A stretch of 64,000 nucleotides of DNA from Actinomycetota bacterium (GTDB lineage: Bacteria > Actinomycetota > Thermoleophilia > Gaiellales > F1-60-MAGs149), in the NCBI GenBank assembly GCA_009885805.1, contig VFJZ01000005.1, positions 1 to 64,000 of the forward strand, written 5' to 3'. The notes below the pieces were generated by a model. That model searched no databases. It saw only the letters and a program-made list of their open reading frames with translations, and was not told the DNA's origin. The translations under genes and the position numbers were made by a program. Positions 1 to 64,000 of this stretch are shown here, piece after piece; within the stretch, counting starts at the first letter, position 1; each line of letters starts with the position of its first letter.

Positions 1-735
1 CAGGCCCGCGACGTGGGCGTACACCGTGCGGTGCGCGTGCGGCGCCTGGTTGCCGTTGTAGATGTCGAGTTGCCCGGTGGTCGGGTTGAAGTCGGCGATC
101 ATCCCGCACGTCTCGAGCGGCGCGGGGTGGCAGCGCGGGTAGATCATGTCGCGCGTCACGATCGTGTCGGCCTCGGCGAAGGCGCGGTCGGTCGCGGCCT
201 CGTCGCCGGCCTCCCAGGTCGGGCTCGCGAGGTTGTCGCGCTGGCCGACCTTGTCGTCGCGGATCAGTGGCGCATCGGCGTCGAGCGCCTTGCGCGCGTT
301 GACGATCGCCGGCAAGGGCTCGTACTCGACATCGATCAGCTGGAGCGCGTCGTTCGCCGAGTACTCGTCGGTCGCGATCACGAATGCGACCTCCTGCCCC
401 TGGAAGCGCACCTTGTCGCCCGCGAGCACGGCCTGCGTGTCGTAGGAGATCGTCGGCATCCAGGCGAGCCCGAGCGTCTCGAGGTCCTTCGCGGTGACGA
501 CGGCGGCGACGTTCGGGTGGGCGAGCGCGCGCGACGTGTCGATCTTCACGATCCGCGCATGTGCGTACGGGCTGCGGAGGACCGCGCCGTGGACCATCCC
601 CGGCAGCCGGATGTCGTCCAGGTACGTTCCCTGGCCGCGGATGAAGCGCGCGTCCTCCTTGCGCTTCAGCCGGCCGAAGCCGATCGGGCGCTCGGTGGAA
701 GGGCTGGGCAGGTTCTCGACTGTGGCCACGCTCAT
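1..735 (-). CDS. coxL: Aerobic CO dehydrogenase large subunit, N-terminal part
   Basis: The first 245 residues of a molybdenum hydroxylase large subunit are visible; the rest lies beyond the window edge. The reading includes RKEDARFIRGQGTYLDDIRL near the start and the CHPAPLETCG segment around residue 210, both typical of form I CoxL. The subunit would hold the Mo-Cu active site that oxidises CO. The diagnostic active-site loop (AYRCSFR in form I) is not in the window, so CO specificity is inferred. The ATG overlaps the coxS stop as ATGA, so the two are translationally coupled. It is the last visible gene of a minus-strand operon. Confidence 0.88.
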   Translation of the reverse strand, partial: MSVATVENLPSPSTERPIGFGRLKRKEDARFIRGQGTYLDDIRLPGMVHGAVLRSPYAHARIVKIDTSRALAHPNVAAVVTAKDLETLGLAWMPTISYDTQAVLAGDKVRFQGQEVAFVIATDEYSANDALQLIDVEYEPLPAIVNARKALDADAPLIRDDKVGQRDNLASPTWEAGDEAATDRAFAEADTIVTRDMIYPRCHPAPLETCGMIADFNPTTGQLDIYNGNQAPHAHRTVYAHVAGL

Positions 736-1217
736 GCCTCCCGTCTCGCCGCGGCTTCGTGCTCGGCGGCCCAGCGTACGGCGCCGACGATGTTCTGGTA
801 GCCGGTGCAACGGCAGATGGCCCCCGAGATCGCCGTCCGGATCTCGAGATCGGTCGGGTCCGGGTTCGCGTCGAGCAAGGCGCGCGTCGTCATCAGCATC
901 CCGGGTGTGCAGAACCCGCACTGGAGCGCATGCCGCTCGTGGAAGCCCTGCTGGATCGGATCCAGCTGGCCATCGACCTCCAGCGACTCGACCGTGCGGA
1001 CATCGTGTCCGTCGGCCATCGCGGCGAGCACCGTGCACGACTTCACCGGCTCGCCATCCATCAGCACGACGCAGGCGCCGCAGTTCGACGTGTCACAGCC
1101 CCAGTGCGTGCCGGTCAGCCCGACCTGCTCGCGGATGTAGTGCACGAGCAGCAGGCGCGGTTCGACGTCGTGCGAGACGCGCTCGCCGTTGATCGTTATC
1201 GAGACGTTGATGATCAG
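732..1217 (-). CDS. coxS: CO dehydrogenase small subunit, 2x[2Fe-2S]
   Basis: This electron-transfer subunit passes electrons from the Mo site to FAD in CoxM. The plant-type ferredoxin motif GCDTSNCGACVV with a later KSC binds one [2Fe-2S] cluster. The C-terminal CGFCTPG and CRCTGY pairs bind the second. At about 161 aa it has the usual length. The start is unusual: no ATG, GTG or TTG lies between the upstream stop and the conserved INVSITINGERV. The first candidate is CTG at 1217, overlapping the coxM stop as CTGA. ATC at 1214 or 1211, 4-7 nt after a GGAGG, is an alternative. Confidence 0.93.
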   Translation of the reverse strand: MIINVSITINGERVSHDVEPRLLLVHYIREQVGLTGTHWGCDTSNCGACVVLMDGEPVKSCTVLAAMADGHDVRTVESLEVDGQLDPIQQGFHERHALQCGFCTPGMLMTTRALLDANPDPTDLEIRTAISGAICRCTGYQNIVGAVRWAAEHEAAARREA

Positions 1218-2089
1218 GCCTCCTGGGAAGCGGCGCGCGCCGCGGCGCGCCGCAATGCACGATGGGTGAGGACGCCGACGAGGTGGCGCTTGTAGTCGAT
1301 CGGCCCGCGACCATCGGCGCCCGGCGAGCAGTCCGCGGCGGCAATCGCGCCGGCCTCCGCGAACAGGTCCTCCGACGGCGCCTGGCCGCGCAGCAGATCC
1401 TCGGCGCGGGTCAGATGGATCGTTGTGAGGCCGACCGCGCTGAGACCGATGCCGACATCGGTGATCCGCCCTGCGGCGATCCACACCGCCGCAGAGGCCG
1501 CCGCGATCGCCCAGTCACCGGCCCGCCGCTCGACCTTTTCGTGGGCGCTACCGGAGCCGGGGCGCAGCGGTAGACGCACCTCCGTCAGCACGTCTCCGGC
1601 GCCGACGGCCGTCTGGTACGGCCCCACGTGGAAGTCCTCCATGCCGACGACACGTTCGCCGGCGGCGCCGCGGATCACGACCTTCGCCTTCACCGCGGTG
1701 CACACGGCGGAGAGATCCTCGGCGGCGTCGGCCTGGCAGAGCGACCCGCCGATCGTCCCGCGGTTTCGGACGACCGGGTCGGCGATGACCGTCTCGGCGT
1801 CGGCGAAGACCGGGAAGTGCCGGGCGAGGAGTTCGGACTTCAGCAGCGCGACGTGGCGGGTCAACGCGCCGATCCGGATCTCGCCGTCCTGCTCGCGGAT
1901 GTACGACAGCTCCACCAGGTCGTTGATGTCGATCAGGTGCTCCGGGTTCGCAAGCCGCAGCTTCATCATCGGCAGCAGGCTGTGACCGCCGGCGATGATC
2001 CGCGCCTCGGGACCGAGTCGTTGCAACGACGCGATCGCGCCGTCGACGCTCGTCGCACGTTCGTACCCGAAGGGCGCAGGAGTCTGCAT
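1214..2089 (-). CDS. coxM: CO dehydrogenase medium (FAD) subunit
   Basis: A 291-aa FAD-binding subunit of the xanthine dehydrogenase/CODH family. The flavin-binding signatures AGGHSLLPMMKLR (about residue 33) and TIGGSLCQADAAED (about residue 110) are present. The second differs slightly from the common TIGGSLCHADPASD. A CO_deh_flav_C-like domain follows. It transfers electrons from the CoxS clusters to the respiratory chain. The ATG at 2089 lies 15 nt after the stop of the preceding membrane-protein gene, so co-transcription with that gene set is likely. Confidence 0.92.
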   Translation of the reverse strand: MQTPAPFGYERATSVDGAIASLQRLGPEARIIAGGHSLLPMMKLRLANPEHLIDINDLVELSYIREQDGEIRIGALTRHVALLKSELLARHFPVFADAETVIADPVVRNRGTIGGSLCQADAAEDLSAVCTAVKAKVVIRGAAGERVVGMEDFHVGPYQTAVGAGDVLTEVRLPLRPGSGSAHEKVERRAGDWAIAAASAAVWIAAGRITDVGIGLSAVGLTTIHLTRAEDLLRGQAPSEDLFAEAGAIAAADCSPGADGRGPIDYKRHLVGVLTHRALRRAAARAASQEA

Positions 2090-2104
2090 CGCGTTCCTCT
2101 CGTA

Positions 2105-2719
2105 TCAGCGGGCGGGCAGTCGTTTACGCGGGGCGCCGATGTCGTCGCGCTCCTCGTACTGCACCGGGGCGTCGGTGCCGATGACGGGCGACCGCGGCAG
2201 CGCCGGCGGCCGCGACTGGCGCATCTCCGGGTAGAGCAGGCGTGCCGCGAGGCTGCCGCCCTCGACGTTTCGGAGGACGGTTCCCGCGGGGCTGGCAGCG
2301 GCGATCGGCGCCTCCCGCCCGAGGCGCGCGAGCGTGAGGACGCCGCGCGTGTACACCTCGGCGATGCGTGGCGCCTTGACGGTCGTGCTGTCCGGGTAGT
2401 TGCGCAGGCCGGCCGCAGCCGCACCGGGATACAACCCGTCGACGAGACCGACCGCGTCGACGAGGCCCGCCTTCTTCACGAGCAGCCCCTCGAGCAGATC
2501 GACGCCGGCATCGAGGTCCTTGTTGATCGCGCCGACGACCTCCTCGACCGGCGCCGTCTTCGCGAGGATCTCGCCGACGTTCGCGATCACCACGTCGAGG
2601 CCGTCCGTGATCTTCCGCAGCTGGACGATCGTCGAGACGAGGTACCAGACGAGCGCGAGGACGATCAGCACCACGGCGACGATCGAGCCGGTGCCTGGTC
2701 CGATGGCGAGGAGCATCAT
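2105..2719 (-). CDS. Membrane-anchored protein of the cox operon (204 aa)
   Basis: I do not recognise a named family. One N-terminal membrane segment (about residues 10-32, GSIVAVVLIVLALVWYLVST) is followed by an amphipathic helical part containing LRKITDGLDVVIANVGEILA. A longer, probably cytoplasmic C-terminal tail ends in a basic RKRLPAR. It is the fifth and largest of five similar proteins and directly precedes coxM by 15 nt. ATG at 2719 or 2716 follows an AGGGGG ribosome site. A role as membrane anchor or electron-transfer partner of CO dehydrogenase is inferred from position only. Confidence 0.72.
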   Translation of the reverse strand: MMLLAIGPGTGSIVAVVLIVLALVWYLVSTIVQLRKITDGLDVVIANVGEILAKTAPVEEVVGAINKDLDAGVDLLEGLLVKKAGLVDAVGLVDGLYPGAAAAGLRNYPDSTTVKAPRIAEVYTRGVLTLARLGREAPIAAASPAGTVLRNVEGGSLAARLLYPEMRQSRPPALPRSPVIGTDAPVQYEERDDIGAPRKRLPAR

Positions 2720-2724
2720 TCCCC

Positions 2725-2985
2725 CTACTCGGCGTCGTCGAGGATAACGTCGAGGGACCCGCCGTACCCGGCGACGCCCGCGACGGTCTGGTTGACCTGG
2801 CTCTGCGTCGTCAGAAGCAGCGGGACGGCATCGAGGTCGGCTGAGCCCGACCCGGTCGCGGCGGCGATCCGCTCGACGCTCGGGACGATGCTCGACGCGG
2901 CGTTCAGCACACCGCGAAGCAGATACACGACGACCGGCAGGACGACCAGGACGAGGACGGCGTCGCCGATCCACCAGAGCGTCAT
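2725..2985 (-). CDS. Small single-pass membrane protein of the cox operon (86 aa)
   Basis: The N-terminal membrane helix is about residues 5-27 (IGDAVLVLVVLPVVVYLLRG). It is followed by an amphipathic stretch with ASSIVPSVERIAAA and an acidic end (LDDAE). The ATG overlaps the preceding stop as ATGA, and the next gene starts 5 nt downstream. The pattern of one helix plus a periodic hydrophobic tail is shared with its four neighbours. No cofactor-binding residues are visible, and the function is unknown. Confidence 0.7.
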   Translation of the reverse strand: MTLWWIGDAVLVLVVLPVVVYLLRGVLNAASSIVPSVERIAAATGSGSADLDAVPLLLTTQSQVNQTVAGVAGYGGSLDVILDDAE

Positions 2986-3260
2986 CGCGGTCGCCTCTCA
3001 GCGACGATCGCAGCCTTGCGGCCGATGCCCGGCAGGGCGCCGAGAATGACGTCGAACTGGGCGTTGATCGCGTTGACCGCCGGCTCCAGCGGACGCAGAT
3101 GGCCAGCCTCGACGCCCTCGAGCGCGCCGGCGAGCGCGGAGAGTCCCTCGCCGATCTTCACGAGCCGGCGCCGCACCTCGATCAGCGCGATGGCCAGCAC
3201 CGCGACCACGACGACGGCGAGCGCCACCGTGAGCAGGATGAGGAGGTCCTGATCGCTCAT
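2982..3260 (-). CDS. Small single-pass membrane protein of the cox operon (92 aa)
   Basis: The predicted helix is residues 6-27 (LLILLTVALAVVVVAVLAIA). It continues into a charged amphipathic helix (EVRRRLVKIGEGLSALAGAL) and a tail with PLEPAVNAINAQFDVILGALPGIG. It overlaps both neighbours by ATGA. The INxQFDxILxxLPxI-like tail resembles the loosely conserved tails of the other four proteins, which suggests an expanded paralogous set. No enzymatic motif is visible. Confidence 0.7.
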   Translation of the reverse strand: MSDQDLLILLTVALAVVVVAVLAIALIEVRRRLVKIGEGLSALAGALEGVEAGHLRPLEPAVNAINAQFDVILGALPGIGRKAAIVAERRPR

Positions 3261-3547
3261 ATCTCACCGTACCCGTCGGTCAGCGCGTTCATGTAGCCGT
3301 CCTGCACGACGGCCTCGTCGACGATCATCGCGAGCACCGGCGCCGTCGCCTCCAGTTGCGGGATGTTGGCGGTGTTCGCGCCGACCTTGCCGGCGACCTC
3401 GAGGAGGCCGTCGACCGACGCGTTGATGCTCCGGACGGTCCTGACGAGGATCAGCAGGAGCGCGGCGACGATCAGCGCGGCCACGAGGCCGATGGCGAGG
3501 GAGATCGTCCAGTAGCCGTTGGAGGAGATGGCGGCGAGCGGCGTCAC
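3257..3547 (-). CDS. Small single-pass membrane protein of the cox operon (96 aa)
   Basis: It starts at GTG 3547, which overlaps the previous stop as GTGA, rather than at the longer upstream frame. One membrane helix (about residues 14-36, ISLAIGLVAALIVAALLLIL) precedes a VRSINASVDGLLEVAGKVGA amphipathic segment, then a tail with IPQLEATAPVLAMIVDEAVV. It is second in the five-gene membrane set. The function is not known. Confidence 0.68.
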   Translation of the reverse strand: MTPLAAISSNGYWTISLAIGLVAALIVAALLLILVRTVRSINASVDGLLEVAGKVGANTANIPQLEATAPVLAMIVDEAVVQDGYMNALTDGYGEI

Positions 3548-3795
3548 TTGCCCACCGCCACCTTCCGCAGCGCACGCGCGGCGTGCAGGATGCGGACGCC
3601 CGAGTCGTTGACCTGGCCGATCCCGGCGAGCGCGTCGGTCTGCTTGCGCAGCACCTCGACCGCACCGACCGCCGTCTTCGCCTGCCGGTCGATCCGCGCC
3701 GCCAGCATGACGATCGCGATCACGATCACCGCCGCGACCAGGATCACGACGACGCCGATGGCGATCCCGAGCTGCCACTGCGCATCATCAGACAT
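3544..3795 (-). CDS. Small single-pass membrane protein, first gene of the cox operon (83 aa)
   Basis: The membrane helix is about residues 9-33 (LGIAIGVVVILVAAVIVIAI), followed by ARIDRQAKTAVGAVEVLRKQ and a basic C-terminus. The ATG at 3795 has a GGGAGG ribosome site about 8 nt upstream and lies 34 nt below the -10 of a clear promoter. All later cox genes follow with overlaps or gaps of at most 15 nt, so this is the operon's leading gene. No family is recognised. Confidence 0.72.
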   Translation of the reverse strand: MSDDAQWQLGIAIGVVVILVAAVIVIAIVMLAARIDRQAKTAVGAVEVLRKQTDALAGIGQVNDSGVRILHAARALRKVAVGK

Positions 3796-3828
3796 CCGAC
3801 ACCGCCTCCCGCTCCCGCGTAGGCCAGC

Positions 3829-3857
3829 ATCCTACGTCCTGCGCGGGACGCAGTAAA
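3829..3857 (-). promoter_or_regulatory. Sigma70-like promoter of the membrane-protein/cox operon
   Basis: On the minus strand TTTACT (3857-3852) and TAGGAT (3834-3829) are separated by exactly 17 bases, close to the housekeeping consensus. The first gene begins at 3795. The divergent gene at 3895 starts 38 bp beyond the -35, so regulators bound here could affect both. Confidence 0.6.
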
Positions 3858-3894
3858 GCGACCGCCGACCGTCGACCGCCGGTAGCCTTGCCGG

Positions 3895-4959
3895 GTGCTG
3901 CGGATCGGCCTCATCGTCAACCCCCGCGCCGGCATCGGCGGCCGGCTGGCGCTGAAGGGCTCCGACGACGCCAGCCTCGTGCAGGCCGCGATCGACGCCG
4001 GCGCCGAGGCCCCGGCGCCCGCGCGCGCCCTGCAGGCGCTCGCTGCCCTCGCGGACGGAGTCGACCTCCTCCGCGCGCCGGGGCCGATGGGCGAGGACCT
4101 CGCGGCGCCAGCGGGCACGACGACGGCGGCCGACACCACGACCGCAGCGCTCGCGATGGTCGAGGCCGGGATCGACCTGCTCCTGTTCGCCGGCGGCGAC
4201 GGCACAGCGGTCGACGTCCTGCACGCAGTCGGCGACCGCGTACCCGTGATCGGCATCCCGGCCGGCGTCAAGATGCACTCTGCCGTGTTCGGCGTGACGC
4301 CGCGGCGCGCGGGCGAACTGGCGGCGGCGTTCGTCGCCGGGCGAACGCGGGGCGACGCGCCGGCCGAGGTGATGGACGTCGACGAGGCCGACCTGCGCGC
4401 CGGGATCATCTCCCCGCGGCTGCACGGCTACCTGCGCGTCCCCGTCGCGCCGGGCCTCGTGCAGAGCGGCAAGGCGCGTAGCGCGCCGGCCGAGGCGGCC
4501 GCGCAGGCCGCCGTCGCGGGCCACGTCGCGCGCGGACTCGGCAGGCGACTGGCGTTGATCGGCCCCGGGACGACGACGGCCGCGATCCTCGCTGCGCTCG
4601 GGCTGACGCCGACGCTCGTCGGCGTCGACGTCGTTGCAGGCGGACGGCTTGTCGCCGCCGATGCGAACGAGGAGACCCTCCTCGAACTGGTGGAGGAGGG
4701 CTCGTCGGTGATCGTGACGCCGGTCGGCGGCCAGGGGTTCATCCTCGGCCGCGGCAACCAGCAGCTCTCGCCGCGCGTACTCCGAGCGGCCGGCCTCGAC
4801 GCGCTCGTGATCGTGTCGACGGAGACGAAACTGGCCGCGCTCGGCGGTCGGCCGCTGCTCGTGGACACCGGCGACCCGGATCTCGACGCCGCGCTCTGCG
4901 GCTACCGGCGCGTCGTCACCGGCCCGGGCCACGAGACCGTCTACCGGGTCGCGACCTGA
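3895..4959 (+). CDS. ATP-NAD/AcoX kinase family protein
   Basis: A 354-aa member of the NAD kinase-like fold (AcoX group). It has an N-terminal NPRAGIGG loop (residues 8-15) and the nucleotide-binding GGDGT motif (about residues 100-104), followed by IGIPAGVKMHS. A second GPGTTT segment lies near residue 223. The substrate in this branch is not established; members occur near acetoin and other dehydrogenase genes. The start is GTG at 3895. It is transcribed away from the cox operon and its 3' end overlaps the convergent creatininase gene by 19 bp. Confidence 0.8.
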   Translation: MLRIGLIVNPRAGIGGRLALKGSDDASLVQAAIDAGAEAPAPARALQALAALADGVDLLRAPGPMGEDLAAPAGTTTAADTTTAALAMVEAGIDLLLFAGGDGTAVDVLHAVGDRVPVIGIPAGVKMHSAVFGVTPRRAGELAAAFVAGRTRGDAPAEVMDVDEADLRAGIISPRLHGYLRVPVAPGLVQSGKARSAPAEAAAQAAVAGHVARGLGRRLALIGPGTTTAAILAALGLTPTLVGVDVVAGGRLVAADANEETLLELVEEGSSVIVTPVGGQGFILGRGNQQLSPRVLRAAGLDALVIVSTETKLAALGGRPLLVDTGDPDLDAALCGYRRVVTGPGHETVYRVAT

Positions 4960-5714
4960 CGCAGGACGCGAGCGAGGTTGGCGACCGCCTCGCCGAAGCA
5001 GGCGCGGCCCGTCTCCGCCGTCGCGCGCGTCGGCTCCCCCAGCACGCCGCTGGCCGAGAAGTCCGCGCCGAGCGCGACCCCGTAACGACCGCCGGCGAAG
5101 ATCTCGACCAGGCCATCGTCGATCAGCGCCCGCGACGGCTCGTCCACGGCCAGGTCGATCCGCACCGCCTCCGGCCGCAGATGGAGGTAGACGGACGTCT
5201 CGTACTCGCAGGCGTGCGCGGCGCCGCCGGGGCCCGAGGTTCGCAGTCGGGCGAACGCATCGGCGGCCAGCGACCACTCGTGCAGGTGGACGACGAACGA
5301 TGCTCCCGCCTCCAGCCGGAGGCGTGACGCGACCACGTGCATCGCCCCCGCGTTGCCCGCGTGACCGTTCACGAGCACGAGCCGATCGAAGCCATGTCGC
5401 ACGAGCGAGCGCCCGATCTGGAACGCTGCCGCCGTGAACGTCTCCGCGTCCAGCGTCAGCGACCCCGCGAAGCCCATGTGGTGCTCCGAGATGCCGACGG
5501 TCAGCGGCGGTGCGATCACGACGCCGACGTCGGCCGCAACGTGGACTGCCGCCGCCTCGCACATCGCCGCGGTGATGCGCGTGTCGACATCGAGCGGCAG
5601 GTGGGGCCCGTGCTGCTCGGTGGACCCAAGCGGTAGGATCGCCACGCGGTGCGGGCGGGCCGCGATCGCCGCCACGTCGGGAGAGGTCATGTCGGAGAGC
5701 CATACGGCCGTCAT
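4941..5714 (-). CDS. Creatininase family amidohydrolase
   Basis: A 257-aa protein with the family signature LPLGSTEQHGPHLPLDVDT (about residues 30-48; Glu, His and Asp are metal ligands) and VNGHAGNAGA (about residue 118). Members hydrolyse cyclic amides such as creatinine or act on ribosylamino-pyrimidine amides (FAPy deformylase/ArfB); the substrate here is unknown. ATG 5714 keeps the conserved WLSDMTSPDV start; ATG 5690 is an alternative. It begins only 18 bp from the divergent gcvPA start. Confidence 0.87.
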   Translation of the reverse strand: MTAVWLSDMTSPDVAAIAARPHRVAILPLGSTEQHGPHLPLDVDTRITAAMCEAAAVHVAADVGVVIAPPLTVGISEHHMGFAGSLTLDAETFTAAAFQIGRSLVRHGFDRLVLVNGHAGNAGAMHVVASRLRLEAGASFVVHLHEWSLAADAFARLRTSGPGGAAHACEYETSVYLHLRPEAVRIDLAVDEPSRALIDDGLVEIFAGGRYGVALGADFSASGVLGEPTRATAETGRACFGEAVANLARVLRQVATR

Positions 5715-5732
5715 ACAAAGGAGCAATAGCGG

Positions 5733-7121
5733 ATGAGCCGCACCCGTGCGCACCCGTACATCCCGAACTCGGCACCGCGGGTTCGCGCCGAGATGCTGGC
5801 GGCGGTCGGCGCGGCCACCGCGGACGACCTCTACGCCTCGATCCCGGAGCGGCTGCTGCTCGGTCGAGTGATGACGATGGAGCCTGCCCTCGAGAGCGAG
5901 GTCGAGCTGCGCAGACACCTGCGCGAACTGCTCGACCGCAACGTCTCGACGGAGGACCGGCTCAGCTTCCTTGGCGGTGGCTGCTGGCCGCACTACGTCC
6001 CGGCGGTCGTGGACGAGATCGTGAACCGGGGCGAGTTCCTGACCGCCTACTACGGCGAGACGTACGCCGATCACGGCAAGATGCAGGCGTTCTTCGAGTC
6101 GAGCAGCATGATCGGTGAGCTGGTCGAGTGCGAGGCGGTGTCGCAGCCGACGTACGACTGGGCGAGCGCGGCGGCCAGCGCCATCTCGATGGCGGGGCGG
6201 CTGACCGGTCGCAGCCGGGCACTCCTCCCCGCCAGTCTCTGCCCGGAGCGGCGCTCGGTGATCGACGGCTACTGCGGTGCGCGCATGCGCCTCGACCCGG
6301 TCCCGTACGACCCGGCCACGGGCGCGATCGATCTCGCCGCGCTGGACGCACTCCTCGGCGACGACGTCGCCTGCGTGTACCTCGAGAACCCGGGCTTCCT
6401 CGGCACGATCGAGCCCGACTCGGCCGCGATCTGCGAGCGCGCTCACGCCGCCGGCGCGCTGGCCGTGGTCGGCGTCGACCCGATCTCGCTCGGCGTGCTC
6501 GAGGCGCCGCCGCGGTACGGCGCCGACATCGTCTGCGGCGAGCTGCAGCCGCTCGGTATCCACCAGCATCACGGCGGCGGCCTCGCCGGCTTCATCGCGA
6601 GCGCGGACGAGGAGCGTTACGTCGGCGAGTACCCGACCTTCCTCGTCGGCGCGGCCCGCACGGAACGCGACGAGTGGGGCTTCGGCGAGGTGCGCTGGGA
6701 TCGAATGAGCTACGTCCAGCGCGGCGACGCGAAGGAGTACACGGGCACGACGCAGTGCCTGTGGGCGATCGGCGTCGCCGTCTACCTGTCGCTGCTCGGG
6801 CCCGACGGCATGCGCGAGCTCGGCATGACCATCATGCAGCGCAGCCAGTACGCGGCGCAGCGCCTCGGCGCGATCCCGGGCGTGCGGGCGCCGGCGCTGA
6901 CGGCGCCGTTCTTCAAGGAGTTCGTGATCGACCTGAACGGGACGGGCCGGACGGTGGCGGAGGTCAATCGCTCCCTCGGCGAGGCCGGTATCCACGGCCC
7001 GCTCGACCTTTCCCGCTCGCACCTGCAGCTCGGCCAGTCCGCGCTCTGCTGCGTGACCGAGATCCACACCCAGGCAGACATCGACCGGTTGGCCGGCGCG
7101 CTTGCGGCCGCCGTCGCGTAG
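5733..7121 (+). CDS. gcvPA: Glycine dehydrogenase (decarboxylating) subunit 1
   Basis: A 462-aa alpha subunit of the split P-protein of the glycine cleavage system. It starts with the characteristic HPYIPNSAPRVRAEMLAAVG and carries SFLGGGCWPHYVPAVVDEI and a later LENPGFLG region. It pairs with GcvPB to decarboxylate glycine and load the aminomethyl group onto lipoyl-GcvH. An AAAGGAG ribosome site precedes the ATG. gcvH and gcvT are not in the window, and no glycine riboswitch is seen upstream. Confidence 0.95.
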   Translation: MSRTRAHPYIPNSAPRVRAEMLAAVGAATADDLYASIPERLLLGRVMTMEPALESEVELRRHLRELLDRNVSTEDRLSFLGGGCWPHYVPAVVDEIVNRGEFLTAYYGETYADHGKMQAFFESSSMIGELVECEAVSQPTYDWASAAASAISMAGRLTGRSRALLPASLCPERRSVIDGYCGARMRLDPVPYDPATGAIDLAALDALLGDDVACVYLENPGFLGTIEPDSAAICERAHAAGALAVVGVDPISLGVLEAPPRYGADIVCGELQPLGIHQHHGGGLAGFIASADEERYVGEYPTFLVGAARTERDEWGFGEVRWDRMSYVQRGDAKEYTGTTQCLWAIGVAVYLSLLGPDGMRELGMTIMQRSQYAAQRLGAIPGVRAPALTAPFFKEFVIDLNGTGRTVAEVNRSLGEAGIHGPLDLSRSHLQLGQSALCCVTEIHTQADIDRLAGALAAAVA

Positions 7122-7129
7122 GAGTCACC

Positions 7130-8683
7130 GTGACGACCACAACCCGCCTTCAACCGTTCCACCAGGCGAGCTGGAACCAGCCGCTGGTGTTCGAGCAATC
7201 CACCCCTGGCGAGCGGGGCTTCATCCCACCCGCGTCCGGCGCCACGATCGAGGCGGCAGTCGGCGATCCGCTGGCGGCGCTCCCGGCCTCCCTTCGGCGA
7301 TCGCTGCCACCCGGGCTGCCCGAGCTGGCGCAGCCGACGGTCCTGCGGCACTACCTGCGCCTGTCGCAGGAGACGCTCGGGCAGGACGTCAACATCGGCC
7401 TCGGTCTCGGCACGTGCACGATGAAGTACTCGCCGAAGGTGAACGAGGAACTGGTGCGCAGCCACAAGGTGCGCGATCTGCACCCGCTGCAGGACGACGA
7501 GACGGTGCAGGGCCTGCTCGAGGCGATGCACCGGTTCGAGCGGATCCTCTGCGAGATCTCCGGTCTCGACCGCTTCACGTTCCAGCCGGGCGGCGGCTCG
7601 CAGGCGGTCTACGCGAACGCGCGGATGATCGCCGCGTACCACGCCGCGCGGGGCGAGTCGCACCGCGACGAGATCATCACGACGGTCTTCTCCCACCCCT
7701 GCGACGGCGCCGGGCCGGCGACGGCCGGCTTCCGTCTGATCACGTTGCACCCGGGCGAGGATGGCCTCCCATCGCTCGAGGCGCTGAAGGCGGCGATCTC
7801 GGAGCGGACGGCCGGGCTGATGATCACGAACCCGGAAGACACCGGCTTGTTCAACCCGCAGATCGACCGCTTCACGGACATCGTCCATGCGGCCGGCGGG
7901 CTGTGTCACTACGACCAGGCGAACGCGAATGGCATCCTCGGCGTCACCCGCGCCCGCGAAGCCGGTTTCGACCTCTGCCAGTTCAACCTCCACAAGACGT
8001 TCTCGTCGCCGCACGCGTCGATGGGGATGCCGGTCGGGGCGTCCGGTGTCACGTCGGCGCTGGCGCCGTTCCTGCCGACGCCCGTGGTCGAGGCGGCGGA
8101 CGGCGGCTATCGACTCGACTACGACCGCCCGCAGTCGATCGGGAAGGTGCGCCAGTTCCACGGCGTCCCGGCGACGGTCGTGCGCTCGTTCGCGTGGGTG
8201 CTCGCGCTCGGCGCCGAGGGGCTGCGCGAGGTGGCGGAGATCGCCGTCCTCAACAACAACTACCTCGCGCATCGCCTGGATGGCATCAGGGGCCTCGAGG
8301 TCTCGTTCGCGGACGGCAACGACGCCCGGCGCCTGGAGCAGGTCCGCTACTCGTGGCGGCAACTGAACGCCGACACGGGCATCGGCACGATCGACCTCGC
8401 GCGGCGCACCGTCGACTATGGCGTACAGCAGTACTTCCCGAGCCACGAGCCGTGGCTGGTGGAGGAGCCGATGACGCTGGAGCCGGCGGAGACGGTGTCG
8501 CGTGCCGACCTCGACACCTACGCCGAGATCATCACCCGGGTCGCTGCCGAGGCCTACGACGAGCCGGAGACGATCCGCACCGCGCCCCACTCCTCAACCT
8601 CCCACTTCCTCGACGCGGCGCCGATGGACGATCCCGAGCGGTGGGCGTTGACGTGGCGGGCGTGGCGCCGAAAACACGCGTGA
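7130..8683 (+). CDS. gcvPB: Glycine dehydrogenase (decarboxylating) subunit 2
   Basis: A 517-aa PLP-bearing beta subunit. The glycine-rich GLGTCTMKYSPKVNEEL and FQPGGGSQAVYAN segments and the PLP lysine in NLHKTFSSPH are present. It starts at GTG 7130, 8 nt after the gcvPA stop, with GGAG upstream. Its TGA stop lies inside a dispersed palindrome that probably serves as terminator against the convergent amidase gene. Confidence 0.95.
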   Translation: MTTTTRLQPFHQASWNQPLVFEQSTPGERGFIPPASGATIEAAVGDPLAALPASLRRSLPPGLPELAQPTVLRHYLRLSQETLGQDVNIGLGLGTCTMKYSPKVNEELVRSHKVRDLHPLQDDETVQGLLEAMHRFERILCEISGLDRFTFQPGGGSQAVYANARMIAAYHAARGESHRDEIITTVFSHPCDGAGPATAGFRLITLHPGEDGLPSLEALKAAISERTAGLMITNPEDTGLFNPQIDRFTDIVHAAGGLCHYDQANANGILGVTRAREAGFDLCQFNLHKTFSSPHASMGMPVGASGVTSALAPFLPTPVVEAADGGYRLDYDRPQSIGKVRQFHGVPATVVRSFAWVLALGAEGLREVAEIAVLNNNYLAHRLDGIRGLEVSFADGNDARRLEQVRYSWRQLNADTGIGTIDLARRTVDYGVQQYFPSHEPWLVEEPMTLEPAETVSRADLDTYAEIITRVAAEAYDEPETIRTAPHSSTSHFLDAAPMDDPERWALTWRAWRRKHA

Positions 8684-8715
8684 AAGAGCGGGATCTGATC
8701 CCTTTCTTTCACGCG
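8677..8715. repeat. Dispersed palindromic element, copy 1
   Basis: The outer arms CGCGTGAAAGA (8677-8687) and TCTTTCACGCG (8705-8715) are perfect complements. The inner arms GGGATC and GATCCC flank a single T. It sits between the convergent gcvPB and amidase genes and contains the gcvPB stop codon. A nearly identical 33-bp core (one base different) occurs at 50488-50520 with different but also self-complementary flanks. It probably acts as a bidirectional terminator or REP-like element. Confidence 0.75.
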
Positions 8716-8746
8716 GGACGTTGGGGCCAGGCCCCGGGATCGCACG

Positions 8747-10225
8747 TCAGCCGATCGCACGCCCCGCGGGGATCGCATACGTCGAGGCCCACGGCCGCAG
8801 CCGCTCGAACGCGGCGGACGCGGCGAGCACGTCGTCGTCCGCATAGCGGCGACCGACGATCTGCATCCCGACGGGAAGCCCGTCGACCAGCCCCGCCGGG
8901 ATCGAGGCGGCCGGGTTCGGCGCGTAGTTGAAGAAGTACGTCATGCACCAGCCGATCAGGCGCTCCACCTCGACGCCGTTGACATGCGACGGGCCGAGCG
9001 TGTTGCCGTCGTCGGCGTTCAGGACCGGCAAACAGGCGAGCGTCGGCGACACCAGCAGGTCGTGCGTACGGAAGACCGCCTGCACCACGTCGTGGATCTC
9101 GGAGCGCATCTCCTGGTCGCGGATGACGTCGACGACGCTCATCCGGAAGCCCTCGTCGATCCAACGCAGGTACTCGGGCGGGAAGTCGCCACGGTGCTCA
9201 CCGAGCAGGTCGATGCCGGCGTCCGTGAACGCCTGCAGGCCGGCGCAGTTGAGGGGTGTGATCATCCGGCACCAGAGGTCGGCCAGCTCGAGATGGCTGC
9301 GCTTGATGTCGAGCGTGACCTCCTCGACGATCGCGCCCGCCTCCTCGAACGCGCGGACGGCCTCGAGAACCTTCGCCGCGACCGCCGGGTCGACCGGGTA
9401 CACGCCGAGGTCGGCGCTGTAGGCGATCCGCATACCGGCGATGTCCCGGTTCGTGACGGAGCGGTAGTCGACGTGGCCGGCCAGCGCAAAGGGATCGCGG
9501 TCGTCGAAGCCGTTCAGCGCGGTCAGCGCGAGCGCCGCGTCGTCCACCGAGCGCGTGATCGGGCCCTCGAACAGGAACGGCGCCATCGACGCGAACGCGT
9601 TCGGCCGCAGGATCGACGGCACCCGCCCGAACGAGGGCTTGTAGCCGTAGCAGCCACACCAGGACGCAGGGATGCGGATGGAGCCGCCGCCGTCCGTGCC
9701 CTCGGCGAGCGGCACGAGGCCGTCCGCGACCGCACCGGCCGAGCCGCCCGAGGACCCACCGGTGTTCCGGGAGACGTCGAACGGGTTGCGCGATGGCCCG
9801 AACAGGAAGTTGTCGCAGACCCCACGCATGCCCATCGTCGGGCTGTTCGTCTTGCCGACGATGATCGCACCGGCGTCCTCGATGCGCTCGGTGAACATGC
9901 AACGCGCATTGATCACGAGGTCCTTCAAGGCACGCACGCCACCGAACGTCGACTTCCAGCCGGGCTTGAAGTCGAACAGATCCTTGATCGCGACCGGAAC
10001 GCCATGGAGCGGTCCGACCTCCCCACCGCTGGCGAGCGCGGCGTCCGCCGCCTTCGCCGCCGACCGTGCATCGTCGAAGCCCTCGAACACGAACGCGGTG
10101 ATGCTGGCGTTGCGTCGCTCGATGCGTTCGATGGTCGAGTCGACGACCTCGACCGCGGACAGATCGCGCGCCTGGATGCGCGCTGCGAGATCGGTGGCTG
10201 AGACATACGCGAGTTCGTCCGGCAT
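8747..10225 (-). CDS. Amidase (amidase signature family)
   Basis: A 492-aa Ser-cisSer-Lys amidohydrolase. The catalytic Lys is in PVAIKDLFD (about residue 80). The GGSSGGSAGAVADGL motif and the nucleophile Ser in GTDGGGSIRIPA follow (about residues 150-180). The family hydrolyses small amides or Glu-tRNA amides. The lack of gatC/gatB neighbours and divergence from GatA suggest a catabolic amidase. Start ATG 10225 (MPDELAYV); ATG 10237 is possible. A long open frame upstream is a high-GC artefact. Confidence 0.9.
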   Translation of the reverse strand: MPDELAYVSATDLAARIQARDLSAVEVVDSTIERIERRNASITAFVFEGFDDARSAAKAADAALASGGEVGPLHGVPVAIKDLFDFKPGWKSTFGGVRALKDLVINARCMFTERIEDAGAIIVGKTNSPTMGMRGVCDNFLFGPSRNPFDVSRNTGGSSGGSAGAVADGLVPLAEGTDGGGSIRIPASWCGCYGYKPSFGRVPSILRPNAFASMAPFLFEGPITRSVDDAALALTALNGFDDRDPFALAGHVDYRSVTNRDIAGMRIAYSADLGVYPVDPAVAAKVLEAVRAFEEAGAIVEEVTLDIKRSHLELADLWCRMITPLNCAGLQAFTDAGIDLLGEHRGDFPPEYLRWIDEGFRMSVVDVIRDQEMRSEIHDVVQAVFRTHDLLVSPTLACLPVLNADDGNTLGPSHVNGVEVERLIGWCMTYFFNYAPNPAASIPAGLVDGLPVGMQIVGRRYADDDVLAASAAFERLRPWASTYAIPAGRAIG

Positions 10226-10267
10226 GCCGGAGATCATGGCATGCGCGCACGGTGCACAATGGGCAGC

Positions 10268-10557
10268 ATGCGCAGATCGGTCGCGGCGATCGTGGTTGCC
10301 CTCGTCGCCTCGTCCTGTCGGGATACGACGGCGCCGCGCCCGACCCCGACCTGTTCGCGCCCGCCGCCGCCGTCGCGGTGGAGATGATCCGCGGTGCGCT
10401 CGTGGCGACGTTCGTGCTGCGCCCCCGACCGGAGCACGAGTGCGCATCGTCGGGCGAGCGGGCGGCAGCCGCCGACCTGATCGAGGACGGCAGGATCCGC
10501 GCCTGGCAGCAGGTACCGCCGCCGCCGCCGGCGGACGCCTCAGGCGTCGCCGCGTGA
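10268..10557 (+). pseudogene. Small lipoprotein-like gene with apparent frameshift
   Basis: ATG 10268 opens a lipoprotein-type signal (MRRSVAAIVVALVASSC), but this frame ends after 39 codons. A +1 neighbour frame from about 10322 (GYDGAAPDPDLFAPAAAVAV onward) stays open to 10557 with the same strong third-position GC bias. One missing base near 10311-10322 would join them into a roughly 96-aa lipoprotein starting at the Cys. No family is recognised. It could be a sequence error or a decayed gene. Its 3' end overlaps the convergent gene by 18 bp. Confidence 0.4.
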
Positions 10558-11943
10558 GCCGAGGCTTCGCGCTGCCGCGGCTACACCCGCCGCGACGACC
10601 AGCAGCGACACGCCGAGCAGCAGCGGCGAGCCACGCAGCCCCGCCTCCCGCAGCGCCTGGATCTCCGTGATCGGAAACCGGTCCGACTCGACACCCCCGT
10701 TCGCGGCGAGGAAGCGGTGCCAGAGCGCCACGTTGGCGACAGCGGTCACGACCAGCGCCGCCACGGTGGCGAGGCGCGGCAGGCGCGAGTAGCCGACGGC
10801 GACCGCGATACCCGCGACCGGCAGGACCGGGAACAGGTAGCGCGCGTGGGCGTTGCCGCCGATCGAGACGAAGCCGACGACGGAGGCGACGACGATTGCG
10901 CAGAAGCCGAGCAGGGCGCCCCAGACAATCATCTCGTCCCGCGTCGGGGCGATCCGCGCCCGCCAGCGACGACCGGTGGCGAGCACGAGGCCGACGAGGG
11001 CCGGCACCTCGACGCCCGCACCGATCCAGCCCGGCCAGCGGGGCAAGCGGCTCGCGAACACCCACCCGTCCCAGAGGCGGCCGAGCATGTGCCGGTGCAC
11101 GCGGACGTTCACGAGCGATTCCAGGTACGGGCGGTGGATGATCGGCCGGCCACTGGGTCGCGCCAGGAAGCCGTTGCCGAGGTACGAGCCGTACAGGTGC
11201 TTGTTGCGGAGGTAGAACCAGCCGCCGGCGAGCGCCGCCGCCGCACCGGCGCCGGCGCCGATCGCAATCGCGCGGCGCACCGAGCGGACGCCGAGCGCGG
11301 CCAGCATCACGGCCGATGGGAACGCGAACAGGCTCGACGAGCGCGCGAGCGCGGCGAACGCTGCAGCGGCGATCAGGAAGGCAATCGTCCGCCGGGTCGC
11401 CCCCCGCCGGTACACCAGCATGCCCGCGACGAGGAGCGCGGTCGAGGCGCACACGCCGATCGCGTCGTTGTAGACGAGTGCCATCGTATGCGGCACGATC
11501 GGCGTCAGAGCGCTGACGGCAGCCGCGACGACCGGGACGTCGTCGCGACCTGGCAGCACGAGCGCTCCCAGCACCGCCGCGAGCGCGATCGCCGCGACCC
11601 CGAACAGCAGGCTGGTCGCACGCGCTACGCGCAGGCCGAACTGCGGCCGCCCGGTGCGGATGCCGACCTCGAGCGGGACTGCGACGACCGCGTAGAGGAG
11701 CGGCGGGTGGTTGGCGGTGAAGATCGGCAGGCGCGTGCGCATGTGGGGGATGACGCCCTTCACCGTCGGGTCGTCCATCCGTGGTAAGTCGCCGTCAGCG
11801 ACGCGCAGCGCGTAGGAGACGTGCGCCGACTCGTCACGCGGCAGCATCGGCGGCACCGTGAAGACGTTGAGGAGCCCGAGGGTGATGAACGCCACGAGGA
11901 CGCCGAGGACGCCCCGCCGGGCCGTGCGGGACAGGAGCGTCAC
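10540..11943 (-). CDS. Polytopic membrane protein, GT-C/DUF2142-like glycosyltransferase
   Basis: About 467 aa with roughly 10-12 hydrophobic segments. An N-terminal extracytoplasmic loop holds the acidic PRDESAHVSYALRVADGDLP motif, typical of GT-C enzymes that use polyprenyl-phosphate sugars. Later loops carry ANHPPLLYA and GGNAHARYLFPVLP. The acceptor is unknown. GTG 11943 places the first helix at the N-terminus as expected; GTG 11985 is an alternative. The divergent PilZ gene starts 48 bp away. Confidence 0.68.
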   Translation of the reverse strand: MTLLSRTARRGVLGVLVAFITLGLLNVFTVPPMLPRDESAHVSYALRVADGDLPRMDDPTVKGVIPHMRTRLPIFTANHPPLLYAVVAVPLEVGIRTGRPQFGLRVARATSLLFGVAAIALAAVLGALVLPGRDDVPVVAAAVSALTPIVPHTMALVYNDAIGVCASTALLVAGMLVYRRGATRRTIAFLIAAAAFAALARSSSLFAFPSAVMLAALGVRSVRRAIAIGAGAGAAAALAGGWFYLRNKHLYGSYLGNGFLARPSGRPIIHRPYLESLVNVRVHRHMLGRLWDGWVFASRLPRWPGWIGAGVEVPALVGLVLATGRRWRARIAPTRDEMIVWGALLGFCAIVVASVVGFVSIGGNAHARYLFPVLPVAGIAVAVGYSRLPRLATVAALVVTAVANVALWHRFLAANGGVESDRFPITEIQALREAGLRGSPLLLGVSLLVVAAGVAAAARSLGSRGDA

Positions 11944-11991
11944 GGCCTGGATAGTAAAGTCGTCGGAGCCGAGAACCGATACCACCGTTCA

Positions 11992-13023
11992 ATGGCGGAC
12001 TCGGGGGATCTCACTGGACTCGTCGCACCCGTCCCTGGCAGCCAGATCACGCTCCTCCTGACAGGCGACCGCGTGGTCGCCGTCAAGCTGCTGGCGATCG
12101 ATCTGGATGGGGCCCTGGTCCTCGGCGTCTCGCATCCCGCCGCCCTGAGGGTGGGGAAAGTCCTGACCGTGGTGTGGGACCGGGCAGCGACCTTCACGCC
12201 CGTGGACGCCAGGATCCTCGAGCCACGCCTCAAACCGCACCCTGACGCAGGTCGCCTGCGCCTGAAGCCAGTACGCGTCGCGAAGACGTCCGAGGGTCCG
12301 GAGCAGGACGGCCCGCCGCCGACCGCGCCTGCCGACGGCGCGGCGGCTGCCCGCGACCAGGCGGACGCGCCGGCGCCCAGACCGCGGCCGCTGGGACTCC
12401 TCCGCCTCTGGAAGGGTGTCCATCCGACCACGAACATGGCGCTGAGATTGCCGTCCGGACGCGTCCGCACCGTCGACGTCCGCCGCATCGACTACGAGGC
12501 TGGCCTCGTCCTCGAACTCCGGCGCCCGTCATCGATTCCGGACGGGACCACGATCGAGATTGCGTGGAGCGACCGGTACAACTGGATGACGGCTCGCACC
12601 AAGGTGCTGGCGGCCAAGCCCGACGGCGACCCGGATGCGGGGCTGCTTCGGCTCGCGCTCGCCGCTGATCCCGGCGTCCACGAGAACCGGCGCGGTTCCG
12701 CGCGAGCCCCGCTCACGGCGCTCATCCGAGGCGTTGTCGAACGCTGCGGCCCGAACAAGAAGGGGACGACGTTCGAGGCGGACACGATCGATCTGAGCCT
12801 CGACGGCATCGCCTTCGCCAGCAACCTGCCGTTCGCGGCGGGCGATGGCGCAACGATCAGGGTGATCGGCGATAGCGGTCAGATCGGTGGCGAGACGCGG
12901 ATCAAGGTGCTCCGCGTGGCTCCCCTCGCCGGCACCGCCGAGTCCCGCATCGTCGCGCTGTTCGTGTCACCGCCCGGCGACCTCAAGAAGGCCGTCGCGG
13001 CATACGTCGCTCGCCATCGCTGA
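11992..13023 (+). CDS. PilZ-domain protein (putative c-di-GMP receptor)
   Basis: A 343-aa protein with two tandem beta-rich N-terminal modules, separated by a proline/alanine-rich linker at about residues 100-135. The C-terminal PilZ-like domain (about residues 230-330) shows both c-di-GMP contacts: RGSAR (RxxxR) and DLSLDG (DxSxxG). The layout resembles YcgR-type brakes with an extra N-terminal domain. No flagellar or pilus gene is nearby, so its output is unknown. Confidence 0.7.
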   Translation: MADSGDLTGLVAPVPGSQITLLLTGDRVVAVKLLAIDLDGALVLGVSHPAALRVGKVLTVVWDRAATFTPVDARILEPRLKPHPDAGRLRLKPVRVAKTSEGPEQDGPPPTAPADGAAAARDQADAPAPRPRPLGLLRLWKGVHPTTNMALRLPSGRVRTVDVRRIDYEAGLVLELRRPSSIPDGTTIEIAWSDRYNWMTARTKVLAAKPDGDPDAGLLRLALAADPGVHENRRGSARAPLTALIRGVVERCGPNKKGTTFEADTIDLSLDGIAFASNLPFAAGDGATIRVIGDSGQIGGETRIKVLRVAPLAGTAESRIVALFVSPPGDLKKAVAAYVARHR

Positions 13024-13059
13024 CGTCTCACCGGCGCTGTGAGGTACCCCTGGCGCGCG

Positions 13060-13381
13060 TCAGTCCGTGTCGTCGCCCGTCTCGACGTCGCCCTCGACCA
13101 CGACGACCGTGAGGTCAGCCGCGAGCCTGACATCGACGGTGCGCCCGTCGGGCCTCGTGACCTCGACCTCCCAGACGACGCCGTTCTCCGCATCGCGCTC
13201 GACGCTGTTCGCCGTGCCACCGCCGGTCGCCCTCAGCGCGGCTGCAGTGGCCGCATCGGCGGCGCTTCCCGTCACCATCGCGATCGCTGTCCCCGCCACC
13301 GACGGCGGTCGCGGCTCCGACGCCGCTGACGGCGATGACCGCTACGGCGGCGACTGCTGGTACGAGCTTCCGACGTGCCAT
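13060..13381 (-). pseudogene. PepSY-domain secreted protein with apparent 1-nt frameshift
   Basis: ATG 13381 encodes a clear signal peptide (ARRKLVPAVAAVAVIAVSGV...ATA). The PepSY-like part (ALRATGGGTANSVERD, VWEVEVTRPDGRTVDVRLA, ending in acidic GDVETGDDTD) is in another frame that ends at 13060. Removing one base from the C/G run at 13291-13294 restores a single frame of about 106 codons. It is either a homopolymer sequencing error or a real loss. Confidence 0.55.
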
Positions 13382-13406
13382 GACGAGCCCCTCTCGGTCG
13401 ACGTTC

Positions 13407-13419
13407 TACCGTGACGGTA
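13407..13419. promoter_or_regulatory. Short perfect palindrome, possible operator
   Basis: TACCGT-G-ACGGTA lies between the divergent PepSY gene (start 13381) and the pterin-like cluster (start 13499). It is well placed for an operator affecting either side. No regulator gene is adjacent, and no convincing -10/-35 pair was identified around it. Confidence 0.3.
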
Positions 13420-13498
13420 AGCCGCCCGGATGAGAGCCGGATGAGGCGAGCGCGGCGTTGGCCTCGACATCGATGAACCCAGACCGCCCGCACGTCGT

Positions 13499-14506
13499 AT
13501 GGTGGACACGATGCAGGCGCTTCCCGATCGACGGCAGGAGAGAGCGTTCTGGCTGCGCGCGCCCGGCTGCGGCGAGATCCGGCCGGTGACGCTGCCCGAG
13601 CCGGGGCGGGACGACGTGGTGGTGCGCACCCTGCGCTCCGGCGTCAGCCGCGGCACCGAGACGCTGGTGTTCCGCGGCGGTGTGCCGCCTGGCCAGTACG
13701 GCGCGATGCGCGCGCCATTCCAGGAGGGAGAGTTCCCGGGGCCGGTCAAGTACGGCTACCTCAGCGTCGGTGCGGTGGAGCATGGGCCGCCGCAACTGCA
13801 GGGCCGTACGGTCTTCTGCCTGTACCCGCACCAGACCGCTTACGTCGTGCCGGCCCGTGCCGTGTTCGTTGTGCCCGAGGGCGTCCCACCCGCTCGTGCC
13901 GTGCTCGCGGGCACCCTCGAGACCGCCGTCAACGCTGTGTGGGACGCCGCACCACTGCTGGGCGACCGGATCGCCGTTGTCGGTGCCGGGATGGTGGGCT
14001 GCTGCGTCGCACGCCTCCTCGCTCGGTTCCCGGCAGTGGAGGTCACGCTCGTCGACGTCGACGCAGGTCGGGCAGAGGTCGCGGCCGCCCTCGGCGTCGA
14101 CTTCGCGCTCCCCGGGGACGCCGCCGACGGTCTCGACCTGGTCGTCCACACCAGCGCGACCTCCGCCGGGCTCCAGCGGTCGCTCGACCTGCTCGCGCCC
14201 GAGGGCACGGTCATCGACCTCAGCTGGTACGGGGACACCGACGTCCGGCTGTCGCTGGGTGGCGCATTCCACTCGGGCCGCCTCGGCATCCGCGCGAGCC
14301 AGGTCGGCACCCTCTCCCCGGCCCGCAGCGGGCGGCGCACGACGGCCGGCCGGCTGGCACTCGCACTCGACCTCCTGCAAGACCCTGCGTTCGACGCGCT
14401 CCTGACAGGGACATCCCCCTTCGACGAGTTGCCCGACGTCATGGCCCGGTTGGCTGCGGGAAGCCTGCCGGCGCTCTGCCACACAATCACCTACGGAGAT
14501 CGGTAG
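13499..14506 (+). CDS. MDR-family dehydrogenase (zinc-type ADH-like), first gene of pterin-like cluster
   Basis: A 335-aa medium-chain dehydrogenase. The N-terminal catalytic fold has GVSRGTETLVFRG, and the nucleotide-binding fold has VVGAGMVGCCVARLL (about residue 160) followed by LVDVD. The usual Cys/His zinc ligands are not seen: SRGTE and KYGYLSVG stand where a C...GHE pattern is expected. The closest known type is BchC-like enzymes. ATG 13511 is an alternative start. It heads seven tightly packed genes and presumably oxidises or reduces an intermediate of the same pathway. Confidence 0.8.
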   Translation: MVDTMQALPDRRQERAFWLRAPGCGEIRPVTLPEPGRDDVVVRTLRSGVSRGTETLVFRGGVPPGQYGAMRAPFQEGEFPGPVKYGYLSVGAVEHGPPQLQGRTVFCLYPHQTAYVVPARAVFVVPEGVPPARAVLAGTLETAVNAVWDAAPLLGDRIAVVGAGMVGCCVARLLARFPAVEVTLVDVDAGRAEVAAALGVDFALPGDAADGLDLVVHTSATSAGLQRSLDLLAPEGTVIDLSWYGDTDVRLSLGGAFHSGRLGIRASQVGTLSPARSGRRTTAGRLALALDLLQDPAFDALLTGTSPFDELPDVMARLAAGSLPALCHTITYGDR

Positions 14507-14509
14507 CTC

Positions 14510-14908
14510 ATGTTCAGCGTGACCGTCCGCGATCACATGATGATCGCCCACAGCTTCCGCGGCGAGGTGTTCGGCCCGGCGCAGCGCCTGCACGGCGCGA
14601 CCTACGTCGTCGACGCCACGTTCCGGCGCGCGGCCCTCGACGCCGACAACATCGTGGTCGACATCGGTCGAGCGGCCGAGCAGCTGCACGCTGTGGTGGC
14701 CGAGCTCAGCTTCCGCAACCTCGACGACGAGCCTGCGTTCGCAGGGATGAACACGTCGACCGAGGCGCTCGCCCGGGTGATCGCTGACCGGCTCGCAGAC
14801 CGCGTGGCTGACGGCGCCCTGGGCGAGGCGGCCCGCGAGCTCGACGGGCTGGTCGTCACGCTCCACGAGTCGCATATCGCCTGGGCGAGCTACGAGCGGC
14901 CGCTGTGA
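14510..14908 (+). CDS. 6-pyruvoyl-tetrahydropterin synthase/QueD-like protein, divergent active site
   Basis: A 132-aa T-fold protein of the PTPS/6-carboxytetrahydropterin synthase family. His14 (AHSFRG) and His28 match two zinc ligands. The canonical CxxxHGH motif reads AQRLHGA: Cys24 is Ala and the last His is Ala30. [10 protein letters not shown] and the C-terminal LHESHIAW follow the family layout. Loss of the catalytic Cys and one zinc ligand argues against classical QueD or PTPS chemistry. The gene is 3 nt after the MDR gene and its stop overlaps the glycosyltransferase start. Confidence 0.78.
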
Positions 14909-15960
14909 CTGCAGTCCACGTCGTCGTACCCGCCGGCATCGACGACCCCGCCCGACCGAGTGGAGGGAACGCCTATGACCGCCGGGTCTGCCGCGGTCTC
15001 ACTGCGCTCGGCTGGTCGGTGCACGAGCACGCCGTGCCCGGCTGCTGGCCGCGGCCCGACGCGGCAGCCTACGCCGCGCTCGCCGGGGTCGTGGAGCAGA
15101 TCCCAGAGGACGCCGTCGTACTGCTCGACGGGCTGATCGCCTCCACGGCGCCGGACGTGCTCGTGCCGCAGGCACGGCGTGTCCGTCTGGTCGTCCTCGT
15201 GCACCTGCCGCTCGGCCACCGCCCGGCCGACGACGACCGTGCGCGGGAGGGCGCGGTGCTGACGGCGGCGGCTGCCGTGGTCGGGACGAGTGCGTGGACC
15301 AGGCGCAGATTGCTCGAGCTGTACCCGTTGCAGCCCGGCCGTGTCCACGTCGCCGAGCCGGGCGTGGACGAGGCCGATCTGGCGCCCGGGACGGACACCG
15401 CTGGAGCGCTGCTCTGCGTCGCCGCCGTGATCTCCCGCAAGGGGCACGACGTCCTGCTCGATGCGCTCGCGACGCTCACGGACCTCACGTGGCACTGCGT
15501 GTGCGTGGGGAGCCTCGACCGCGACCCGGCGTTCGTGGCGGACCTCCGTCGCCGTGCCGACGACAGCGGTCTGACCGACCGCGTGTCCTGGCCGGGACCG
15601 CGGACGGGACCCGACCTCGACCACAGCTACGCCGCCGCCGACCTGACCGTGCTGGCGTCGCGCGACGAGCCGTACGGCATGGTCGTCACCGAAGCCCTGG
15701 CTCGCGGCCTGCCGGTCGTCGCGACCGACGTCGGCGGGGTGCCCGAAGCCCTCGGGCACGGTCGGGACGGAACCCGACCGGGGCTGCTCGTCCCGCCCGG
15801 TGACCCGGCGGCACTCGCCGGTGCGCTCCGTGCCTGGCTCGGCGACGCGGCGCTACGGGGGCGCCTGCGCGCCGCAGCGCAGGAGCGGCGCGCGTCGCTC
15901 GCCGGCTGGTCGACGACCAGCGCCGCGCTCGTGCGCGTCCTCACGGAGGCGGCACGATGA
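14905..15960 (+). CDS. GT4-family glycosyltransferase
   Basis: A 351-aa retaining GT-B glycosyltransferase. A glycine-containing N-terminal loop ([12 protein letters not shown]) and the C-terminal donor-site motif [20 protein letters not shown] with the EX7E arrangement are present, as is [13 protein letters not shown]. It overlaps the PTPS-like gene by 4 nt and the methyltransferase by 4 nt. The product of this cluster is therefore probably glycosylated. Donor and acceptor are unknown. Confidence 0.87.
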
Positions 15961-16760
15961 TCACCCACGGCTGGCTCGCACTCCGCGAGTCCGCCGACGC
16001 CGCCGCTCGCGCCACCGACCTCGTCGACCACATACGGCACCACCTGCCGGCAACCGGCCGCTGGCTGATCCATGACCTTGGCGGCGGCACCGGGGCGATG
16101 GGGCGATGGCTCGCGCCGCTGCTGCCTGGTGCGCAGCACTGGGTCGTGCACGACCGGGACGCCGACCTGCTCGAGGTCGCCGCCGCCAACCTCCCCGGCC
16201 CGGCCGCGGAAGGGTCGGCGATCACCGTCGAGGTGAGGCAGTCCGACATCACCCGGCTCCAGCCGGACGAACTCGCCGACGCAACCCTCATCACCGCCTC
16301 GGCGCTGCTCGATCTGCTGACTGGGGACGAGTTGGACGCACTGGTGGGCGTCTGCGCCAGTGCAGGCTGTCCTGTCCTGCTGACCCTGTCCGTCGTCGGG
16401 CGCGTCGTCCTGGCGCCGGCGGATCCACTCGACGCCCGGGTGGCCGCAGCCTTCGACGCGCATCAGCGCCGCACGACGGAGGCCGGGCGTCTGCTCGGCC
16501 CGGACGCCGTGGCGGTCGCTGTCGAGACATTCGGCGACCTGGGAGCCGATGTTCTCGTCCGTCCCAGCCCCTGGCGACTCGGCGTCGTCCAGGCCCCGCT
16601 CGCAGCGGCGTGGTTGGCCGGGTGGATCGGAGCCGCGTGCGAGCAGGAGGTCGACCTTGCCGCCGAGATCGACGCCTACGCAGAACGGCGCCAGACAGCG
16701 GCAGCCGCCGGACAGCTCGCCGTCACCGTCGACCACGCCGACCTGCTGGTCCTGCGATGA
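15957..16760 (+). CDS. Class I SAM-dependent methyltransferase
   Basis: A 267-aa Rossmann methyltransferase. Motif I is IHDLGGGTGAMGRWL (about residues 38-52), the acidic motif II is VVHDRDADLL, and VRQSDITRL is the probable adenine-side motif. The C-terminal half ends with HADLLVLR. It overlaps its neighbours by ATGA on both sides, within the glycosyltransferase/GTP cyclohydrolase cluster. The substrate is probably the cluster's intermediate. Confidence 0.8.
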   Translation: MITHGWLALRESADAAARATDLVDHIRHHLPATGRWLIHDLGGGTGAMGRWLAPLLPGAQHWVVHDRDADLLEVAAANLPGPAAEGSAITVEVRQSDITRLQPDELADATLITASALLDLLTGDELDALVGVCASAGCPVLLTLSVVGRVVLAPADPLDARVAAAFDAHQRRTTEAGRLLGPDAVAVAVETFGDLGADVLVRPSPWRLGVVQAPLAAAWLAGWIGAACEQEVDLAAEIDAYAERRQTAAAAGQLAVTVDHADLLVLR

Positions 16761-17743
16761 GCGGTCGGGCGTGGGCCTGTGCACGTCTCGGCGGTGCCGC
16801 CGCAATCCTCGCCGTCCTGCTCTGGCGCCTGGGTGCCGGTCCATTCGTCGACGGCGTCCGCACGATCGACGGCTCGGCGCTGGCGGCAGCCACGGGCATT
16901 GCTGTACTGACGACAGTCTGCTGCGCCTGGCGGTGGAAGATCGTGGCCCGCGGTCTCGGCATCGACCTGCCGCTGCCCGCCGCGGTCGCGGCGTACTACC
17001 GGTCGGTGTTCCTCAACGCCACGCTGCCCGGCGGGGTCGTCGGCGACGTTCACCGCGGTATCAGCCACGGTCGCGACGTGAGCGATGTCGGCCGCGCGTT
17101 GCGGGCCGTCGCGTGGGAACGCTCCGCCGGTCAGATCGTGCAGGTCGTCCTGACCGTCGCCGTGCTCTTCGCGCTGCCATCGCCCGTGCAGTCGTCCATG
17201 CCGCTGGTCGCGATCGCGATCGTTGTTGCGCTGATCGGAGTGGTGCTGGTGATCCGGGCGCGACCCGGCGACGGCCGGTCGCGGTGGGCGCGGGTCCGGA
17301 GCGCGCTCGCCGCTGATCTCCGCGACGGGCTGTTCGCCGAAAGGGCGTGGCTGGGCATCGCGCTCGCGTCGGCGCTGATCGTCGGCGGGCACGCGGTCAC
17401 GTTCCTGATCGCCGCGCGGACCGCGGGCACCACCGCGCCGACGTCGCAGATGCTGCCGCTGGCGCTGCTCGTGATGCTGGCCATGGTGTTGCCGAACGTC
17501 GCTGGCTGGGGACCGCGCGAGGGCGTCACGGCCTGGGCGTTCAGTGCTGCCGGCCTCGGTGCCGCGCAGGGTGTCGCCACCGCCGTCGTCTACGGCGTCA
17601 TGGCGCTCGTCGCCAGCCTGCCCGGTGCGGTGTTTCTCGTTGTGGCATGGTTCCGTCGTACCCGGCTTCCAGGGCGGCCCGAACCGCCGCTCCCGAGTCG
17701 TGTCCGGGTCGCCGCGCGGCCGGACGGAGCCGCCGATGGCTGA
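16757..17743 (+). CDS. Lysylphosphatidylglycerol synthetase-type membrane protein (UPF0104)
   Basis: A 328-aa polytopic protein with about 8 membrane segments. The family signature FLNATLPGGVVGDVHRGI (about residues 85-102) and NVAGWGPREG (about residue 250) are seen. The family covers the flippase-like part of MprF and uncharacterised lipid-associated proteins; the aminoacyl-transferase domain is absent. In this cluster it may move a glycosylated or lipid-linked product across the membrane. It overlaps the methyltransferase by 4 nt and the RibD-like gene by 8 nt. Confidence 0.82.
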   Translation: MSGRAWACARLGGAAAILAVLLWRLGAGPFVDGVRTIDGSALAAATGIAVLTTVCCAWRWKIVARGLGIDLPLPAAVAAYYRSVFLNATLPGGVVGDVHRGISHGRDVSDVGRALRAVAWERSAGQIVQVVLTVAVLFALPSPVQSSMPLVAIAIVVALIGVVLVIRARPGDGRSRWARVRSALAADLRDGLFAERAWLGIALASALIVGGHAVTFLIAARTAGTTAPTSQMLPLALLVMLAMVLPNVAGWGPREGVTAWAFSAAGLGAAQGVATAVVYGVMALVASLPGAVFLVVAWFRRTRLPGRPEPPLPSRVRVAARPDGAADG

Positions 17744-18425
17744 CCGCCCCTACACCCTCCTGAGCTGCAGCGTCTCGATCGACGGCTATCTCGGCAACGC
17801 AACGCCGCGCCTCGCGCTGTCGAGCGACGCCGACTTCGACCGAGTCGATGCCGTGCGCGCGTCCTGCGACGCGATCCTCGTCGGCGCGGCAACCGTGCGC
17901 AGTGACAACCCGCGGCTGCTCGTGCGATCGCAGGCCCGCCGAGACGAGCGAACGGCCCGTGGACTCGCGCCGTCGCCGATCAAGGTCACGGTGACCGAGC
18001 GGGCGGACCTGGACGTGTGCGCCGACTTCTTCGCCACGGGCGACGCCGAGAAGCTCGTCTACTGCCCGAGCCAACGGGTGGCCGACGCCCGCTCGCGACT
18101 GGGCCCGGCAGCGACCGTGATCGACGGCGGCGAGCCCGTGGAGATGCGCCGGATCAGCGAGGACCTCGGCGCGCGCGGTGTGCAGCGGCTGATGGTCGAG
18201 GGCGGCGGCAAGGTGCACACCCAGTTCCTGACCGGCAACCTCGCCGACGAGCTGCAGCTGGTCGTCGCGCCCTTCTTCGTCGGCGACTCGCAGGCGCCGC
18301 GGTTCGTGCGCGATGGACGCTTCCCGTGGAACGCCGATCGGCGCGCGACGCTCGCCGAGGTCCTCCAGATCGGCGACGTGGTGCTGCTGCGCTACGCGCT
18401 TTCATCGCGGTTCCAGGAGGCCTGA
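17736..18425 (+). CDS. RibD C-terminal/dihydrofolate-reductase-family reductase
   Basis: A 229-aa reductase domain without the N-terminal deaminase of bifunctional RibD. ILVGAATVRSDNPRLLVR and MVEGGGKVHTQFL match the NADPH and ribosyl-pyrimidine binding motifs. It is expected to reduce the ribosylamino side chain of the pyrimidine made by GTP cyclohydrolase II, as archaeal and yeast-type enzymes do before deamination. It lies immediately upstream of ribA. Confidence 0.85.
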   Translation: MADRPYTLLSCSVSIDGYLGNATPRLALSSDADFDRVDAVRASCDAILVGAATVRSDNPRLLVRSQARRDERTARGLAPSPIKVTVTERADLDVCADFFATGDAEKLVYCPSQRVADARSRLGPAATVIDGGEPVEMRRISEDLGARGVQRLMVEGGGKVHTQFLTGNLADELQLVVAPFFVGDSQAPRFVRDGRFPWNADRRATLAEVLQIGDVVLLRYALSSRFQEA

Positions 18426-18428
18426 GGG

Positions 18429-19043
18429 ATGGCCACGATCCGCACCCAGGTGTCGCTGCCGCTGCGGTTCGCGGATGGATACGCGACGACCGCGCGCGTC
18501 TTCACGTTCGACGGGCTTGCCGACGGCCACGAGCACCTCGCGTTCGGGCTGGGCGAGTGGGACGGGGCACCGCTTCCCCTGATCAGGCCGCACAGCGAGT
18601 GCCTGACGGGCGACGTGTTCAGCAGCGAGCGCTGCGACTGCGGATCGCAGCTGCGGGAAGCCGTCGAGCGCATCGCCGACGCCGGCGGCTTCCTCCTCTA
18701 CCTGCGCCAGGAAGGCCGTGGTATCGGGCTGTACGCGAAGCTCGACGCCTATGCCCTGCAGGACACCGGGCTCGACACCTACGAGGCGAACGTTGCGCTC
18801 GGCCACGGCGAGGACGAGCGCAGCTACCTGGTCGCGGCGCAGATGCTGCAGGCGCTCGCAGTCGCGCGGGTCGCCCTGCTCAGCAACAACCCCGACAAGG
18901 CCCATCAGCTTCGCCGGTTCGGCGTCACCGTCGCCACGCGAGTGCCGACCGGCGTGCATCTCTCCGCCGCGAACGCCCGCTACCTCGCGACGAAGGCGCG
19001 GAAGGGCGACCACACGCTCGACGTCCCACCGTCAGCCGGGTAG
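18429..19043 (+). CDS. ribA: GTP cyclohydrolase II
   Basis: A 204-aa enzyme that opens GTP to 2,5-diamino-6-ribosylamino-4(3H)-pyrimidinone 5'-phosphate, releasing formate and pyrophosphate. Zinc Cys58, Cys69 and Cys71 (HSECLTGDVFSSERCDCG) and the catalytic YLRQEGRGIGL are present. The tyrosine of KLDAYALQDTG, needed for formate release, is kept, so this is not the formyl-retaining type. It has no RibB fusion and no lumazine or riboflavin synthase nearby, which argues for a specialised pathway. Its 3' end overlaps the convergent gene by 12 bp. Confidence 0.93.
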   Translation: MATIRTQVSLPLRFADGYATTARVFTFDGLADGHEHLAFGLGEWDGAPLPLIRPHSECLTGDVFSSERCDCGSQLREAVERIADAGGFLLYLRQEGRGIGLYAKLDAYALQDTGLDTYEANVALGHGEDERSYLVAAQMLQALAVARVALLSNNPDKAHQLRRFGVTVATRVPTGVHLSAANARYLATKARKGDHTLDVPPSAG

Positions 19044-21365
19044 GCCGGCCGAGAACGCGCCGAGGAGGCGGTCGCGGAAGGCGTCCATCGGCCACACCGG
19101 CGCGTCGGGGCCGGGTCGCAGACCGTCCGCAAAGCCCCAGCCGGCGATCTGGTCGAACACCGCCGGGTCGCGCGCGATGACCGAGACGGGCACGTCGTGG
19201 GTCGCGCCACGCCCGCTGACGTTCGACGAGGGCTGATGGTCGCCGAGCATGACGACGACGAGGTCGTCGCCGCCGTATCGCGCCACGAAGGAGAGCAGGG
19301 TGTCCAGGCTGTACTCGATCGACGTTCCGTACGCCGCGCGGACGCGTGCGGGGTCCTTCCAGAGCTCGGTCGCGGTCACCGTGCCGGCCGGCATGCCGGC
19401 GAAGACGGAGCCGTCGCCGACCTTGCTCCAGTCGACCAGCTGGGGAATGCGGGTCCACGGCGTGTGGCTCGATACGAGGTCGACCTCGGCGAAGACGGCC
19501 GGCCGCGGGCGCCTCGACAGCTCGAAGCGCTGCAGGGCCAGCAGGGCGTACTGGTCGGGCATGGCGGCGTACGAAAAGGTCCGGCCGCGATAGCCGAGGT
19601 TCCGCTGGTCGTAGACCCTGTCGTGGTCGTAGAGCAGCGACCCCTCCGGCCAGTCCCGAGTGTGTGCGGGCACGACGCCGACCGTTCGCCAGCCGGCGCG
19701 CTTGAACGCCTTGCTGAGCGTGAAGCGGCCGCTGGTGACGAGCTGGTCGTAGCGTCGCTGGCCGTCGACCCAGACCCCGGCCTGCAGGGTGGAGTGCGCG
19801 AGCCAGCTGAGGCCGCCGTAGGTCGATGACGTCAGGTACGCGCTGCGGGCGGAGAACCCACGGTCGCGAAGCTGTCTCGTACCCCGGTCGAGGATGGCGG
19901 TGATCGGCGCGCTGATCTCCGGATTCTCGAGGGCGACGCGTCCGTAGCTCTCGACGAAGACGAGCAGGACGTCCTTGCCGCGAAGGCCTGTCAGGAGGCG
20001 ATCCGCAGGAGCGTCGCGGAAGGAGTCGCGGGCGATCTCGCGACCGAACTCCGCGCGACCCTCGAGACCGGTCCTGACCGCCTGCACCTCGCGACCGGCG
20101 ATGTTCGCGGCGCTTGTTGCCGCGACTGGCGCGCCCGGAACGACCGCGACGCCGAGCGCCCAACAGCCGGCCCAGACGACGGCGAGTCCAGTCAGGGTCT
20201 GCACCGTCCGCCGCCGCTGCTCGGCCGCGACGCGCGTGACGCGCAGGAGCGCGAGCGGAGGAACGACGAGGAGCGCGACGAGCAGTGCCACAGCGGCGGC
20301 GATGACGAGGTTGGTCTCCGTCGGCCCGACCGCCTCGCGGAGCGTCTCGATGCCGATGCCGGCGTAGAACCAGTCGTCGACCGGGTTGAACGGGCGGTCG
20401 AATCCCTCCCTGAACCCGATGTCGAGCAAGGCGACGAGCACGAGGGCGCCGAGCACGAGGCCTGCGACGACGGCGAGGACGCGACGCGCGACCACCGGCA
20501 GGCAGACGGCGATCGCGATCCCGACGAGGCCCTCGAGCGGCAGGCGGACGAATGCGCCCGGCGTGAGTTCGCTCATCCGGTTGGGCACGATGAGCGCGGC
20601 CCAGACGATCAGGACCGCGCCGATCGTGACCACCCCGGAGAGCGCGGCGCGGACGCGGCCGGGGGCCGCATCCGCCGCGTCGCGGTGGCGCCAGAGCCAC
20701 CACGTGTCGCGCCCGAACGACTCGGCGAGGACGACGAGTGCGAGGACGAGCGCGAGCCGAGTCAGGCCGACCGGCAGGACGTCCGCCGCGGCGATCACGA
20801 GCACGATTCCCTGCGTGGCGGCGACCACCCGGCGCCACGTGCGCGGCGGCAGCGGCGCGCGCATCCACGGCAGCAGCCACTCGCCGGCCATGAACACGTA
20901 GCGCGCGGCGCCGATCGCGAGCACCCACGCGCCGACGCTGTCGGCGACGTAGACGCTGAGGGCGGCGATCAGGAACGCGTCGACCTCGCCGTCGAGGCGC
21001 GCGCCGAGCGCCGAGGTCGTCCCCGTCCGCCGTGCGAGCTGTCCGTCGACGGCGTCGAGGGCGAGCGCGACGACGGTGAGCGTGACGAGCAGCGCAACCG
21101 GTGCCGGCTCGGCGAAGGAGTCGGCGACGAGCGCCGCGACGCCGACCGCCAGCGTGGCGCGGGCGAGGGTCACCCACGTGGCCGCGCCGAGCCGATCCGA
21201 GCCGGAGCGGACGAGGCCGCGGGCGAGTGCCGCATTCATGATCACGCCGCAGGTGACTCCGATCACCCAGCCGGCGACGCCGAGGCCAACCGTCGCCGCG
21301 AGCGCGGCGAGGAGCAGCAGCTGGACGATCAATCCGGTCAGAGGGCCGACGAGAGCCGTTCGCAT
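19032..21365 (-). CDS. CDP-alcohol phosphotransferase fused to sulfatase/alkaline-phosphatase-superfamily domain
   Basis: A 777-aa membrane protein. Residues 104-129 carry the complete CDP-alcohol phosphotransferase motif D(x)2DG(x)2AR(x)8G(x)3D(x)3D (DAVDGQLARR...GARLDGEVD). About five further membrane segments follow. From about residue 440 there is an LtaS/sulfatase-like phosphotransferase domain (KDVLLVFVESYGR, the Thr-like nucleophile region SSTYGG, and VMLGDHQPS). The fusion suggests synthesis and modification of a phospholipid-type head group. It converges on ribA, which ties it to the pterin-like cluster by position. Confidence 0.82.
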   Translation of the reverse strand: MRTALVGPLTGLIVQLLLLAALAATVGLGVAGWVIGVTCGVIMNAALARGLVRSGSDRLGAATWVTLARATLAVGVAALVADSFAEPAPVALLVTLTVVALALDAVDGQLARRTGTTSALGARLDGEVDAFLIAALSVYVADSVGAWVLAIGAARYVFMAGEWLLPWMRAPLPPRTWRRVVAATQGIVLVIAAADVLPVGLTRLALVLALVVLAESFGRDTWWLWRHRDAADAAPGRVRAALSGVVTIGAVLIVWAALIVPNRMSELTPGAFVRLPLEGLVGIAIAVCLPVVARRVLAVVAGLVLGALVLVALLDIGFREGFDRPFNPVDDWFYAGIGIETLREAVGPTETNLVIAAAVALLVALLVVPPLALLRVTRVAAEQRRRTVQTLTGLAVVWAGCWALGVAVVPGAPVAATSAANIAGREVQAVRTGLEGRAEFGREIARDSFRDAPADRLLTGLRGKDVLLVFVESYGRVALENPEISAPITAILDRGTRQLRDRGFSARSAYLTSSTYGGLSWLAHSTLQAGVWVDGQRRYDQLVTSGRFTLSKAFKRAGWRTVGVVPAHTRDWPEGSLLYDHDRVYDQRNLGYRGRTFSYAAMPDQYALLALQRFELSRRPRPAVFAEVDLVSSHTPWTRIPQLVDWSKVGDGSVFAGMPAGTVTATELWKDPARVRAAYGTSIEYSLDTLLSFVARYGGDDLVVVMLGDHQPSSNVSGRGATHDVPVSVIARDPAVFDQIAGWGFADGLRPGPDAPVWPMDAFRDRLLGAFSAGLPG

Positions 21366-21388
21366 CGTCCCGAGGGTACCGTGCCCTC

Positions 21389-22150
21389 GTGCACCCGGAC
21401 GACCGCTCCTCGTATGACGTCGCTCTACGCCCGGCGCGCGAGTCGGCGTTCGAGCCGGGCGAGTTCGTCGGGCAGGAGAGCTTCATGCGGGCGAGCGAGA
21501 TCCGCACCCTTGCGTGCCAGGCGGGCATCGCAGCCAGCGTCTCCGTCCTCGACCTGTGTTGCGGCATCGCAGGTCCGGGGCGGTTCATCACGCGGGAGTT
21601 CGGCTGCAGCTACCTGGGCGTCGATGCGAGCGCGAGCGCGATCGACATCGCGCGCGAGCGCGCCGGCGACCTTCCCTGTCGCTTCGAGCTCTCACGCCTC
21701 CCACCGCTCCCGGACGGCCCGTTCGACGTGGTGCTGCTGCTCGAGACCATGCTCGCGTTCCGCGAGAAGGAGCCGCTACTCACCGAGATCGTCCGCGTGC
21801 TCGCGACCGGCGGGCGGTTCGCCTTCACGATGGAGGAGGGACTGCCGCTGACGGACGCCGAGCGCGAGCAGATGCCCGGCGCGGATACGGTGTGGCTGAC
21901 GCCCCTCGAGGAGATGGTGGCGATGCTGGCGCGGGTGGGTCTGGTCGTGCGCTGGCAGGCCGACCACAGCGACCTGCACCGGGCCTCGGCCGACGCGCTG
22001 AGGGCCGCGTTCGCCGCCGACGCGGAGGCGATCGCCGCGCAGATCGGGCGGCGGGCCCTGGACGACCTGCTCGTCTCCCACCGCCTGTGGAGCGACTGGA
22101 TGCGCGACGGACGCGTGCGCAAACTGGCCGTCGTCGCGGAGAGCACGTAG
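21389..22150 (+). CDS. Class I SAM-dependent methyltransferase
   Basis: A 253-aa methyltransferase with motif I VLDLCCGIAGPGRFI (about residues 51-65), LGVDASASAIDIAR, and a PFDVVLLLETMLAF post-motif. It starts at GTG 21389, 23 bp from the divergent fusion gene, with which it probably shares a promoter region. Sarcosine/UbiE-like small-molecule methylation is plausible; the substrate is not known. Confidence 0.8.
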   Translation: MHPDDRSSYDVALRPARESAFEPGEFVGQESFMRASEIRTLACQAGIAASVSVLDLCCGIAGPGRFITREFGCSYLGVDASASAIDIARERAGDLPCRFELSRLPPLPDGPFDVVLLLETMLAFREKEPLLTEIVRVLATGGRFAFTMEEGLPLTDAEREQMPGADTVWLTPLEEMVAMLARVGLVVRWQADHSDLHRASADALRAAFAADAEAIAAQIGRRALDDLLVSHRLWSDWMRDGRVRKLAVVAEST

Positions 22151-22178
22151 GGGCGCCGACGCGCGCGACCGAGAGAGG

Positions 22179-22442
22179 CTACGCCTCGACGAGGAGCACC
22201 AGCGTGTCGGCCAGGACGCCGTCGTGGTCCATCGCCGCGGCGGCGGCCTCCGTCTGCATCACGGCCATGACGGCATCCAGGTCCGACACGTCCATGAGCA
22301 CCGCGACGCGGGTCGGCTGCTGCGGATCGACGAACGTGCGGATGTTCGTAACGCCGAGCGGCCCGAAGAGCTCCTCGCGCTTCGGCGAGGCGAGCCAGTG
22401 AGCGGTGTCCTTGACGTCGTGATGTCCGATGACCGTGGGCAT
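22179..22442 (-). CDS. Small conserved hypothetical protein (87 aa), alpha-beta barrel-like
   Basis: The ATG at 22442 has a GGAGG ribosome site 7 nt upstream. The sequence runs beta-alpha-beta (MPTVIGHHDVKDTAHWL, VTNIRTFVDP, VAVLMDVSDLDAVMAVM) and resembles dimeric ferredoxin-like stress or monooxygenase-type proteins. No catalytic residues can be assigned. It converges on the methyltransferase gene. Confidence 0.65.
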   Translation of the reverse strand: MPTVIGHHDVKDTAHWLASPKREELFGPLGVTNIRTFVDPQQPTRVAVLMDVSDLDAVMAVMQTEAAAAAMDHDGVLADTLVLLVEA

Positions 22443-22643
22443 GGCGTGCCTCCAGGGGTTGCCTGGCTCGTACGAGCCAGGCGGCGGATCATACCCTGCC
22501 GAGTTGGCCACCTGGCGCGGCCGGCCGCTTCCCTCCGTATCCCCGAACCGCGTCCGGACTCAACGCAATAGCCGGATCGCTGCAAGGGTTGGGCGGCGCG
22601 GTATGATGGGCCGCTCACCGTGCACCACGAGGGAGGGCTCAGG

Positions 22644-22970
22644 ATGCCTGCCATGGCAGTGCCGCTCGCAGCGGAGAAGCTCAGTGCGTGGGAAGGCTGG
22701 CTCAGCGAACTCACGGGACCTCGTAAGGCAGCCTTTGACGACATGAACGCCCGGCACGGCCTGACTGAGCATCGGGCGTACTTGCAGCCGACGCCCGACG
22801 GGAACTACATGACGCTGGTGATCGTCGAGGGGACAGGTGCGGACAGCTTCTTGCCGAGCGTCACGCAGTCCGACCACGAGTTCGACCAGTGGTTCACCCG
22901 CAGCGTCGTCGAGATTCACGACATGGACCTCAGCGGCCCGATCCCGCCGATGGCCGCCCGTCGGCTGTAG
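22644..22970 (+). CDS. Small hypothetical protein (108 aa)
   Basis: ATG 22644 follows a GGGAGGG ribosome site by about 7 nt. The compact sequence (LAAEKLSAWEGWLSELTGPR, NYMTLVIVEGTG, DQWFTRSVVEIHDMDL) looks like another dimeric alpha-beta barrel protein. A strong hairpin follows 20 nt after its stop. The function is unknown. Confidence 0.65.
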   Translation: MPAMAVPLAAEKLSAWEGWLSELTGPRKAAFDDMNARHGLTEHRAYLQPTPDGNYMTLVIVEGTGADSFLPSVTQSDHEFDQWFTRSVVEIHDMDLSGPIPPMAARRL

Positions 22971-22990
22971 GCCTGGCCGAGCCAGCGGCG

Positions 22991-23017
22991 CGGTGAGACC
23001 GGTGATCGGTCTCACCG
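22991..23017 (+). terminator. Rho-independent-like hairpin without T-tract
   Basis: An 11-bp perfect stem, CGGTGAGACCG and CGGTCTCACCG, with the 5-nt loop GTGAT. It lies 20 nt downstream of the 22644-22970 gene. There is no run of T, so termination may be factor-assisted. Confidence 0.6.
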
Positions 23018-23057
23018 GCTACTAGACCTCGTCAGATCGAACCGTTCCGCACCGTAA

Positions 23058-23837
23058 GGAATCGTCGCATCATCCATCGACGAGATCATCCGAGGCGGCT
23101 GGCCGGGTCTGCGCAACCACTCGCCCGAGCAGGCCTTGCCGCTTACCGGTGAGTACCTGAATCGCATTGCGCGCACCGACATCCTGAGCGTCGACGGCGT
23201 ACGACGAAACCCGGAGCAGGTCGCGGCCGTCATCCAGAGCGTGGCGCGCAACGTGGCGACGCAGGCATCACTTGCGAGCATCGCCGCCGACGCGTCCGGC
23301 CACGGGACGAAAGTGACTGACGAGACGGTTGGTAACTACCTCGCTGCGCTGCGCCGCTTGATGGTGATCGAAGACCTTCCGGCCTGGAACACTCACCTGC
23401 GGTCACGGCACAGACTGCGGACGAGTCCCACCCGTCACTTCGCTGACCCGTCCCTGGCTGTCGCGGCGCTCGGTGCGACTCGCGACACCCTCAGGGCTGA
23501 TCTCAAGACGCTGGGTTTCCTGTTCAAGTCACTCGTCCTCCGCGACCTTCGCGTGTACGCACAGTCGTTCGGCGGGCAGCTCTTCCACTACCGCGACGAA
23601 AGTGGCCTCGAGGTCGATGCTGTCGTCGACGTGGGTACGTCCTGGGGGGCGTTCGAGGTCAAGCTCGGAGTGGGCCAGATCGACGCCGCTGCGGACAGCC
23701 TCTCGCGGTTTGCGGAACGGGTCGATACGTCCGCGAGGGGAGAGCCCGCCGTGCTCGGGGTCATCGTCGCTACCGGCTACGGCTTCGTTCGCGCCGACGG
23801 GATCCACGTGATCCCGATCGGCGCGCTCGGACCGTAG
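23058..23837 (+). pseudogene. C-terminal remnant of a DUF4143 AAA ATPase
   Basis: The frame opens after a TAA at 23055 with no good start codon. It reads EIIRGGWPGLRNHSPEQA then YLNRIARTDILSVDG, a helical DNA-binding-like section, and the DUF4143 end with LEVDAVVDVGTSWGAFEVKL. The N-terminal AAA part with Walker A and B is absent. The protein is thus a 5'-truncated relic of a group often seen near toxin-antitoxin modules. The body of the frame has no internal stop, which suggests recent loss. Confidence 0.65.
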
Positions 23838-24131
23838 CGACTCCATGCCTGATGTCCGGGCAGCGAGTTCGAAACGTTATGGTTTTGGTACACCTCGCGC
23901 GATTCAGGTTGAAGTTGAACCCGCCTCGTTGAGCGCTTCGACGTCGTCCGGCGTCAGTCGAACGAACGGTTCGCGCGCCTGGCGCCCGATTCAGGGCCGT
24001 CGACTCATGGCGGCGGTGGCTGGAATCGACGCCTCGACACGAAGCACCAGGTGCCGGCCAGAACGTCGTCCATATCCGCTGCCAAGGCGTCGATGTCCAC
24101 ACCGCTACGCCGGTCGTCTAACGTAGACCCG
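23838..24131. other. Intergenic stretch with degenerate coding fragments
   Basis: No intact gene is seen. On the minus strand a short stretch reads REPFVRLTPDDVEALNEAG before a stop at about 23905, and another reads DIDALAADMDDVLAGTW. Both look like tails of small antitoxin-type proteins. Base composition is slightly lower in GC than the surroundings. Together with the truncated ATPase upstream, this marks a small scar region. Confidence 0.35.
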
Positions 24132-25115
24132 ATGCTCATCCTGTCCTCGGCCGAGACCGAATCGCTGCTCGATCCCGACGCTCTCCGGCAGGCGCTTGCG
24201 TCCGCGATGGCGGACCTCAGCGCCGGCCGCGTCTCGATGCCGCCGCGGATTGCAGCCTACGTCGAGGAGCGGGGCGGGTTAGTGGCGGCGATGCCGGCGT
24301 ACCTGCCCGCGACGAGCATCGTCGCGGCCAAGCTCGTCAGCCTCTATCCGGGAAACGCCGGCACCGCGTTGCCGACGCACCAGGCGGTCGTGGTCGTGTT
24401 CGACGCCGCAACCGGTGAGCCGGTCGCGCTGCTCGACGGCACCTCGATCACCACGGCGCGCACGGCGGCAGGTTCGGCACTCGCGACGGCGCTGCTCGCG
24501 CGATCCGACGCGGATGTGCTTGCGATCGTCGGCACGGGCGTGCAGGCACGCGCCCACGCCCACGCCGTCGTCCGCGTACGGCCGTTCCGCGAGCTCCGGA
24601 TCGCCGGCCGCGATCCGGCGCGCACCGCCGCCCTCGCCGCCGAGCTGCGCGGCGTCCTCGACGTCGAGATCGTCGTGGCCGCCAGCCCGGCGGAGGCGTG
24701 CGCCGACGCCGACGTCGTGTGCCTGACGACCGGCGCCGCCGACCCGGTCATCCGGCGGGCAGATCTCGCGCCCGGAACACACGTGAACTCCGTCGGGTTC
24801 GAAAGCGTCGGCAGGGAGATCGATTCGGCGACGGTGGCGGACGCACTGGTCGTCGTCGAGTCGCGGGCGTCCGTGCTCGCTCCGCCGCCGGCGGGCTCCT
24901 ACGACCTGCGCGTGCCGATCGACGAGGGCCTCCTCGATCCCGGCGACCTCGTCGAGCTCGGTGAGCTCGTCGCCGGTACGGCGATCGGCCGCACGTCGGC
25001 GCAGCAGTTAACGCTCTACAAGTCCGTCGGCGTCGCGGTTCAAGACGCGGCCGCAGCCGCGCTCGTCCTCGCCGCCGCACGCGAAGCCGGTCTCGGCCTC
25101 GAGTTCGACCTGTAG
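24132..25115 (+). CDS. Ornithine cyclodeaminase/mu-crystallin family protein
   Basis: A 327-aa NAD(P)-dependent enzyme. It has AAMPAYLP (about residue 57), the substrate-side KLVSLYPGN, GTSITTARTAAGSALA and the dinucleotide fold VLAIVGTGVQARAHAHAV (about residue 132). Family reactions include ornithine to proline and reduction of cyclic imines; the substrate cannot be assigned. The conserved Lys-Asp pair region is kept (KLVS and the GFES...EIDSATV part). A second family member is encoded at 35593-36501. Confidence 0.88.
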   Translation: MLILSSAETESLLDPDALRQALASAMADLSAGRVSMPPRIAAYVEERGGLVAAMPAYLPATSIVAAKLVSLYPGNAGTALPTHQAVVVVFDAATGEPVALLDGTSITTARTAAGSALATALLARSDADVLAIVGTGVQARAHAHAVVRVRPFRELRIAGRDPARTAALAAELRGVLDVEIVVAASPAEACADADVVCLTTGAADPVIRRADLAPGTHVNSVGFESVGREIDSATVADALVVVESRASVLAPPPAGSYDLRVPIDEGLLDPGDLVELGELVAGTAIGRTSAQQLTLYKSVGVAVQDAAAAALVLAAAREAGLGLEFDL

Positions 25116-25270
25116 TCGACGGGCCTGCGAGGCCACCTGCGCTGGGTGGTGGGATTCATCCGCGACACCGGCAACGCGCGCATGAACGAGCCGCGGGCGG
25201 TGCCGCGCTCACCACGGCCCCGAGCCGACTCGCATGCCCGCAATGTCGACCCGGCGGCCGACGTTCGAAA

Positions 25271-25343
25271 TACCCCCAACGGGATTCGAACCCGTGTTAC
25301 CGCCTTGAAAGGGCGGGGGCCTAGGCCACTAGCCGATGGGGGC
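25271..25343 (-). tRNA. tRNA-Glu (anticodon TTC)
   Basis: A 73-nt cloverleaf on the minus strand. The 7-bp acceptor begins GCCCCCA with one G-T pair. The anticodon arm CCGCC CTTTCAA GGCGG gives anticodon TTC. The T arm contains GGTTCGAATCC. The 3' end is discriminator A, and CCA is not encoded. Confidence 0.93.
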
Positions 25344-25382
25344 GAGCCGCCGGAGGATACCCGGCGGCGCTACATTGGCGCG

Positions 25383-26177
25383 ATGCCGACCATCCGCGTC
25401 CGCGACCTCGAGATCGACTATCGCATCGACGGCGACGCGGCCGAGACGCTCGTCCTCGTCAACGGCCTCGCCGACACCAAGGAGAGTTGGGCCGCCCAGG
25501 TGCCCGCGTTCGCCGACCGGTATCGCGTCGTCTCCTACGACAACCGCGGCGTCGGCGCCACGACCGTCACGCCCGGCCCGTACACCACCGCGCAGATGGC
25601 CGACGACCTGCACGGCCTCGCCGATGCGCTCGGACTCGAGCGCTTCCACCTCCTCGGCACGTCGATGGGCGCGATGATCGCCCAGGAGTACGCGATCGCG
25701 CACAGCGACCGACTGCTCAGCGCGGCGCTCTGCAACACGTATGCCTGGCCGGGGCCGTACTGCCTGCGGATGTTCCAGATCTGGCGGGAACTCGTGCCCC
25801 ACCTCGGCGTCGGCTTCACGCAGCGGGAGATCCTTCTCTGGGCGTTCACGCCGGAGTTCGTCGAGTCCCGGCCGGACGAGTGCGCCGAGGTCGAGCGCGA
25901 ACTCGCGGCCAACCCGCAGGACACCGCCGCGTACCTCGCGCAACTCGACGCGATCTGCACGCACGACACCCGCGACCGCCTCGGAGCGATCTCCTGCCCG
26001 ACCCTGACGCTGATCGGGGAGCAGGACCTGATCATCTACCCGGCGCTGTCGCGGCGACTCCACGAGGCGGTGCCGACCTCGACCTGGGCCGAGGTGCCTG
26101 GCGGCCACGCCTGCCTGTGGGAGCTACCCGGCCCCTTCAACGCCGCGGTGCTCGACTTCCTCGCCACCGTCGGCTGA
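25383..26177 (+). CDS. Alpha/beta-hydrolase
   Basis: A 264-aa alpha/beta-hydrolase fold enzyme. The oxyanion region is VLVNGLADTKESW, the nucleophile elbow is GTSMGAM (Ser about residue 97), the acid is in GEQDLI and the catalytic His in GGHACLW. It resembles 3-oxoadipate enol-lactonase and general esterases. The gene stands alone between the tRNA and the zinc-ribbon gene, and the substrate is unknown. Confidence 0.87.
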   Translation: MPTIRVRDLEIDYRIDGDAAETLVLVNGLADTKESWAAQVPAFADRYRVVSYDNRGVGATTVTPGPYTTAQMADDLHGLADALGLERFHLLGTSMGAMIAQEYAIAHSDRLLSAALCNTYAWPGPYCLRMFQIWRELVPHLGVGFTQREILLWAFTPEFVESRPDECAEVERELAANPQDTAAYLAQLDAICTHDTRDRLGAISCPTLTLIGEQDLIIYPALSRRLHEAVPTSTWAEVPGGHACLWELPGPFNAAVLDFLATVG

Positions 26178-26230
26178 GCGAGGCCGGCGCGCCGCCGGTC
26201 CGTCCGACCTGCCTCGTACCTTGTCGGTCC

Positions 26231-26575
26231 GTGGCTGACAACTCCCTGACCGGGGGCGCGGATGCGGTGCTCGAACGTTGTCGGCGCTGCCCTTCCGAAC
26301 TAGCGCACCCGTTGCGTTGGCGACGGCTGGCAATCGACGCGTGGGAGATCGAGCTTCGCTGCCCCGACTGCCGCGAGGTCTGGTACGAGCGCGTCCCGAC
26401 GGCGGCCGTGAAGCGCCTCGATCGCGTCCTCAAGGCCGCGCGGGTGGAACTCGAACGCCACCTCGAGGAGATCGAGCGCATCGACATGGAGGAGCAGGCG
26501 GAGGACTTCATCGCCGCGCTCCGCGACGGCGCGATCCTCCCGGACGACTTCGGCCGGCCACCACCGCCTGCCTGA
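26231..26575 (+). CDS. Small zinc-ribbon protein (114 aa)
   Basis: It starts at GTG 26231. Two CxxC pairs (ERCRRC and LRCPDC) about 28 residues apart form a probable zinc ribbon. A long charged helix follows (KRLDRVLKAARVELERHLEE), with an acidic tail ending in PPPPA. It lies 22 nt before the kinase gene and is probably co-transcribed. No function can be given; similar ribbons occur in small nucleic-acid or protein-binding factors. Confidence 0.65.
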   Translation: MADNSLTGGADAVLERCRRCPSELAHPLRWRRLAIDAWEIELRCPDCREVWYERVPTAAVKRLDRVLKAARVELERHLEEIERIDMEEQAEDFIAALRDGAILPDDFGRPPPPA

Positions 26576-26597
26576 TCGGAGCGGCTACCGTCCGGCC

Positions 26598-27914
26598 GTG
26601 CAGATCGGCGACCGCTACCGCCTCGACGAACAGATCGGCCACGGCGGGACCGGTGAGGTCTGGCGCGCGCTCGACCAGTCCGAGAACCGCGTCGTCGCCG
26701 TCAAGCTGCTGCACCCGTGGGTCGCCGAGGACGCGAGTGCGCGGGAGCGCTTCCGACGCGAGGCCGCGGCGATGGAGCGCCTCCGCCACCCGCACATCGT
26801 CCAGGTGCTCGACTTCAACGACACCGCGCCGCGCCCATACCTCGTGCAGGAGCACTGCCCGGGTGGCACGCTCGCGCCGCTGGCCGCAGCCGGGCGCGTA
26901 CCGTGGGACCGGATCCGCGCACTTGCCCGGCCGATCGCGTCGGCGCTCGCGCACGCGCACGCGAACGGCGTCATCCACCGGGACCTGAAGCCGTCGAACG
27001 TCCTCTTCGCCGAGGGCGGTCGGGTCGTGGTCGGCGACTTCGGTCTCGCCCGGCTACTGGCCGGTTCGGACGGCACGCTGACCGCGACCGGCATGCGGAT
27101 GGGCAGCCCGGAGTACTGGTCGCCGGAGCAGGCCGCGGGCAAGCCGGTGTCGGAGAAGTCAGACGTCTACGGGCTCGGCTGCGTCCTCTACCAGCTCCTC
27201 ACGGGCGCGCTGCCCTTCACCGGCGACGACCGTCTCGCCGCCGGCTACCGCCGCGTCCACGAGGACCCACCGCCCCTCGACGGTCCCGGCAGTTCGCTGA
27301 TCACGGCCATGATGAGCCGCGCCGCCGCCGCCCGGCCGCGCGCCGAGGATGTCCTGGCCGAACTCGAGGGCCGCGCGATCGACGCGACGCGCGTGATGCG
27401 CCCCGAGACCGACCAGCCGACCGAGCGACTGCTGCCGCCGACGATCGCGGCCGAGCCGATGCGGGCGCGGGATGCGATCGTGATCCCGCCGCCGCCCGCC
27501 GCCGCGGCCGTGACGCGACCGCCCGCGAGCTACCCCGGAGTCCGCCTCGGCGGCGCCGTCCTCGCCCTCCTGCTCGGCGCCTCGGCGATCGGCGTCGGCG
27601 CCGTCGCCGGCCAGTCGACCCGCGTGATCGACGTCGAACGCAGCGGACTCGTCCTCCGCGGTGAGCGCGGCGTCGACGACGCGATCGCCGGGCTCGTCCT
27701 CCTCGGGTCGGCGGTCGCCGTCACGCTGGCACTCGCGATCGCCGCCGTCTGGGCGGCGCGGCAGTCAGGGCGCTCCCGCCTCGCCTTCGTCCGCGGCACC
27801 CTCGGCATCGCCGCGATCGTGGTGTCGTGCGTGGCCGCCGCGGCGCTCGTCTGGACCGCTCACGCCGGCGCAACCGCCGGCATCGGGCAGTTGCTGACCG
27901 ATGCCGGACTCTGA
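26598..27914 (+). CDS. Membrane-bound Ser/Thr protein kinase (PknB-like)
   Basis: A 438-aa protein. Residues 1-270 are a Hanks-type kinase: P-loop GHGGTGEVW, Lys in AVKLL, catalytic HRDLKPSN, DFGLA and SPEYWSPEQ. A proline-rich linker leads to three membrane segments at about residues 312-335, 358-385 and 396-420, with no PASTA or other sensor domain outside. This topology differs from single-pass PknB. It starts at GTG 26598 and overlaps the next gene by 14 nt. Confidence 0.9.
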   Translation: MQIGDRYRLDEQIGHGGTGEVWRALDQSENRVVAVKLLHPWVAEDASARERFRREAAAMERLRHPHIVQVLDFNDTAPRPYLVQEHCPGGTLAPLAAAGRVPWDRIRALARPIASALAHAHANGVIHRDLKPSNVLFAEGGRVVVGDFGLARLLAGSDGTLTATGMRMGSPEYWSPEQAAGKPVSEKSDVYGLGCVLYQLLTGALPFTGDDRLAAGYRRVHEDPPPLDGPGSSLITAMMSRAAAARPRAEDVLAELEGRAIDATRVMRPETDQPTERLLPPTIAAEPMRARDAIVIPPPPAAAAVTRPPASYPGVRLGGAVLALLLGASAIGVGAVAGQSTRVIDVERSGLVLRGERGVDDAIAGLVLLGSAVAVTLALAIAAVWAARQSGRSRLAFVRGTLGIAAIVVSCVAAAALVWTAHAGATAGIGQLLTDAGL

Positions 27915-29109
27915 TGTCGTCTCCCTGCTGCGGGCGATCGCGCGGACCGGCCGAGGCGCACGCGGCTGGACGAGACCGCCCTGGTCGGCAACCGTCCGGG
28001 CGGCGGAGAGCGTCGTCATCGACGTCGCTGCGGAGAGCGGACTCGTGGCGTCCCATGACGCGGCCGGCAACCTCTGGCTGATCGACCGGGCGGCGCCGCC
28101 GACCGGACTGATCGCGACCGGCTCCCACCTCGACACCGTTCCGGACGGCGGCGCGTTCGACGGCGCACTCGGCGTCGCGACCGCCCTCGACGCCGTCGCC
28201 CGCCTGCGCGCGGCGGCGATCCCCGGCCGCGAGCGTCTCGCCGTCATCGTGTTCGCCGACGAGGAGGGCTGGCGGTTCGGGACGCCGATCTTCGGCTCGC
28301 GAGTGCTGACCGGCGCGTACGGCCCTGACGTTCTCGACCGACTCGACGCGGACGGCGTGCGCCTCGGCGACGCCTGCCCACCCGATCCGTTCGCGGCGAG
28401 CGGTGGGCATCGCCGCCTCGCCGCGTTCGTGGAGGTTCACGTCGAGCAGGGCCTCGCGCTCACGCCCGCCGGCGTGCCGCTCGGCGTCGCCACCGGTCTT
28501 GCCGCCCGTAGCCGACTCGCCTTCGTCTGTGATGGGGAGGCCAACCATGCCGGCACGACGCCGATGACCGGGCGCCGCGACGCGCTCGTCTCCGCCGCCC
28601 GCCTCGTCCTCGCCGCCGACGAGTCGGCTCGCGCGGAGCCGGGCGCGGTCGCGACCGTCGGCACCCTCGTCGTCGAGCCGGGCGGCTCGAACGTCGTACC
28701 GGGCCGCGCCACCGGAACGCTCGACGTCCGCGCGCCAGCGCCCGAGGCCCGCGACGCGGTCATCGCCGCGATCACGGCCGCCTGCCCCGGCGTCGTCATC
28801 AGGCCGCTCGCCGCCGACGACGGCGTTCGCTTCGACCTCGCCATCCGCCGCGCACTGCACACGGCCGCCGGCGCCGACGCGATCGACCTGGCGTCCTACG
28901 CCGGCCACGACGCAGGCGTCCTCGCCGCTGCGGGCATCCCGGCCGGGATGCTGTTCGTCCGCAGCCCGAACGGCATCTCCCACGATCCCCTCGAGACGGC
29001 CTCGGACGACGACTGCCGTCGCGCCGTCGCCGTCCTGACCGCGGCACTGGCGGAACTCGTCTCCCCCGATCGTGGGGTCGAAAGCGCCGCCGGAGCCGTC
29101 GATGCCTAG
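27901..29109 (+). CDS. M20 N-carbamoyl-amino-acid/allantoate amidohydrolase
   Basis: A 402-aa metallo-amidase of the M20 carbamoylase group. Metal-binding TGSHLDTVPDGGAFDGALG (about residues 72-90) and FADEEGWRFG (about residue 120) are present. A dimerisation lid carries NHAGTTPMTGRRD, and the end is SYAGHDAG...GISHDPLE. It hydrolyses N-carbamoyl-L-amino acids or allantoate-type ureides. It overlaps the kinase gene by 14 nt, which suggests one transcript. Confidence 0.9.
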   Translation: MPDSDVVSLLRAIARTGRGARGWTRPPWSATVRAAESVVIDVAAESGLVASHDAAGNLWLIDRAAPPTGLIATGSHLDTVPDGGAFDGALGVATALDAVARLRAAAIPGRERLAVIVFADEEGWRFGTPIFGSRVLTGAYGPDVLDRLDADGVRLGDACPPDPFAASGGHRRLAAFVEVHVEQGLALTPAGVPLGVATGLAARSRLAFVCDGEANHAGTTPMTGRRDALVSAARLVLAADESARAEPGAVATVGTLVVEPGGSNVVPGRATGTLDVRAPAPEARDAVIAAITAACPGVVIRPLAADDGVRFDLAIRRALHTAAGADAIDLASYAGHDAGVLAAAGIPAGMLFVRSPNGISHDPLETASDDDCRRAVAVLTAALAELVSPDRGVESAAGAVDA

Positions 29110-29113
29110 ATCC

Positions 29114-29220
29114 GAGAGGGGGAGCGGGAACTCCGGGTCGAGCGCCTGGGGGGAGCCGACGCGACAGGGCCTGACGGCCTGAACGACCCCGGAGACCGAC
29201 GCCGAAAGGCACTCCCCTCC
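29114..29220 (+). ncRNA. Candidate structured RNA in 5' region of sugar dehydrogenase gene
   Basis: The non-coding stretch can form nested helices. GGGGAG (29119-29124) pairs with CTCCCC (29212-29217). CTCCGGGTCG (29131-29140) pairs with CGACCCCGGAG (29184-29194) with one bulge. GGCC-TGAC-GGCC and GCC-GAAA-GGC hairpins are also possible. GGAG at 29121 can alternatively pair with CTCC at 29131, a switch-like exclusion. No known riboswitch class was recognised. It may simply be a GC-rich leader. Confidence 0.35.
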
Positions 29221-29226
29221 TTCTTC

Positions 29227-29261
29227 GACGGCCCGGCGGGACGGAACCCCGCCGGGCCGTC
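29227..29261 (+). terminator. 14-bp perfect hairpin
   Basis: GACGGCCCGGCGGG (29227-29240) and CCCGCCGGGCCGTC (29248-29261) form an uninterrupted stem with a 7-nt loop ACGGAAC. It lies between the carbamoylase stop and the sugar dehydrogenase ATG at 29276. It could terminate upstream transcripts or attenuate the downstream gene. No T-tract follows. Confidence 0.65.
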
Positions 29262-29275
29262 ACTACCATCAGGGC

Positions 29276-30307
29276 ATGCGTGCGATCGTCGTCGTTGCAG
29301 CCCTCACCCTGATGACGGCCTGTGGCGGCGACACGACGCAGCCTGCCGTGACCGCACTCGACGAGGTCTCCTTCCGCGCCGATGAGATCGCGCGCTACGA
29401 CCGGCCGGTCTGGGCGGGATCGCCGCCCGGCGACGACCGCATCTTCGTCGCCGAGCAGCATCGCGCGACGATCCGGGTCATCGGGCAGGAGGCGCCCTTC
29501 CTGACCCTCCCCGAACCGGTCACGACCGGCAACGAGCAGGGTCTCCTCGGGCTCGCCTTTCACCCCGACTTCGCGAAGAACGGTCGCTACTTCGTCAACT
29601 TCACGAACGCCGACGGCGACACTCGCGTGGTCGAGTTCCGCACCGGCTCGCCCGAGCCGGTGCGCACCTGGCTCGAGGTCGACCAGCCGTACGAGAACCA
29701 CAACGGCGGCCACGTCGTGTTCGGCCCCGACGGCCGCCTGTACGTCGGGATGGGCGACGGCGGCGCCGGCGGCGACCCGGAGAACCGGGCGCAGGACGAC
29801 TCGACGCTGCTCGGCAAGCTCCTCGCCGTCGACGTCGACGGTGGCGAACCGGCGCCGCAGATCGTCGCGAAGGGCCTGCGAAACCCGTGGCGCTTCTCCT
29901 TCAGCAACGACGGCTCGGAGCTGTGGATCGGCGACGTCGGCCAGGACGAGTGGGAGGAGATCGACAGGGTGCCGTTCCCACTCCCGGACGGCGCGAACTT
30001 CGGGTGGCGTCTCCTCGAGGGCACCCACGCGTTCGCCGACGGCGGCACCGAACCGGACGGATACATCGCGCCGGCGTTCGAGTACTCGCACGACGACGGC
30101 TGTTCGGTGACGGGCGGCGCTGCGATCGGTCGCCTCTACCTGTTCGGCGACTTCTGCTCGTCACGGTACTGGGCGGTTCTCGGCGATGCCTTCCAGCAGG
30201 TAGAGCTTGACGTGCCGGCGCCGGCGCACTTCGAGTACGAACCAGCGACCGGCACCGTCCTGATCGCCTCCGGCGAGGGCGGGATCTACCGCGTCACCCC
30301 GATCTGA
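29276..30307 (+). CDS. PQQ-type glucose/sorbosone dehydrogenase, lipoprotein
   Basis: A 343-aa beta-propeller of the soluble aldose sugar dehydrogenase family. An N-terminal lipoprotein signal ends in LMTACGG (Cys16), so it is anchored outside the membrane. Typical blocks are EQGLLGLAFHPDF, ENHNGGHVVFGPDGRLYVGMGDGG and GLRNPWRFSF, then the metal/cofactor region YSHDDGCSVTGG. PQQ dependence is inferred from the family. A structured leader precedes it, and the 3' end overlaps the convergent gene by 14 bp. Confidence 0.87.
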   Translation: MRAIVVVAALTLMTACGGDTTQPAVTALDEVSFRADEIARYDRPVWAGSPPGDDRIFVAEQHRATIRVIGQEAPFLTLPEPVTTGNEQGLLGLAFHPDFAKNGRYFVNFTNADGDTRVVEFRTGSPEPVRTWLEVDQPYENHNGGHVVFGPDGRLYVGMGDGGAGGDPENRAQDDSTLLGKLLAVDVDGGEPAPQIVAKGLRNPWRFSFSNDGSELWIGDVGQDEWEEIDRVPFPLPDGANFGWRLLEGTHAFADGGTEPDGYIAPAFEYSHDDGCSVTGGAAIGRLYLFGDFCSSRYWAVLGDAFQQVELDVPAPAHFEYEPATGTVLIASGEGGIYRVTPI

Positions 30308-31274
30308 GCGGCACGGTGTGCTCGCCGGGCGTGAACCCGTCGAACGACTGGCGCCAGAGCGACGACGGCCAGCGGTAGTCGACGCATCCCGCCGACGGCC
30401 GGATCACGGCGGTGTACAGCGTGCCGAACTGCCGGTCGAAGTTGCGGTTGTAGACGGGCGGCGCGAGGAAGGCGCGGACGACGGCGTCCTCGTCACCGTC
30501 ACCGGCGAGGGCGGCCTGTAGCGCGACCTCGCGATCGCGCGAGCGTGACTTCCGCGCGAACTCGTCGGTCTGCCGAGCGTCCTGGTGGTTGGTGACGACG
30601 GCTGCGTCGACGCGCACCAGCGGCCGGTCGGGTCCGACGTACGCGGTCGCCGAGGCGCCACTGCGGTCGAGCAACGTCACGTTGTAGGTCATGTGCACGG
30701 GGACGCGCTCCAGCACGGCGACCGCCTCGTCGACCGTCCTGCACGTCTCCAGCAGGTAGCGCATCACGATCGAGATGCCGAACCCGATGCCGACCGTGCG
30801 TGAGCCGCCGAATGTCAGCGAGGCCGCCAGTCCGTCGCCGTTCAGGCCGTCCAGCAGCCCCCAGAGGCAGTCGCCGGTCCCGATCACCTCCGCGCCAGCG
30901 TACGTCGTGTGCAGGATGGTGGCGTCGAAGTGACGCAGGTCGTAGTCGTAGTTGCGAACGAGCACCGGTTCGCCGCGGCGGACGACCGCCTGCGAACAGC
31001 CAGACAGGTGCGGCGGCGGGCACCAGTGCGCGAGCAGACGAGCGGCCTGGTCGCCGCCGCCGGCCAGCGCGCACAGCCGCTCCCAGGTCGGCACGAGTTC
31101 CGGCATGTGCTCGCGCAACGCGGCACGGGCGTGCACGAACGAGGGGCGGGCCGCATCTCCGGCCTGGCCGAACCACGCCCGGTACGCCGGCCAGGTCGCT
31201 GCGAACCGCTGCGCGAAGGCGTCACCGCCAGCCCCCTCGGCGAGCGCCCACATCGTCAACGGCAGCGCCTTCAC
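30294..31274 (-). CDS. C45-family acyltransferase/amidase (Ntn hydrolase)
   Basis: A 326-aa relative of isopenicillin-N acyltransferase and phenolic acid amidases. The predicted self-cleavage site is Gly92-Cys93 in HLSGCSQAVV, followed by the family hallmark VLVRNYDYDLRH. LTFGGSRTVGIGFG, VTNHQ and RNFDRQFGTLYTAV are further conserved parts. It starts at GTG 31274, overlapping the ATP-grasp stop as GTGA, so the two are coupled. The substrate is presumably an N-acyl amino acid or peptide. Confidence 0.82.
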   Translation of the reverse strand: MKALPLTMWALAEGAGGDAFAQRFAATWPAYRAWFGQAGDAARPSFVHARAALREHMPELVPTWERLCALAGGGDQAARLLAHWCPPPHLSGCSQAVVRRGEPVLVRNYDYDLRHFDATILHTTYAGAEVIGTGDCLWGLLDGLNGDGLAASLTFGGSRTVGIGFGISIVMRYLLETCRTVDEAVAVLERVPVHMTYNVTLLDRSGASATAYVGPDRPLVRVDAAVVTNHQDARQTDEFARKSRSRDREVALQAALAGDGDEDAVVRAFLAPPVYNRNFDRQFGTLYTAVIRPSAGCVDYRWPSSLWRQSFDGFTPGEHTVPLRSG

Positions 31275-32719
31275 GCCTTGAACGACGCCGGCGGCTCGTA
31301 CGGGAGCTGGGGATCGACCGGCATCCCGACGAACGTGGAGCGCAGCGCTGCCGTCCAGCGTCGGCACCGCTCGGTCAACGCCAACTGGTCGTCCTGCATG
31401 CGGCCGCGCGCGACGATCACGCCGAGGTCGGCGCCCTTGTAGCGATAGTCGCCGGGTGACAGGACCCGCAGGTGGAAGACCTCGTCCTCCGTCAGCAGGT
31501 TGTGCCAGTCGTTCGCCGGCCGCACGCGGGTCATCCCCTCGCCGTCGAGGCGGTAGATGCCGGTCTCCGGCGTCGCCGTCAACTGCTGGACGCCCTCCGC
31601 GACCTCCTTGACGATCAGCTGCGACCAGACGTCGTCGCCGCCGAGGCGGGCACCGCGCTCGTTGATCTCGTCGATGTCGATCTCGTAGTCGACGTCCAGG
31701 TACTCGAGCAGGTGAAACAGGAACAGGGGTGCGTCGGCATACGCTCCCAGCGTCACGTGCGTGATCGGCGAGAGGCCGGAGACGCGTGGGTTGAGCTCGC
31801 CGAGGTAGATGTCGCCGCTGCCGCGATCGACGAGGAAGTCGACCTCGAAGAAGCCGCGGTAGCCCTCCCGCGCGAGTCGATCGCCCAGCCGCCGCACCAT
31901 GCCGCCGGCCTCGGCCCGCTGCGGCTCGGTGAAGACGCCTTCGAACAGGTCGTTGCCGCACCAGCCGCCCTCGTACGGCGTCAGCTCCGGGTGGCCGACG
32001 AGCGACGCGACGTAGGGCCCGACCAGCGTCCCGTGACGGGTGATGACGCCCTCGACGCAGACCTCGAACGGGTCGATGCGGCGCATCACCTTCAGCTCCT
32101 GCCCGTCGAGATCGGCGGCATGGCGCGCGAAGTCGTCGCTGCTGCGGATGAAGAAGGTCGTCCGCCCCGAATCGCCGTATGGTGTCTGTACCACGAGTTC
32201 GGCGCCGAGCTGATGACGCTCCGCGAGCGCCATCAGCTCCTCGTAGGAGGCGGCGCGACAGAGGACGTTCGGCACGCTCGGCACGCCGGCGTCGTTGCCG
32301 ATCTGCGTGGTGACGATCTTCGAGTCGAGTCGCTTCCGGAGGGCCGCCGGCGGGTGGATGATCTCGAGGCCGAGCTGCGCCGCCAGCCGCTCGGTGTCGG
32401 CGTCGAACATCACGAACGCCGCCTTCGCGCCGCGCCCCTGCCCGTCGAGGAACGCGACCACCTCCTTGTGCCCGAGCAGGTAGTTGCAGATCTCCTCGGC
32501 CGACTGGAACTCCCGGTAGGGGCGCTCGCGCGGCACGAAGACGCGCGGATGATGCCCGGCGAACGAGTCGTAGTAGTTGACGTAGAACAGGTTCCGCACC
32601 CAGCGGTCGACGCCGAGGAGGTTGAACGCCGTCGGCCCGACGAAGTTGATGGGCGTCGTGTTCGTCCGGAAGAAGGCCCGCACGTCGGCCATGCCGCGCA
32701 GCACTGGACGTGTCGCCAT
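31271..32719 (-). CDS. ATP-grasp ligase-like protein
   Basis: A 482-aa protein with the ATP-grasp fold. RLDSKIVTTQIGNDAGVPSVPN marks the central entry, VVQTPYGDSGRTTFFI the ATP-binding strand-loop, and GYRGFFEVDFLVD...GELNPRVSGLSP the Mg-binding Glu/Asn site. It probably forms an amide or thioester with an amino-acid-like carboxylate. A reported class could not be assigned. ATG 32719 was chosen over upstream options. It is coupled to the C45 acyltransferase gene downstream and lies 7 nt after the Nudix fusion gene. Confidence 0.8.
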   Translation of the reverse strand: MATRPVLRGMADVRAFFRTNTTPINFVGPTAFNLLGVDRWVRNLFYVNYYDSFAGHHPRVFVPRERPYREFQSAEEICNYLLGHKEVVAFLDGQGRGAKAAFVMFDADTERLAAQLGLEIIHPPAALRKRLDSKIVTTQIGNDAGVPSVPNVLCRAASYEELMALAERHQLGAELVVQTPYGDSGRTTFFIRSSDDFARHAADLDGQELKVMRRIDPFEVCVEGVITRHGTLVGPYVASLVGHPELTPYEGGWCGNDLFEGVFTEPQRAEAGGMVRRLGDRLAREGYRGFFEVDFLVDRGSGDIYLGELNPRVSGLSPITHVTLGAYADAPLFLFHLLEYLDVDYEIDIDEINERGARLGGDDVWSQLIVKEVAEGVQQLTATPETGIYRLDGEGMTRVRPANDWHNLLTEDEVFHLRVLSPGDYRYKGADLGVIVARGRMQDDQLALTERCRRWTAALRSTFVGMPVDPQLPYEPPASFKA

Positions 32720-32726
32720 CAGCGGA

Positions 32727-33887
32727 TCATCGCGCGCCGGCAAGCAGGACCGCAAGCGCCGTCTGCCCCTCGCTAAAGGCGCCGCGCCGCGCGCGGGCGA
32801 TCGCCTCGGCGCGCGGCAGCCGCACGACGGTCAGGCGCTCCATCTCGTCGGGGGTGGCCTGACCGGTGACGACACCGGTCGCCAGGAAGATGTCCGAGCG
32901 CAGCGACAGGTGCGCGGGAGACGAGTAGAACGTCGTCAGGTGCTGCCACTCGGCCGCCTCGCCGCCCGTCTCCTCCCGCAGCTCCCGCTGCGCGGCGTCG
33001 AGCGGTGACTCGCCGTCCTCGACGCTGCCGGCCGGTACCTCGAGCGTCCAGTCGCGCACCGGGTGGCGGTACTGCCGGACGAACAGCATCTCGTCGTCGC
33101 GGGTGATCGCGACGACGAACACGGCCCGAGGCGTCGCGAGGTAGGTGTATTCGAGTTCGGCGCCGTCGTCGCGCAGCAGGCGATCGACGATCACCGAGCG
33201 CCACGGCGACGTCGACTGCAGCGCCGAGGAGGTCAGGCGGACGTCGGGCGGCGGGCCGATCGCGACGGCCGCGAGCAGCGCGGCTGTCTCGGGAGCACGA
33301 ACCGGGTCGATCTCCGTTGCGAGGAAATCAAGGTCGACGACGGTGTCGAGGTCGCGTGCCGGTGCGACCTGCTCCACGCGCAGCCCGGCGGCGCGACAGC
33401 GCTCCAGGGTCACGCCCAGCACCGCCGGCGTCGACCAGGGGATGCGGGCGAACGGCTCGGGGTGATGACGAGCCATCGCGATCAGCCAGTAGCCGCCATC
33501 GAGCGCGGGGCCGAGGACGACGTCGGCGCCGGCAGCGAGGCGGTCGAAGGCGTCCTCGAGCGCCCCCGCCGGAGTCCCGGCGACATCCGAGGAGACGATT
33601 GCGAGCGGCCCGCCGCGGTGATCGGCGAACGTCAGGCTGAGCGCGTCGGCGAGCCCGCGGCCACGCTGCAGCACCAGCGGCCCGTACGGTCGGAGCAGGT
33701 CGGCCTCGCCGGCGTTGGCGTGGAGGATCCTGACGTCGGCGCAGGCCTCGCGGCAGGTCGCGAGCGTATCGACGAGCAGCGCGCGCTGCAGCGTCGCCGC
33801 CTGCTCGGCGGTCAGCGGCGGCACGAGCCGGGTCTTCGAGCTCCCCGCTGCCGGTGCCTTCGCGATCACGAATGTCGTCGGGGCCAT
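32727..33887 (-). CDS. DUF2064 (TIGR04282) glycosyltransferase-like protein fused to Nudix hydrolase
   Basis: A single 386-aa frame. Residues 1-200 match DUF2064: [31 protein letters not shown] and [14 protein letters not shown]. From about residue 215 a Nudix domain has the complete box [23 protein letters not shown] and [20 protein letters not shown], like ADP-ribose pyrophosphatases. No stop or ribosome site separates the two. The first domain resembles nucleotidyl/sugar transferases. The fusion suggests handling of a nucleotide-sugar. An unrelated open frame antisense to ettA extends it artificially upstream. Confidence 0.82.
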
Positions 33888-33917
33888 CGTCCGCAGAGGA
33901 TAGATACCCTCCGCGCC

Positions 33918-35591
33918 GTGGCCGAATACGTCTACACGATGTTCCGCGCGAACAAGTTCTATGGCGCCGACAAGCAGGTCTTGAAGGAGATCTCGCTGTC
34001 GTTCCTGCCGGGCGCGAAGATCGGCGTGCTGGGCCTGAACGGCGCCGGCAAGTCGACGCTCCTGAAGGTGATGGCGGGCCTCGAGGAGATCTCGAACGGC
34101 GTCGCGGAGCCCGCGCCGGGTCTGCGGGTCGGCTACCTCGCGCAGGAGCCGGAACTCGATCCGGACAAGGACGTGCGCGGCAACGTCGAGGACGGCGTGC
34201 GCCCCGTCCGCGACGCGCTCGACCGCTTCACCGAGCTGTCGATGAAGTTCGCGGAGCCGATGTCGGACGACGAGATGAACGCGCTGCTCGTCGAGCAGGG
34301 CGACGTCCAGGACCTGATCGAGCGGCTCGACGGCTGGAATCTCGACCGCACGCTCGACGTCGCGATGGATGCCCTGCGCTGCCCGCCCGGCGACCAGGAG
34401 GTGACGACGTTGTCCGGCGGCGAACGTCGACGCGTCGCGCTCGCGCGCCTGCTGCTGTCGCAGCCGGACATGTTGCTCCTCGACGAGCCGACGAACCATC
34501 TCGACGCGGAGTCGGTCGCCTGGCTGGAGCGGTTCCTGCACACGTTCGCCGGCACGGTCGTCGCGATCACCCATGATCGCTACTTCCTCGACAACGTCGC
34601 CGGCTGGATCCTGGAACTCGACCGCGGTCGGGGGATCCCGTTCGAGGGCAACTACTCGAGCTGGCTGGAGCAGAAGGAGGCCCGCCTGGCGCAGGAGGGT
34701 CGTCAGGCCGACGCCCGCCGCCGCACGCTGCAGCGCGAGCTGGAGTGGGTGCGGATGTCGCCGACCGCCCGCCATGCGAAGTCGAAGGCGCGCCTCGGTG
34801 CGTACGAGAAGCTGCTCGCCGAGGACCAGGCCGTGCGGCTGGAGGCGGTCGAGATCCACATTCCGCCAGGCCCGCGGCTCGGCAGCCTCGTCGTCGAGGC
34901 CGAGGGCGTCCGCAAGTCGTTCGGCGACCGGCTGCTGATCGACGATCTCAGCTTCTCCCTCCCGCCCGGCGGCATCGTCGGCGTGATCGGCCCGAACGGC
35001 GCGGGCAAGACGACGCTGTTCCGGATGATCGTCGGCGACGAGCAGCCCGACGCGGGCGAGCTCCGCGTCGGCGACTCGGTGCAGGTCGCGTACGTCGACC
35101 AGAGCCGCGCCGAGCTCGACCCGGCGAACACGGTCTGGAAGGAGATCTCCGGTGGCCGCGATCTGATCGAGCTCGGCAAGCGCGAGATCAACTCGCGCGC
35201 GTACTGCTCGTGGTTCAACTTCCGCGGCGGCGACCAGCAGAAGCCGGTCGGGCAGCTGTCGGGCGGCGAGCGCAACCGTGTCCATCTTGCGAAGGTGCTG
35301 CGCAGCGGCGGCAACCTGCTGCTCCTCGACGAGCCGACGAACGACCTCGATGTCGACACCCTGCGCGCGCTCGAGCAGGCGCTGCTCGACTTCGCCGGCT
35401 GTGCCGTAGTGATCTCGCACGATCGCTGGTTCCTGGATCGCGTCGCGACACACATCCTGGCGTTCGAGGGCGACTCGCAGACGGTCTGGTTCGAGGGGTC
35501 GTACGCGGAGTACGAGGAGAGTCGCCGCAAGCGCCTCGGCGCCGACGCCGACCAGCCGCACCGGATCCGCTACAAGCCCGTGGTTCGCTGA
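33918..35591 (+). CDS. ettA: ABC-F translation factor EttA
   Basis: A 557-aa cytosolic ABC-F ATPase with two nucleotide-binding domains. The first has [24 protein letters not shown] and DEPTNHLD; the second has [24 protein letters not shown] and DEPTNDLD. An arm and linker lie between them. EttA binds the ribosomal E site and throttles initiation at low energy. It starts at GTG 33918, 30 bp from the divergent fusion gene. Length and N-terminus ([13 protein letters not shown]) match the family. Confidence 0.95.
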
Positions 35592-35592
35592 G

Positions 35593-36501
35593 TCAGCCCG
35601 AACGCGCCGCGACGACGGCGGCGGCGAAGGCGGCGTCGAGCGCGGCTGAGCCGATGTTGCAGACGGCGACACGCGTGCCGCGACGTCCCGCCGCCAGCGC
35701 CTGACCGACGGTCGCCGACGGTTCTTCCCAGCCGCGGAAGCGGCCGAGGTCGCGGTAGTAGCGCCACTGCGCGAGGTCGTCGGTGAGAACGACGCCCGCA
35801 CTGGCGATCGCGTCGGGTGCGAAGACGGCGTCGAGGTCGACGGGCAGCATCAGGGTGTCGGGCCCGATGCAGTCGGCCGTCACAACCGGGACGGGGTCGT
35901 CGACGAGCGGCGCGGTCGAGATGACGATGTCGGCGCCGCGCGAGGCCTCACGAGCGTCGTTCACGACGACGCCGCCGGCGACGAGCGCCGCCGCGCGGTC
36001 GTGGACGGGGTCGACCGCGCGGATCTCCGCGTCGGGGTTGAGCGCGCGCAGGAGCGCCGCGTGGTAGCGGCCCTGCTCGCCGCAGCCGATGATCGTCGCG
36101 ACGCGCCAGCCGGCGGGCGCGAACGTCCGCACGCAAAGGCCGCTCGCCGCCGCCGTTCGCGCGGCCGTGATCTCGCGCGCGTCGAGGACTGCGGTGACCA
36201 TCCCCGTCGCGGAGTCGTTGAGGATGATGACGCCCTCGATGTACGGCAACCCGAGGGACGGGTTCTCGGGGTAGCCGCTGACCCACTTGATCGCCGTCAC
36301 GTCGTCGTCCGCGAGGTACGCCGGCATGGCGTGGATGAACGTGTCGGGGCGCGGGTGGACGCCGATCTTGGGCGGCGCCTCGACGCGGCCGTCGGCCATC
36401 GCGCGGTACGTCCGCTCAACGAGGTCGATCTGGGCGGGGATCGGCGGCAGCAGCGCGCGAACCTCGTCGCGGCCGAGGAAGAGGGGTGCAGCGTCAGGCA
36501 T
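35593..36501 (-). CDS. Ornithine cyclodeaminase family protein (second copy)
   Basis: A 302-aa NAD(P)-binding enzyme with HAMPAYLADDDVTAIKWVSGYPEN, DAREITAARTAA and a dinucleotide fold VATIIGCGEQGRYHAALL (about residue 127). A late LTDDLAQWRYY segment follows. It is only distantly similar to the copy at 24132, so this is divergence rather than recent duplication. It could act on ornithine, a ketimine or an opine. ATG 36501 was chosen, and it converges on ettA with a 1-nt gap. Confidence 0.87.
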   Translation of the reverse strand: MPDAAPLFLGRDEVRALLPPIPAQIDLVERTYRAMADGRVEAPPKIGVHPRPDTFIHAMPAYLADDDVTAIKWVSGYPENPSLGLPYIEGVIILNDSATGMVTAVLDAREITAARTAAASGLCVRTFAPAGWRVATIIGCGEQGRYHAALLRALNPDAEIRAVDPVHDRAAALVAGGVVVNDAREASRGADIVISTAPLVDDPVPVVTADCIGPDTLMLPVDLDAVFAPDAIASAGVVLTDDLAQWRYYRDLGRFRGWEEPSATVGQALAAGRRGTRVAVCNIGSAALDAAFAAAVVAARSG

Positions 36502-36569
36502 TGTCGCAATGGTGCCGCACACCTTTGCGACACGCGGCGGGCGGCGTCAGGCCTGGCTAGAGTGCGCGC

Positions 36570-36662
36570 GGGGCGGCAGCTCCCTGGTGGGGGATCCGGT
36601 CTTCAAAACCGGCAGGGCGGCGTAGCCCGTCGCTTGGTAGGTTCGATTCCTGCGCCGCCTCG
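36570..36662 (+). tRNA. selC: tRNA-Sec (anticodon TCA)
   Basis: A 93-nt selenocysteine tRNA. The 8-bp acceptor GGGGCGGC pairs with GCCGCCTC (one G-T). It has an extended D stem CTCCC-TGGT-GGGGG, anticodon arm CCGGT-CTTCAAA-ACCGG with anticodon TCA, a long variable arm with GGGC/GCCC, and T arm GTAGG-TTCGATT-CCTGC. Discriminator G, no CCA. Its 3' half is part of the 64-bp repeat that borders the integrated element. No selA, selB or selD is in the window. Confidence 0.93.
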
Positions 36663-36663
36663 T
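36600..36663 (+). repeat. attL: 64-bp direct repeat in the tRNA-Sec 3' half
   Basis: The repeat runs from the last base of the anticodon 5' stem to one base past the tRNA. It is identical to 40657-40720. The element supplied this copy and so keeps the tRNA intact. Confidence 0.92.
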
Positions 36664-36803
36664 AGGCCGAACATAGTGGCTATTTGCGGCCAATCCTTGA
36701 AGATCACTGCGTCATCGCCGGAGGGGTCTGGCTTCCACTCGCAACCGCTTGGAACCGCTCTCGGGGGCAGAGGACTGTCGCGCGACGATGGTAGCCTCGG
36801 CCG

Positions 36804-37809
36804 ATGGCGCAGCTCGCCGGCATCGAGGTCAGGCACGCCAAGGCATGCGCGTCGCGCTGCTCCCGTCGCTGCAACTGCCGGCCGACCTACCAGGCGAGCG
36901 TCTGGAACGCGCGCGAGGCGACGCGGATCCGCAAGACCTTCCCGACCCTCGCGGCGGCGCGCGCCTGGCGCTCTGACGCGCAGACGGCGATCCGGCGCGG
37001 CACGATGCGCGCGCCGCAGACGCTGACGCTGCGGGAGGTCGCGGCAGCCTGGCTCGAGGGCGCCCGCGACGGTAGCATCCGCAACCGCTCGGGCGATCAC
37101 TACAAGCCGAGCGCAGTACGCGGGTACGAGACGTCGCTGCGTCTCCGGCTGCTCCCCGTTCTCGGCTCGGCGAAGCTCTCCGAGATCCAGCGCGGCGACG
37201 TCCAGGCCCTCGTGGACGTGATGCTCGCTCACCAGGTGGACGCCTCGACGATCCGGAACACGCTGATGCCGTTGCGGGCGATCTGCCGGCGCGCGGTCGC
37301 GCGCGGCGACCTGGCCGTGAACCCGACGACTGCGATGGCGCTGCCCGCCGTGCGCGGGAGGCGTGATCGGGCCGAAGTCGCGCGCCGGCCGCCGATCGGT
37401 GCCCATCGCCGCGGTCCTCCGCGATCACCTGGTCGAGCACAAGCACGAGGCCGGCCAGCACGAGCTCGTATTGGCAACGCTGAACGGTAACGCGTTCGAC
37501 CCGGCCATGATCGCCGAGCGGTCCCGACGGGTGTGGCGATGGGCCGGGCTGGAAGGGATCACCCTCCACGAGGCGCGTCACACCTTCGCCTCCCTGATGA
37601 TCGCCGCCGGAGTCAACGCCAAGGCGCTCGCCGACTACACGGGCCACGCCTCGGTCACGATCACCTTCGACCGCTACGGCCACCTCCTGCCCGGCAACGA
37701 GGACGAGGCGGCCTCGCGGCTCGACGCCTACCTCGAGCGCGCGGACACGCAAGCCCGATTGGCCCAGCTCGACGGACGGTCAGACGAGCAGGGCCCGACA
37801 GAAGCGTGA
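36804..37809 (+). pseudogene. int: Tyrosine recombinase/integrase with internal deletion
   Basis: From ATG 36804 the N-terminal arm-binding and SAM-like core domains are intact (KTFPTLAAARAW, LTLREVAAAWLEGARDG, STIRNTLMPLRAICRRAV) up to LPAVRGRR near 37360. The continuation is in another frame and starts at GPKSRAGRRSVPIAAVL. It holds the C-terminal catalytic residues HEARHTF, GHAS and the Tyr in DRYGHLLP. The expected stretch of roughly 70 residues with the first catalytic Arg (usually GLRRGEL) is missing. The junction near 37352-37370 therefore marks an out-of-frame deletion. Confidence 0.82.
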
Positions 37810-38612
37810 GATGGCGAGCACGCCGTCGGCCGCGGTCGTCGCGGCGTCAAGCCGAGGGTCGTCGATCACCATCTGCTCGACGTACGCGCGGGCACCTTGC
37901 GCGGAGCCGTCAGCGAAGTTCGCTTGGAGGTCGAGGATGCCGGTCTGCAACTGCCGGAGGTCGTCCGGCCCGAACAGCTCGAGGACGCGCGTGACGGCGC
38001 TTTCGACGCCGCCGGCATCGTTGTGGAGCAGCACGAACGCAACGTCGTACCAATCCTTCGGCTTACGACGCTCGCGGGCCGCAGCCACCTTCGCGAGCAG
38101 GAACCCGGCAAGCCCTGCGACATTGACGTCCGCCGCCAGCCGAACGCCGCCGAGCCGACCGGTCAGCGTGCGCCGCTCCATGTCCCGCGCGGCAAAGCCG
38201 GTGCCGCGCAGGTTGATCGCGCCAAGCGAGTCGCAGTCGTCGAACACGATGATCGCTTGGGCCGGCTCGCCGGGCAGATCGGCGAGAAGCTCGAACTTGA
38301 CCTCGGCCGGAATCCCGCCGTCAATGCTCCGCCAGCGCCACACGAGCGGTGAGGCAGGCTCGAACTCCGCGTTGCGCAAGGCGCGCTCGAGCCGCGCCGT
38401 CTGAATCGCGCCCGCCGCGTATCTCCAGATCGACCTGGACGTCGATTGTCCGTCGTGCCCGCATGCCGAACCCGAGAGCCCGCGCAGAGCAGTTGCGGGA
38501 CGAGACCACCCAGGAGCACGAACTCCGGTGTGGCGCCGTAGTGGTGGACGACGCGCACCAGCGCCAGCTCTGCGGCGGCTCGCGCAGCCTGGGTGCGCTC
38601 CGGCTGGCTCAC
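37780..38612 (-). pseudogene. abiEii: AbiEii-type nucleotidyltransferase toxin, two frameshifts
   Basis: ATG 38612 starts TPEFVLLGGLVPQLLCAGSR...HAGTTD, the family N-terminus. The next part, IDVQVDLEI, is one base out of frame, and RLERALRNAEFEP to the end is out by one more. Dropping one base at 38446/38447 and one at 38420 gives a continuous protein of about 276 aa with VKFELLADL and DWYDVAFVLLHN. It is a type IV toxin (nucleotidyltransferase fold) in this family. The start overlaps the antitoxin stop as ATGA, and it converges on the integrase. Confidence 0.78.
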
Positions 38613-39634
38613 CGGCCACCACGCGGGGTCGCGGGTGCGAGCATCCGTTCGCGGAGGTGCTCCGCGGCGTCCTCACCGCGTACGCCTGCCGCGCGGAGGT
38701 CGGCGAACACTCGCGGCCAAGGCGCGCAGGACAGGCCGCCGTCGGGCCGCGTCGACAGGCGCGCGGTGGCTGGCGACGCGAACGCGCGGAGCAGGAGACG
38801 GCCGCCGTCGATCTCGAGGAGCGACGCTTCCGCCGCCGCGACGTGGAGATCGCTCACGCTTCCCGCGACGACGTAGAGCACGAGGGGAGCGATCTCGGTC
38901 TGCACCGGCGCGAGCACGGCAGCCGCGAGCGCGCCCGTCGCCGCCCAGCCTCGACCGTGCGCCTCCCACCGCCGGCCAACGGCCACTGCGTCCTCGACCG
39001 GAGCGCGCCAGAGAACGCCGAGCCGTAGCCCCCAAACCGGCTTCGCGTCCGCCACCGCGCCAGCGTAGGCAGACAGCAGTAGGTCCGGATCGCCGACGCG
39101 CCGGGCGGAGTTGCGACCCCGGGCGGCGTCAGCCACCAGCAGCCCCTCCTCCGTGAGGAAGCGCAACGCGCTGGTCGACGCTCCCACGGAGAGGCCCGTC
39201 GCCGCAACGACCGCCGACACACTCGCCCGGACGCCAACGAGCAGCGCCTCCGCAACCGAAAGTGCCGCCGGCGTCCACGATCTCGGCACAACGCGTCGGG
39301 CAGGCGGCGCGCCGTCGCGCACGACAACCAGCGATCCGACGGCGATCTCTGCGGCGCCGGTCTCGTCCGCCCAGCCGACGCCGGCCGCCCGCGCTGCCTC
39401 GCGCGCACCCGGCGACATTCCCGGGGCGACGAGGATATCGGTGCCGAGCGGCGAGGCGAGCGCTGCGCGCACCTCCCGAGGCCAACCTCTCTCGACCCAC
39501 CGGGCACGGATCGTCGTCGCCCCAACCGCAAGCTCGACGACCCCGTCGCGAGCGCTCTTCAGGTCGACGTCGACCGTCGGCACGGCACGGCGCAGCGCCG
39601 CGACTATCCTCCCGTTCGGTGATCGCTCCAACAT
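38609..39634 (-). CDS. abiEi: AbiEi-like antitoxin with winged helix-turn-helix
   Basis: A 341-aa protein. The N-terminal domain (VDLKSARDGVVELAVG, ILVAPGMSPGAREAA) resembles a nuclease-like regulator fold. A winged HTH at about residues 125-180 reads SVSAVVAATGLSVGASTSAL and FLTEEGLLV. It is the usual partner upstream of AbiEii and would repress its own promoter. ATG 39634 (MLERSPNG) is preferred over a non-ATG start at 39655. It is intact although its toxin is broken. Confidence 0.75.
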   Translation of the reverse strand: MLERSPNGRIVAALRRAVPTVDVDLKSARDGVVELAVGATTIRARWVERGWPREVRAALASPLGTDILVAPGMSPGAREAARAAGVGWADETGAAEIAVGSLVVVRDGAPPARRVVPRSWTPAALSVAEALLVGVRASVSAVVAATGLSVGASTSALRFLTEEGLLVADAARGRNSARRVGDPDLLLSAYAGAVADAKPVWGLRLGVLWRAPVEDAVAVGRRWEAHGRGWAATGALAAAVLAPVQTEIAPLVLYVVAGSVSDLHVAAAEASLLEIDGGRLLLRAFASPATARLSTRPDGGLSCAPWPRVFADLRAAGVRGEDAAEHLRERMLAPATPRGGR

Positions 39635-39642
39635 CGAACACC

Positions 39643-39657
39643 CAGTATATAACACTG
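39643..39657 (-). promoter_or_regulatory. Operator-like inverted repeat at the abiE promoter
   Basis: CAGT-ATATAAC-ACTG is an inverted repeat enclosing an AT-rich TATA-like box, 9 nt upstream of the AbiEi ATG. The surroundings are unusually AT-rich for this genome. Self-repression by AbiEi at this site is plausible from the family's behaviour. Confidence 0.45.
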
Positions 39658-40002
39658 TTTCAGAGATATAAGCAATTTCTGTGATCTATGTTGGACGTGC
39701 ATGGCGACCGTCTCGGGCCGGTGCCCTCCAGAGGTCCGATCCGGCGACCAGGCCCGGCTGGCGAAGACCGCGAACCGCAGCGACCGCCAAAACACCCGGC
39801 GGAGCGGGCGTCGGAAGTCCGCTCGGGCGTTACCAACGCCCTCGTCGCATCTTGATGCATATGTGTCTCCTGACTGAATCTGCTCAGTCTGCGGGCGCTC
39901 CTGGAGTGCTGGCGACGCGCGTTGCCAGCACTCCACATCGCCGAGCGCGACGACCAGTCGAGTCGTGTATATTCTCTCTCCACTGCGGCGAAGCGAGGGC
40001 GG
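39658..40002. other. Intergenic region of the element with a 12-bp hairpin
   Basis: No gene is seen in these 345 bases between two divergent genes. It contains the perfect inverted repeat TGGAGTGCTGGC / GCCAGCACTCCA at 39902-39913 and 39924-39935, with a loop that is itself palindromic (ACGCGCGT). A TATATT box at 39968-39973 probably serves the gene at 40003. The hairpin could be an operator or a relic of an element origin. Confidence 0.5.
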
Positions 40003-40338
40003 ATGAACATCGAGCGTTGGCTGCGGGTCGTTGCGTGGGTGGCTGCGGCGTTGTACGTGGTCGTCGGCGTAGGAGAGCTGATCTTCGCCGACGAGTCGCT
40101 GGGACGTCGCATCTCGTTCGCGGTGGTGTTGATCGTGTTTGCTGTGCTGGTGATGGGTGGTGTCGCGCTGATCGCGCAGAGGCCGTGGATCGGCGCCGCG
40201 GTCGCGTCAATCGGAGCAATCGCTGCCGGGTTCGCGTTGTTCTGGACGGTTGCCGCGATCGTGCTCGGGCTTGCGATCGTTGTGCTGTCGGTGATGGTCG
40301 CTCGGCGGTCGACTGCGACCCAAACAAGACTGGCCTAA
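40003..40338 (+). CDS. Small membrane protein (111 aa) carried by the element
   Basis: Four predicted membrane helices: WVAAALYVVVGVGEL, ISFAVVLIVFAVLVMGGVAL, WIGAAVASIGAIAAGFALFW and AIVLGLAIVVLSVMVA. ATG 40003 has a GAGGGCGG ribosome site. It ends inside a terminator stem. No family is recognised. In the cargo of a defence-like element it could be an immunity or membrane effector protein, but nothing in the sequence proves that. Confidence 0.7.
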   Translation: MNIERWLRVVAWVAAALYVVVGVGELIFADESLGRRISFAVVLIVFAVLVMGGVALIAQRPWIGAAVASIGAIAAGFALFWTVAAIVLGLAIVVLSVMVARRSTATQTRLA

Positions 40339-40356
40339 CGTTCCGCTAGGCCAGTC
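40328..40356 (+). terminator. Hairpin terminator after the membrane protein gene
   Basis: GACTGGCCTA (40328-40337) and TAGGCCAGTC (40347-40356) form a 10-bp stem with a 9-nt loop. The TAA stop of the gene lies within the stem. Confidence 0.65.
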
Positions 40357-40656
40357 CGGGACGCCGTTGAAGCCGCAGAAGATTCAGAACGCCAGCTGCG
40401 CGTAGGGTGCGCGTACGAGCTTGGCTCCAAATGCTTCCATTCCCGTAGTTCGCCGCATCCGCGAAGCTACTTAATTGCAGGATGTTTCGGTTTCGGACCG
40501 CTGCTTTCAGCGCACCTGGACGGACTCGCAGTCCGTGGGCGGCAGGGCTACGGCTGGTGGGACGGCCGGACGGACCGTCGCGCAGACTGTCGCGCGGCCA
40601 CGACGGCCACCTCGGGAACGGCTCGACCAAGCCGAATTGCTCCCGCCGCTAGCTCC
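40357..40656. other. Non-coding right end of the element
   Basis: No supportable gene is found in these 300 bases before attR. GC is lower at 40400-40500 than in the flanks. Short open frames exist but show no coding bias or family similarity. Recombinase arm sites would be expected here, but no repeat set is clear. Confidence 0.4.
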
Positions 40657-40720
40657 TCTTCAAAACCGGCAGGGCGGCGTAGCCCGTCGCTTGGTAGGTT
40701 CGATTCCTGCGCCGCCTCGT
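40657..40720 (+). repeat. attR: displaced 3' half of tRNA-Sec
   Basis: A perfect 64-bp copy of 36600-36663. The sequence 5' of it does not restore the acceptor, D arm or anticodon stem, so it is not a functional tRNA. Confidence 0.92.
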
Positions 40721-40733
40721 CGTGCGCTCGTGC

Positions 40734-41009
40734 TCAGGCTACGTCGAGGAACGCCCGCAGCGCGCGCCGGATCAGGTCGCTCTGCGTCGTGTGCTCGTCG
40801 ACAGCGCGCGCCTCGAGGGCACGACGCAGCTCGGGGTCGAGGCGGACGGGCACGATCTCGGACGGGCCCGAGCCGATGCGCGGGCGACCGCGAACCTTGA
40901 GCTTCGCCGGGTCGTAGCCGCGCTCGGCCTCCGCGGCCAGGCGCTCGACCAGCTTGTCCGTGACGGACACGCCGCCGGATGTGCCGATCACGTCAGGCTT
41001 GTCGGTCAT
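40734..41009 (-). CDS. Ribbon-helix-helix (CopG-like) antitoxin
   Basis: A 91-aa protein. The C-terminal RHH core is EIVPVRLDPELRRALEARA followed by TTQSDLIRRALRAFLDVA. The N-terminal part (VTDKLVERLAAEAERGYDPA) would bind the partner toxin. Its ATG overlaps the upstream gene's stop as ATGA. It is a typical type II antitoxin that also represses its operon. It lies just outside the integrated element. Confidence 0.83.
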   Translation of the reverse strand: MTDKPDVIGTSGGVSVTDKLVERLAAEAERGYDPAKLKVRGRPRIGSGPSEIVPVRLDPELRRALEARAVDEHTTQSDLIRRALRAFLDVA

Positions 41010-41320
41010 GGCAAGAGGTGGTGGTAGGTGGCCCGGAGCGGGATGGCGCGGATCACGAGCACTCGACCGTCATCGAACTCCAGCGCGATGACTTCGAGGA
41101 TGTTCGCGGCTCGGTCTGGGCCGATAAGGAGGACGCGCAGCGGCGGGCCCTCATCGAGGTCGGCGACGACGAGCGCGTGCTCCACCGCGTGGACGATGTC
41201 CCCGTCTAGCTTCGAGCGGCGCACGCCGAGTCGCTCCGCCTGGTGGGTCGTGACGAATCCGTCCTGCTCGCGAAGGGCGGCCTCGAGGCGGTCGAGGAGA
41301 GCACCTGTGGTCTCGGGCAT
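41006..41320 (-). CDS. Putative type II toxin partner (104 aa)
   Basis: ATG 41320. An N-terminal helix (ETTGALLDRLEAALREQDGF) is followed by a BrnT/RelE-like compact part: DIVHAVEHALVVADLDEGPP, RVLLIGPDRAANILEVIALE and a basic IRAIPLRATYHHLLP. The HxLVV...GPDxAxNxLEV...IxAxxxRxxY pattern resembles toxins paired with RHH antitoxins. Family and activity are not proven. Gene order is toxin first, antitoxin second. Confidence 0.65.
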   Translation of the reverse strand: MPETTGALLDRLEAALREQDGFVTTHQAERLGVRRSKLDGDIVHAVEHALVVADLDEGPPLRVLLIGPDRAANILEVIALEFDDGRVLVIRAIPLRATYHHLLP

Positions 41321-41424
41321 GACGATATCAACGCATATTTTGTTACCCCCGGGGGGGTTCAACATCTGTACCAACTACAGGAGCGCGACCATGAACACCG
41401 GGGCTCTGGCCGTCAGCACGGCGC

Positions 41425-42360
41425 TCACGTCGTCCGCCCCACCGCGGCGACCACCGCAAGCAGCAGGCGGTCGCGCTCGGCCTGGAGCTCGGCGATCGTC
41501 CGGTCGCCCGCCTCGTCCGCGACACCGTCGATGAGCGCCTGCCGGACATCGGGCGTCAGCGTCGGGCTGCCGAGGTCGTCCCACCACTCCTGCATCGGCC
41601 CGCCGATGTGGTCGAGGAAGTGCGGCATCCCACCTTCGCCACCAGCCAACGCGAAGGTCAGGTGCGGCCCCATGAACGCCCAGCGCAGGCCGGGCCCGTG
41701 CGCGATCGCGGCGTCGACGTCGGCGACGCTCGCCACGCCGTCGGCGACGAGGCTCACCGCCTCCCGCCACAGCGCCGCCTGCAGGCGGTTGGCGACGTGG
41801 CCCTTCACCTCCTTGCGGATGTGGATCGGGCGCTTGCCCATCGCGCGGTAGAAGGCCATCGCGCGCTCGATCGCCGCCGCGGAGGTCTGCGCACCGCCGA
41901 CGACCTCCACGAGCGGGATCAGGTGCGGCGGATTGAACGGATGCCCGACGATGCAGCGCTCCGGGTGCCGGCAGGCGAGCTGCAGCCGGCTGACGAGAAG
42001 GCCGGACGAACTCGACGCGATCACCGCATCCGGCGGCGACGCGGCGTCCAGCAGGGCGAACAGTTCGACCTTGAGGTCCTCGCGCTCCGGCCCTGACTCC
42101 TGGACGAAGGCGGCGCCCTCGACCGCCTCGGCGGGATCGCGCACGAAGCTCAGGCGATCCGGCGACGCACCGGGCGCGGCGTCAGAGAGCCGGTCGAGCG
42201 TGCTCCACGCCCGTTCGACGAACGCGCGGACGAACGCCTCGGCGTGCGGCGCGGGATCGCTCGCCACGACATCGCGGCCGCGGTGCAGGAACGTCGCCGC
42301 CCAGCTCGCTCCGATCGTCCCGGCGCCGACGACGGCGACACGTGTTCGGTCTGCCTCCAC
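41425..42360 (-). CDS. 3-hydroxyacyl-CoA dehydrogenase/L-carnitine dehydrogenase-like
   Basis: A 311-aa NAD-dependent dehydrogenase. The Rossmann motif VAVVGAGTIGASWAATFL is at residues 8-25. The substrate region reads SSSSGLLVSRLQ and GHPFNPPHLIPLVEVVGG (catalytic His), with a helical C-terminal domain containing VKGHVANRLQAALWREA. It has the single-domain length of lambda-crystallin, L-gulonate or carnitine dehydrogenases rather than full FadB. GTG 42360. Confidence 0.85.
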   Translation of the reverse strand: MEADRTRVAVVGAGTIGASWAATFLHRGRDVVASDPAPHAEAFVRAFVERAWSTLDRLSDAAPGASPDRLSFVRDPAEAVEGAAFVQESGPEREDLKVELFALLDAASPPDAVIASSSSGLLVSRLQLACRHPERCIVGHPFNPPHLIPLVEVVGGAQTSAAAIERAMAFYRAMGKRPIHIRKEVKGHVANRLQAALWREAVSLVADGVASVADVDAAIAHGPGLRWAFMGPHLTFALAGGEGGMPHFLDHIGGPMQEWWDDLGSPTLTPDVRQALIDGVADEAGDRTIAELQAERDRLLLAVVAAVGRTT

Positions 42361-42408
42361 GCGACAACCCTCCCCGGCTCGGCGGAGGCGCCATCATACT
42401 CCCGCCTC

Positions 42409-43344
42409 GTGCACGGGCGCGCCCTCGGCTATGCGATGCTGGTGATGGCTGCGGTCTTCTGGGGCGCGAACGGCCCCGCGTCGAGCCTCGCGCTCGACGC
42501 CGGCGTCTCGCCCGAGCGGCTCTCCGCCCTGCGGGTCACGGGAGCCGCGGCGCTTTTCCTGGTCCTCGCCGCCCCACTCCTGCGCGCCGCCCGCACGGGC
42601 ATTGGTCGACGGGGCCTGATCGACATCGTCGTGTTCGGCCTCGTCGGCATCTCCGTGGCGCAGTGGCTGTTCTTCCAGGCGATCTCGCGGTTCCCCGTCG
42701 GCCTCGCGCTCGTGATCATCTACACGGCGCCATTCTGGGTCGCGACCTACCAGCGCGTCGTGCACGGCCTCGTCCAGCCGACCCGGGTGTGGGTCGCAAT
42801 GACGGTGGCCCTCGGTGGCGTCGCGCTCGCCGTCCTCGGGGCCGACGGAGGCCTCGACGGGCTGTCGCTCCTCGGTCTGGGGCTGAGCGTCGCCGGCGCG
42901 TTCGGGTCGGCGACCCAGTTGCTGCTCGCCCAGCGCCTGCCTGCCGTCGCCGCACCCGTCCGGCTCGCCCTGGCGATGCTCGTCGCCGCCGTCTTCTGGG
43001 CGGCCGTTGCGCCCTGGTGGACGTTCCCGTTCGACCTCGCCGACGACCCCGTCGACATCGGCGGCCACGCGACGATCACGCTCGGCGTCCTGCTCGCCGG
43101 CATGGTGGTCCTGGGCTGCGCCGTCCCGTACTACGGCCTCGTCAAGGGCGTGCCGCTGATCGGGCCGGCCGCGGCCGGCGTCACCGGCATGCTCGAGCCC
43201 GTCATCGCCTTCGCCCTCGGCTGGCTCCTGCTCGGGCAGGCGTTGACACCCCTGCAGATCACCGGCGCCGCGATCGCGCTGACGGCGGTGGCAACGGCCG
43301 AGGCGATCCGCCGTGAGGCGCCGGAGCATGTAAGGAGTCTGTAA
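42409..43344 (+). CDS. EamA/DMT-family transporter
   Basis: A 311-aa protein with ten predicted helices in two EamA repeats. The first begins MLVMAAVFWGANGPASSLAL; the second includes VVLGCAVPYYGLVKGVPLIG and TGMLEPVIAFALGWLLLGQAL. It is a drug/metabolite-type exporter with unknown substrate. It starts at GTG 42409, divergent from the dehydrogenase gene at a 48-bp distance. Confidence 0.87.
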   Translation: MHGRALGYAMLVMAAVFWGANGPASSLALDAGVSPERLSALRVTGAAALFLVLAAPLLRAARTGIGRRGLIDIVVFGLVGISVAQWLFFQAISRFPVGLALVIIYTAPFWVATYQRVVHGLVQPTRVWVAMTVALGGVALAVLGADGGLDGLSLLGLGLSVAGAFGSATQLLLAQRLPAVAAPVRLALAMLVAAVFWAAVAPWWTFPFDLADDPVDIGGHATITLGVLLAGMVVLGCAVPYYGLVKGVPLIGPAAAGVTGMLEPVIAFALGWLLLGQALTPLQITGAAIALTAVATAEAIRREAPEHVRSL

Positions 43345-43461
43345 GACCTGGGAGCGGATCGCCCAATCCGGGTCGAGTCAGGGCATGGTTTGGGTCAGGG
43401 GGATGGTCGCCGCGCGTCGGGGCCGTCCGAAAACGAAGACTCGGACGATGGAGGTACGACC

Positions 43462-44286
43462 ATGAGAAAGCAAACGGTACTGCTCGCCGCCGCGCTGGCG
43501 ACCACGCTCGCAGTGGCACCCGCGGTGGCAGACGCGAGCGGTGGTGACAACGGCGGTCACCACGGCAAGAAGGTCTGCGGCATCGTCGACGCGACGAGCA
43601 CGCTGCCGACGTCGATCGTCCTGAACCTGCCCGGCACGAAGGTCGCGACGATCGCGAATCCCGCTCCGGGCGTTGTGCTGCCGGCCGAGGTCGTGGCCGG
43701 CGCCGACGTCTGCGCGAAGGTTCGCAAGGTTCGAAACCTCGACGGTACGAAGTCGAAGGTCCTGAAGGCGATCAAGGTGCTCCCGGCTGCGATCGTGACG
43801 GCCAAGGGCCCGGCGACGCTGGGTGTCGGCACGATCACGGTCGGCTCGCTGCTCTTCACCATTCCGGACGGCGTCACCCTGCCTCCGACCGTCATCGACG
43901 GATCGGTCGTCAAGGTGACTGGCGAGGCCGCGGTCGCCGGCGGTCCGCTCATGCTGACGAAGCTCCGCGCCTCCATGAAGAAGCACGGCAAGAGCCATCA
44001 CAACGGCGGCAGCAAGGGCACGCAGATCGAGATCACCGGTCGCGTCTCGGAGCCGCTCACGCCCGCCGACGCGCTCGTGCCCGGCTCGATCACCGTCGGC
44101 GGCATCGTCCTCACGATTCCGGCCGGCAAGACGCTGAAGGCAAAGGTCGCCGTCGGCGCCCGTGTCCGGGTGAGCGCAAAGCTCGTCGGCGTCGCACCTG
44201 CCGTGCCGGTGCTGACGGTGAAGAAGATCAAGGTCCTGGCGAAGGCGCACGTCGCCGTCGCCATGCCCGTCGCGCCCGCTGTCTGA
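43462..44286 (+). CDS. Secreted DUF5666-like repeat protein
   Basis: A 274-aa exported protein with signal peptide RKQTVLLAAALATTLAVAPAVADA and a His/Gly-rich segment (GGDNGGHHGKK). Three beta-rich repeats follow, as in DUF5666: GIVDATSTLPTSIVL, GVGTITVGSLLFTIPDGVTL and VPGSITVGGIVLTIPAGKTL. ATG 43462 has a GGAGG site. A strong terminator follows 34 nt after the stop, so it is monocistronic. The function is unknown. Confidence 0.78.
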   Translation: MRKQTVLLAAALATTLAVAPAVADASGGDNGGHHGKKVCGIVDATSTLPTSIVLNLPGTKVATIANPAPGVVLPAEVVAGADVCAKVRKVRNLDGTKSKVLKAIKVLPAAIVTAKGPATLGVGTITVGSLLFTIPDGVTLPPTVIDGSVVKVTGEAAVAGGPLMLTKLRASMKKHGKSHHNGGSKGTQIEITGRVSEPLTPADALVPGSITVGGIVLTIPAGKTLKAKVAVGARVRVSAKLVGVAPAVPVLTVKKIKVLAKAHVAVAMPVAPAV

Positions 44287-44320
44287 CCGACTGATCTGAA
44301 CATCTAGCGATCGGCTCTCC

Positions 44321-44353
44321 GCCGGCCCGGGCTGCCCATCAGCCCGGGCCGGC
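44321..44353 (+). terminator. Rho-independent terminator
   Basis: A 14-bp perfect stem GCCGGCCCGGGCTG / CAGCCCGGGCCGGC with a 5-nt loop CCCAT, followed by GCTCGTTTC. Confidence 0.8.
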
Positions 44354-44388
44354 GCTCGTTTCAGTCCCGTCGCGACCGCTGTAGACTC

Positions 44389-45786
44389 ATGCCGGTGACC
44401 GAGCTGGAAGCGCGATACCGCGCCCGCAGCCTCTGGCTCGACGGGCTCGCCGGGACGCTCGCACCGCGGGCGTCCCTGCCGGGCAGCACCGAGTGCGACG
44501 TCTGCATCGTCGGCGCGGGGTTCACGGGGCTGTGGACGGCGTACTACCTGAAGACGCTGCAGCCCGATCTGCGGGTGACCGTGGTCGAGCGCGAGATCGC
44601 CGGCTTCGGGCCGTCCGGCCGCAACGGCGGCTGGGTGTCGGCGTTCATCGCCGCGGACCCGGCGGTCTACCGGCGAAGCCACGGCGCGGACGCGGTCCTC
44701 CGCGCCGAGCGGGAAACGTTCGGCACGGTGGCCGAGATTGGTCGCGTCGCCTCGACCGAGGCGATCGAGTGCGGCTTCGTCCACTCGGGCCAGCTCGCGG
44801 TCGCGTTCTCGCTGCCGCAGCTTGAGCGCCTGCGGCGAAGCGTCGGCGCAAAGCGGGGGCGCGGCCTCCGCGAGGAAGACGTCCGGCTGCTCGACCTCGA
44901 CGAGTTGCGGCAGCGCGTGCGTCTCCAGGGCGCGCTCGGCGGATCGTTCTCGCCGCACAACGCGAGGGTCGACCCGGCACGGCTCGTGCGCGGCCTGGCG
45001 GTGGCGTGCGAGCGGCGCGGCGTCCAGATCTACGAACGCACGCCGGCGATCGCGATCGGCCCGCGCACCGTGACGACCACCCACGGAACCGTGCGCGCTG
45101 ACATGGTCGTACGCGCAACCGAGGCGTACACGACCGAACTCCCCGGTGAGGGCCGGCGGTTCCTGCCGCTCTACTCGCTGATGGTCGCGACGGAACCGCT
45201 CTCGGCCGCCGCCTGGGACGAGCTCGGCTGGTCGGGTCACGAGACGATCGCCGACCAGCGGCACCTGTTCTTCTACGCGCAGCGGACACTCGACGATCGC
45301 ATCGCGATCGGGGGGCGCGGTGCGCCGTACCGGCTCGGCTCACCGATCCGCGAGGACTACGAGCAGCGCGACGAGGTCCGAGATCGCCTCGTCGGCTGCA
45401 TCCGCCGCCACTTCCCGGGCGCGGCGCAGGCGGACATCACGCACCACTGGGGTGGTCCGCTCGGCGTCCCGCGCGACTGGTCGACGTCCGTCATCTGCGA
45501 TCGCTCGGCCGGCTTCGCCTGGGCCGGCGGCTACGCCGGGCACGGCGTCGTCGCCGCGAACGTGTCAGGGAGAACGCTCGCCGACCTGATCCTCGGCCGC
45601 GACTCGGACCTCGTCAGCCTGCCCTGGGTCGGACACGCCGGCCGACGTTGGGAGCCAGAGCCGTTCCGCTACCTGGCGAGCCGTCTGATCATCTCGATCC
45701 TCGGTTCAGCCGACCGGCACGAGGATGCGACGGGACGGCGCGCGCGACGCACGCGGCTCGTGCAGCCGTTCGTCCTCGGTCGCTGA
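44389..45786 (+). CDS. FAD-dependent oxidoreductase (DAO family)
   Basis: A 465-aa flavoenzyme. An N-terminal extension is followed by the FAD Rossmann motif CDVCIVGAGFTGLWTAYYL (about residues 37-55). RNGGWVSAF is a GluOx/PuuB-like signature. The C-terminus carries GGRGAPYRLG and HHWGGPLGVPRDWSTSV. It resembles gamma-glutamylputrescine or opine oxidases; the amine substrate is not known. ATG 44389. Confidence 0.87.
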   Translation: MPVTELEARYRARSLWLDGLAGTLAPRASLPGSTECDVCIVGAGFTGLWTAYYLKTLQPDLRVTVVEREIAGFGPSGRNGGWVSAFIAADPAVYRRSHGADAVLRAERETFGTVAEIGRVASTEAIECGFVHSGQLAVAFSLPQLERLRRSVGAKRGRGLREEDVRLLDLDELRQRVRLQGALGGSFSPHNARVDPARLVRGLAVACERRGVQIYERTPAIAIGPRTVTTTHGTVRADMVVRATEAYTTELPGEGRRFLPLYSLMVATEPLSAAAWDELGWSGHETIADQRHLFFYAQRTLDDRIAIGGRGAPYRLGSPIREDYEQRDEVRDRLVGCIRRHFPGAAQADITHHWGGPLGVPRDWSTSVICDRSAGFAWAGGYAGHGVVAANVSGRTLADLILGRDSDLVSLPWVGHAGRRWEPEPFRYLASRLIISILGSADRHEDATGRRARRTRLVQPFVLGR

Positions 45787-45795
45787 GATCGGCGG

Positions 45796-46974
45796 TCAGG
45801 GAAACAGGCGGTCGGCGATTCTCCCGAGCGGCACGCCCTGCACGACCAGCGACAGCACGACGACGACTCCGGTCAGCGCCAGGATCGCCTCGCCGGCCTC
45901 GAGCCCGGCGGCTAGCGGCAGACTCGCGAGGAGGATCGGAACGGCACCGCGCAGGCCGGCAATCGAACCGAAGAGTGCCTCGCCGCGCGTGTAGCCCAGG
46001 GCCGCCAGGGTCGGCAGGGCGAACAGTGGGCGCAACACGAACAGCAGCAACGCACCGGTCGCAAGCGCGGGCCACAGCACGTCGCCATAGGCGACCTGGG
46101 TCATCACAACGCCGAGGAGCACGAACATGGCGATCTCGGCGAGGTGGGCGAGCTCCGAGTGCAGCGCGATCACAGCCTCTCGCTCCGGGATCACCCGATC
46201 AGCGATGACCAGACCGAAGATGTACACCGCGACGTAGCCGGAGCCGTGCAGCAGCGCCGTACCGCCGAAGGTAACGAACGCGCCGGCGAGGACGGTGAGG
46301 GCCGGCACCGACGCGATTGTCGGCCGAAGCGGACCGAGGATCCGCGCGAGCGCTTCTGCGACTGCGATCCCGACCAGGACGCCGACGACGCCCTCGACTG
46401 CCATCACGCCGGCGATGTGGCCGACCGAGGCGGCCTCGCCGTCGACGGCGGCAGCGACGAAGGCGATCGCGAGCGCGATCGCGATCGGATCATTGAGGCC
46501 CGCCTCGCCCTCGAGGACGTGTGCGATCCGCCCCACGCGTCGGGCCTGGCCGGCGAGAGCGGAGAACACCGCGGCCGGGTCGGTCGGCGAGAGCACGGCC
46601 CCGACGATGAGCGCGGCCGGCCAGTCCATCCCGACCAGTTCGTGTGCGAGCAGGGCACCGACCCCGAACGTCAGCAACGTGCCGCCGACACCGAGGACAA
46701 GCACCGGAGCGATCACCCTGCGAAACGCCCTCATGCCCGACCCGAGGCCGCCGGCGGCGAGAATCACGATCAGCGCGCACGTGCCGACGAGGTTGAGGAC
46801 GTCCCCGGTGACGGCGCCCGAGACCGTCGGCACGGTGCCGAGCACGACGCCGCCGAGCAGGAACAGCAGCGAATCGGGCACTCGCAGGCGAGTCGACAGT
46901 GGCTGAAGCAGCAGCGCCGCGAGCGCGATCCCGCCGCAGACTGCGATCAGTTCCGCCGTCTCGCGCAAAGACAC
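45796..46974 (-). CDS. CPA1-type Na+/H+ antiporter
   Basis: A 392-aa cation:proton antiporter with about 12 membrane helices. The ion-site motif is GAVLSPTDPAAVFSAL (about residues 125-140), with EGEAGLNDPIAIALAI and a late GLRGAVPILLASLP. Start GTG 46974 was chosen because it puts the first helix at the N-terminus; an upstream non-ATG extension lacks homology. No cytosolic regulatory tail is present. Divergent from the aldolase gene. Confidence 0.87.
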   Translation of the reverse strand: MSLRETAELIAVCGGIALAALLLQPLSTRLRVPDSLLFLLGGVVLGTVPTVSGAVTGDVLNLVGTCALIVILAAGGLGSGMRAFRRVIAPVLVLGVGGTLLTFGVGALLAHELVGMDWPAALIVGAVLSPTDPAAVFSALAGQARRVGRIAHVLEGEAGLNDPIAIALAIAFVAAAVDGEAASVGHIAGVMAVEGVVGVLVGIAVAEALARILGPLRPTIASVPALTVLAGAFVTFGGTALLHGSGYVAVYIFGLVIADRVIPEREAVIALHSELAHLAEIAMFVLLGVVMTQVAYGDVLWPALATGALLLFVLRPLFALPTLAALGYTRGEALFGSIAGLRGAVPILLASLPLAAGLEAGEAILALTGVVVVLSLVVQGVPLGRIADRLFP

Positions 46975-47009
46975 ACTCCGACGATAGCGCCGGTTGCTAC
47001 CCTCGGAAC

Positions 47010-47759
47010 ATGGCAACCGTCTCTCACGACGTGGAAACGATCCGTCAGGCAAAGGTCGATCTGGCCGCCTCCTTCCGGGCCGCCGCGCTGCACGGCTACA
47101 ACGAGGGCATCGACAACCACTTCTCGCTCGCCGTCCCCGGGCGCGGCGATCGGTTCTTTCTGAACCGCTTCGGGCCGCACTGGTCGGAGATCACGACCGA
47201 GGACATCCTCACGATCGACCTCGAAGGCAACGTCGTCGACGGCGAGGGCGAGTGGGAGACGAGCGCGTTCGTGATTCATCGCGGCGTCCATCTCGCCCGA
47301 GCCGATGCTCGCTGCGTCTTCCACACGCACATGCCGTACGCGACCGCGGTGGCGCTGACGACCGGCGGCTTCGACACGCGGCTCTCGCAGAACGCGATGT
47401 GTTTCCACGGCCACACCGTCACGCTCGAGTACGGCGGTCTCGCCGACGCGGCCGAGGAAGGCGTGCGCATCGGCAACGCCGTCCGCGACGACGTGTCGAT
47501 CGCGATCATGGAGAACCACGGCGTCCTCGCGATCGGCCGCGACGTCGCCGACGCCTGGCACAAGCTCTACTTCCTCGAGCGTGCCTGCGAGTTCCAGGTG
47601 CTGGCGCAGTCGACCGGTCAGAATTTGATCCGCGTCAGCGAGGACATCGCGGCCCACACGGCGACGCAGTGGAAAGAGGAGAACGAGCAGCACGCCGGGC
47701 ACCTGTTCGCCGCGGTCAAGCGGCGACTGGACCGTGAGAACCCGGGCTACGCTGGCTGA
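47010..47759 (+). CDS. Class II aldolase/adducin family protein
   Basis: A 249-aa protein with the zinc-binding His pair in FHTHMPYATAVA (about residue 105), the NEGIDNHFSLAVPG substrate region near residue 30, and MENHGVLAIGRDVADAW with the third His. It has the length and layout of adducin-type oxidoreductase-linked proteins. The substrate, possibly a sugar phosphate or hydroxy acid, is unknown. ATG 47010. Confidence 0.87.
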   Translation: MATVSHDVETIRQAKVDLAASFRAAALHGYNEGIDNHFSLAVPGRGDRFFLNRFGPHWSEITTEDILTIDLEGNVVDGEGEWETSAFVIHRGVHLARADARCVFHTHMPYATAVALTTGGFDTRLSQNAMCFHGHTVTLEYGGLADAAEEGVRIGNAVRDDVSIAIMENHGVLAIGRDVADAWHKLYFLERACEFQVLAQSTGQNLIRVSEDIAAHTATQWKEENEQHAGHLFAAVKRRLDRENPGYAG

Positions 47760-47787
47760 TCTGGGCACGGGCGGCGTTCGACCAACG

Positions 47788-48320
47788 ATGATGCGGAAGT
47801 TCCTGCTACCGGTGATGGCGGCCTTCGCCGCGTTCGGCACAGTCGCAGTCCTCAACGCCTCGGCGGAGGACGAAGCAGCGCCGCGCCCGATCACCACGGT
47901 CGCGGCTGTGAGCTGAGCGGCATCTTCGCCTGGAAGGCTCAGACGTTCGCCGCCGAGCATCCCGAACTGATGGCCGAGGTCGGACCCGCGCAGCTCGGGC
48001 CGGATGGTCGATCGCAGTACCCCGCGAAGACTCGACGCCAGATCGATGAGCTGAACGGCGCGTACGAGGGCTGCCTACTGGCGAACGGCGCGATCTTACA
48101 GCCGTTCGAGACCAGTGGAACGATGTGGGTCGATCCGACCGGGAAGGCCTACGCCGCCTGTGAAGCTCACGCCAAGCGGTCGAATGCGTGGGCCGAGGAC
48201 GACCTCCAGCGCGCGGGGACGGCGGCGATGGTGCTCGCCGAACGAGCCTTCGCTGCCTGCCTCGAAGCGACCGGTCACCCGTCACCCGTCCACGGTGAAC
48301 GGCGGCTGACGCCGGCGTAG
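47788..48320 (+). pseudogene. Small secreted protein with apparent frameshift after the signal peptide
   Basis: ATG 47788 gives a signal peptide (MMRKFLLPVMAAFAAFGTVA...) but the frame stops at 47916. In the next frame a coherent domain runs from CELSGIFAWKAQTFAAEHPE (about 47907) through YEGCLLANGAILQPF, YAACEAHAKRSNAW and FAACLEATGH to 48320. It has paired Cys suited to disulfides. One missing base near 47901-47907 would fuse them into about 177 aa. No family is recognised. Confidence 0.5.
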
Positions 48321-48327
48321 CGCTCGA

Positions 48328-49305
<978 letters not shown>

Positions 49306-49346
49306 GGCTCGACATTCGCTGCGGCGCGGACGTATCCTTGCGGGCC

Positions 49347-50543
49347 GTGACGCCGGCCGAGATCCGCCTCGCCGCGCTCGTGGCGACGATCGCCTTCGTC
49401 GACATCGCGGTCTGGCTCACCCTGGTGCCGTTGATCCCGTTCTGGGAGGATGAACTCGGACTCAGCCATCGCCAGTCGGGCCTGGCCCTCGGTGCGTACG
49501 GACTGGCCGTGCTGCTCCTGTCGGTGCCGTCCGGGCACCTGGCCGATCGGCTCGGGCCGCGGCGGCTCGCGATCACCGCCGTCGTGCTGTTCGCGGCGAC
49601 GGTACCCCTGTACGCGATCGTCGCGACGTTCGAGCAGTTGCTGGCGCTGCGCGTCGCGGGCGGCCTGTTCTCCGCTGTGTCGTGGACTGCCGGCCTCGCC
49701 TGGCTCGTCGCGTCGACGCCCGAGAGTCACCGCGGCCGGGCGCTCGCGGCCGTCAACTCGGCCGCGACGGCCGGGTCGCTCGTCGGGCCGTTGCTGGGCG
49801 GGCCGATTGTCGCCGGCCTCGGACTCGGGCCGACCATGGTCGGGGTCGGCGTGCTCGTCGGCGCGCTCGCGCTGTGGGCGCTCGTCGAGCCGAACCGGGA
49901 GCGGCACGTCGCCGGCGAACCGGTCTCGCCACGTGCCGTGATCCGGGCGGCGCGCTTCGAACCTGGCCTCTCCAACGCCTTCGCCGGCATCTTCTTCGCG
50001 GCGACGGCGATGGGCGCGCAGCAGATCCTGGCGCCGCTGCACTTCGATCGCGAGGGATTGTCGCCGGCGACGATCGGCTGGATCTGGACCGTCGGCGCGG
50101 CGATCTCCGTCGCGATCGCGGCGCTCGTCGGCCGCAGACTCGACCGGATCGACAAGCGGCGGACGGCGCGGTTCGGCGTCGCATCCGTCAGCGGCCTCTG
50201 CTGCCTGCTCGCGTTGTCGCCGAGAACCGCTGCCTACGCCGTCCTCGTGATCGCGATCCTCGGCGTCGGCACCGTCATCTGGACGACCGTCTATCCGCTC
50301 TGCTCCGAAGCAGCCGAGCGGGCGGGCGTCGGACAGGGCGCCGCACTGGGGATGCTGAATGCGGTCTGGGCGTTGGCAACGGTGATCGCGCCGATGGCCG
50401 CCGGCCTGCTCGCAGACGCCGAACTGGCTGCCGTCGGCTACCTGGCGGTCACGGCGCTCGGCGCCGTCACCCTCGCCGTCCTGCGCCGTGAAAGAACGGG
50501 ATCTGATCCCTTTCTTTCACGGCGCGGCGGTGGCGACGGTTGA
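49347..50543 (+). CDS. MFS transporter
   Basis: A 398-aa 12-helix major facilitator. The loop 2-3 motif is [14 protein letters not shown] (about residues 62-75), with [20 protein letters not shown] and a second-half [17 protein letters not shown]. It is probably a sugar or drug efflux type. GTG 49347. Its last 20 or so codons run through palindromic element copy 2, so the C-terminal sequence [12 protein letters not shown] is encoded by the repeat. Confidence 0.87.
50483..50525. repeat. Dispersed palindromic element, copy 2
   Basis: Arms GCGCCGTGAAAGA (50483-50495) and TCTTTCACGGCGC (50513-50525), with inner GGGATC/GATCCC. The 33-bp core differs from the copy at 8680 by one base (A for G). 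The flanking base pairs are different yet still complementary. It lies inside the 3' end of the MFS gene. Confidence 0.75.
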
Positions 50544-50567
50544 CGCCAGGCCGTACACTCGCCTGCC

Positions 50568-51380
50568 ATGACGACCTTCCACGACCTCCCCGACGGCGCC
50601 CGCCTGGCCTACGACGACACCGGCTCCGGGCGGCCGCTCGTGCTGGTGCACGGCATGTGCATGACCCGCCGCTTCTTCGACCGCAACGTCGACGCCCTCG
50701 CGTCACGCTTCCGGGTCGTGCGTGTCGACCTGCGCAGCCACGGCGACTCGCCGACCGCGGAGGGCGGCAACTCGGTCGCGCAGTACGCGCGCGACCTGAA
50801 GCACCTGATCGACGCGCTCGGCCTCGAGCGCCCGGTGCTCGCGGGGTGGTCGATGGGCACGCTGACGATCTGGGATCTGCTGCGCCAGTTCGGCGCCGAC
50901 AACCTCGGCGGGCACGTCAACATCTCGCAGGGGCCGAGCGACCTGGTGCGCGACGACTGGCCACTCGGCGCGTTCCCGCTCGAGGGCCTGACGGGCCTGC
51001 TGGCCGGCGCACAGGCCGACTTCCGCGCCACGATGGATCACGTGATCCCGCTGATGATGAAGCACGCGCCGACGCCCGAGGAGCAGGCGTTCCTGCTGGA
51101 CGAGACGTGCAAGATCGGCGCGAACTGCGGCACCCTCTGCATCCTCGACCAGTCGCTGCAGGACTACCGGGACGTGGTCGGCGCCCATGACATCCCGACG
51201 CTGCTGACCTGGGGTCGGGACGAGAAGCTGATCTCCGTCGCCAACGGCGAGTGGCTCGCCGAGCACCAGCCGGGCGCGAAGCTCGTGATGTTCGAGGAGT
51301 CCGGCCACTGCCCGATGTGGGAGGAGTCGGAGCGCTTCAACCAGGTCGTCGGCGACTGGGTCGCGGCGCTGGATGGATGA
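50568..51380 (+). CDS. Alpha/beta-hydrolase
   Basis: A 270-aa hydrolase with oxyanion loop LVHGMCMTRRFF, nucleophile elbow GWSMGTL (Ser about residue 95), acid in GRDEKLIS and His in SGHCPMWEE. It overlaps the M20 peptidase gene by 8 nt, so both probably act in one catabolic route. A haloperoxidase-like or lactonase type is possible; the substrate is unknown. Confidence 0.87.
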   Translation: MTTFHDLPDGARLAYDDTGSGRPLVLVHGMCMTRRFFDRNVDALASRFRVVRVDLRSHGDSPTAEGGNSVAQYARDLKHLIDALGLERPVLAGWSMGTLTIWDLLRQFGADNLGGHVNISQGPSDLVRDDWPLGAFPLEGLTGLLAGAQADFRATMDHVIPLMMKHAPTPEEQAFLLDETCKIGANCGTLCILDQSLQDYRDVVGAHDIPTLLTWGRDEKLISVANGEWLAEHQPGAKLVMFEESGHCPMWEESERFNQVVGDWVAALDG

Positions 51381-52683
51381 CGCGACGCTCCGCCGCGAGG
51401 CGACGGAGCTCACCGCCGACCTGATCCGGCTCGACACGTCGAATCCGCCGGGGAACGAGGCGCCGGCGGCGCACCTGCTGAAGACGTACCTGGACGCGGC
51501 CGGCATCGAGACCGAACTGGTCGGTCCCGATGTCGACCGCCCGAACCTCGTCGCACGGCTCCGCGGCACGGGCGGCGGGCCATCGCTCGCGTTCTGCGGT
51601 CACACCGATGTCGTGCCGGCCGACGAGCCGGGCTGGACGCACCCGCCGTTCGCAGGGCACACCGATGCGGACGGCTGGCTGTGGGGTCGCGGCGCCGTCG
51701 ACATGAAGAACCAGACCGCGACCCGCGCCGTGGCGATCGCCGCGCTCGCGCGCTCCGGGTTCGCACCGCGCGGCGACCTCGTGTTCATCGCGCAGGCCGA
51801 TGAGGAGGACGCCACCGATCGCGTCGGGATGGTCTGGCTGGTCGATGCCCGTCCCGATCTGCGCGTGGACTACGCGATCGACGAGGGCGGCGGTGACCGC
51901 CTCATCCTCGCGGACGGACGGGTCGTCGTCACGATCGAGTGCGGCCAGAAGGCGACCCTGCCCGTCGCGGTCACGGCCCTCGGCGAGGCCGGCCACGCCT
52001 CGCGGCCGGCAGTCGGCGCGAACGCCGTGCCGCGCCTGGCCGAGCTGGTGCGGCGGATCGCGGCGTACCAACCGGAGCGAACCGTCGTCCCGGTCGTCGC
52101 CCGCATGATCGACCTCGTCGCCGGGCCTGACGGCACGCTCGACGACCGGATCGCACGGGCGTCCGCGCAGCACGCCTGGGTGGCGGAGAACGTTCCGCCT
52201 CTGGTCGCAACGACGATGGCACCGACCCGGCTGGTCGGATCGAGTGCGCGCAACGTGATGCCGGCGCGCGCAACGTGCGAGGTCGACTGTCGGGTGCTGC
52301 CGGGAACGACCGCCGCCGACCTCGATCGCGAGTTGCGGGAGGCGCTCGGCGAAGACCTGCCCTACGAACTCGACTGGCTCGACGATCTGATCGGCGGCGC
52401 GACATCCGCGATCGACACGCCGCTCTACGACGCCTGCCAGTCGTTCCTCGACACGGCCGATCGCGGCGCGTTGCTGCTGCCGGTCGTCTCGACCGGGTTC
52501 GCCGACTCGAACTACCTGCGCGACGCCTGGGGCACGGTCGCGTACGGGTTCTGGCCGTACCGGACGACGCCGGTGGAGGTCCACGAGGCCGGCTTTCACA
52601 ACGTCGACGAACGCATCCACACCGACGATCTCGCCTACGGCGTCCGCGCGATGATGCACATCGCCCGCGAACTCACCGGGTGA
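51373..52683 (+). CDS. M20 family metallopeptidase (ArgE/DapE-like)
   Basis: A 436-aa zinc hydrolase. FCGHTDVVPADE carries the first metal His and Asp; WGRGAVDMKNQTA the bridging Asp; AQADEEDATDRVG the catalytic Glu pair. GEAGHASRP opens the dimerisation domain, and FHNVDERIH holds the last metal His. Deacetylase or dipeptidase activity is expected. It is coupled to the upstream hydrolase by an 8-nt overlap, and its 3' end overlaps the convergent exporter by 11 bp. Confidence 0.9.
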   Translation: MDDATLRREATELTADLIRLDTSNPPGNEAPAAHLLKTYLDAAGIETELVGPDVDRPNLVARLRGTGGGPSLAFCGHTDVVPADEPGWTHPPFAGHTDADGWLWGRGAVDMKNQTATRAVAIAALARSGFAPRGDLVFIAQADEEDATDRVGMVWLVDARPDLRVDYAIDEGGGDRLILADGRVVVTIECGQKATLPVAVTALGEAGHASRPAVGANAVPRLAELVRRIAAYQPERTVVPVVARMIDLVAGPDGTLDDRIARASAQHAWVAENVPPLVATTMAPTRLVGSSARNVMPARATCEVDCRVLPGTTAADLDRELREALGEDLPYELDWLDDLIGGATSAIDTPLYDACQSFLDTADRGALLLPVVSTGFADSNYLRDAWGTVAYGFWPYRTTPVEVHEAGFHNVDERIHTDDLAYGVRAMMHIARELTG

Positions 52684-53551
52684 GCCAGATGCCTCCGACC
52701 ACGACGCCGCCGCCGACCACCTGGAGCGGCGTCAGCGTCTCGCCGAGCAAGACGAAGGCGAACAGGGCGCCGAGAAACGGCTGCAGCGGCAGGACCGCGG
52801 CGGCGCGCGACGCACCGCCCCGGTGGATCGCCCCGAACCACGTGATGTTCGAGAGGACGAGCGAGAAGACGAGGCTGTAGCCGAGCGCCGCCCAGCCGCC
52901 GCCCGAGATGACGCCGTAGTCCTGGGCCAGCACCTGCGGTAGGCAGATGACCGCCATCATCGGCAGGGCGGCGACGAGCACCGCGGTCGAGATCAGGTTC
53001 GGCGAGTAGCGACCGAGCAGCGGCCGGATCATCACGGCGTAGACGCCCCATGACGCGGCCGCCACGAGCGCCAGCAAATCGCCTCGCAGGCTCGTCAGAT
53101 CGAGACGAGCGCCGCCACCCTGGAGCACGAGAAAGACACCGGCGCCAGCGATGCTGATGCCGAGCCAGTGCCGGCGCCCGATCCGTTCGTGCCCGGCGAT
53201 CGAGGCAGCGATTGCCGTAAAGGCCGGAATCGTCGCCAGGATCAGGGAGATCGTGGTGGCCGTCGCGTAGGTCGTGGCGTACATGAATGCCGTCTGGTTG
53301 ATGACGATGCCGATGACGGCAGCGGCGACGACGAGCGGGATGTCGGCCCGGGCGATCCGCAGCGAGCCTTCGATCGCCCGCACGAGCGCGACGCAGAGCA
53401 GCGCGCCCGCGAGGAGCCTGAGGAACGAGTACGCGAGCGGGCTCCACTGACCGAGGGCCCACTTGACGACGATGACGTTGAGCGCCCACGCGGCGACGGT
53501 CGCGACGAGTGCGACGAGGACCCAGTCGACCCGTCGCCGGACGACGGTCAG
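52673..53551 (-). CDS. EamA/DMT-family transporter with non-canonical start
   Basis: About 292 aa and ten helices in two EamA repeats (ALVATVAAWALNVIVVKWAL; VYAVMIRPLLGRYSPNLI; LQPFLGALFAFVLLGETLTP). No ATG, GTG or TTG occurs in frame before the first helix. CTG 53551 overlaps the upstream hydrolase stop as CTGA, with GAGG about 10-14 nt upstream. The exported metabolite is unknown. It is translationally coupled to the hydrolase gene. Confidence 0.85.
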   Translation of the reverse strand: MTVVRRRVDWVLVALVATVAAWALNVIVVKWALGQWSPLAYSFLRLLAGALLCVALVRAIEGSLRIARADIPLVVAAAVIGIVINQTAFMYATTYATATTISLILATIPAFTAIAASIAGHERIGRRHWLGISIAGAGVFLVLQGGGARLDLTSLRGDLLALVAAASWGVYAVMIRPLLGRYSPNLISTAVLVAALPMMAVICLPQVLAQDYGVISGGGWAALGYSLVFSLVLSNITWFGAIHRGGASRAAAVLPLQPFLGALFAFVLLGETLTPLQVVGGGVVVGGIWLTR

Positions 53552-54315
53552 GACAGGAATGCCCTCACCTCGGCGGCCGTCTCGTGGTACGCATCCCAGT
53601 ACAGCATGTGCCCGGCGTCGATCACCGTCTCGCTGAAGCGGTCGCCGAGGTCGCCCGACAGCCACTCCCGCGTCGCGGCCGACACGTAGGGAGCCTGCCC
53701 GGCCGTGACGAGGTGCAGGCGGCCCGGCCAGTCGCGGAGATCGACGACCGGCCCGGCCATCTCGCTCCACGCCGTGACCGCGGCGCTCGGACAGAACCGC
53801 AGCCGGTACCGTCCGTCCTCCCCGCGCTCGATCGCCTCGTCGACGTCGGCGTCCGACGCCTCCGCCCCGGCCGGCGTCCGGTCGGCACGGCGGGCCTTCT
53901 TCGCGTCGTCGATCGTCTGCCACGACGGCGGCAGCCGCGCGCTCTCGGCGGCGGTCAGGGCATCGTCGGCGTCGATCTCGATCGCCGGGTCGAGCAGGCA
54001 GACGCGGCCGACGTGCTCCGGGATCGCGCTCGCCAGGTGCGTGGCGACGAGCCCGCCGAACGAGTGGCCAACGATGTCAACCGTCTCGAGTTCCTCGGCG
54101 TCCAGGAGGTCGATCAGGTCGATGACGTGCTGCTCCGCCGTCCACGGCGGCTGCCACGGCGAGCGGCCGTGCCCACGCAGATCGGGTGCCAGGACGCGAC
54201 GACCGGCGAGAGCGTCGGTCGCGAGGCGCTCGAACCGCCGGCCGTGTCCGGTGACACCGTGCAGGCAGAGCAGCGCCGGGCCCGTCGCCGGACCGAAGCG
54301 GTGGAGATGCAGCAT
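53548..54315 (-). CDS. Alpha/beta-hydrolase
   Basis: A 255-aa hydrolase with LCLHGVTGHGRRFE, APDLRGHGRS, nucleophile elbow GHSFGGL (Ser about residue 87), acid about LLDPAIEID or later, and His in DAGHMLYWD. ATG 54315 is preferred (MLHLHRFGP). Its stop forms the CTGA overlap with the exporter gene. It is divergent from the ureohydrolase gene at 54376. Confidence 0.86.
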   Translation of the reverse strand: MLHLHRFGPATGPALLCLHGVTGHGRRFERLATDALAGRRVLAPDLRGHGRSPWQPPWTAEQHVIDLIDLLDAEELETVDIVGHSFGGLVATHLASAIPEHVGRVCLLDPAIEIDADDALTAAESARLPPSWQTIDDAKKARRADRTPAGAEASDADVDEAIERGEDGRYRLRFCPSAAVTAWSEMAGPVVDLRDWPGRLHLVTAGQAPYVSAATREWLSGDLGDRFSETVIDAGHMLYWDAYHETAAEVRAFLS

Positions 54316-54375
54316 GCAGATAGGGTGCCGCATGCGCGCGGGCGACCCCGCCGGCCGCAGAGGAGGACGGACACG

Positions 54376-55302
54376 GTGGAGCTGACATTCATGGGTGCCG
54401 TGGCGGCCGCTTCGCCAACCGCCGCCGAGGCCGACGCGATGCTGTTCGGCGCGCCCCACGGCACGCCGTACCCGGGCATCGACAACCGCGTCCACGAGGA
54501 CACCGCGAACGCGCTGCGCCGCTCGTTCGGCAGCGAGGCGGACTGGGTCGAGCACTGGAACTTCGGCTTCGACGGGCCGCTGCTCGGCGACGGCTCCTTC
54601 CGTCTCGCCGACCTCGGCGACCTGCCGACCCGCTCGCACGACGGTCCGGGCAACCGCGCCCTGATCGAGGCGACCACGCGGGCGATCCTGCAGCGCGGCG
54701 CCGTCCCGCTCATGCTCGGCGGCGACGACTCGGTGCCGATTCCCTTCCTCGCCGCCTTCTCGGCGGAGCCACCGCTGACGATCCTGCAGATCGATGCGCA
54801 CATCGACTGGCGCGAGGAGCGCCGCGGCGAGCCACTCGGCTACTCGTCGACGATGCGGCGGGCGGCGGAGCTGCCGCACGTCGAGCGGATCGTGCAGGTC
54901 GGGATGCGCGGGTTCGGCAGCGCGAGGCGCGCGGAGGTCGAGTACGCCCGCGCGTGGGGCGCGACGCTCGTCCCGGCGCGCGACATCCACCGCGACGGCG
55001 TCGAGGCAGCCCTCGTCCACATCCCGGCCGGCGCCCGTGTCGTGATCACGTTCGACTGCGATGCGCTCGACGCCGCGGCGATGCCGGCGGTGATGGCGCC
55101 CGCGCCCGGCGGACTCACCTACGACCAGGCGATCGGTCTCGTCACAGGAGTGGCGGCACGCGCGACCATTGTCGGCTTCGACCTGATCGAGTTCGTGCCA
55201 GGCCGCGACCGTGACGGCATCTGCGCCGTCACGGCAGCGAGCCTGGTCTCGCACGTGGTTGGAACGCTTGCCAATCCGCCCGTGGCGCGTCAGGAGGAGT
55301 AG
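54376..55302 (+). CDS. Arginase/agmatinase family ureohydrolase, variant metal motif
   Basis: A 308-aa ureohydrolase. The manganese motifs read GGDDSVPIP (His of the usual GGDHS replaced by Asp), QIDAHIDWRE (intact DAHxD) and TFDCDALDAAAMPA (DxD kept; the usual DP is DA). Substrate could be agmatine, guanidinobutyrate or a related guanidine. It starts at GTG 54376 behind an AGGAGG site. Confidence 0.85.
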   Translation: MELTFMGAVAAASPTAAEADAMLFGAPHGTPYPGIDNRVHEDTANALRRSFGSEADWVEHWNFGFDGPLLGDGSFRLADLGDLPTRSHDGPGNRALIEATTRAILQRGAVPLMLGGDDSVPIPFLAAFSAEPPLTILQIDAHIDWREERRGEPLGYSSTMRRAAELPHVERIVQVGMRGFGSARRAEVEYARAWGATLVPARDIHRDGVEAALVHIPAGARVVITFDCDALDAAAMPAVMAPAPGGLTYDQAIGLVTGVAARATIVGFDLIEFVPGRDRDGICAVTAASLVSHVVGTLANPPVARQEE

Positions 55303-55308
55303 ACGAGG

Positions 55309-57702
55309 TCACCGGTCCGACACTGCCAGCCGGACGATCGTCGCCCCATCCGCACTCGTCGGGGTCGACTCGCTGACGAGCGGATGCCGGGCGAGTTCCT
55401 CGCGCACCGCCTTGCGAACGGCGCCCGTGCCGCGGCCGTGGATGATCTCGACCTCCTCCCGGCCGGACAGATGCGCCTGGTCGATGTAGGTGCGGACGGC
55501 CTGGCGGGCGTCGTCGCCCGTCTGACCGCGCAGGTCGAGCTGCGGCGCCACGGGGCCCGCGGCGGCGATGCGCACCTGGACCGGCCGGTCCGCGGGCGAG
55601 GCCGTGGCGACGCCCCGCGGGTCGGGCTCGAGGCGTGCGAGCGGCAGCCGGACGCGCAGCGTGCCACCCTGCACCTCGGCCTCGTCACCGGCGATCTCGG
55701 TAATGGTGCCGCGCACGCCGAGCTCTCGCGCGACCACCGGGTCGCCGACGGCGAGCGGCCGCGCCCGCGTGACTGCGGGCTCCGCCAACGCGTCGTGCAG
55801 CGCGCCGGCCGCGCGCCGCGTCAACTCGGTCGCGCGACCGAGGCGGCGATCCCGCTCGCTGGCCGCAGCCGCAGCGGCCGACGACGCCAGGCCGTCGCGG
55901 CGCTCCTCCAACCGGCGCGCCTCACGGATCTCCGCCCGCAGACCATCGAGCTCACGGCGGTAGTCGCCGAGCATCGCCTCGGCCTCGGCCCGTGCTCGCT
56001 CCCGCTCTGCGCGAGCCCCGGCCCGAACGGCCTCCAGCGCCTCCGCCAGCTCGCGTTCGCGACGGACTGCCTCTGCCAGAGCAAGCTCGGCCGCGACGCC
56101 GGCCTCCCCGGCACGGGCGAGGGTGGCAGCGGCGTCCCGCTCCGCACCGGCGGCCTCGGCGAGGAGATCCGCCGCCGCGAGCCGGGCGGGCGCGACCGCC
56201 TCGCGGGCTCGTGCGATGATCGCCGCGGGCAGGCCGAGGCGCTCGGCGATCTGCAGTGCGTGGGAGGCGCCGGGACGCCCGATCGCGACGTGGTAGGTCG
56301 GCGCCAGCGTGTCCGGATCGAAGCCGACGGCGGCGTTGACGACACCCTCGGTCGCGCTCGCCCACTCCTTCAGCTCGGGGTAGTGGGTCGTCGCGACCAC
56401 CAACGCGCCGCGTTCGACGAGCCGCTCGAGCAGTGCGCGCGCGAGCGCCGCCCCCTCGTGCGGGTCGGTGCCGGCGGCAACTTCGTCTAGCAGAACCAGC
56501 GAACGTTCGCCGGCACCGTCAACGATCCGAACGAGATTGCGCACGTGCCCCGAGAAGGTGGAGAGACTCATCGCGATCGACTGCTCGTCACCGATGTCGG
56601 CGAGGATCGCGTCGAACACCGGCAGGCAGGCGCGGCGCGCCGGCGGGCGCAGGCCGCACTGGTGCATCAGCGCCGCCAGGCCCAGCGTCTTCATGCCGAC
56701 CGTCTTGCCACCGGTGTTCGGCCCCGAGACGACGACGCCGCGAATGCCGCGAAGGTCGAGGTCGATCGGCACCGCCGTCGCCGGATCGAGTAGGGGATGA
56801 CGGGCCGCCTCCAGGAGGACATCGGACGCGGGCTCAACGGCACAGCCGCCGAGGCGGCGGGCGAGGGCACCGCAGGCAAGCGCGAGGTCGAGGTGCGCGA
56901 GCGCTGCGACGCAGGCGACGACATCGTCGGCCGCGACCCGGACGAGGGCCGCGAGTTCGGCGAGGATCCGCTCGACCTCCTCCCGCTCCGCGCCCTCCAG
57001 TTCGCGAATCGCGTTCTGCACCTCGACGATCGCGAACGGCTCGACGAAGAGCGTCTGGCCGGATCCCGACGTGTCGTGGACGATGCCGGGAACGGCGTTC
57101 CGGCTCGCTGCCTTGACCGGGAGGACCGGCCGCCCCGCACGGTCGGTGACGAAGTCCTCCTGGAGGTGGTGGCGCACCTCGGCGGCCAGCAGCCGGAGGC
57201 GCTCCGCCGCCTTCAGGCGCGCCGTCCCGATCTGGCGTCGCAGCGACCGCAGCCTGGCCGAGGCGCCATCCCGCAGGCGGCTGCCGTCCGGCTCGACGGC
57301 CGTCTCGATCCGGTCGGCGAGAAGGCCGAGGCCCGGTGCGACGGCGTCGGTCACGGTCGCGAGCAGCGGCACGTCGTCCCGGGCGCCGAGGACCCCGCGA
57401 GCGTCGAGTCCCGCCCGGACGGTCTCCGCGATCGCGGCCAGCGCGTCGGGCTGCAGCAGCCCGCCGATGGCGGCGCGCTCGGCGAACTCCCGGACGTCGT
57501 GTGCGCCCGTCAGCCGCGGCCCGCCGCGCTCCAGCAGCAGCACCGCTTCCCCGGTCTCGGCCTGTCGCCGGGCGACCTCGGATCGGTCGATCGACGGCCG
57601 CAGGGCGAGCGCCAGGTCACTGCCGCCGGCGAACGCCGTCTCGTCCGCCAGTCGCTGCCGGATCGCAGCCAACTCGAGGACCCGCAGGCTATGCTCGTCC
57701 AC
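55309..57702 (-). CDS. mutS2: MutS2 / RqcU ribosome-rescue and recombination ATPase
   Basis: A 797-aa MutS2. A core/lever domain precedes the ATPase with Walker A SGPNTGGKTVGMKT (about residue 337), Walker B VLLDEVAAGTDP and ATTHYPELK. A long Ala/Arg/Glu-rich coiled coil spans residues 500-620. A KOW-like part and a C-terminal Smr nuclease domain follow (LDLRGQTGDDARQAV, EIIHGRGTGAVRKAV). The family acts on collided ribosomes and recombination intermediates. It converges with the ureohydrolase gene. Confidence 0.95.
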   Translation of the reverse strand: MDEHSLRVLELAAIRQRLADETAFAGGSDLALALRPSIDRSEVARRQAETGEAVLLLERGGPRLTGAHDVREFAERAAIGGLLQPDALAAIAETVRAGLDARGVLGARDDVPLLATVTDAVAPGLGLLADRIETAVEPDGSRLRDGASARLRSLRRQIGTARLKAAERLRLLAAEVRHHLQEDFVTDRAGRPVLPVKAASRNAVPGIVHDTSGSGQTLFVEPFAIVEVQNAIRELEGAEREEVERILAELAALVRVAADDVVACVAALAHLDLALACGALARRLGGCAVEPASDVLLEAARHPLLDPATAVPIDLDLRGIRGVVVSGPNTGGKTVGMKTLGLAALMHQCGLRPPARRACLPVFDAILADIGDEQSIAMSLSTFSGHVRNLVRIVDGAGERSLVLLDEVAAGTDPHEGAALARALLERLVERGALVVATTHYPELKEWASATEGVVNAAVGFDPDTLAPTYHVAIGRPGASHALQIAERLGLPAAIIARAREAVAPARLAAADLLAEAAGAERDAAATLARAGEAGVAAELALAEAVRRERELAEALEAVRAGARAERERARAEAEAMLGDYRRELDGLRAEIREARRLEERRDGLASSAAAAAASERDRRLGRATELTRRAAGALHDALAEPAVTRARPLAVGDPVVARELGVRGTITEIAGDEAEVQGGTLRVRLPLARLEPDPRGVATASPADRPVQVRIAAAGPVAPQLDLRGQTGDDARQAVRTYIDQAHLSGREEVEIIHGRGTGAVRKAVREELARHPLVSESTPTSADGATIVRLAVSDR

Positions 57703-57716
57703 GGACGGAGTCTAGT

Positions 57717-58175
57717 TTGCGCCGCACGTTTGCCCTCATCGCTCTGATCGCACTGCTCCCGTCCTGTGGCAACGACGGCGACGATCCGCCGCCGGACCGC
57801 CTGACCCACGACGCCTACGTCGAACAGGCCGACGCGATCTGTACCCGGGCCGACACGGCGATCGCCGCCCTCACGGAGCCGACGAAGGAAGCGGACGTGG
57901 CCGCGTATACCCAGGCCGCGGCCGACATCGTCGATCGCGAACGCGACGAACTGGAGGCGCTGAAGGCACCGGCCGCCGACGGGGCGAGCGCCGCAGCGCT
58001 CTCGGCCGCGCTCGCCGATGTCGTACGGGTCGCGCGCGACCTCGTCGAGGTGGCGCGGGCCGGCGACGCCGCGGCGATCCGTGGCTACGTCGAACGGAAC
58101 GCGTCGGTGGACGACGAGGCCAACCGGATCGCGGCCGCGCTGGGGATGAAGGTATGCGGCCAACCGGCCCGGTAA
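57717..58175 (+). CDS. Lipoprotein (152 aa), paralogue of the next gene
   Basis: It starts at TTG 57717. The signal ends in ALLPSCGN with a lipobox Cys. A helical domain follows with YVEQADAICTRADTAIAAL and a terminal AALGMKVCGQ, so two Cys can pair. It is clearly related to the downstream lipoprotein (same Cys spacing and GDAAAIRGYVERN/GDLAGLETYIAEN pattern). The function is unknown. Confidence 0.75.
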   Translation: MRRTFALIALIALLPSCGNDGDDPPPDRLTHDAYVEQADAICTRADTAIAALTEPTKEADVAAYTQAAADIVDRERDELEALKAPAADGASAAALSAALADVVRVARDLVEVARAGDAAAIRGYVERNASVDDEANRIAAALGMKVCGQPAR

Positions 58176-58207
58176 AGCTTCTCCGCAGGCCTGCCGATAG
58201 GCGCGGC

Positions 58208-58669
58208 ATGTTTCGAATCACGCTCGTCGCGATCGTCAGTTCGCTTCTCATCGTCGGCTGCGGCGGTTCCGGGAACGGCTCCGGCGGAGACAGCGCCCTC
58301 ACCAAGGAACAGTGGATCGCCGCCGCCGACAAGATCTGCACGGACGCCGAGGCGGCCAGGGACGCACTCCCGGAGCCGACCACGGTCGAGGAGATCGTCA
58401 CGCAGGTCGAGGCGCTGATCCCGATCATCACGAAGGAGATGGCCGATCTCAACGCGCTGCAGGCGCCGGAGGCCGACCAGGCTGCGATCACCGTCATGCT
58501 CGCAGCGGCCGGCGAGCAGCTGACCCTCGCGAACGGGCTGCTCGCCCTCGCGCAGAAGGGCGACCTCGCCGGGCTCGAGACCTACATCGCCGAGAACGAC
58601 GCGAAGCTCCAGAACGCGAAGAAGCTCGCCCAGGACTACGGGCTGAAGGTCTGCGGGTCGAACGACTGA
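58208..58669 (+). CDS. Lipoprotein (153 aa), paralogue of the previous gene
   Basis: ATG 58208. The signal ends in SLLIVGCGGSG. The helical domain has WIAAADKICTDAEAARDALP, LNALQAPEADQAAI and terminal DYGLKVCGSND. It is a tandem duplicate of the 57717 gene, with 32 nt between them. A periplasm-facing helical bundle with one disulfide is likely. The function is unknown. Confidence 0.8.
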   Translation: MFRITLVAIVSSLLIVGCGGSGNGSGGDSALTKEQWIAAADKICTDAEAARDALPEPTTVEEIVTQVEALIPIITKEMADLNALQAPEADQAAITVMLAAAGEQLTLANGLLALAQKGDLAGLETYIAENDAKLQNAKKLAQDYGLKVCGSND

Positions 58670-59098
58670 TCAGACCAGGGTGAGCGTGATCGGAACGGCC
58701 AACGCCTTCGAGACCGGACAGTTGGTCCTGGCGGCCTCGGCGCAGGCGGCGAACCCCGCCTCGTCGAGGCCGTCGGCCTGTCCGCTGACCGTCAGTGCGA
58801 TACCGGACACCCGGGCGCCGCCCTCGTCGACCGTGAACGTGGCCCGAGCGGTGACCGACGCGGTGCGCGGCGTTCCCCCGGCGGTGGCGACCTCGTGCGA
58901 CAGGGCCATGCAGTAGCAGGCGGCATGCGCGGCGGCGATCAGTTCCTCCGGGCTCGTACGGCCGCCCGCAGCCTCGGTGCGGCTCGACCAGGAAACGGGG
59001 AGGGCTGGACCAGCGCCGCTCGCGAGTGACACGGTGCCGGCGCCGTCGGCGAGTCCTCCCTGCCACGACGCCGATGCGGACGAGACGAGTTCAGGCAT
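58670..59098 (-). CDS. OsmC/Ohr-family peroxiredoxin
   Basis: A 142-aa thiol peroxidase of the OsmC group. The two catalytic Cys are in AAHAACYCMALSHE (about residue 62) and ARTNCPVSKAL (about residue 125), and the SPEELIAAAHA helix is typical. It removes organic hydroperoxides. It overlaps the gltD stop by 8 nt and is probably expressed from the glt operon. Confidence 0.9.
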   Translation of the reverse strand: MPELVSSASASWQGGLADGAGTVSLASGAGPALPVSWSSRTEAAGGRTSPEELIAAAHAACYCMALSHEVATAGGTPRTASVTARATFTVDEGGARVSGIALTVSGQADGLDEAGFAACAEAARTNCPVSKALAVPITLTLV

Positions 59099-60476
59099 GC
59101 CGCAAGTCTACGGGCGATGGGCGATCGCGGGACGGCAGCGACGTCCGGCCGCGCAGTGCAAGGTCGACGCTCCGAGCGGCCTCGCGCCCGTCCGCGATCG
59201 CCGACACGATCAGGTCCGCCCCGCGAACGCAGTCGCCGGCGGCGAACACGCCGTCGGTCGCCGTCGCGAGATCGCCGTCGACGGCGATCGTCCGCCGCGC
59301 CGTGAGGGGAAGCGACAGGGCGTCCTCGACCCCGTCGAAGCCGATCGCGATCAGGACGAGGTCAGCCTCGACGACACTGCCATCGGCGCCGCGCAGTCCC
59401 GTGACGCACCCGTCGGCGCCGACGAACGCCGAGGTCTCGAACGCATACGCGCGCTCGCCGCCCTCCCCGTGCGCCGCGTAGGATCGCTTGAGGCGGGGCC
59501 AGGCGGGCCAGGTGTCGAGAGGGGAGCGCTCCGTCGGCGGCTCGACGCCGTGGGCGACTTCGACGACCGCGGCGCAGCCCTCGCGGTGCGCCGAACCGAG
59601 GCAGTCGGCGCTGGTGTCGCCGCCACCGAGGATCGCGACCCGACGAGTGGCGGCGGTGAGGGACGCGGCGACGAGCCCGGCACCGCGCCGGTTGCACGCG
59701 ACGAGGTACGGCATCGCGAACTCGATCCCCGCGAGTTCCCTGCCGTCGATCGCCAGGTCCCTGTGGCGCTGGGCGCCGGTCGCGATCACGACCGCGTCGG
59801 AACCTGCACGAAGCGCCTCCAGATCGTCGACGGTCTCGTTGCACCGGAAGCGCACTCCCTCCGCTTCGAGCTGAGCGACGCGGCCGTCGACGAGCGCCTT
59901 CTCGAGCTTGAAGTCGGGGATGCCATACCGGAGCAGGCCACCGGGGCGGTCGTCCCGCTCGTAGACGTCGACGCCGTGGCCGGCGCGACGCAACTGCTGC
60001 GCCGCGGCCAGGCCGGCCGGCCCGGAGCCGACGATCGCGACGCGACGCCCGCTCTCGGCGATCGGCGGCTGCGGCACCGTCCACCCCTCCGCGAGCGACC
60101 GCTCGGCGATCGCCATCTCCACCTGCTTGATCGTCACCGGGTCGTCGTTGAGCGCGAGGACGCAGGCCTCCTCGCACGGCGCCGGGCAGAGCTTGCCGGT
60201 GAACTCCGGGAAGTTGTTGGTGGCGTAGAGCCGGTCCGACGCCTCGCGCCAGCGGCCCCGCTCGACGAGGTCGTTCCAGTCCGGAATCAGGTTGCCGAGC
60301 GGACAGCCGGTGTGACAGAACGGGACGCCGCAGTCCATGCAGCGCCGCGCCTGCTCGGTGGCCAACTCGGGCGAGATCGCACCGTTCACGTCGCGCCAGT
60401 CGGCCCGCCGCTCGGTCGTCGGGCGGTAGGGCGCGAGGCGCCGGGCGATCTGGAGGAAGCCGCGCGGATCGGTCAT
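59091..60476 (-). CDS. gltD: Glutamate synthase small subunit
   Basis: A 461-aa NADPH-oxidising subunit. The N-terminal ferredoxin-like domain carries Cys clusters (RRCMDCGVPFCHTGCPLGN; KLCPAPCEEACVL). The FAD fold has VAIVGSGPAGLAAAQQL and DRPGGLLRYGIPDFK; the NADPH fold has VAILGGGDTSADCLG. It delivers electrons to GltB to make glutamate from 2-oxoglutarate and glutamine. Its ATG overlaps the gltB stop as ATGA. Confidence 0.95.
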   Translation of the reverse strand: MTDPRGFLQIARRLAPYRPTTERRADWRDVNGAISPELATEQARRCMDCGVPFCHTGCPLGNLIPDWNDLVERGRWREASDRLYATNNFPEFTGKLCPAPCEEACVLALNDDPVTIKQVEMAIAERSLAEGWTVPQPPIAESGRRVAIVGSGPAGLAAAQQLRRAGHGVDVYERDDRPGGLLRYGIPDFKLEKALVDGRVAQLEAEGVRFRCNETVDDLEALRAGSDAVVIATGAQRHRDLAIDGRELAGIEFAMPYLVACNRRGAGLVAASLTAATRRVAILGGGDTSADCLGSAHREGCAAVVEVAHGVEPPTERSPLDTWPAWPRLKRSYAAHGEGGERAYAFETSAFVGADGCVTGLRGADGSVVEADLVLIAIGFDGVEDALSLPLTARRTIAVDGDLATATDGVFAAGDCVRGADLIVSAIADGREAARSVDLALRGRTSLPSRDRPSPVDLRHA

Positions 60477-63400
60477 ACGGCGACCACCGCGCGCAGGCCC
60501 GACTCGCGCAGCCGCCGCACGTCGTCCGGCAGCACCTGGACGAAGCGCGCCGACAGCAGGCCCCGGTCGCCGAGCAGCCACGCCGCAACGGCGCTGCCGG
60601 TCAGCGCCGCGTGGCGTTCGAGCAGGGCCACGAGGAGGTCGACGTCCGCCAGTTCGATCAACGTGCACGAGTCGGTGTTGAGGCGGGTCGGGCTCGCCTC
60701 GCCGCGGAGCAGGAACGCCGTCCCCCCCGACATCCCGGCCGCGAAGTTGCGGCCGATCGGACCGAGGATGGCGACCGCACCACCGGTCATGTACTCGCAG
60801 CCGTGGTCACCGATCCCCTCGACGACGGCGCGCGCACCGGAGTTGCGCACGCAGAAGCGCTCGCCGGCACGGCCCCGCAGGTATGCCTCGCCGCTGGTCG
60901 CGCCGTACAGGGCGACGTTCCCGCAGACGACGCCGTGCTCGGCCTCGTACCCGACGTCAACCGGCGGCCGCACGACGATCCGCCCACCGCAGAGTCCCTT
61001 GCCGCAGTAGTCGTTGACCGTGCCGACGAGATCCAGCGTCATGCCCCGGACGGCGAACGCGCCGAAACTCTGCCCGCCGGTCCCGGTCAGCCGGAGGACC
61101 AGGGCGTCGTCCGTCAGGTCGGCGCCCGCCAGCTCCCCCGCCAGCAGCGCCCCGACCGAGCGGTCGACGTTGCGGACCTGGTCGACGAGCTCGACCGTCT
61201 CACCCCTCGCGAGAGTGGGCAGAGCGCCGAGCCAACGCCGGTCAGCGGCGAACTCGAGTCCGTGCTCCTGCTCCTCGCTGCGGCGAACCGGGCCGTCGCT
61301 GGGCGGGCGGTAGAGCAGGGGTCGCAGGTCGAGGTGGGTGAGCCACGGCCAGGTGCTCGTGTCGGCCGGACGCATCAGGTCGGTGCGGCCGACGAGGTCA
61401 TCGAACCGGGCGACACCGAGCGTCGCCATCAGTTCGCGCACCTGCTCGGCGACGAACAGCAGGTAGCGAACGGCGTGATCAGGTGTCCCGACGAACCGCC
61501 GTCGCAGCTCGGGATCCTGTGTCGCAACGCCGACCGGACAGGTGTTGAGATGACAGACCCGCATCATCACGCACCCGAGGGCGACCAGCGGCGCGGTCGA
61601 GAACGCGAACTCCTCGGCGCCGAGGAGGGCGCCGATGACGACGTCTCGGCCGGTGCGGAGGCCGCCGTCCACCTGCAGACGCACCCGGCCGCGCAGGCCG
61701 TTCATGACGAGGACCTGCTGCGTCTCGGCGAGGCCGAGCTCCCACGGCAGCCCGGCGTGCTTGAGCGACGACAGGGGCGAGGCGCCCGTGCCGCCGTCGT
61801 GCCCGGCGATCACGATGTGCTCGGCCTTCGCCTTGACGACGCCGGCGGCGATCGTGCCGACGCCGGCCTCGGCGACCAGCTTGACCGAGATCTCCGCGGC
61901 CGGGTTGACCGACTTCAGGTCGTGGATCAGTTGCGCGAGATCCTCGATCGAGTAGATGTCGTGGTGCGGCGGCGGGGAGATCAGGCCGACGCCGGGCGTC
62001 GAGTGACGCAGCCTGGCGATCAGCGCGTCGACCTTGTCGCCGGGCAACTGGCCGCCCTCGCCGGGCTTCGCGCCCTGCGCGACCTTGATCTGCAACTGGT
62101 CGGCGTCGCGCAGGTAGGCGGCGGTGACGCCGAAGCGCCCCGACGCGACCTGCTTGATGGCGGAGCGCCGCAGATCGCCGTTCGCATCGGGGATGGAGCG
62201 GGCGAGATCCTCGCCGCCCTCCCCGGTGTTCGAGCGGCCGCCGAGCCGGTTCATGGCGATCGCGAGCGTCTCGTGCGCCTCGGGTGAGAGCGAACCAAGG
62301 CTCATCGCCCCCGTCGCGAACCGCCGCACGATCTCGCTCGACGGCTCGACGGCGTGCAGGGGCAGCGACTCGGCGGCCGGGCGGAGTTCGAGCAGGCCGC
62401 GCAGCGTCTGCAGCCTCGTCGAGGCATCGAGGGCGTCGGCGAAGGACTGGAACGTCGCGTAGGAGTCGTCACGAACTGCCCGTTGCAGGGTCGCGACGGA
62501 CGCCGGGTTCCAGGCGTGGTGCTCGCCCCGGCGGCGCTGCTGGTACTCGCCGCCGGGGTCGAGTTCCGGGAGCCCGGCGGTGCCGTCGGCCGGGAACGCC
62601 GCGGCGTGGCGCTCGGCGACCTCGTCGTGCAGATCGGCGATCTCGAGGCCGCCGACCCGCGAGACGGTGCCGGTGAAGTAGCGCTCGACGATCCGGCGTC
62701 CGAGGCCGATCGCCTCGAAGATCTGGGCGCCGCGGTAGCTCTGCACGGACGAGATGCCCATCTTCGAGCAGATCTTGAGCAGCGACTTGCAGACCGCCGC
62801 GACGTACCGCTCGCGCGCCTCGCCGAGTGTGAGCGGGCCGAGGTCGCCGGCGGCGTGGATGCCGCGCAGCGACTCCAGCGCCAGGTACGGATTGACGGCG
62901 GCGGCGCCGTAGCCGATCAGCAGCGCGAAGTGCATCGCCTCCCGCGGCTCGCCCGACTCGACGACGAGGCCGCACATCGTGCGCGCGCCCTCCCGCACCA
63001 GATGAGCGTGGACGGCAGCGGTGGCGAGGAGCGGCGAGATCGGCGCCATCGTCTCGGAGACACCGCGGTCGGAGAGGATCAGGATCGCCGTGCCGTCCCA
63101 GACGAGGCGCGAGGCCGTCCGGCACAACGCGTCGAGGGCCTGTTCGAGGCCAGCCGACCCGTCGACGATCGGGTACAGCGTCGACAGCGTCTCCGTCGGG
63201 AACCGCACCCGGTCGAGCGCCCGCAGCTTGCAGAGTTCGCCGTTCTGGAGGATCGGCGTCGGCATCGCGACGCGACGGCAGTGTTCGGGCGTCTCGTCCA
63301 GCAGGTTGCCGATCGCGCCGACGGTCGTGCGGAGGCTCATCACGAGCGCCTCGCGTTGCGGGTCGATCGGCGGGTTCGTGACCTGGGCGAAGTGCTGCTT

Positions 63401-64000
63401 GAAGTACGCCGACAGCAGCTTCGGCCGCTCGCTGAGGGCCGCGAGCGGCGTGTCGTCGCCCATTGAACCGATTGGTTCGGATCCGTCGCGGGCCATCGGC
63501 ACGATCAGCAGGCGGAACTCCTCCTGCGTGTAGCCGAACGCGCGCTGGAGGCGTTCGAGTTCGTCCGCCGCAAGGCCGGCGGCCGGTCGCGGCCGCTGAT
63601 CGTCGAGGAACAGCTTCTCGGCGTCCAGCCACCGACGGTAGGGCTGGCGCCGCGACAGGACGCGCTTCGTCTCGGCATCGCCGATCACGCGGCCGGACTC
63701 GGTGTCGAGCACCAGCATCCGGCCGGGCTCAACGCGGTTCTCTTCGACGATATCCCGCGCCGGTAGGTCGAGCACGCCGGCCTCGGAGGCAATCACGACC
63801 AGACCGTCGCGCGTCCGCGAGTAGCGGCACGGCCGCAGGCCGTTGCGGTCGAGGGTCGCGACGACGCGAATGCCATCGGAGGCGAGGATCGCCGCCGGCC
63901 CGTCCCACGGCTCGACGAGAGACGCGTGGTACTCGTGGAACGCGCGGACGTCGTCGTCGAGATCGAGCGTCGGATCGGTCCAGGCGGGCGGCACCAGCAT
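60473..64000 (-). CDS. gltB: Glutamate synthase large subunit, C-terminal 1175 residues
   Basis: The gene enters from the window edge. The Met at 64000 is internal, since family members continue upstream (MMLVPEAW...), so most of the glutaminase domain is outside. Visible parts are the end of that domain (LDRNGLRPCRY), the central domain, the FMN-binding synthase domain with NRLGGRSNTGEGGE and VAQGAKPGEGGQLPG, the [3Fe-4S] cysteines in GCVMMRVCHLNTCPVGVATQ, and the C-terminal beta-helix (GGRIVVRPP). Confidence 0.95.
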   Translation of the reverse strand: MLVPPAWTDPTLDLDDDVRAFHEYHASLVEPWDGPAAILASDGIRVVATLDRNGLRPCRYSRTRDGLVVIASEAGVLDLPARDIVEENRVEPGRMLVLDTESGRVIGDAETKRVLSRRQPYRRWLDAEKLFLDDQRPRPAAGLAADELERLQRAFGYTQEEFRLLIVPMARDGSEPIGSMGDDTPLAALSERPKLLSAYFKQHFAQVTNPPIDPQREALVMSLRTTVGAIGNLLDETPEHCRRVAMPTPILQNGELCKLRALDRVRFPTETLSTLYPIVDGSAGLEQALDALCRTASRLVWDGTAILILSDRGVSETMAPISPLLATAAVHAHLVREGARTMCGLVVESGEPREAMHFALLIGYGAAAVNPYLALESLRGIHAAGDLGPLTLGEARERYVAAVCKSLLKICSKMGISSVQSYRGAQIFEAIGLGRRIVERYFTGTVSRVGGLEIADLHDEVAERHAAAFPADGTAGLPELDPGGEYQQRRRGEHHAWNPASVATLQRAVRDDSYATFQSFADALDASTRLQTLRGLLELRPAAESLPLHAVEPSSEIVRRFATGAMSLGSLSPEAHETLAIAMNRLGGRSNTGEGGEDLARSIPDANGDLRRSAIKQVASGRFGVTAAYLRDADQLQIKVAQGAKPGEGGQLPGDKVDALIARLRHSTPGVGLISPPPHHDIYSIEDLAQLIHDLKSVNPAAEISVKLVAEAGVGTIAAGVVKAKAEHIVIAGHDGGTGASPLSSLKHAGLPWELGLAETQQVLVMNGLRGRVRLQVDGGLRTGRDVVIGALLGAEEFAFSTAPLVALGCVMMRVCHLNTCPVGVATQDPELRRRFVGTPDHAVRYLLFVAEQVRELMATLGVARFDDLVGRTDLMRPADTSTWPWLTHLDLRPLLYRPPSDGPVRRSEEQEHGLEFAADRRWLGALPTLARGETVELVDQVRNVDRSVGALLAGELAGADLTDDALVLRLTGTGGQSFGAFAVRGMTLDLVGTVNDYCGKGLCGGRIVVRPPVDVGYEAEHGVVCGNVALYGATSGEAYLRGRAGERFCVRNSGARAVVEGIGDHGCEYMTGGAVAILGPIGRNFAAGMSGGTAFLLRGEASPTRLNTDSCTLIELADVDLLVALLERHAALTGSAVAAWLLGDRGLLSARFVQVLPDDVRRLRESGLRAVVAV

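Follow-up and report, generated by a model that had tools for sequence, protein, structure and literature searches.

Peripheral enzymes that live on atmospheric CO and H2 must hand their electrons to quinone in the interior of the membrane, and CoxG and HucM are the answers offered so far to how they do this. In Oligotropha, a coxG mutant contained complete CO dehydrogenase (CODH) but grew seven-fold more slowly and had no particulate enzyme, and the role proposed for CoxG (PF06240) is therefore the recruitment of CODH to the membrane (PMC4240915). CoxG was later called a menaquinone-binding membrane protein by Kropp et al. 2025, as cited in PMC13240472, and its proposed role includes bringing CODH to quinone. 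In the Mycobacterium Huc hydrogenase, a trace-gas enzyme peripheral to the membrane, menaquinone is proposed to arrive through HucM, a helical stalk linked to the membrane; HucM is a single protein that forms a tetramer and is peripheral to the membrane (PMC10017518).

Small single-helix proteins have been described for two groups of [NiFe] hydrogenases. HylTM1-5 are encoded between the subunit genes of the group 1l enzyme (PMC9561532, which uses this name and cites an earlier study). The same paper describes two small single-TM proteins of group 1m, of 82-92 aa with one helix each, encoded near DUF1059 and CooC-type genes. We found no description of a CODH-linked version of such a set in the open-licence papers searched.

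Five single-helix proteins encoded before coxM

The window, by which we mean the entire 64,000-nucleotide stretch of DNA that was analyzed, starts inside coxL and carries the minus-strand gene order A-B-C-D-E-coxM-coxS-coxL. As the original prediction stated, five small proteins with one N-terminal helix each are encoded before coxM, and all five reading frames are present and coding. Gene A (3795-3544, 83 aa) is a relative of the HylTM1-position proteins, and the end of its tail reads INDSG(V)RILHxARALRKVAVGK. Gene B (3547-3257, 96 aa) has a GTG start that overlaps the stop codon of A, and a single helix with the tail NTANIPQLEATAPVL..VVQDGYMNALTDG. The products of gene C (3260-2982, 92 aa) and gene D (2985-2725, 86 aa) are likewise single-helix proteins, with the tails HLRPLEPAVNAINAQFDVILGALPGI and LLLTTQSQVNQTVAGVAGYGGSLDVILDD, respectively. 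Gene E (2719-2105, 204 aa) specifies a single helix followed by a helical stalk and, in its CODH type, an additional conserved C-terminal part (PRIxEVYTRGxLTLARLGREAPI). The A-B-C-D junctions are three 4-bp stop/start overlaps (GTGA, ATGA and ATGA), E begins 5 bp after D, and 15 bp separate E from coxM; A-E are thus packed tightly into the operon, with overlaps within A-D but none fusing E to coxM. A single promoter had been proposed at 3829-3857, but no sigma-70 match of 9/12 was found in 3500-4200, and the site itself (TTTACT-17-TAGGAT) reaches 8/12 by our own count and lacks conservation among relatives. A divergent neighbor at 3895-4959 on the plus strand, with NAD-kinase-like N- and C-terminal domains, has its intergenic region in common with gene A.

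Downstream of the five genes are coxM (1214-2089; FAD subunit with FAD_binding_5 and CO_deh_flav_C), coxS (732-1217; 2Fe-2S subunit) and coxL (1-735; first 245 codons, then the contig end), a set with FAD, 2Fe-2S and Mo-binding subunits. Because base 1 of the window is base 1 of its contig (G000:C64), coxL is cut and its active-site loop lies outside the window. The part of coxL that is present is 93% identical to a complete form I CoxL. The remaining operon is apparently found at the end of contig C84 of the same genome (locus L106), where the end of coxD is accompanied by coxE, a short coxG and a CoxL-like fragment of 153 aa (MoCoBD_2). The coxS gene has no ATG, GTG or TTG where its relatives start. 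At 1211-1217 (minus strand), AGGAGG is followed by a CTG that overlaps the coxM stop (CTGA), and the relative L002 has ATG there; the first canonical start, a GTG at 1145, would leave coxS truncated. The CTG at 1217 is a probable non-canonical start, and represents either this or a one-base assembly error.

Substitutions relative to two relatives fall mostly at codon position 3 in all five A-E genes, as they do in coxM, indicating that A-E are translated and under purifying selection. In each protein a single hydrophobic segment near the N terminus is flanked by Lys and Arg only on its C-terminal side, and this distribution of charge predicts, by the positive-inside rule, an N-out topology with a cytoplasmic tail. 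This type of CODH is located on the cytoplasmic side of the membrane (PMC4240915), where these predicted tails lie. The suggestion that the tails are amphipathic had weak and partial support, from B and E, the helical moments of which exceeded those of shuffled sequences (p 0.02 and 0.05, respectively), but not for A, C and D, which did not beat shuffles. AF2 models of B and E as single chains gave, for B, helices 9-59 and 69-93 joined by a turn (pLDDT 84) and, for E, a helix at 8-84 in a model of low overall confidence (pLDDT 61, pTM 0.29); the B model is too plain and the E model too uncertain to guide fold matching. Pfam and NCBIfam contained no family for any of A-E, and sequence and profile searches of the PDB yielded chance matches only, with no relative of known structure. 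E had no match on plasmids, A-E had no sequence similarity to HucM as represented in PDB entries of Huc, and none had a Pfam match to the CoxG domain (SRPBCC/PF06240), the genome's own CoxG being encoded on contig C84.

Conservation of the set and its kinship with hydrogenase arrays

The survey was confined to Actinomycetota, with gene calls made by a simple script. The order A-B-C-D-E was present in 20/20 Thermoleophilia loci, mostly with -4 bp junctions. In 16 of the 20 the array directly precedes coxM, with E less than 500 bp away; in the other four (L043, L044, L061 and L062) the distance from E to coxM is 3.6-5.4 kb, and in L043 and L044 the gap contains the molybdenum-cofactor genes moaA and moaC (named from sequence). 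Every complete CoxL of the clade to which this enzyme belongs (clade A) is form I, with the AYxCSFR loop (AY[RAS]CSFR), in agreement with the form-I-like CODH of the original prediction. No [NiFe] hydrogenase was found in the genome that contains the window, so here the set can serve only CODH or something else. Four loci (L041, L059, L060 and L084) contain tandem CODH gene sets, of which one has an A-E array and the other a CoxL of the module-free type.

Following up the weaker matches to E, we came upon loci that lack cox genes and contain [NiFe] hydrogenase genes. In these loci, five (sometimes four) small single-helix genes lie beside subunit, hypC, hypD and hypE genes. We compared the arrays position by position using hhalign profiles of the tails only, with the helix removed. 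For CODH clade A against the hydrogenase arrays, the same position was the best match in 5/5 cases, with probabilities between the CODH and hydrogenase types of 96% for A, B and C, 94% for D and 98% for E. The same 5/5 result was obtained for CODH clade B against the hydrogenase arrays, for clade A against clade B, and for the hydrogenase arrays against arrays of group 1l layout, hydrogenase groups being assigned solely by gene layout and nearest structure. Compared directly with the group-1l-layout arrays, the CODH set gave 4/5 diagonal matches at full length and 2/5 with tails only, and its link to the group 1l layout is thus indirect, by way of the hydrogenase arrays. Across the phylum, the array A-B-C-D-E also occurs with the gene for the hydrogenase small subunit on one side and that for the large subunit on the other (L123, L125, L126 and L129-L131), the layout given for HylTM1-5 in PMC9561532.

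The CODH set therefore resembles HylTM1-5 in consisting of five consecutive short single-helix proteins in the order A-B-C-D-E and in its position-wise, though indirect, profile kinship. It differs in lying upstream of coxM beside a Mo-Cu CODH, in a genome without a [NiFe] hydrogenase, and in the additional C-terminal part of E. This location argues that A-E are a homologous module and not a part of a group 1l hydrogenase. Four-gene arrays in L049, L051 and L153 recall the group 1m proteins in protein size, single helix and proximity to DUF1059 and CooC-type genes, but contain four proteins (A, D, B, C) in place of the two described.

The original prediction of a CODH-specific device did not survive, as the same five families are encoded beside or between [NiFe] hydrogenase subunit genes; uniqueness to CODH was abandoned after the hydrogenase-type locus L049. 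That prediction had counted against itself a full CoxL lacking form I residues and a set conserved with unrelated genes; the set is conserved with [NiFe] hydrogenases, whereas the complete CoxL relatives are form I. We also rejected the idea that every [NiFe] hydrogenase has the array, since enzymes like 5AA5, the group 1h model in PMC9561532, have no adjoining array (913-924 bits, L147 and L148). Array-type hydrogenases score 457-484 bits against 5AA5, no array lay alongside the hydrogenases closest to 5AA5 in the loci examined, and 17/21 genomes with only the 5AA5-like hydrogenase type lack family B.

Iterated HMMs also pulled in membrane proteins of 190-270 aa near some arrays, which were left out as kinship evidence because helix-rich profiles drift. 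Three such proteins, single-helix and coiled-coil-like, are frequent neighbors of A-E arrays, whether the locus is of the CODH or the hydrogenase type (L043:5573-8000, L044:5460-7902, L056:11723-14043, L134:5355-7283, L112 and L113), and the module may therefore have eight parts in some lineages.

CoxG tails, CODH clades and co-occurrence

In genomes with the module, CoxG ended 0-7 residues after its domain in 24/24 cases, and in complete module-free form I clusters it carried, in 6/7 cases, a 76-170-aa tail with a hydrophobic segment followed by positive residues at its end, counts that are not independent trials because they reflect few events (one per CODH clade). Twelve of the 24 share a contig with an array, the others lie elsewhere in the same genomes, and L103, a doubtful gene call, was omitted. 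The module-free exception, L081, has a 46-aa tail with no hydrophobic segment; L083 is cut by a contig end and is not among the seven complete cases. A-E have no sequence relation to CoxG, which is still encoded in these genomes, minus its C-terminal anchor.

A second, distant CODH clade (clade B; L134-L141) has a form I CoxL of 54-57% identity and the gene order coxMSL-coxI-coxG-D-E-A-B-C. Its CoxG likewise has a short tail and no membrane segment. Each of the two module clades forms one group in the CoxL tree (100/99 and 100/100), with module-free CoxL between them, and a concatenated A-E tree likewise separates the two CODH clades. We read these trees as suggesting that CODH recruited the module twice, in preference to an early gain followed by losses. 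A conserved stand-alone CoxL fragment of ~150 aa (MoCoBD_2) lies between or near coxE and coxG in module-bearing clusters (L106:7750-8211 on G000:C84, L034, L035, L042, L092 and L095), whereas L076, a module-free cluster, showed none. It is a possible chaperone or cofactor carrier.

To survey co-occurrence, we used family B as a marker in 379 Thermoleophilia genomes, many of them fragmented assemblies. Family B was present in 20/20 genomes with a clade-A CoxL and in 20/20 with an array-type hydrogenase, or 36/36 genomes with either enzyme, as compared to 8/343 others (Fisher p 5e-43). In four of these eight exceptions (G000, G210, G233 and G366) a contig end interrupts the clade-A locus, and in two (G235 and G335) a short contig carries the array next to hydrogenase genes. 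This leaves 2/44 family-bearing genomes unexplained (G353 and G375), both of which have a hydrogenase. Family B was absent from 20/20 genomes that have a form I CoxL of another clade but lack the array-type hydrogenase. No enzyme was found near the arrays of L045, L046, L119, L122, L127, L128 and L143.

A proposed membrane dock and its alternatives

A role in docking or quinone coupling, as originally suggested, fits the predicted topology, the linkage to the enzyme genes and the missing membrane anchor of CoxG. Together with the five-part composition and the position-wise kinship with hydrogenase arrays, these sequence features lead us to think that A-E are probably the form taken with CODH by a membrane adaptor that is not tied to one enzyme and also appears as HylTM1-5 in group 1l operons, and that they replace the CoxG anchor as the dock. 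The five different single-pass, N-out proteins would build a membrane dock with a cytoplasmic helical stalk; the conservation of five distinct positions suggests that they probably assemble into a hetero-oligomer. This dock would hold soluble CoxMSL at the cytoplasmic face, and electrons from CO would flow to menaquinone. We infer docking from the genetics: A-E would take over the anchoring done in canonical clusters by the hydrophobic C-terminal tail of CoxG, leaving CoxG as a soluble quinone-binding domain. Quinone might then be passed by the short CoxG or by the stalk itself. By analogy with the HucM tube, a passage for lipid or quinone formed by the A-E helices is a speculative addition. 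Counting against the model are the weak amphipathicity of the tails, the failure to find a relative of known structure or a sequence link to HucM, the arrays with no enzyme nearby, and the small number of events behind the CoxG contrast, with L081 as an exception.

The short CoxG retained in module clusters would equally suit A-E that merely tether the enzyme, with quinone reached through the soluble CoxG domain or by diffusion, and single-pass N-out topology is what such an anchor would have. One helix would be enough for this purpose, and five distinct tails, highly conserved across CODH and hydrogenases, suggest something more; we therefore regard a pure anchor as somewhat unlikely. It is less likely still that A-E form a membrane platform for assembly or maturation, serving metal-cluster insertion and not permanent electron transfer. 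Several hydrogenase arrays do adjoin genes for CoxD/CoxE-like MoxR and VWA_CoxE proteins (L052-L054, L056 and L115), and arrays also lie beside hyp genes. However, the same CoxD, CoxE, CoxI and MobA genes are retained in CODH clusters without the module, which argues that maturation is independent of A-E, and L130, of group 1l layout, has the five genes between its subunit genes and no MoxR or VWA match in the 16 kb examined. Moreover, clusters with and without the module differ in CoxG, which is dispensable for the metal center (PMC4240915). The few arrays with no enzyme nearby (L045, L046, L119 and L127) could instead mark A-E as general membrane-organizing proteins, neighborhood passengers unrelated to gas enzymes. 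This we consider highly improbable in view of the near-perfect co-occurrence with two unrelated enzyme families in the 379 genomes, the insertion between hydrogenase subunit genes and the separate association with two CODH clades.

The dock model predicts one device for two unrelated enzymes. An A-E-type set is common to the CODH and hydrogenase classes, and the model would offer the unexplained HylTM proteins a testable role. More tentatively, the set could be a plug-in respiratory module, a five-protein membrane stalk supplying soluble redox enzymes with menaquinone. Chemically unrelated trace-gas enzymes would have recruited it independently (two or more times by Mo-Cu CODH, and by several [NiFe] hydrogenase lineages), in place of enzyme-specific anchors such as the CoxG tail.

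Two further features of the hydrogenase clusters were observed. The presence of the CoxD-like MoxR ATPase and VWA_CoxE genes within the clusters of L052, L053, L054, L056 and L115 suggests that CODH and hydrogenase clusters swap parts beyond A-E. Array-type hydrogenase clusters also encode a fusion protein with a NifU-like and a Rieske [2Fe-2S] domain (L052:4765-5625 and L130:11573-12505), a candidate electron carrier or cluster-assembly protein.

What the first reader, a model, noticed from the sequence alone, without database searches (positions are those of the whole stretch)
8677..8715. Palindromic dispersed repeat whose flanks co-vary
A 33-bp core occurs here and at 50488-50520 with one mismatch in 33. 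Outside the core the bases differ between copies (CGC..GCG versus GCGCC..GGCGC), yet both keep perfect pairing. That suggests selection for a hairpin rather than simple copying. Both copies touch 3' ends of genes. It may be a REP/MITE-like family of this lineage acting as terminator.
Basis: seen in the sequence. Interest (0 to 1): 0.6.

Follow-up and report, generated by a model that had tools for sequence, protein, structure and literature searches.

The report
Mobile hairpin repeats with own transposase
The two hairpins belong to a family of 33-base palindromes scattered mostly just after genes in this bacterial genome, probably copied around by a nearby single-strand transposase; the complementary bases around many copies look like small palindromes already present where the element landed.

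Summary
The 33-nt core lies at 8680-8712 and 50488-50520 with one mismatch and paired flanks. It is one of 35 copies at 33 places in the 3.56-Mb genome; none was found in 60 related genomes. Flank pairing is far above chance: at 30 independent sites, summed pairing runs are 76 bp against 25.6 for permuted flanks (0 of 10,000). Flanks are unrelated between copies, which fits insertion at small pre-existing palindromes better than compensatory evolution; empty sites are not proven. Two inverted copies bracket a single HUH/Y1 transposase gene (RAYT/TIRYT type, C-terminal HTH) in the same genome, and a related genome repeats the layout. Of 33 places, 17 lie between convergent genes, 0 between divergent genes and 5 in frame within ORFs; the element's TGA is the stop codon of 17 flanking genes. 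It lacks the GT[AG]G tag of canonical REPs and resembles self-complementary TIRs of TIRtrons. Terminator function is plausible but untested. Verdict: a new variant of a known kind; the sequence-free palindromic target is the interesting part.

The parts
8680..8712 (+). copy 1 of the 33-nt palindromic element (family A)
8677..8715 (.). copy 1 with its paired 3-bp flanks (CGC/GCG)
8681..8683 (+). TGA inside the element used as stop codon of the upstream gene 7130-8683
7130..8683 (+). upstream gene (recalled name: GcvPB-like, glycine dehydrogenase subunit 2), ends ...TWRAWRRKHA*; most listed homologues end ...TWRAYxRK followed by 2 to more than 10 residues
8747..10237 (-). convergent downstream gene (recalled name: amidase-like), 34 bp beyond the element
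50488..50520 (+). copy 2 of the element, read in frame as [12 protein letters not shown] near the C-terminus of an MFS gene
50483..50525 (.). copy 2 with its paired 5-bp flanks (GCGCC/GGCGC)
49347..50543 (+). MFS transporter gene (PF07690) that reads through copy 2

Best explanation
The element (family A) is a REP-like, non-autonomous mobile hairpin copied in trans by a HUH/Y1 tyrosine transposase of the RAYT/TIRYT type, encoded in the same genome and bracketed by two inverted copies. Inferred mechanism: the transposase recognises the folded single strand (stem, internal loop, GGATC centre) and inserts it into other single-stranded DNA. Many sites are at small pre-existing palindromes or hairpin tips, so the host flanks on both sides pair and lengthen the stem. 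Insertions survive mainly just after genes, or in frame in loops, because both ends carry TGA, 33 nt is 11 codons and four of six frames are open. Shown: copy number, transposase linkage, flank pairing, gene context, in-frame insertion. Inferred: mobilisation by this enzyme, the single-strand route, and the palindromic target. Any terminator effect would be a by-product.
For: 35 copies in this genome; 0 in the other 60 of 61 genomes searched. Y1_Tnp gene C16:46346-46663, 230 aa, lies between element copies at C16:45981-46013 (+) and 46748-46780 (-). It matches E. coli TnpArep 4er8 at E 2.5e-6 and NF047646 at 64.4 bits, below its cut-off of 80; NHLH and YVVANP motifs and a C-terminal HTH are visible. 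A second Y1_Tnp gene (C33) has its own 33-nt palindrome family B on both sides. In G022 the closest relative (39%) is bracketed by copies of GTGAAAAATTGGGGTCTGACCCCGTTTTTTCAC, and in G074 a relative is bracketed by TGCGAAGNAGGGGACTGTCCCCTTCTTCGCA-type copies. Flank pairing: 76 vs 25.6, 0 of 10,000 permutations; runs of 3 or more in 14 of 30 sites against 2.3% of 3976 positions near gene 3' ends. Context: 17 convergent, 9 co-directional, 5 in-gene, 2 undetermined, 0 divergent of 33. In-frame insert in an MhqO-like dioxygenase, where the 28 aligned relatives have a gap of at least 8 residues.
Against: No transposition was observed and no empty allele of the same site is in hand; only one genome of this genus appeared among those searched. 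16 of 30 independent sites have fewer than 3 bp of abutting flank pairing. One copy (L016) has a 10-bp direct duplication of its flank, which single-strand Y1 insertion does not predict. The G074 family shows no flank pairing above chance and the few sister copies show little, so the target preference would be peculiar to family A. Three other Y1-like genes (C33, C98, C67) are present, so the assignment of enzyme to element rests on position.
Confidence: 0.7

Rival explanations
1. One reading: flanks covary because a long hairpin is selected after insertion (terminator or mRNA 3'-end stabiliser), so the outer bases change in compensated pairs.
For: Pairing is real; 17 of the 26 intergenic places with both neighbours called are convergent, P 3.7e-7 against the convergent share (11 of 57) of the window's gene pairs; RNA folds are strong.
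Against: Flanks are unrelated between copies whose cores are nearly identical, so there was little time for compensated drift; inside the core the variable positions 9-10 are often unpaired and only the outermost pair shows a compensated change, in 1 of 35. In-gene copies pair too (L035 4 bp, L041 4 bp, L018 5 bp). The related G074 family shows none (63 vs 63.3).
Confidence: 0.15
2. Flank pairing was made after insertion by replication template switching at the hairpin, which copies one flank in inverted form onto the other side and lengthens the stem.
For: A hairpin-prone 33-mer is a good substrate; pairing starts at the element border and decays outward (positions 1-4 significant); L016 has a 10-bp flank duplication.
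Against: Some sites pair at a distance with unpaired bases next to the element (L031 8 bp, L022 8 bp), which outward copying would not give. The equally hairpin-prone G074 family does not show it. L016 is better as a direct (10 of 10) than as an inverted (8 of 10) duplication.
Confidence: 0.15
3. Ordinary intrinsic terminators that look alike by common function rather than by copying.
For: 3'-end position; the inner stem followed by TTTCTTT scores as a terminator-like site.
Against: 27 of 33 core positions are invariant in all 35 copies; head-to-tail tandem copies and in-frame copies exist; 0 copies in 60 related genomes. This is copying.
Confidence: 0.03
4. MITE of a classical DDE insertion sequence with target-site duplications.
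For: Palindromic element, tens of copies, one 10-bp duplication at L016.
Against: Abutting direct repeats of 4 or more are seen in 4 of 30 sites, three of them CGCG; the gene bracketed by two copies is a Y1 HUH enzyme. Other transposase families were not searched.
Confidence: 0.05

Closest known systems
TIRtrons / TIRYT (Di Nocera et al. 2013, PMC3733652; abstract, sections 7, 15, 16 and passages read)
   Same: Tyrosine transposase gene bracketed by inverted repeats that in some species are self-complementary and form moderately abundant dispersed families; shared motif GGGGWSAS. The sister family in G022 has GGGGTCAG exactly; family A has GGGATCAG, one compensated change away.
   Different: Family A's unit is a 33-nt palindrome with TGA at both ends; its sites are sequence-diverse palindromes.
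TnpAY1 subclass 2.1 (Quentin et al. 2018, PMC6006769; abstract and outline, sections 11, 12 and part 1 of 15 read)
   Same: NHxH and Y---NP motifs and a C-terminal HTH-like domain.
   Different: The paper reports no REP-like sequences near subclass 2.1 genes; here such a gene is bracketed by a dispersed palindrome family. Subclass was judged by motifs, not by their profiles.
Canonical REP / REPIN with RAYT (E. coli type; PMC8266576, passages read)
   Same: Short dispersed hairpins with an internal loop, at gene 3' ends, next to a Y1 transposase; REPs also often supply stop codons (PMC3733652, section 15).
   Different: No GT[AG]G tag; mostly single copies, not inverted dimers.
T. roseum GTAG-23 elements inserted in small palindromes (PMC3733652, section 7)
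   Same: A dispersed hairpin sitting inside small GC-rich target palindromes.
   Different: There the target has a sequence consensus; here it varies from site to site.
Rickettsia palindromic elements (mentioned in PMC3733652, section 15; otherwise recalled)
   Same: In-frame palindromes inside protein genes.
   Different: Here 5 of 33 places are in ORFs; the rest are mostly at gene ends.

Membership tests
Canonical REP | 20-40 nt palindrome dispersed in one genome | tested here: met
   33 nt, 35 copies
Canonical REP | GT[AG]G (or CGTC) tag at the stem foot | tested here: not met
   Core positions 1-4 are GTGA in 32 of 35 copies and CTGA, TTGA, ATGA in the others; no GTAG, GTGG or CGTC at the foot
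Canonical REP | mainly between convergent or co-directional genes | tested here: met
   17 convergent, 9 co-directional, 0 divergent of 33; 5 in-gene, 2 undetermined
REPtron / TIRtron | Y1 tyrosine transposase gene bracketed by inverted copies | tested here: met
TIRtron | GGGGWSAS motif in the repeat | tested here: inconclusive
   Family A has GGGATCAG; the sister family in G022 has GGGGTCAG
TIRYT / TnpAY1 subclass 2.1 | HUH, Y---NP and C-terminal HTH | tested here: met
   NHLH, YVVANP; HTH_23 and Sigma70_r4 matches, all below Pfam cut-offs
TIRYT / TnpAY1 subclass 2.1 | match to the published subclass profile | not tested
   profiles not held
RAYT/TnpAREP activity | single-strand cleavage and joining of the hairpin | not testable with these tools
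   needs protein work
MITE with TSD | target-site duplication at most copies | tested here: not met
   4 or more bp in 4 of 30 sites, one of 10 bp
Intrinsic terminator | GC stem followed by U-tract | tested here: inconclusive
   Only the inner 5-bp stem plus TTTCTTT fits (copy 1 region only); no U-tract after the full hairpin

The most novel reading that the evidence does not exclude
The HTH-bearing Y1 transposase copies its hairpin into the tips of pre-existing DNA hairpins by shape, not by sequence: a structure-directed insertion system whose targets are often gene-end palindromes, so each insertion lengthens a stem and can hand both convergent genes a stop codon.
Probability: 0.3. Interest if true: 0.65.

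Novelty: new variant of a known kind. Interest (0 to 1): 0.42.

Why it matters
It ties HTH-bearing Y1 transposases, a group reported as lacking REPs (PMC6006769), to dispersed palindromes in this class of bacteria, and it offers a measurable signature (flank pairing without shared sequence) for insertion directed by DNA shape, which could be tested in vitro. It also explains the [16 protein letters not shown] inserts and tails in predicted proteins of this genome.

Tried and rejected
Exact pattern over GTDB r220 genome contigs: 0 stretches. Viral contigs: 0. My first pattern for the sister family missed it because the gap bounds were wrong (0 of 4 genomes); a second pattern, itself one base too long, gave 5 matches in G022 and 1 in G019 of 6 genomes, so these are low counts. 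Treating the four copies that share a longer repeat (L040, L045, L026, L046) as independent was rejected; three were dropped before the count. An empty copy of that longer repeat was sought: two places lack the element, but C17 holds a different hairpin and C11 only the right part, so this is suggestive, not an empty site. A PDB search with the ArsN2-like protein gave nothing. The literal GGGGTCAGACCCC-type palindromes were not found in any relevant paper (10 papers listed, none on bacterial repeats by title), nor Thermoleophilia with palindromic repeat and transposase (0), within the held open-access library only. Structure prediction was not run.

Limits: gene calls come from a codon-usage script of mine trained on this window, not from an annotation. 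GcvPB and amidase are recalled names; no family search was run on those two proteins. Family B rows include one shifted overlap and were not permuted. The G074 rows (54) cover fetched loci only and a loosened pattern.

Full report
Observation. The core is present at 8680-8712 and 50488-50520 with one mismatch, and its flanks pair for 3 and 5 bp. The pair is not chance.

Family. In the window's own genome (G000, 3,564,947 bases, 101 contigs, 95% complete) a 23-nt part of the core with up to 3 mismatches marks 35 copies at 33 places; two places are head-to-tail tandems with a 33-nt period. Of 61 genomes searched, 1, this one, has it. Two of the 35 copies lie in the window and a third on the same contig outside it. 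Twelve of 16 core pairs never vary. Positions 9-10 of the left arm vary (A/G/T and C/A/T/G) against a constant TT, which gives an internal loop in the folds. Pair 11-23 is G-C in 30, G-T in 4 and G-G in 1. The outermost pair is G-C in 30, A-T in 1 and unpaired in 4.

Transposase. PF01797 finds three genes over cut-off in the genome, and a protein search adds a fourth related gene on C67. The C16 gene (230 aa) lies between two inverted element copies, 45 bp from the upstream one; the downstream copy supplies its TGA. It carries NHLH, YVVANP and a C-terminal HTH, and its only PDB relative by sequence is TnpArep. The C33 gene has a different 33-nt palindrome, GTGTCGCA...TGCGACAC, on both sides, with 17 exact genome copies, often as inverted dimers 37 nt apart. 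In 299 genomes of the class, 108 have a relative of the C16 protein at E 1e-10 or better. Of 30 loci scanned for palindromes beside such genes (29 of them outside this genome), several carry GGGGTCAGACCCC- or GGGACTGTCCC-centred palindromes, some on both sides; others show none. In G022 the bracketing sister repeat is GTGAAAAATTGGGGTCTGACCCCGTTTTTTCAC.

Flank pairing. For 31 single copies the summed run of perfect pairing outward is 80 against 27.8 for permuted flanks, 0 of 5000. After merging tandems and dropping three of four copies that share a longer repeat, 30 sites give 76 against 25.6, 0 of 10,000; runs of 3 or more in 14 of 30 (2.8 expected), of 4 or more in 10 of 30 (1.2 expected). 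The mean duplex energy of 15-nt flanks is -12.0 against -9.3 for permuted, 0 of 400. Random positions in the window have runs of 3 or more at 3.1% and positions near gene 3' ends at 2.3% of 3976. The junction is C|G in 16 and G|C in 7 of 30. Sixteen sites have fewer than 3 abutting pairs, but some of these pair further out with a bulge or mismatch (L022, L031, L016). As a control the G074 family shows 63 against 63.3, and the five G022 copies have runs of 0, 1, 2, 0, 0. So the pairing is specific to family A, not a by-product of high G+C.

Reading of the pairing. Flanks do not resemble each other between copies, although the cores do; they therefore belong to the sites. PMC3733652 (section 7) reports REPs within palindromes in three species, one of them with small G+C-rich targets. 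I take insertion into small palindromes as most likely (about 0.5 on its own), with template switching and selection as rivals. L016 is instructive: the flank CTCAGCTGAC, which holds the stop codons of two convergent genes, is present on both sides.

Gene context. By my gene of 33 places are convergent, 9 co-directional, 5 inside an ORF, 2 undetermined and 0 divergent; 17 gene ends at 12 places use the element's TGA. In the window 11 of 57 neighbouring gene pairs are convergent. In the dioxygenase (PF00903) the element adds 11 in-frame codons in a loop where the 28 aligned relatives have a gap of at least 8 residues (28 of the 29 fetched relatives could be aligned by my script). The ArsN2-like protein still passes its model's cut-off (129.2 vs 125) with the element in frame. 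Of the five ORF cases one (L021) is a short, weakly scoring ORF. The window's upstream gene ends within the range of its homologues' C-termini, so the insertion sits at or very near the natural end.

Known or new. It works like a REP/RAYT pair. It fails the GT[AG]G tag of canonical REPs and fits TIRtrons best, with a near match to GGGGWSAS. The link of an HTH-type Y1 enzyme to a dispersed palindrome family contrasts with the statement in PMC6006769 that subclass 2.1 has no REP-like neighbours, though PMC3733652 already described TIR families for such enzymes.

Taxonomy.

Noticed in passing
window 36570-36662 and 40657-40720: A tRNA-SeC gene whose last 64 bases (36600-36663) are repeated exactly at 40657-40720; an ORF between them (37399-37809) holds an HEARHTFASLM stretch that I recall as typical of tyrosine recombinases. 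It looks like a small integrated element with att-like ends.
   Followed up: partly
L070:2918-2950, 3648-3721 (C33) and loci L073-L087, L123, L124: A second dispersed 33-nt palindrome family (GTGTCGCA..TGCGACAC) bracketing its own Y1 transposase gene, often in inverted dimers 37 nt apart.
   Followed up: partly
L040, L045, L026, L046, L120, L119: A longer repeat holds element A in four places, a different GGGGTCAG-type hairpin at C17 and a truncated form at C11.
   Followed up: partly
L071:2598-2667 (C98): A perfect 31-bp-arm hairpin just upstream of a third Y1 transposase gene.
   Followed up: no
L125:1905-2447 and 2598-2644 (C67): A fourth, shorter Y1-like gene without the HTH end, near a GGGGCCTGTCCCC..GGGGCCAGGCCCC palindrome.
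   Followed up: no
G074 loci L102, L126-L163: A single-contig genome of the class with a REPIN-like family TGCGAAGNAGGGGACTGTCCCCTTCTTCGCA on both sides of its Y1 transposase gene, with left-arm variation at the same place as in family A.
   Followed up: partly
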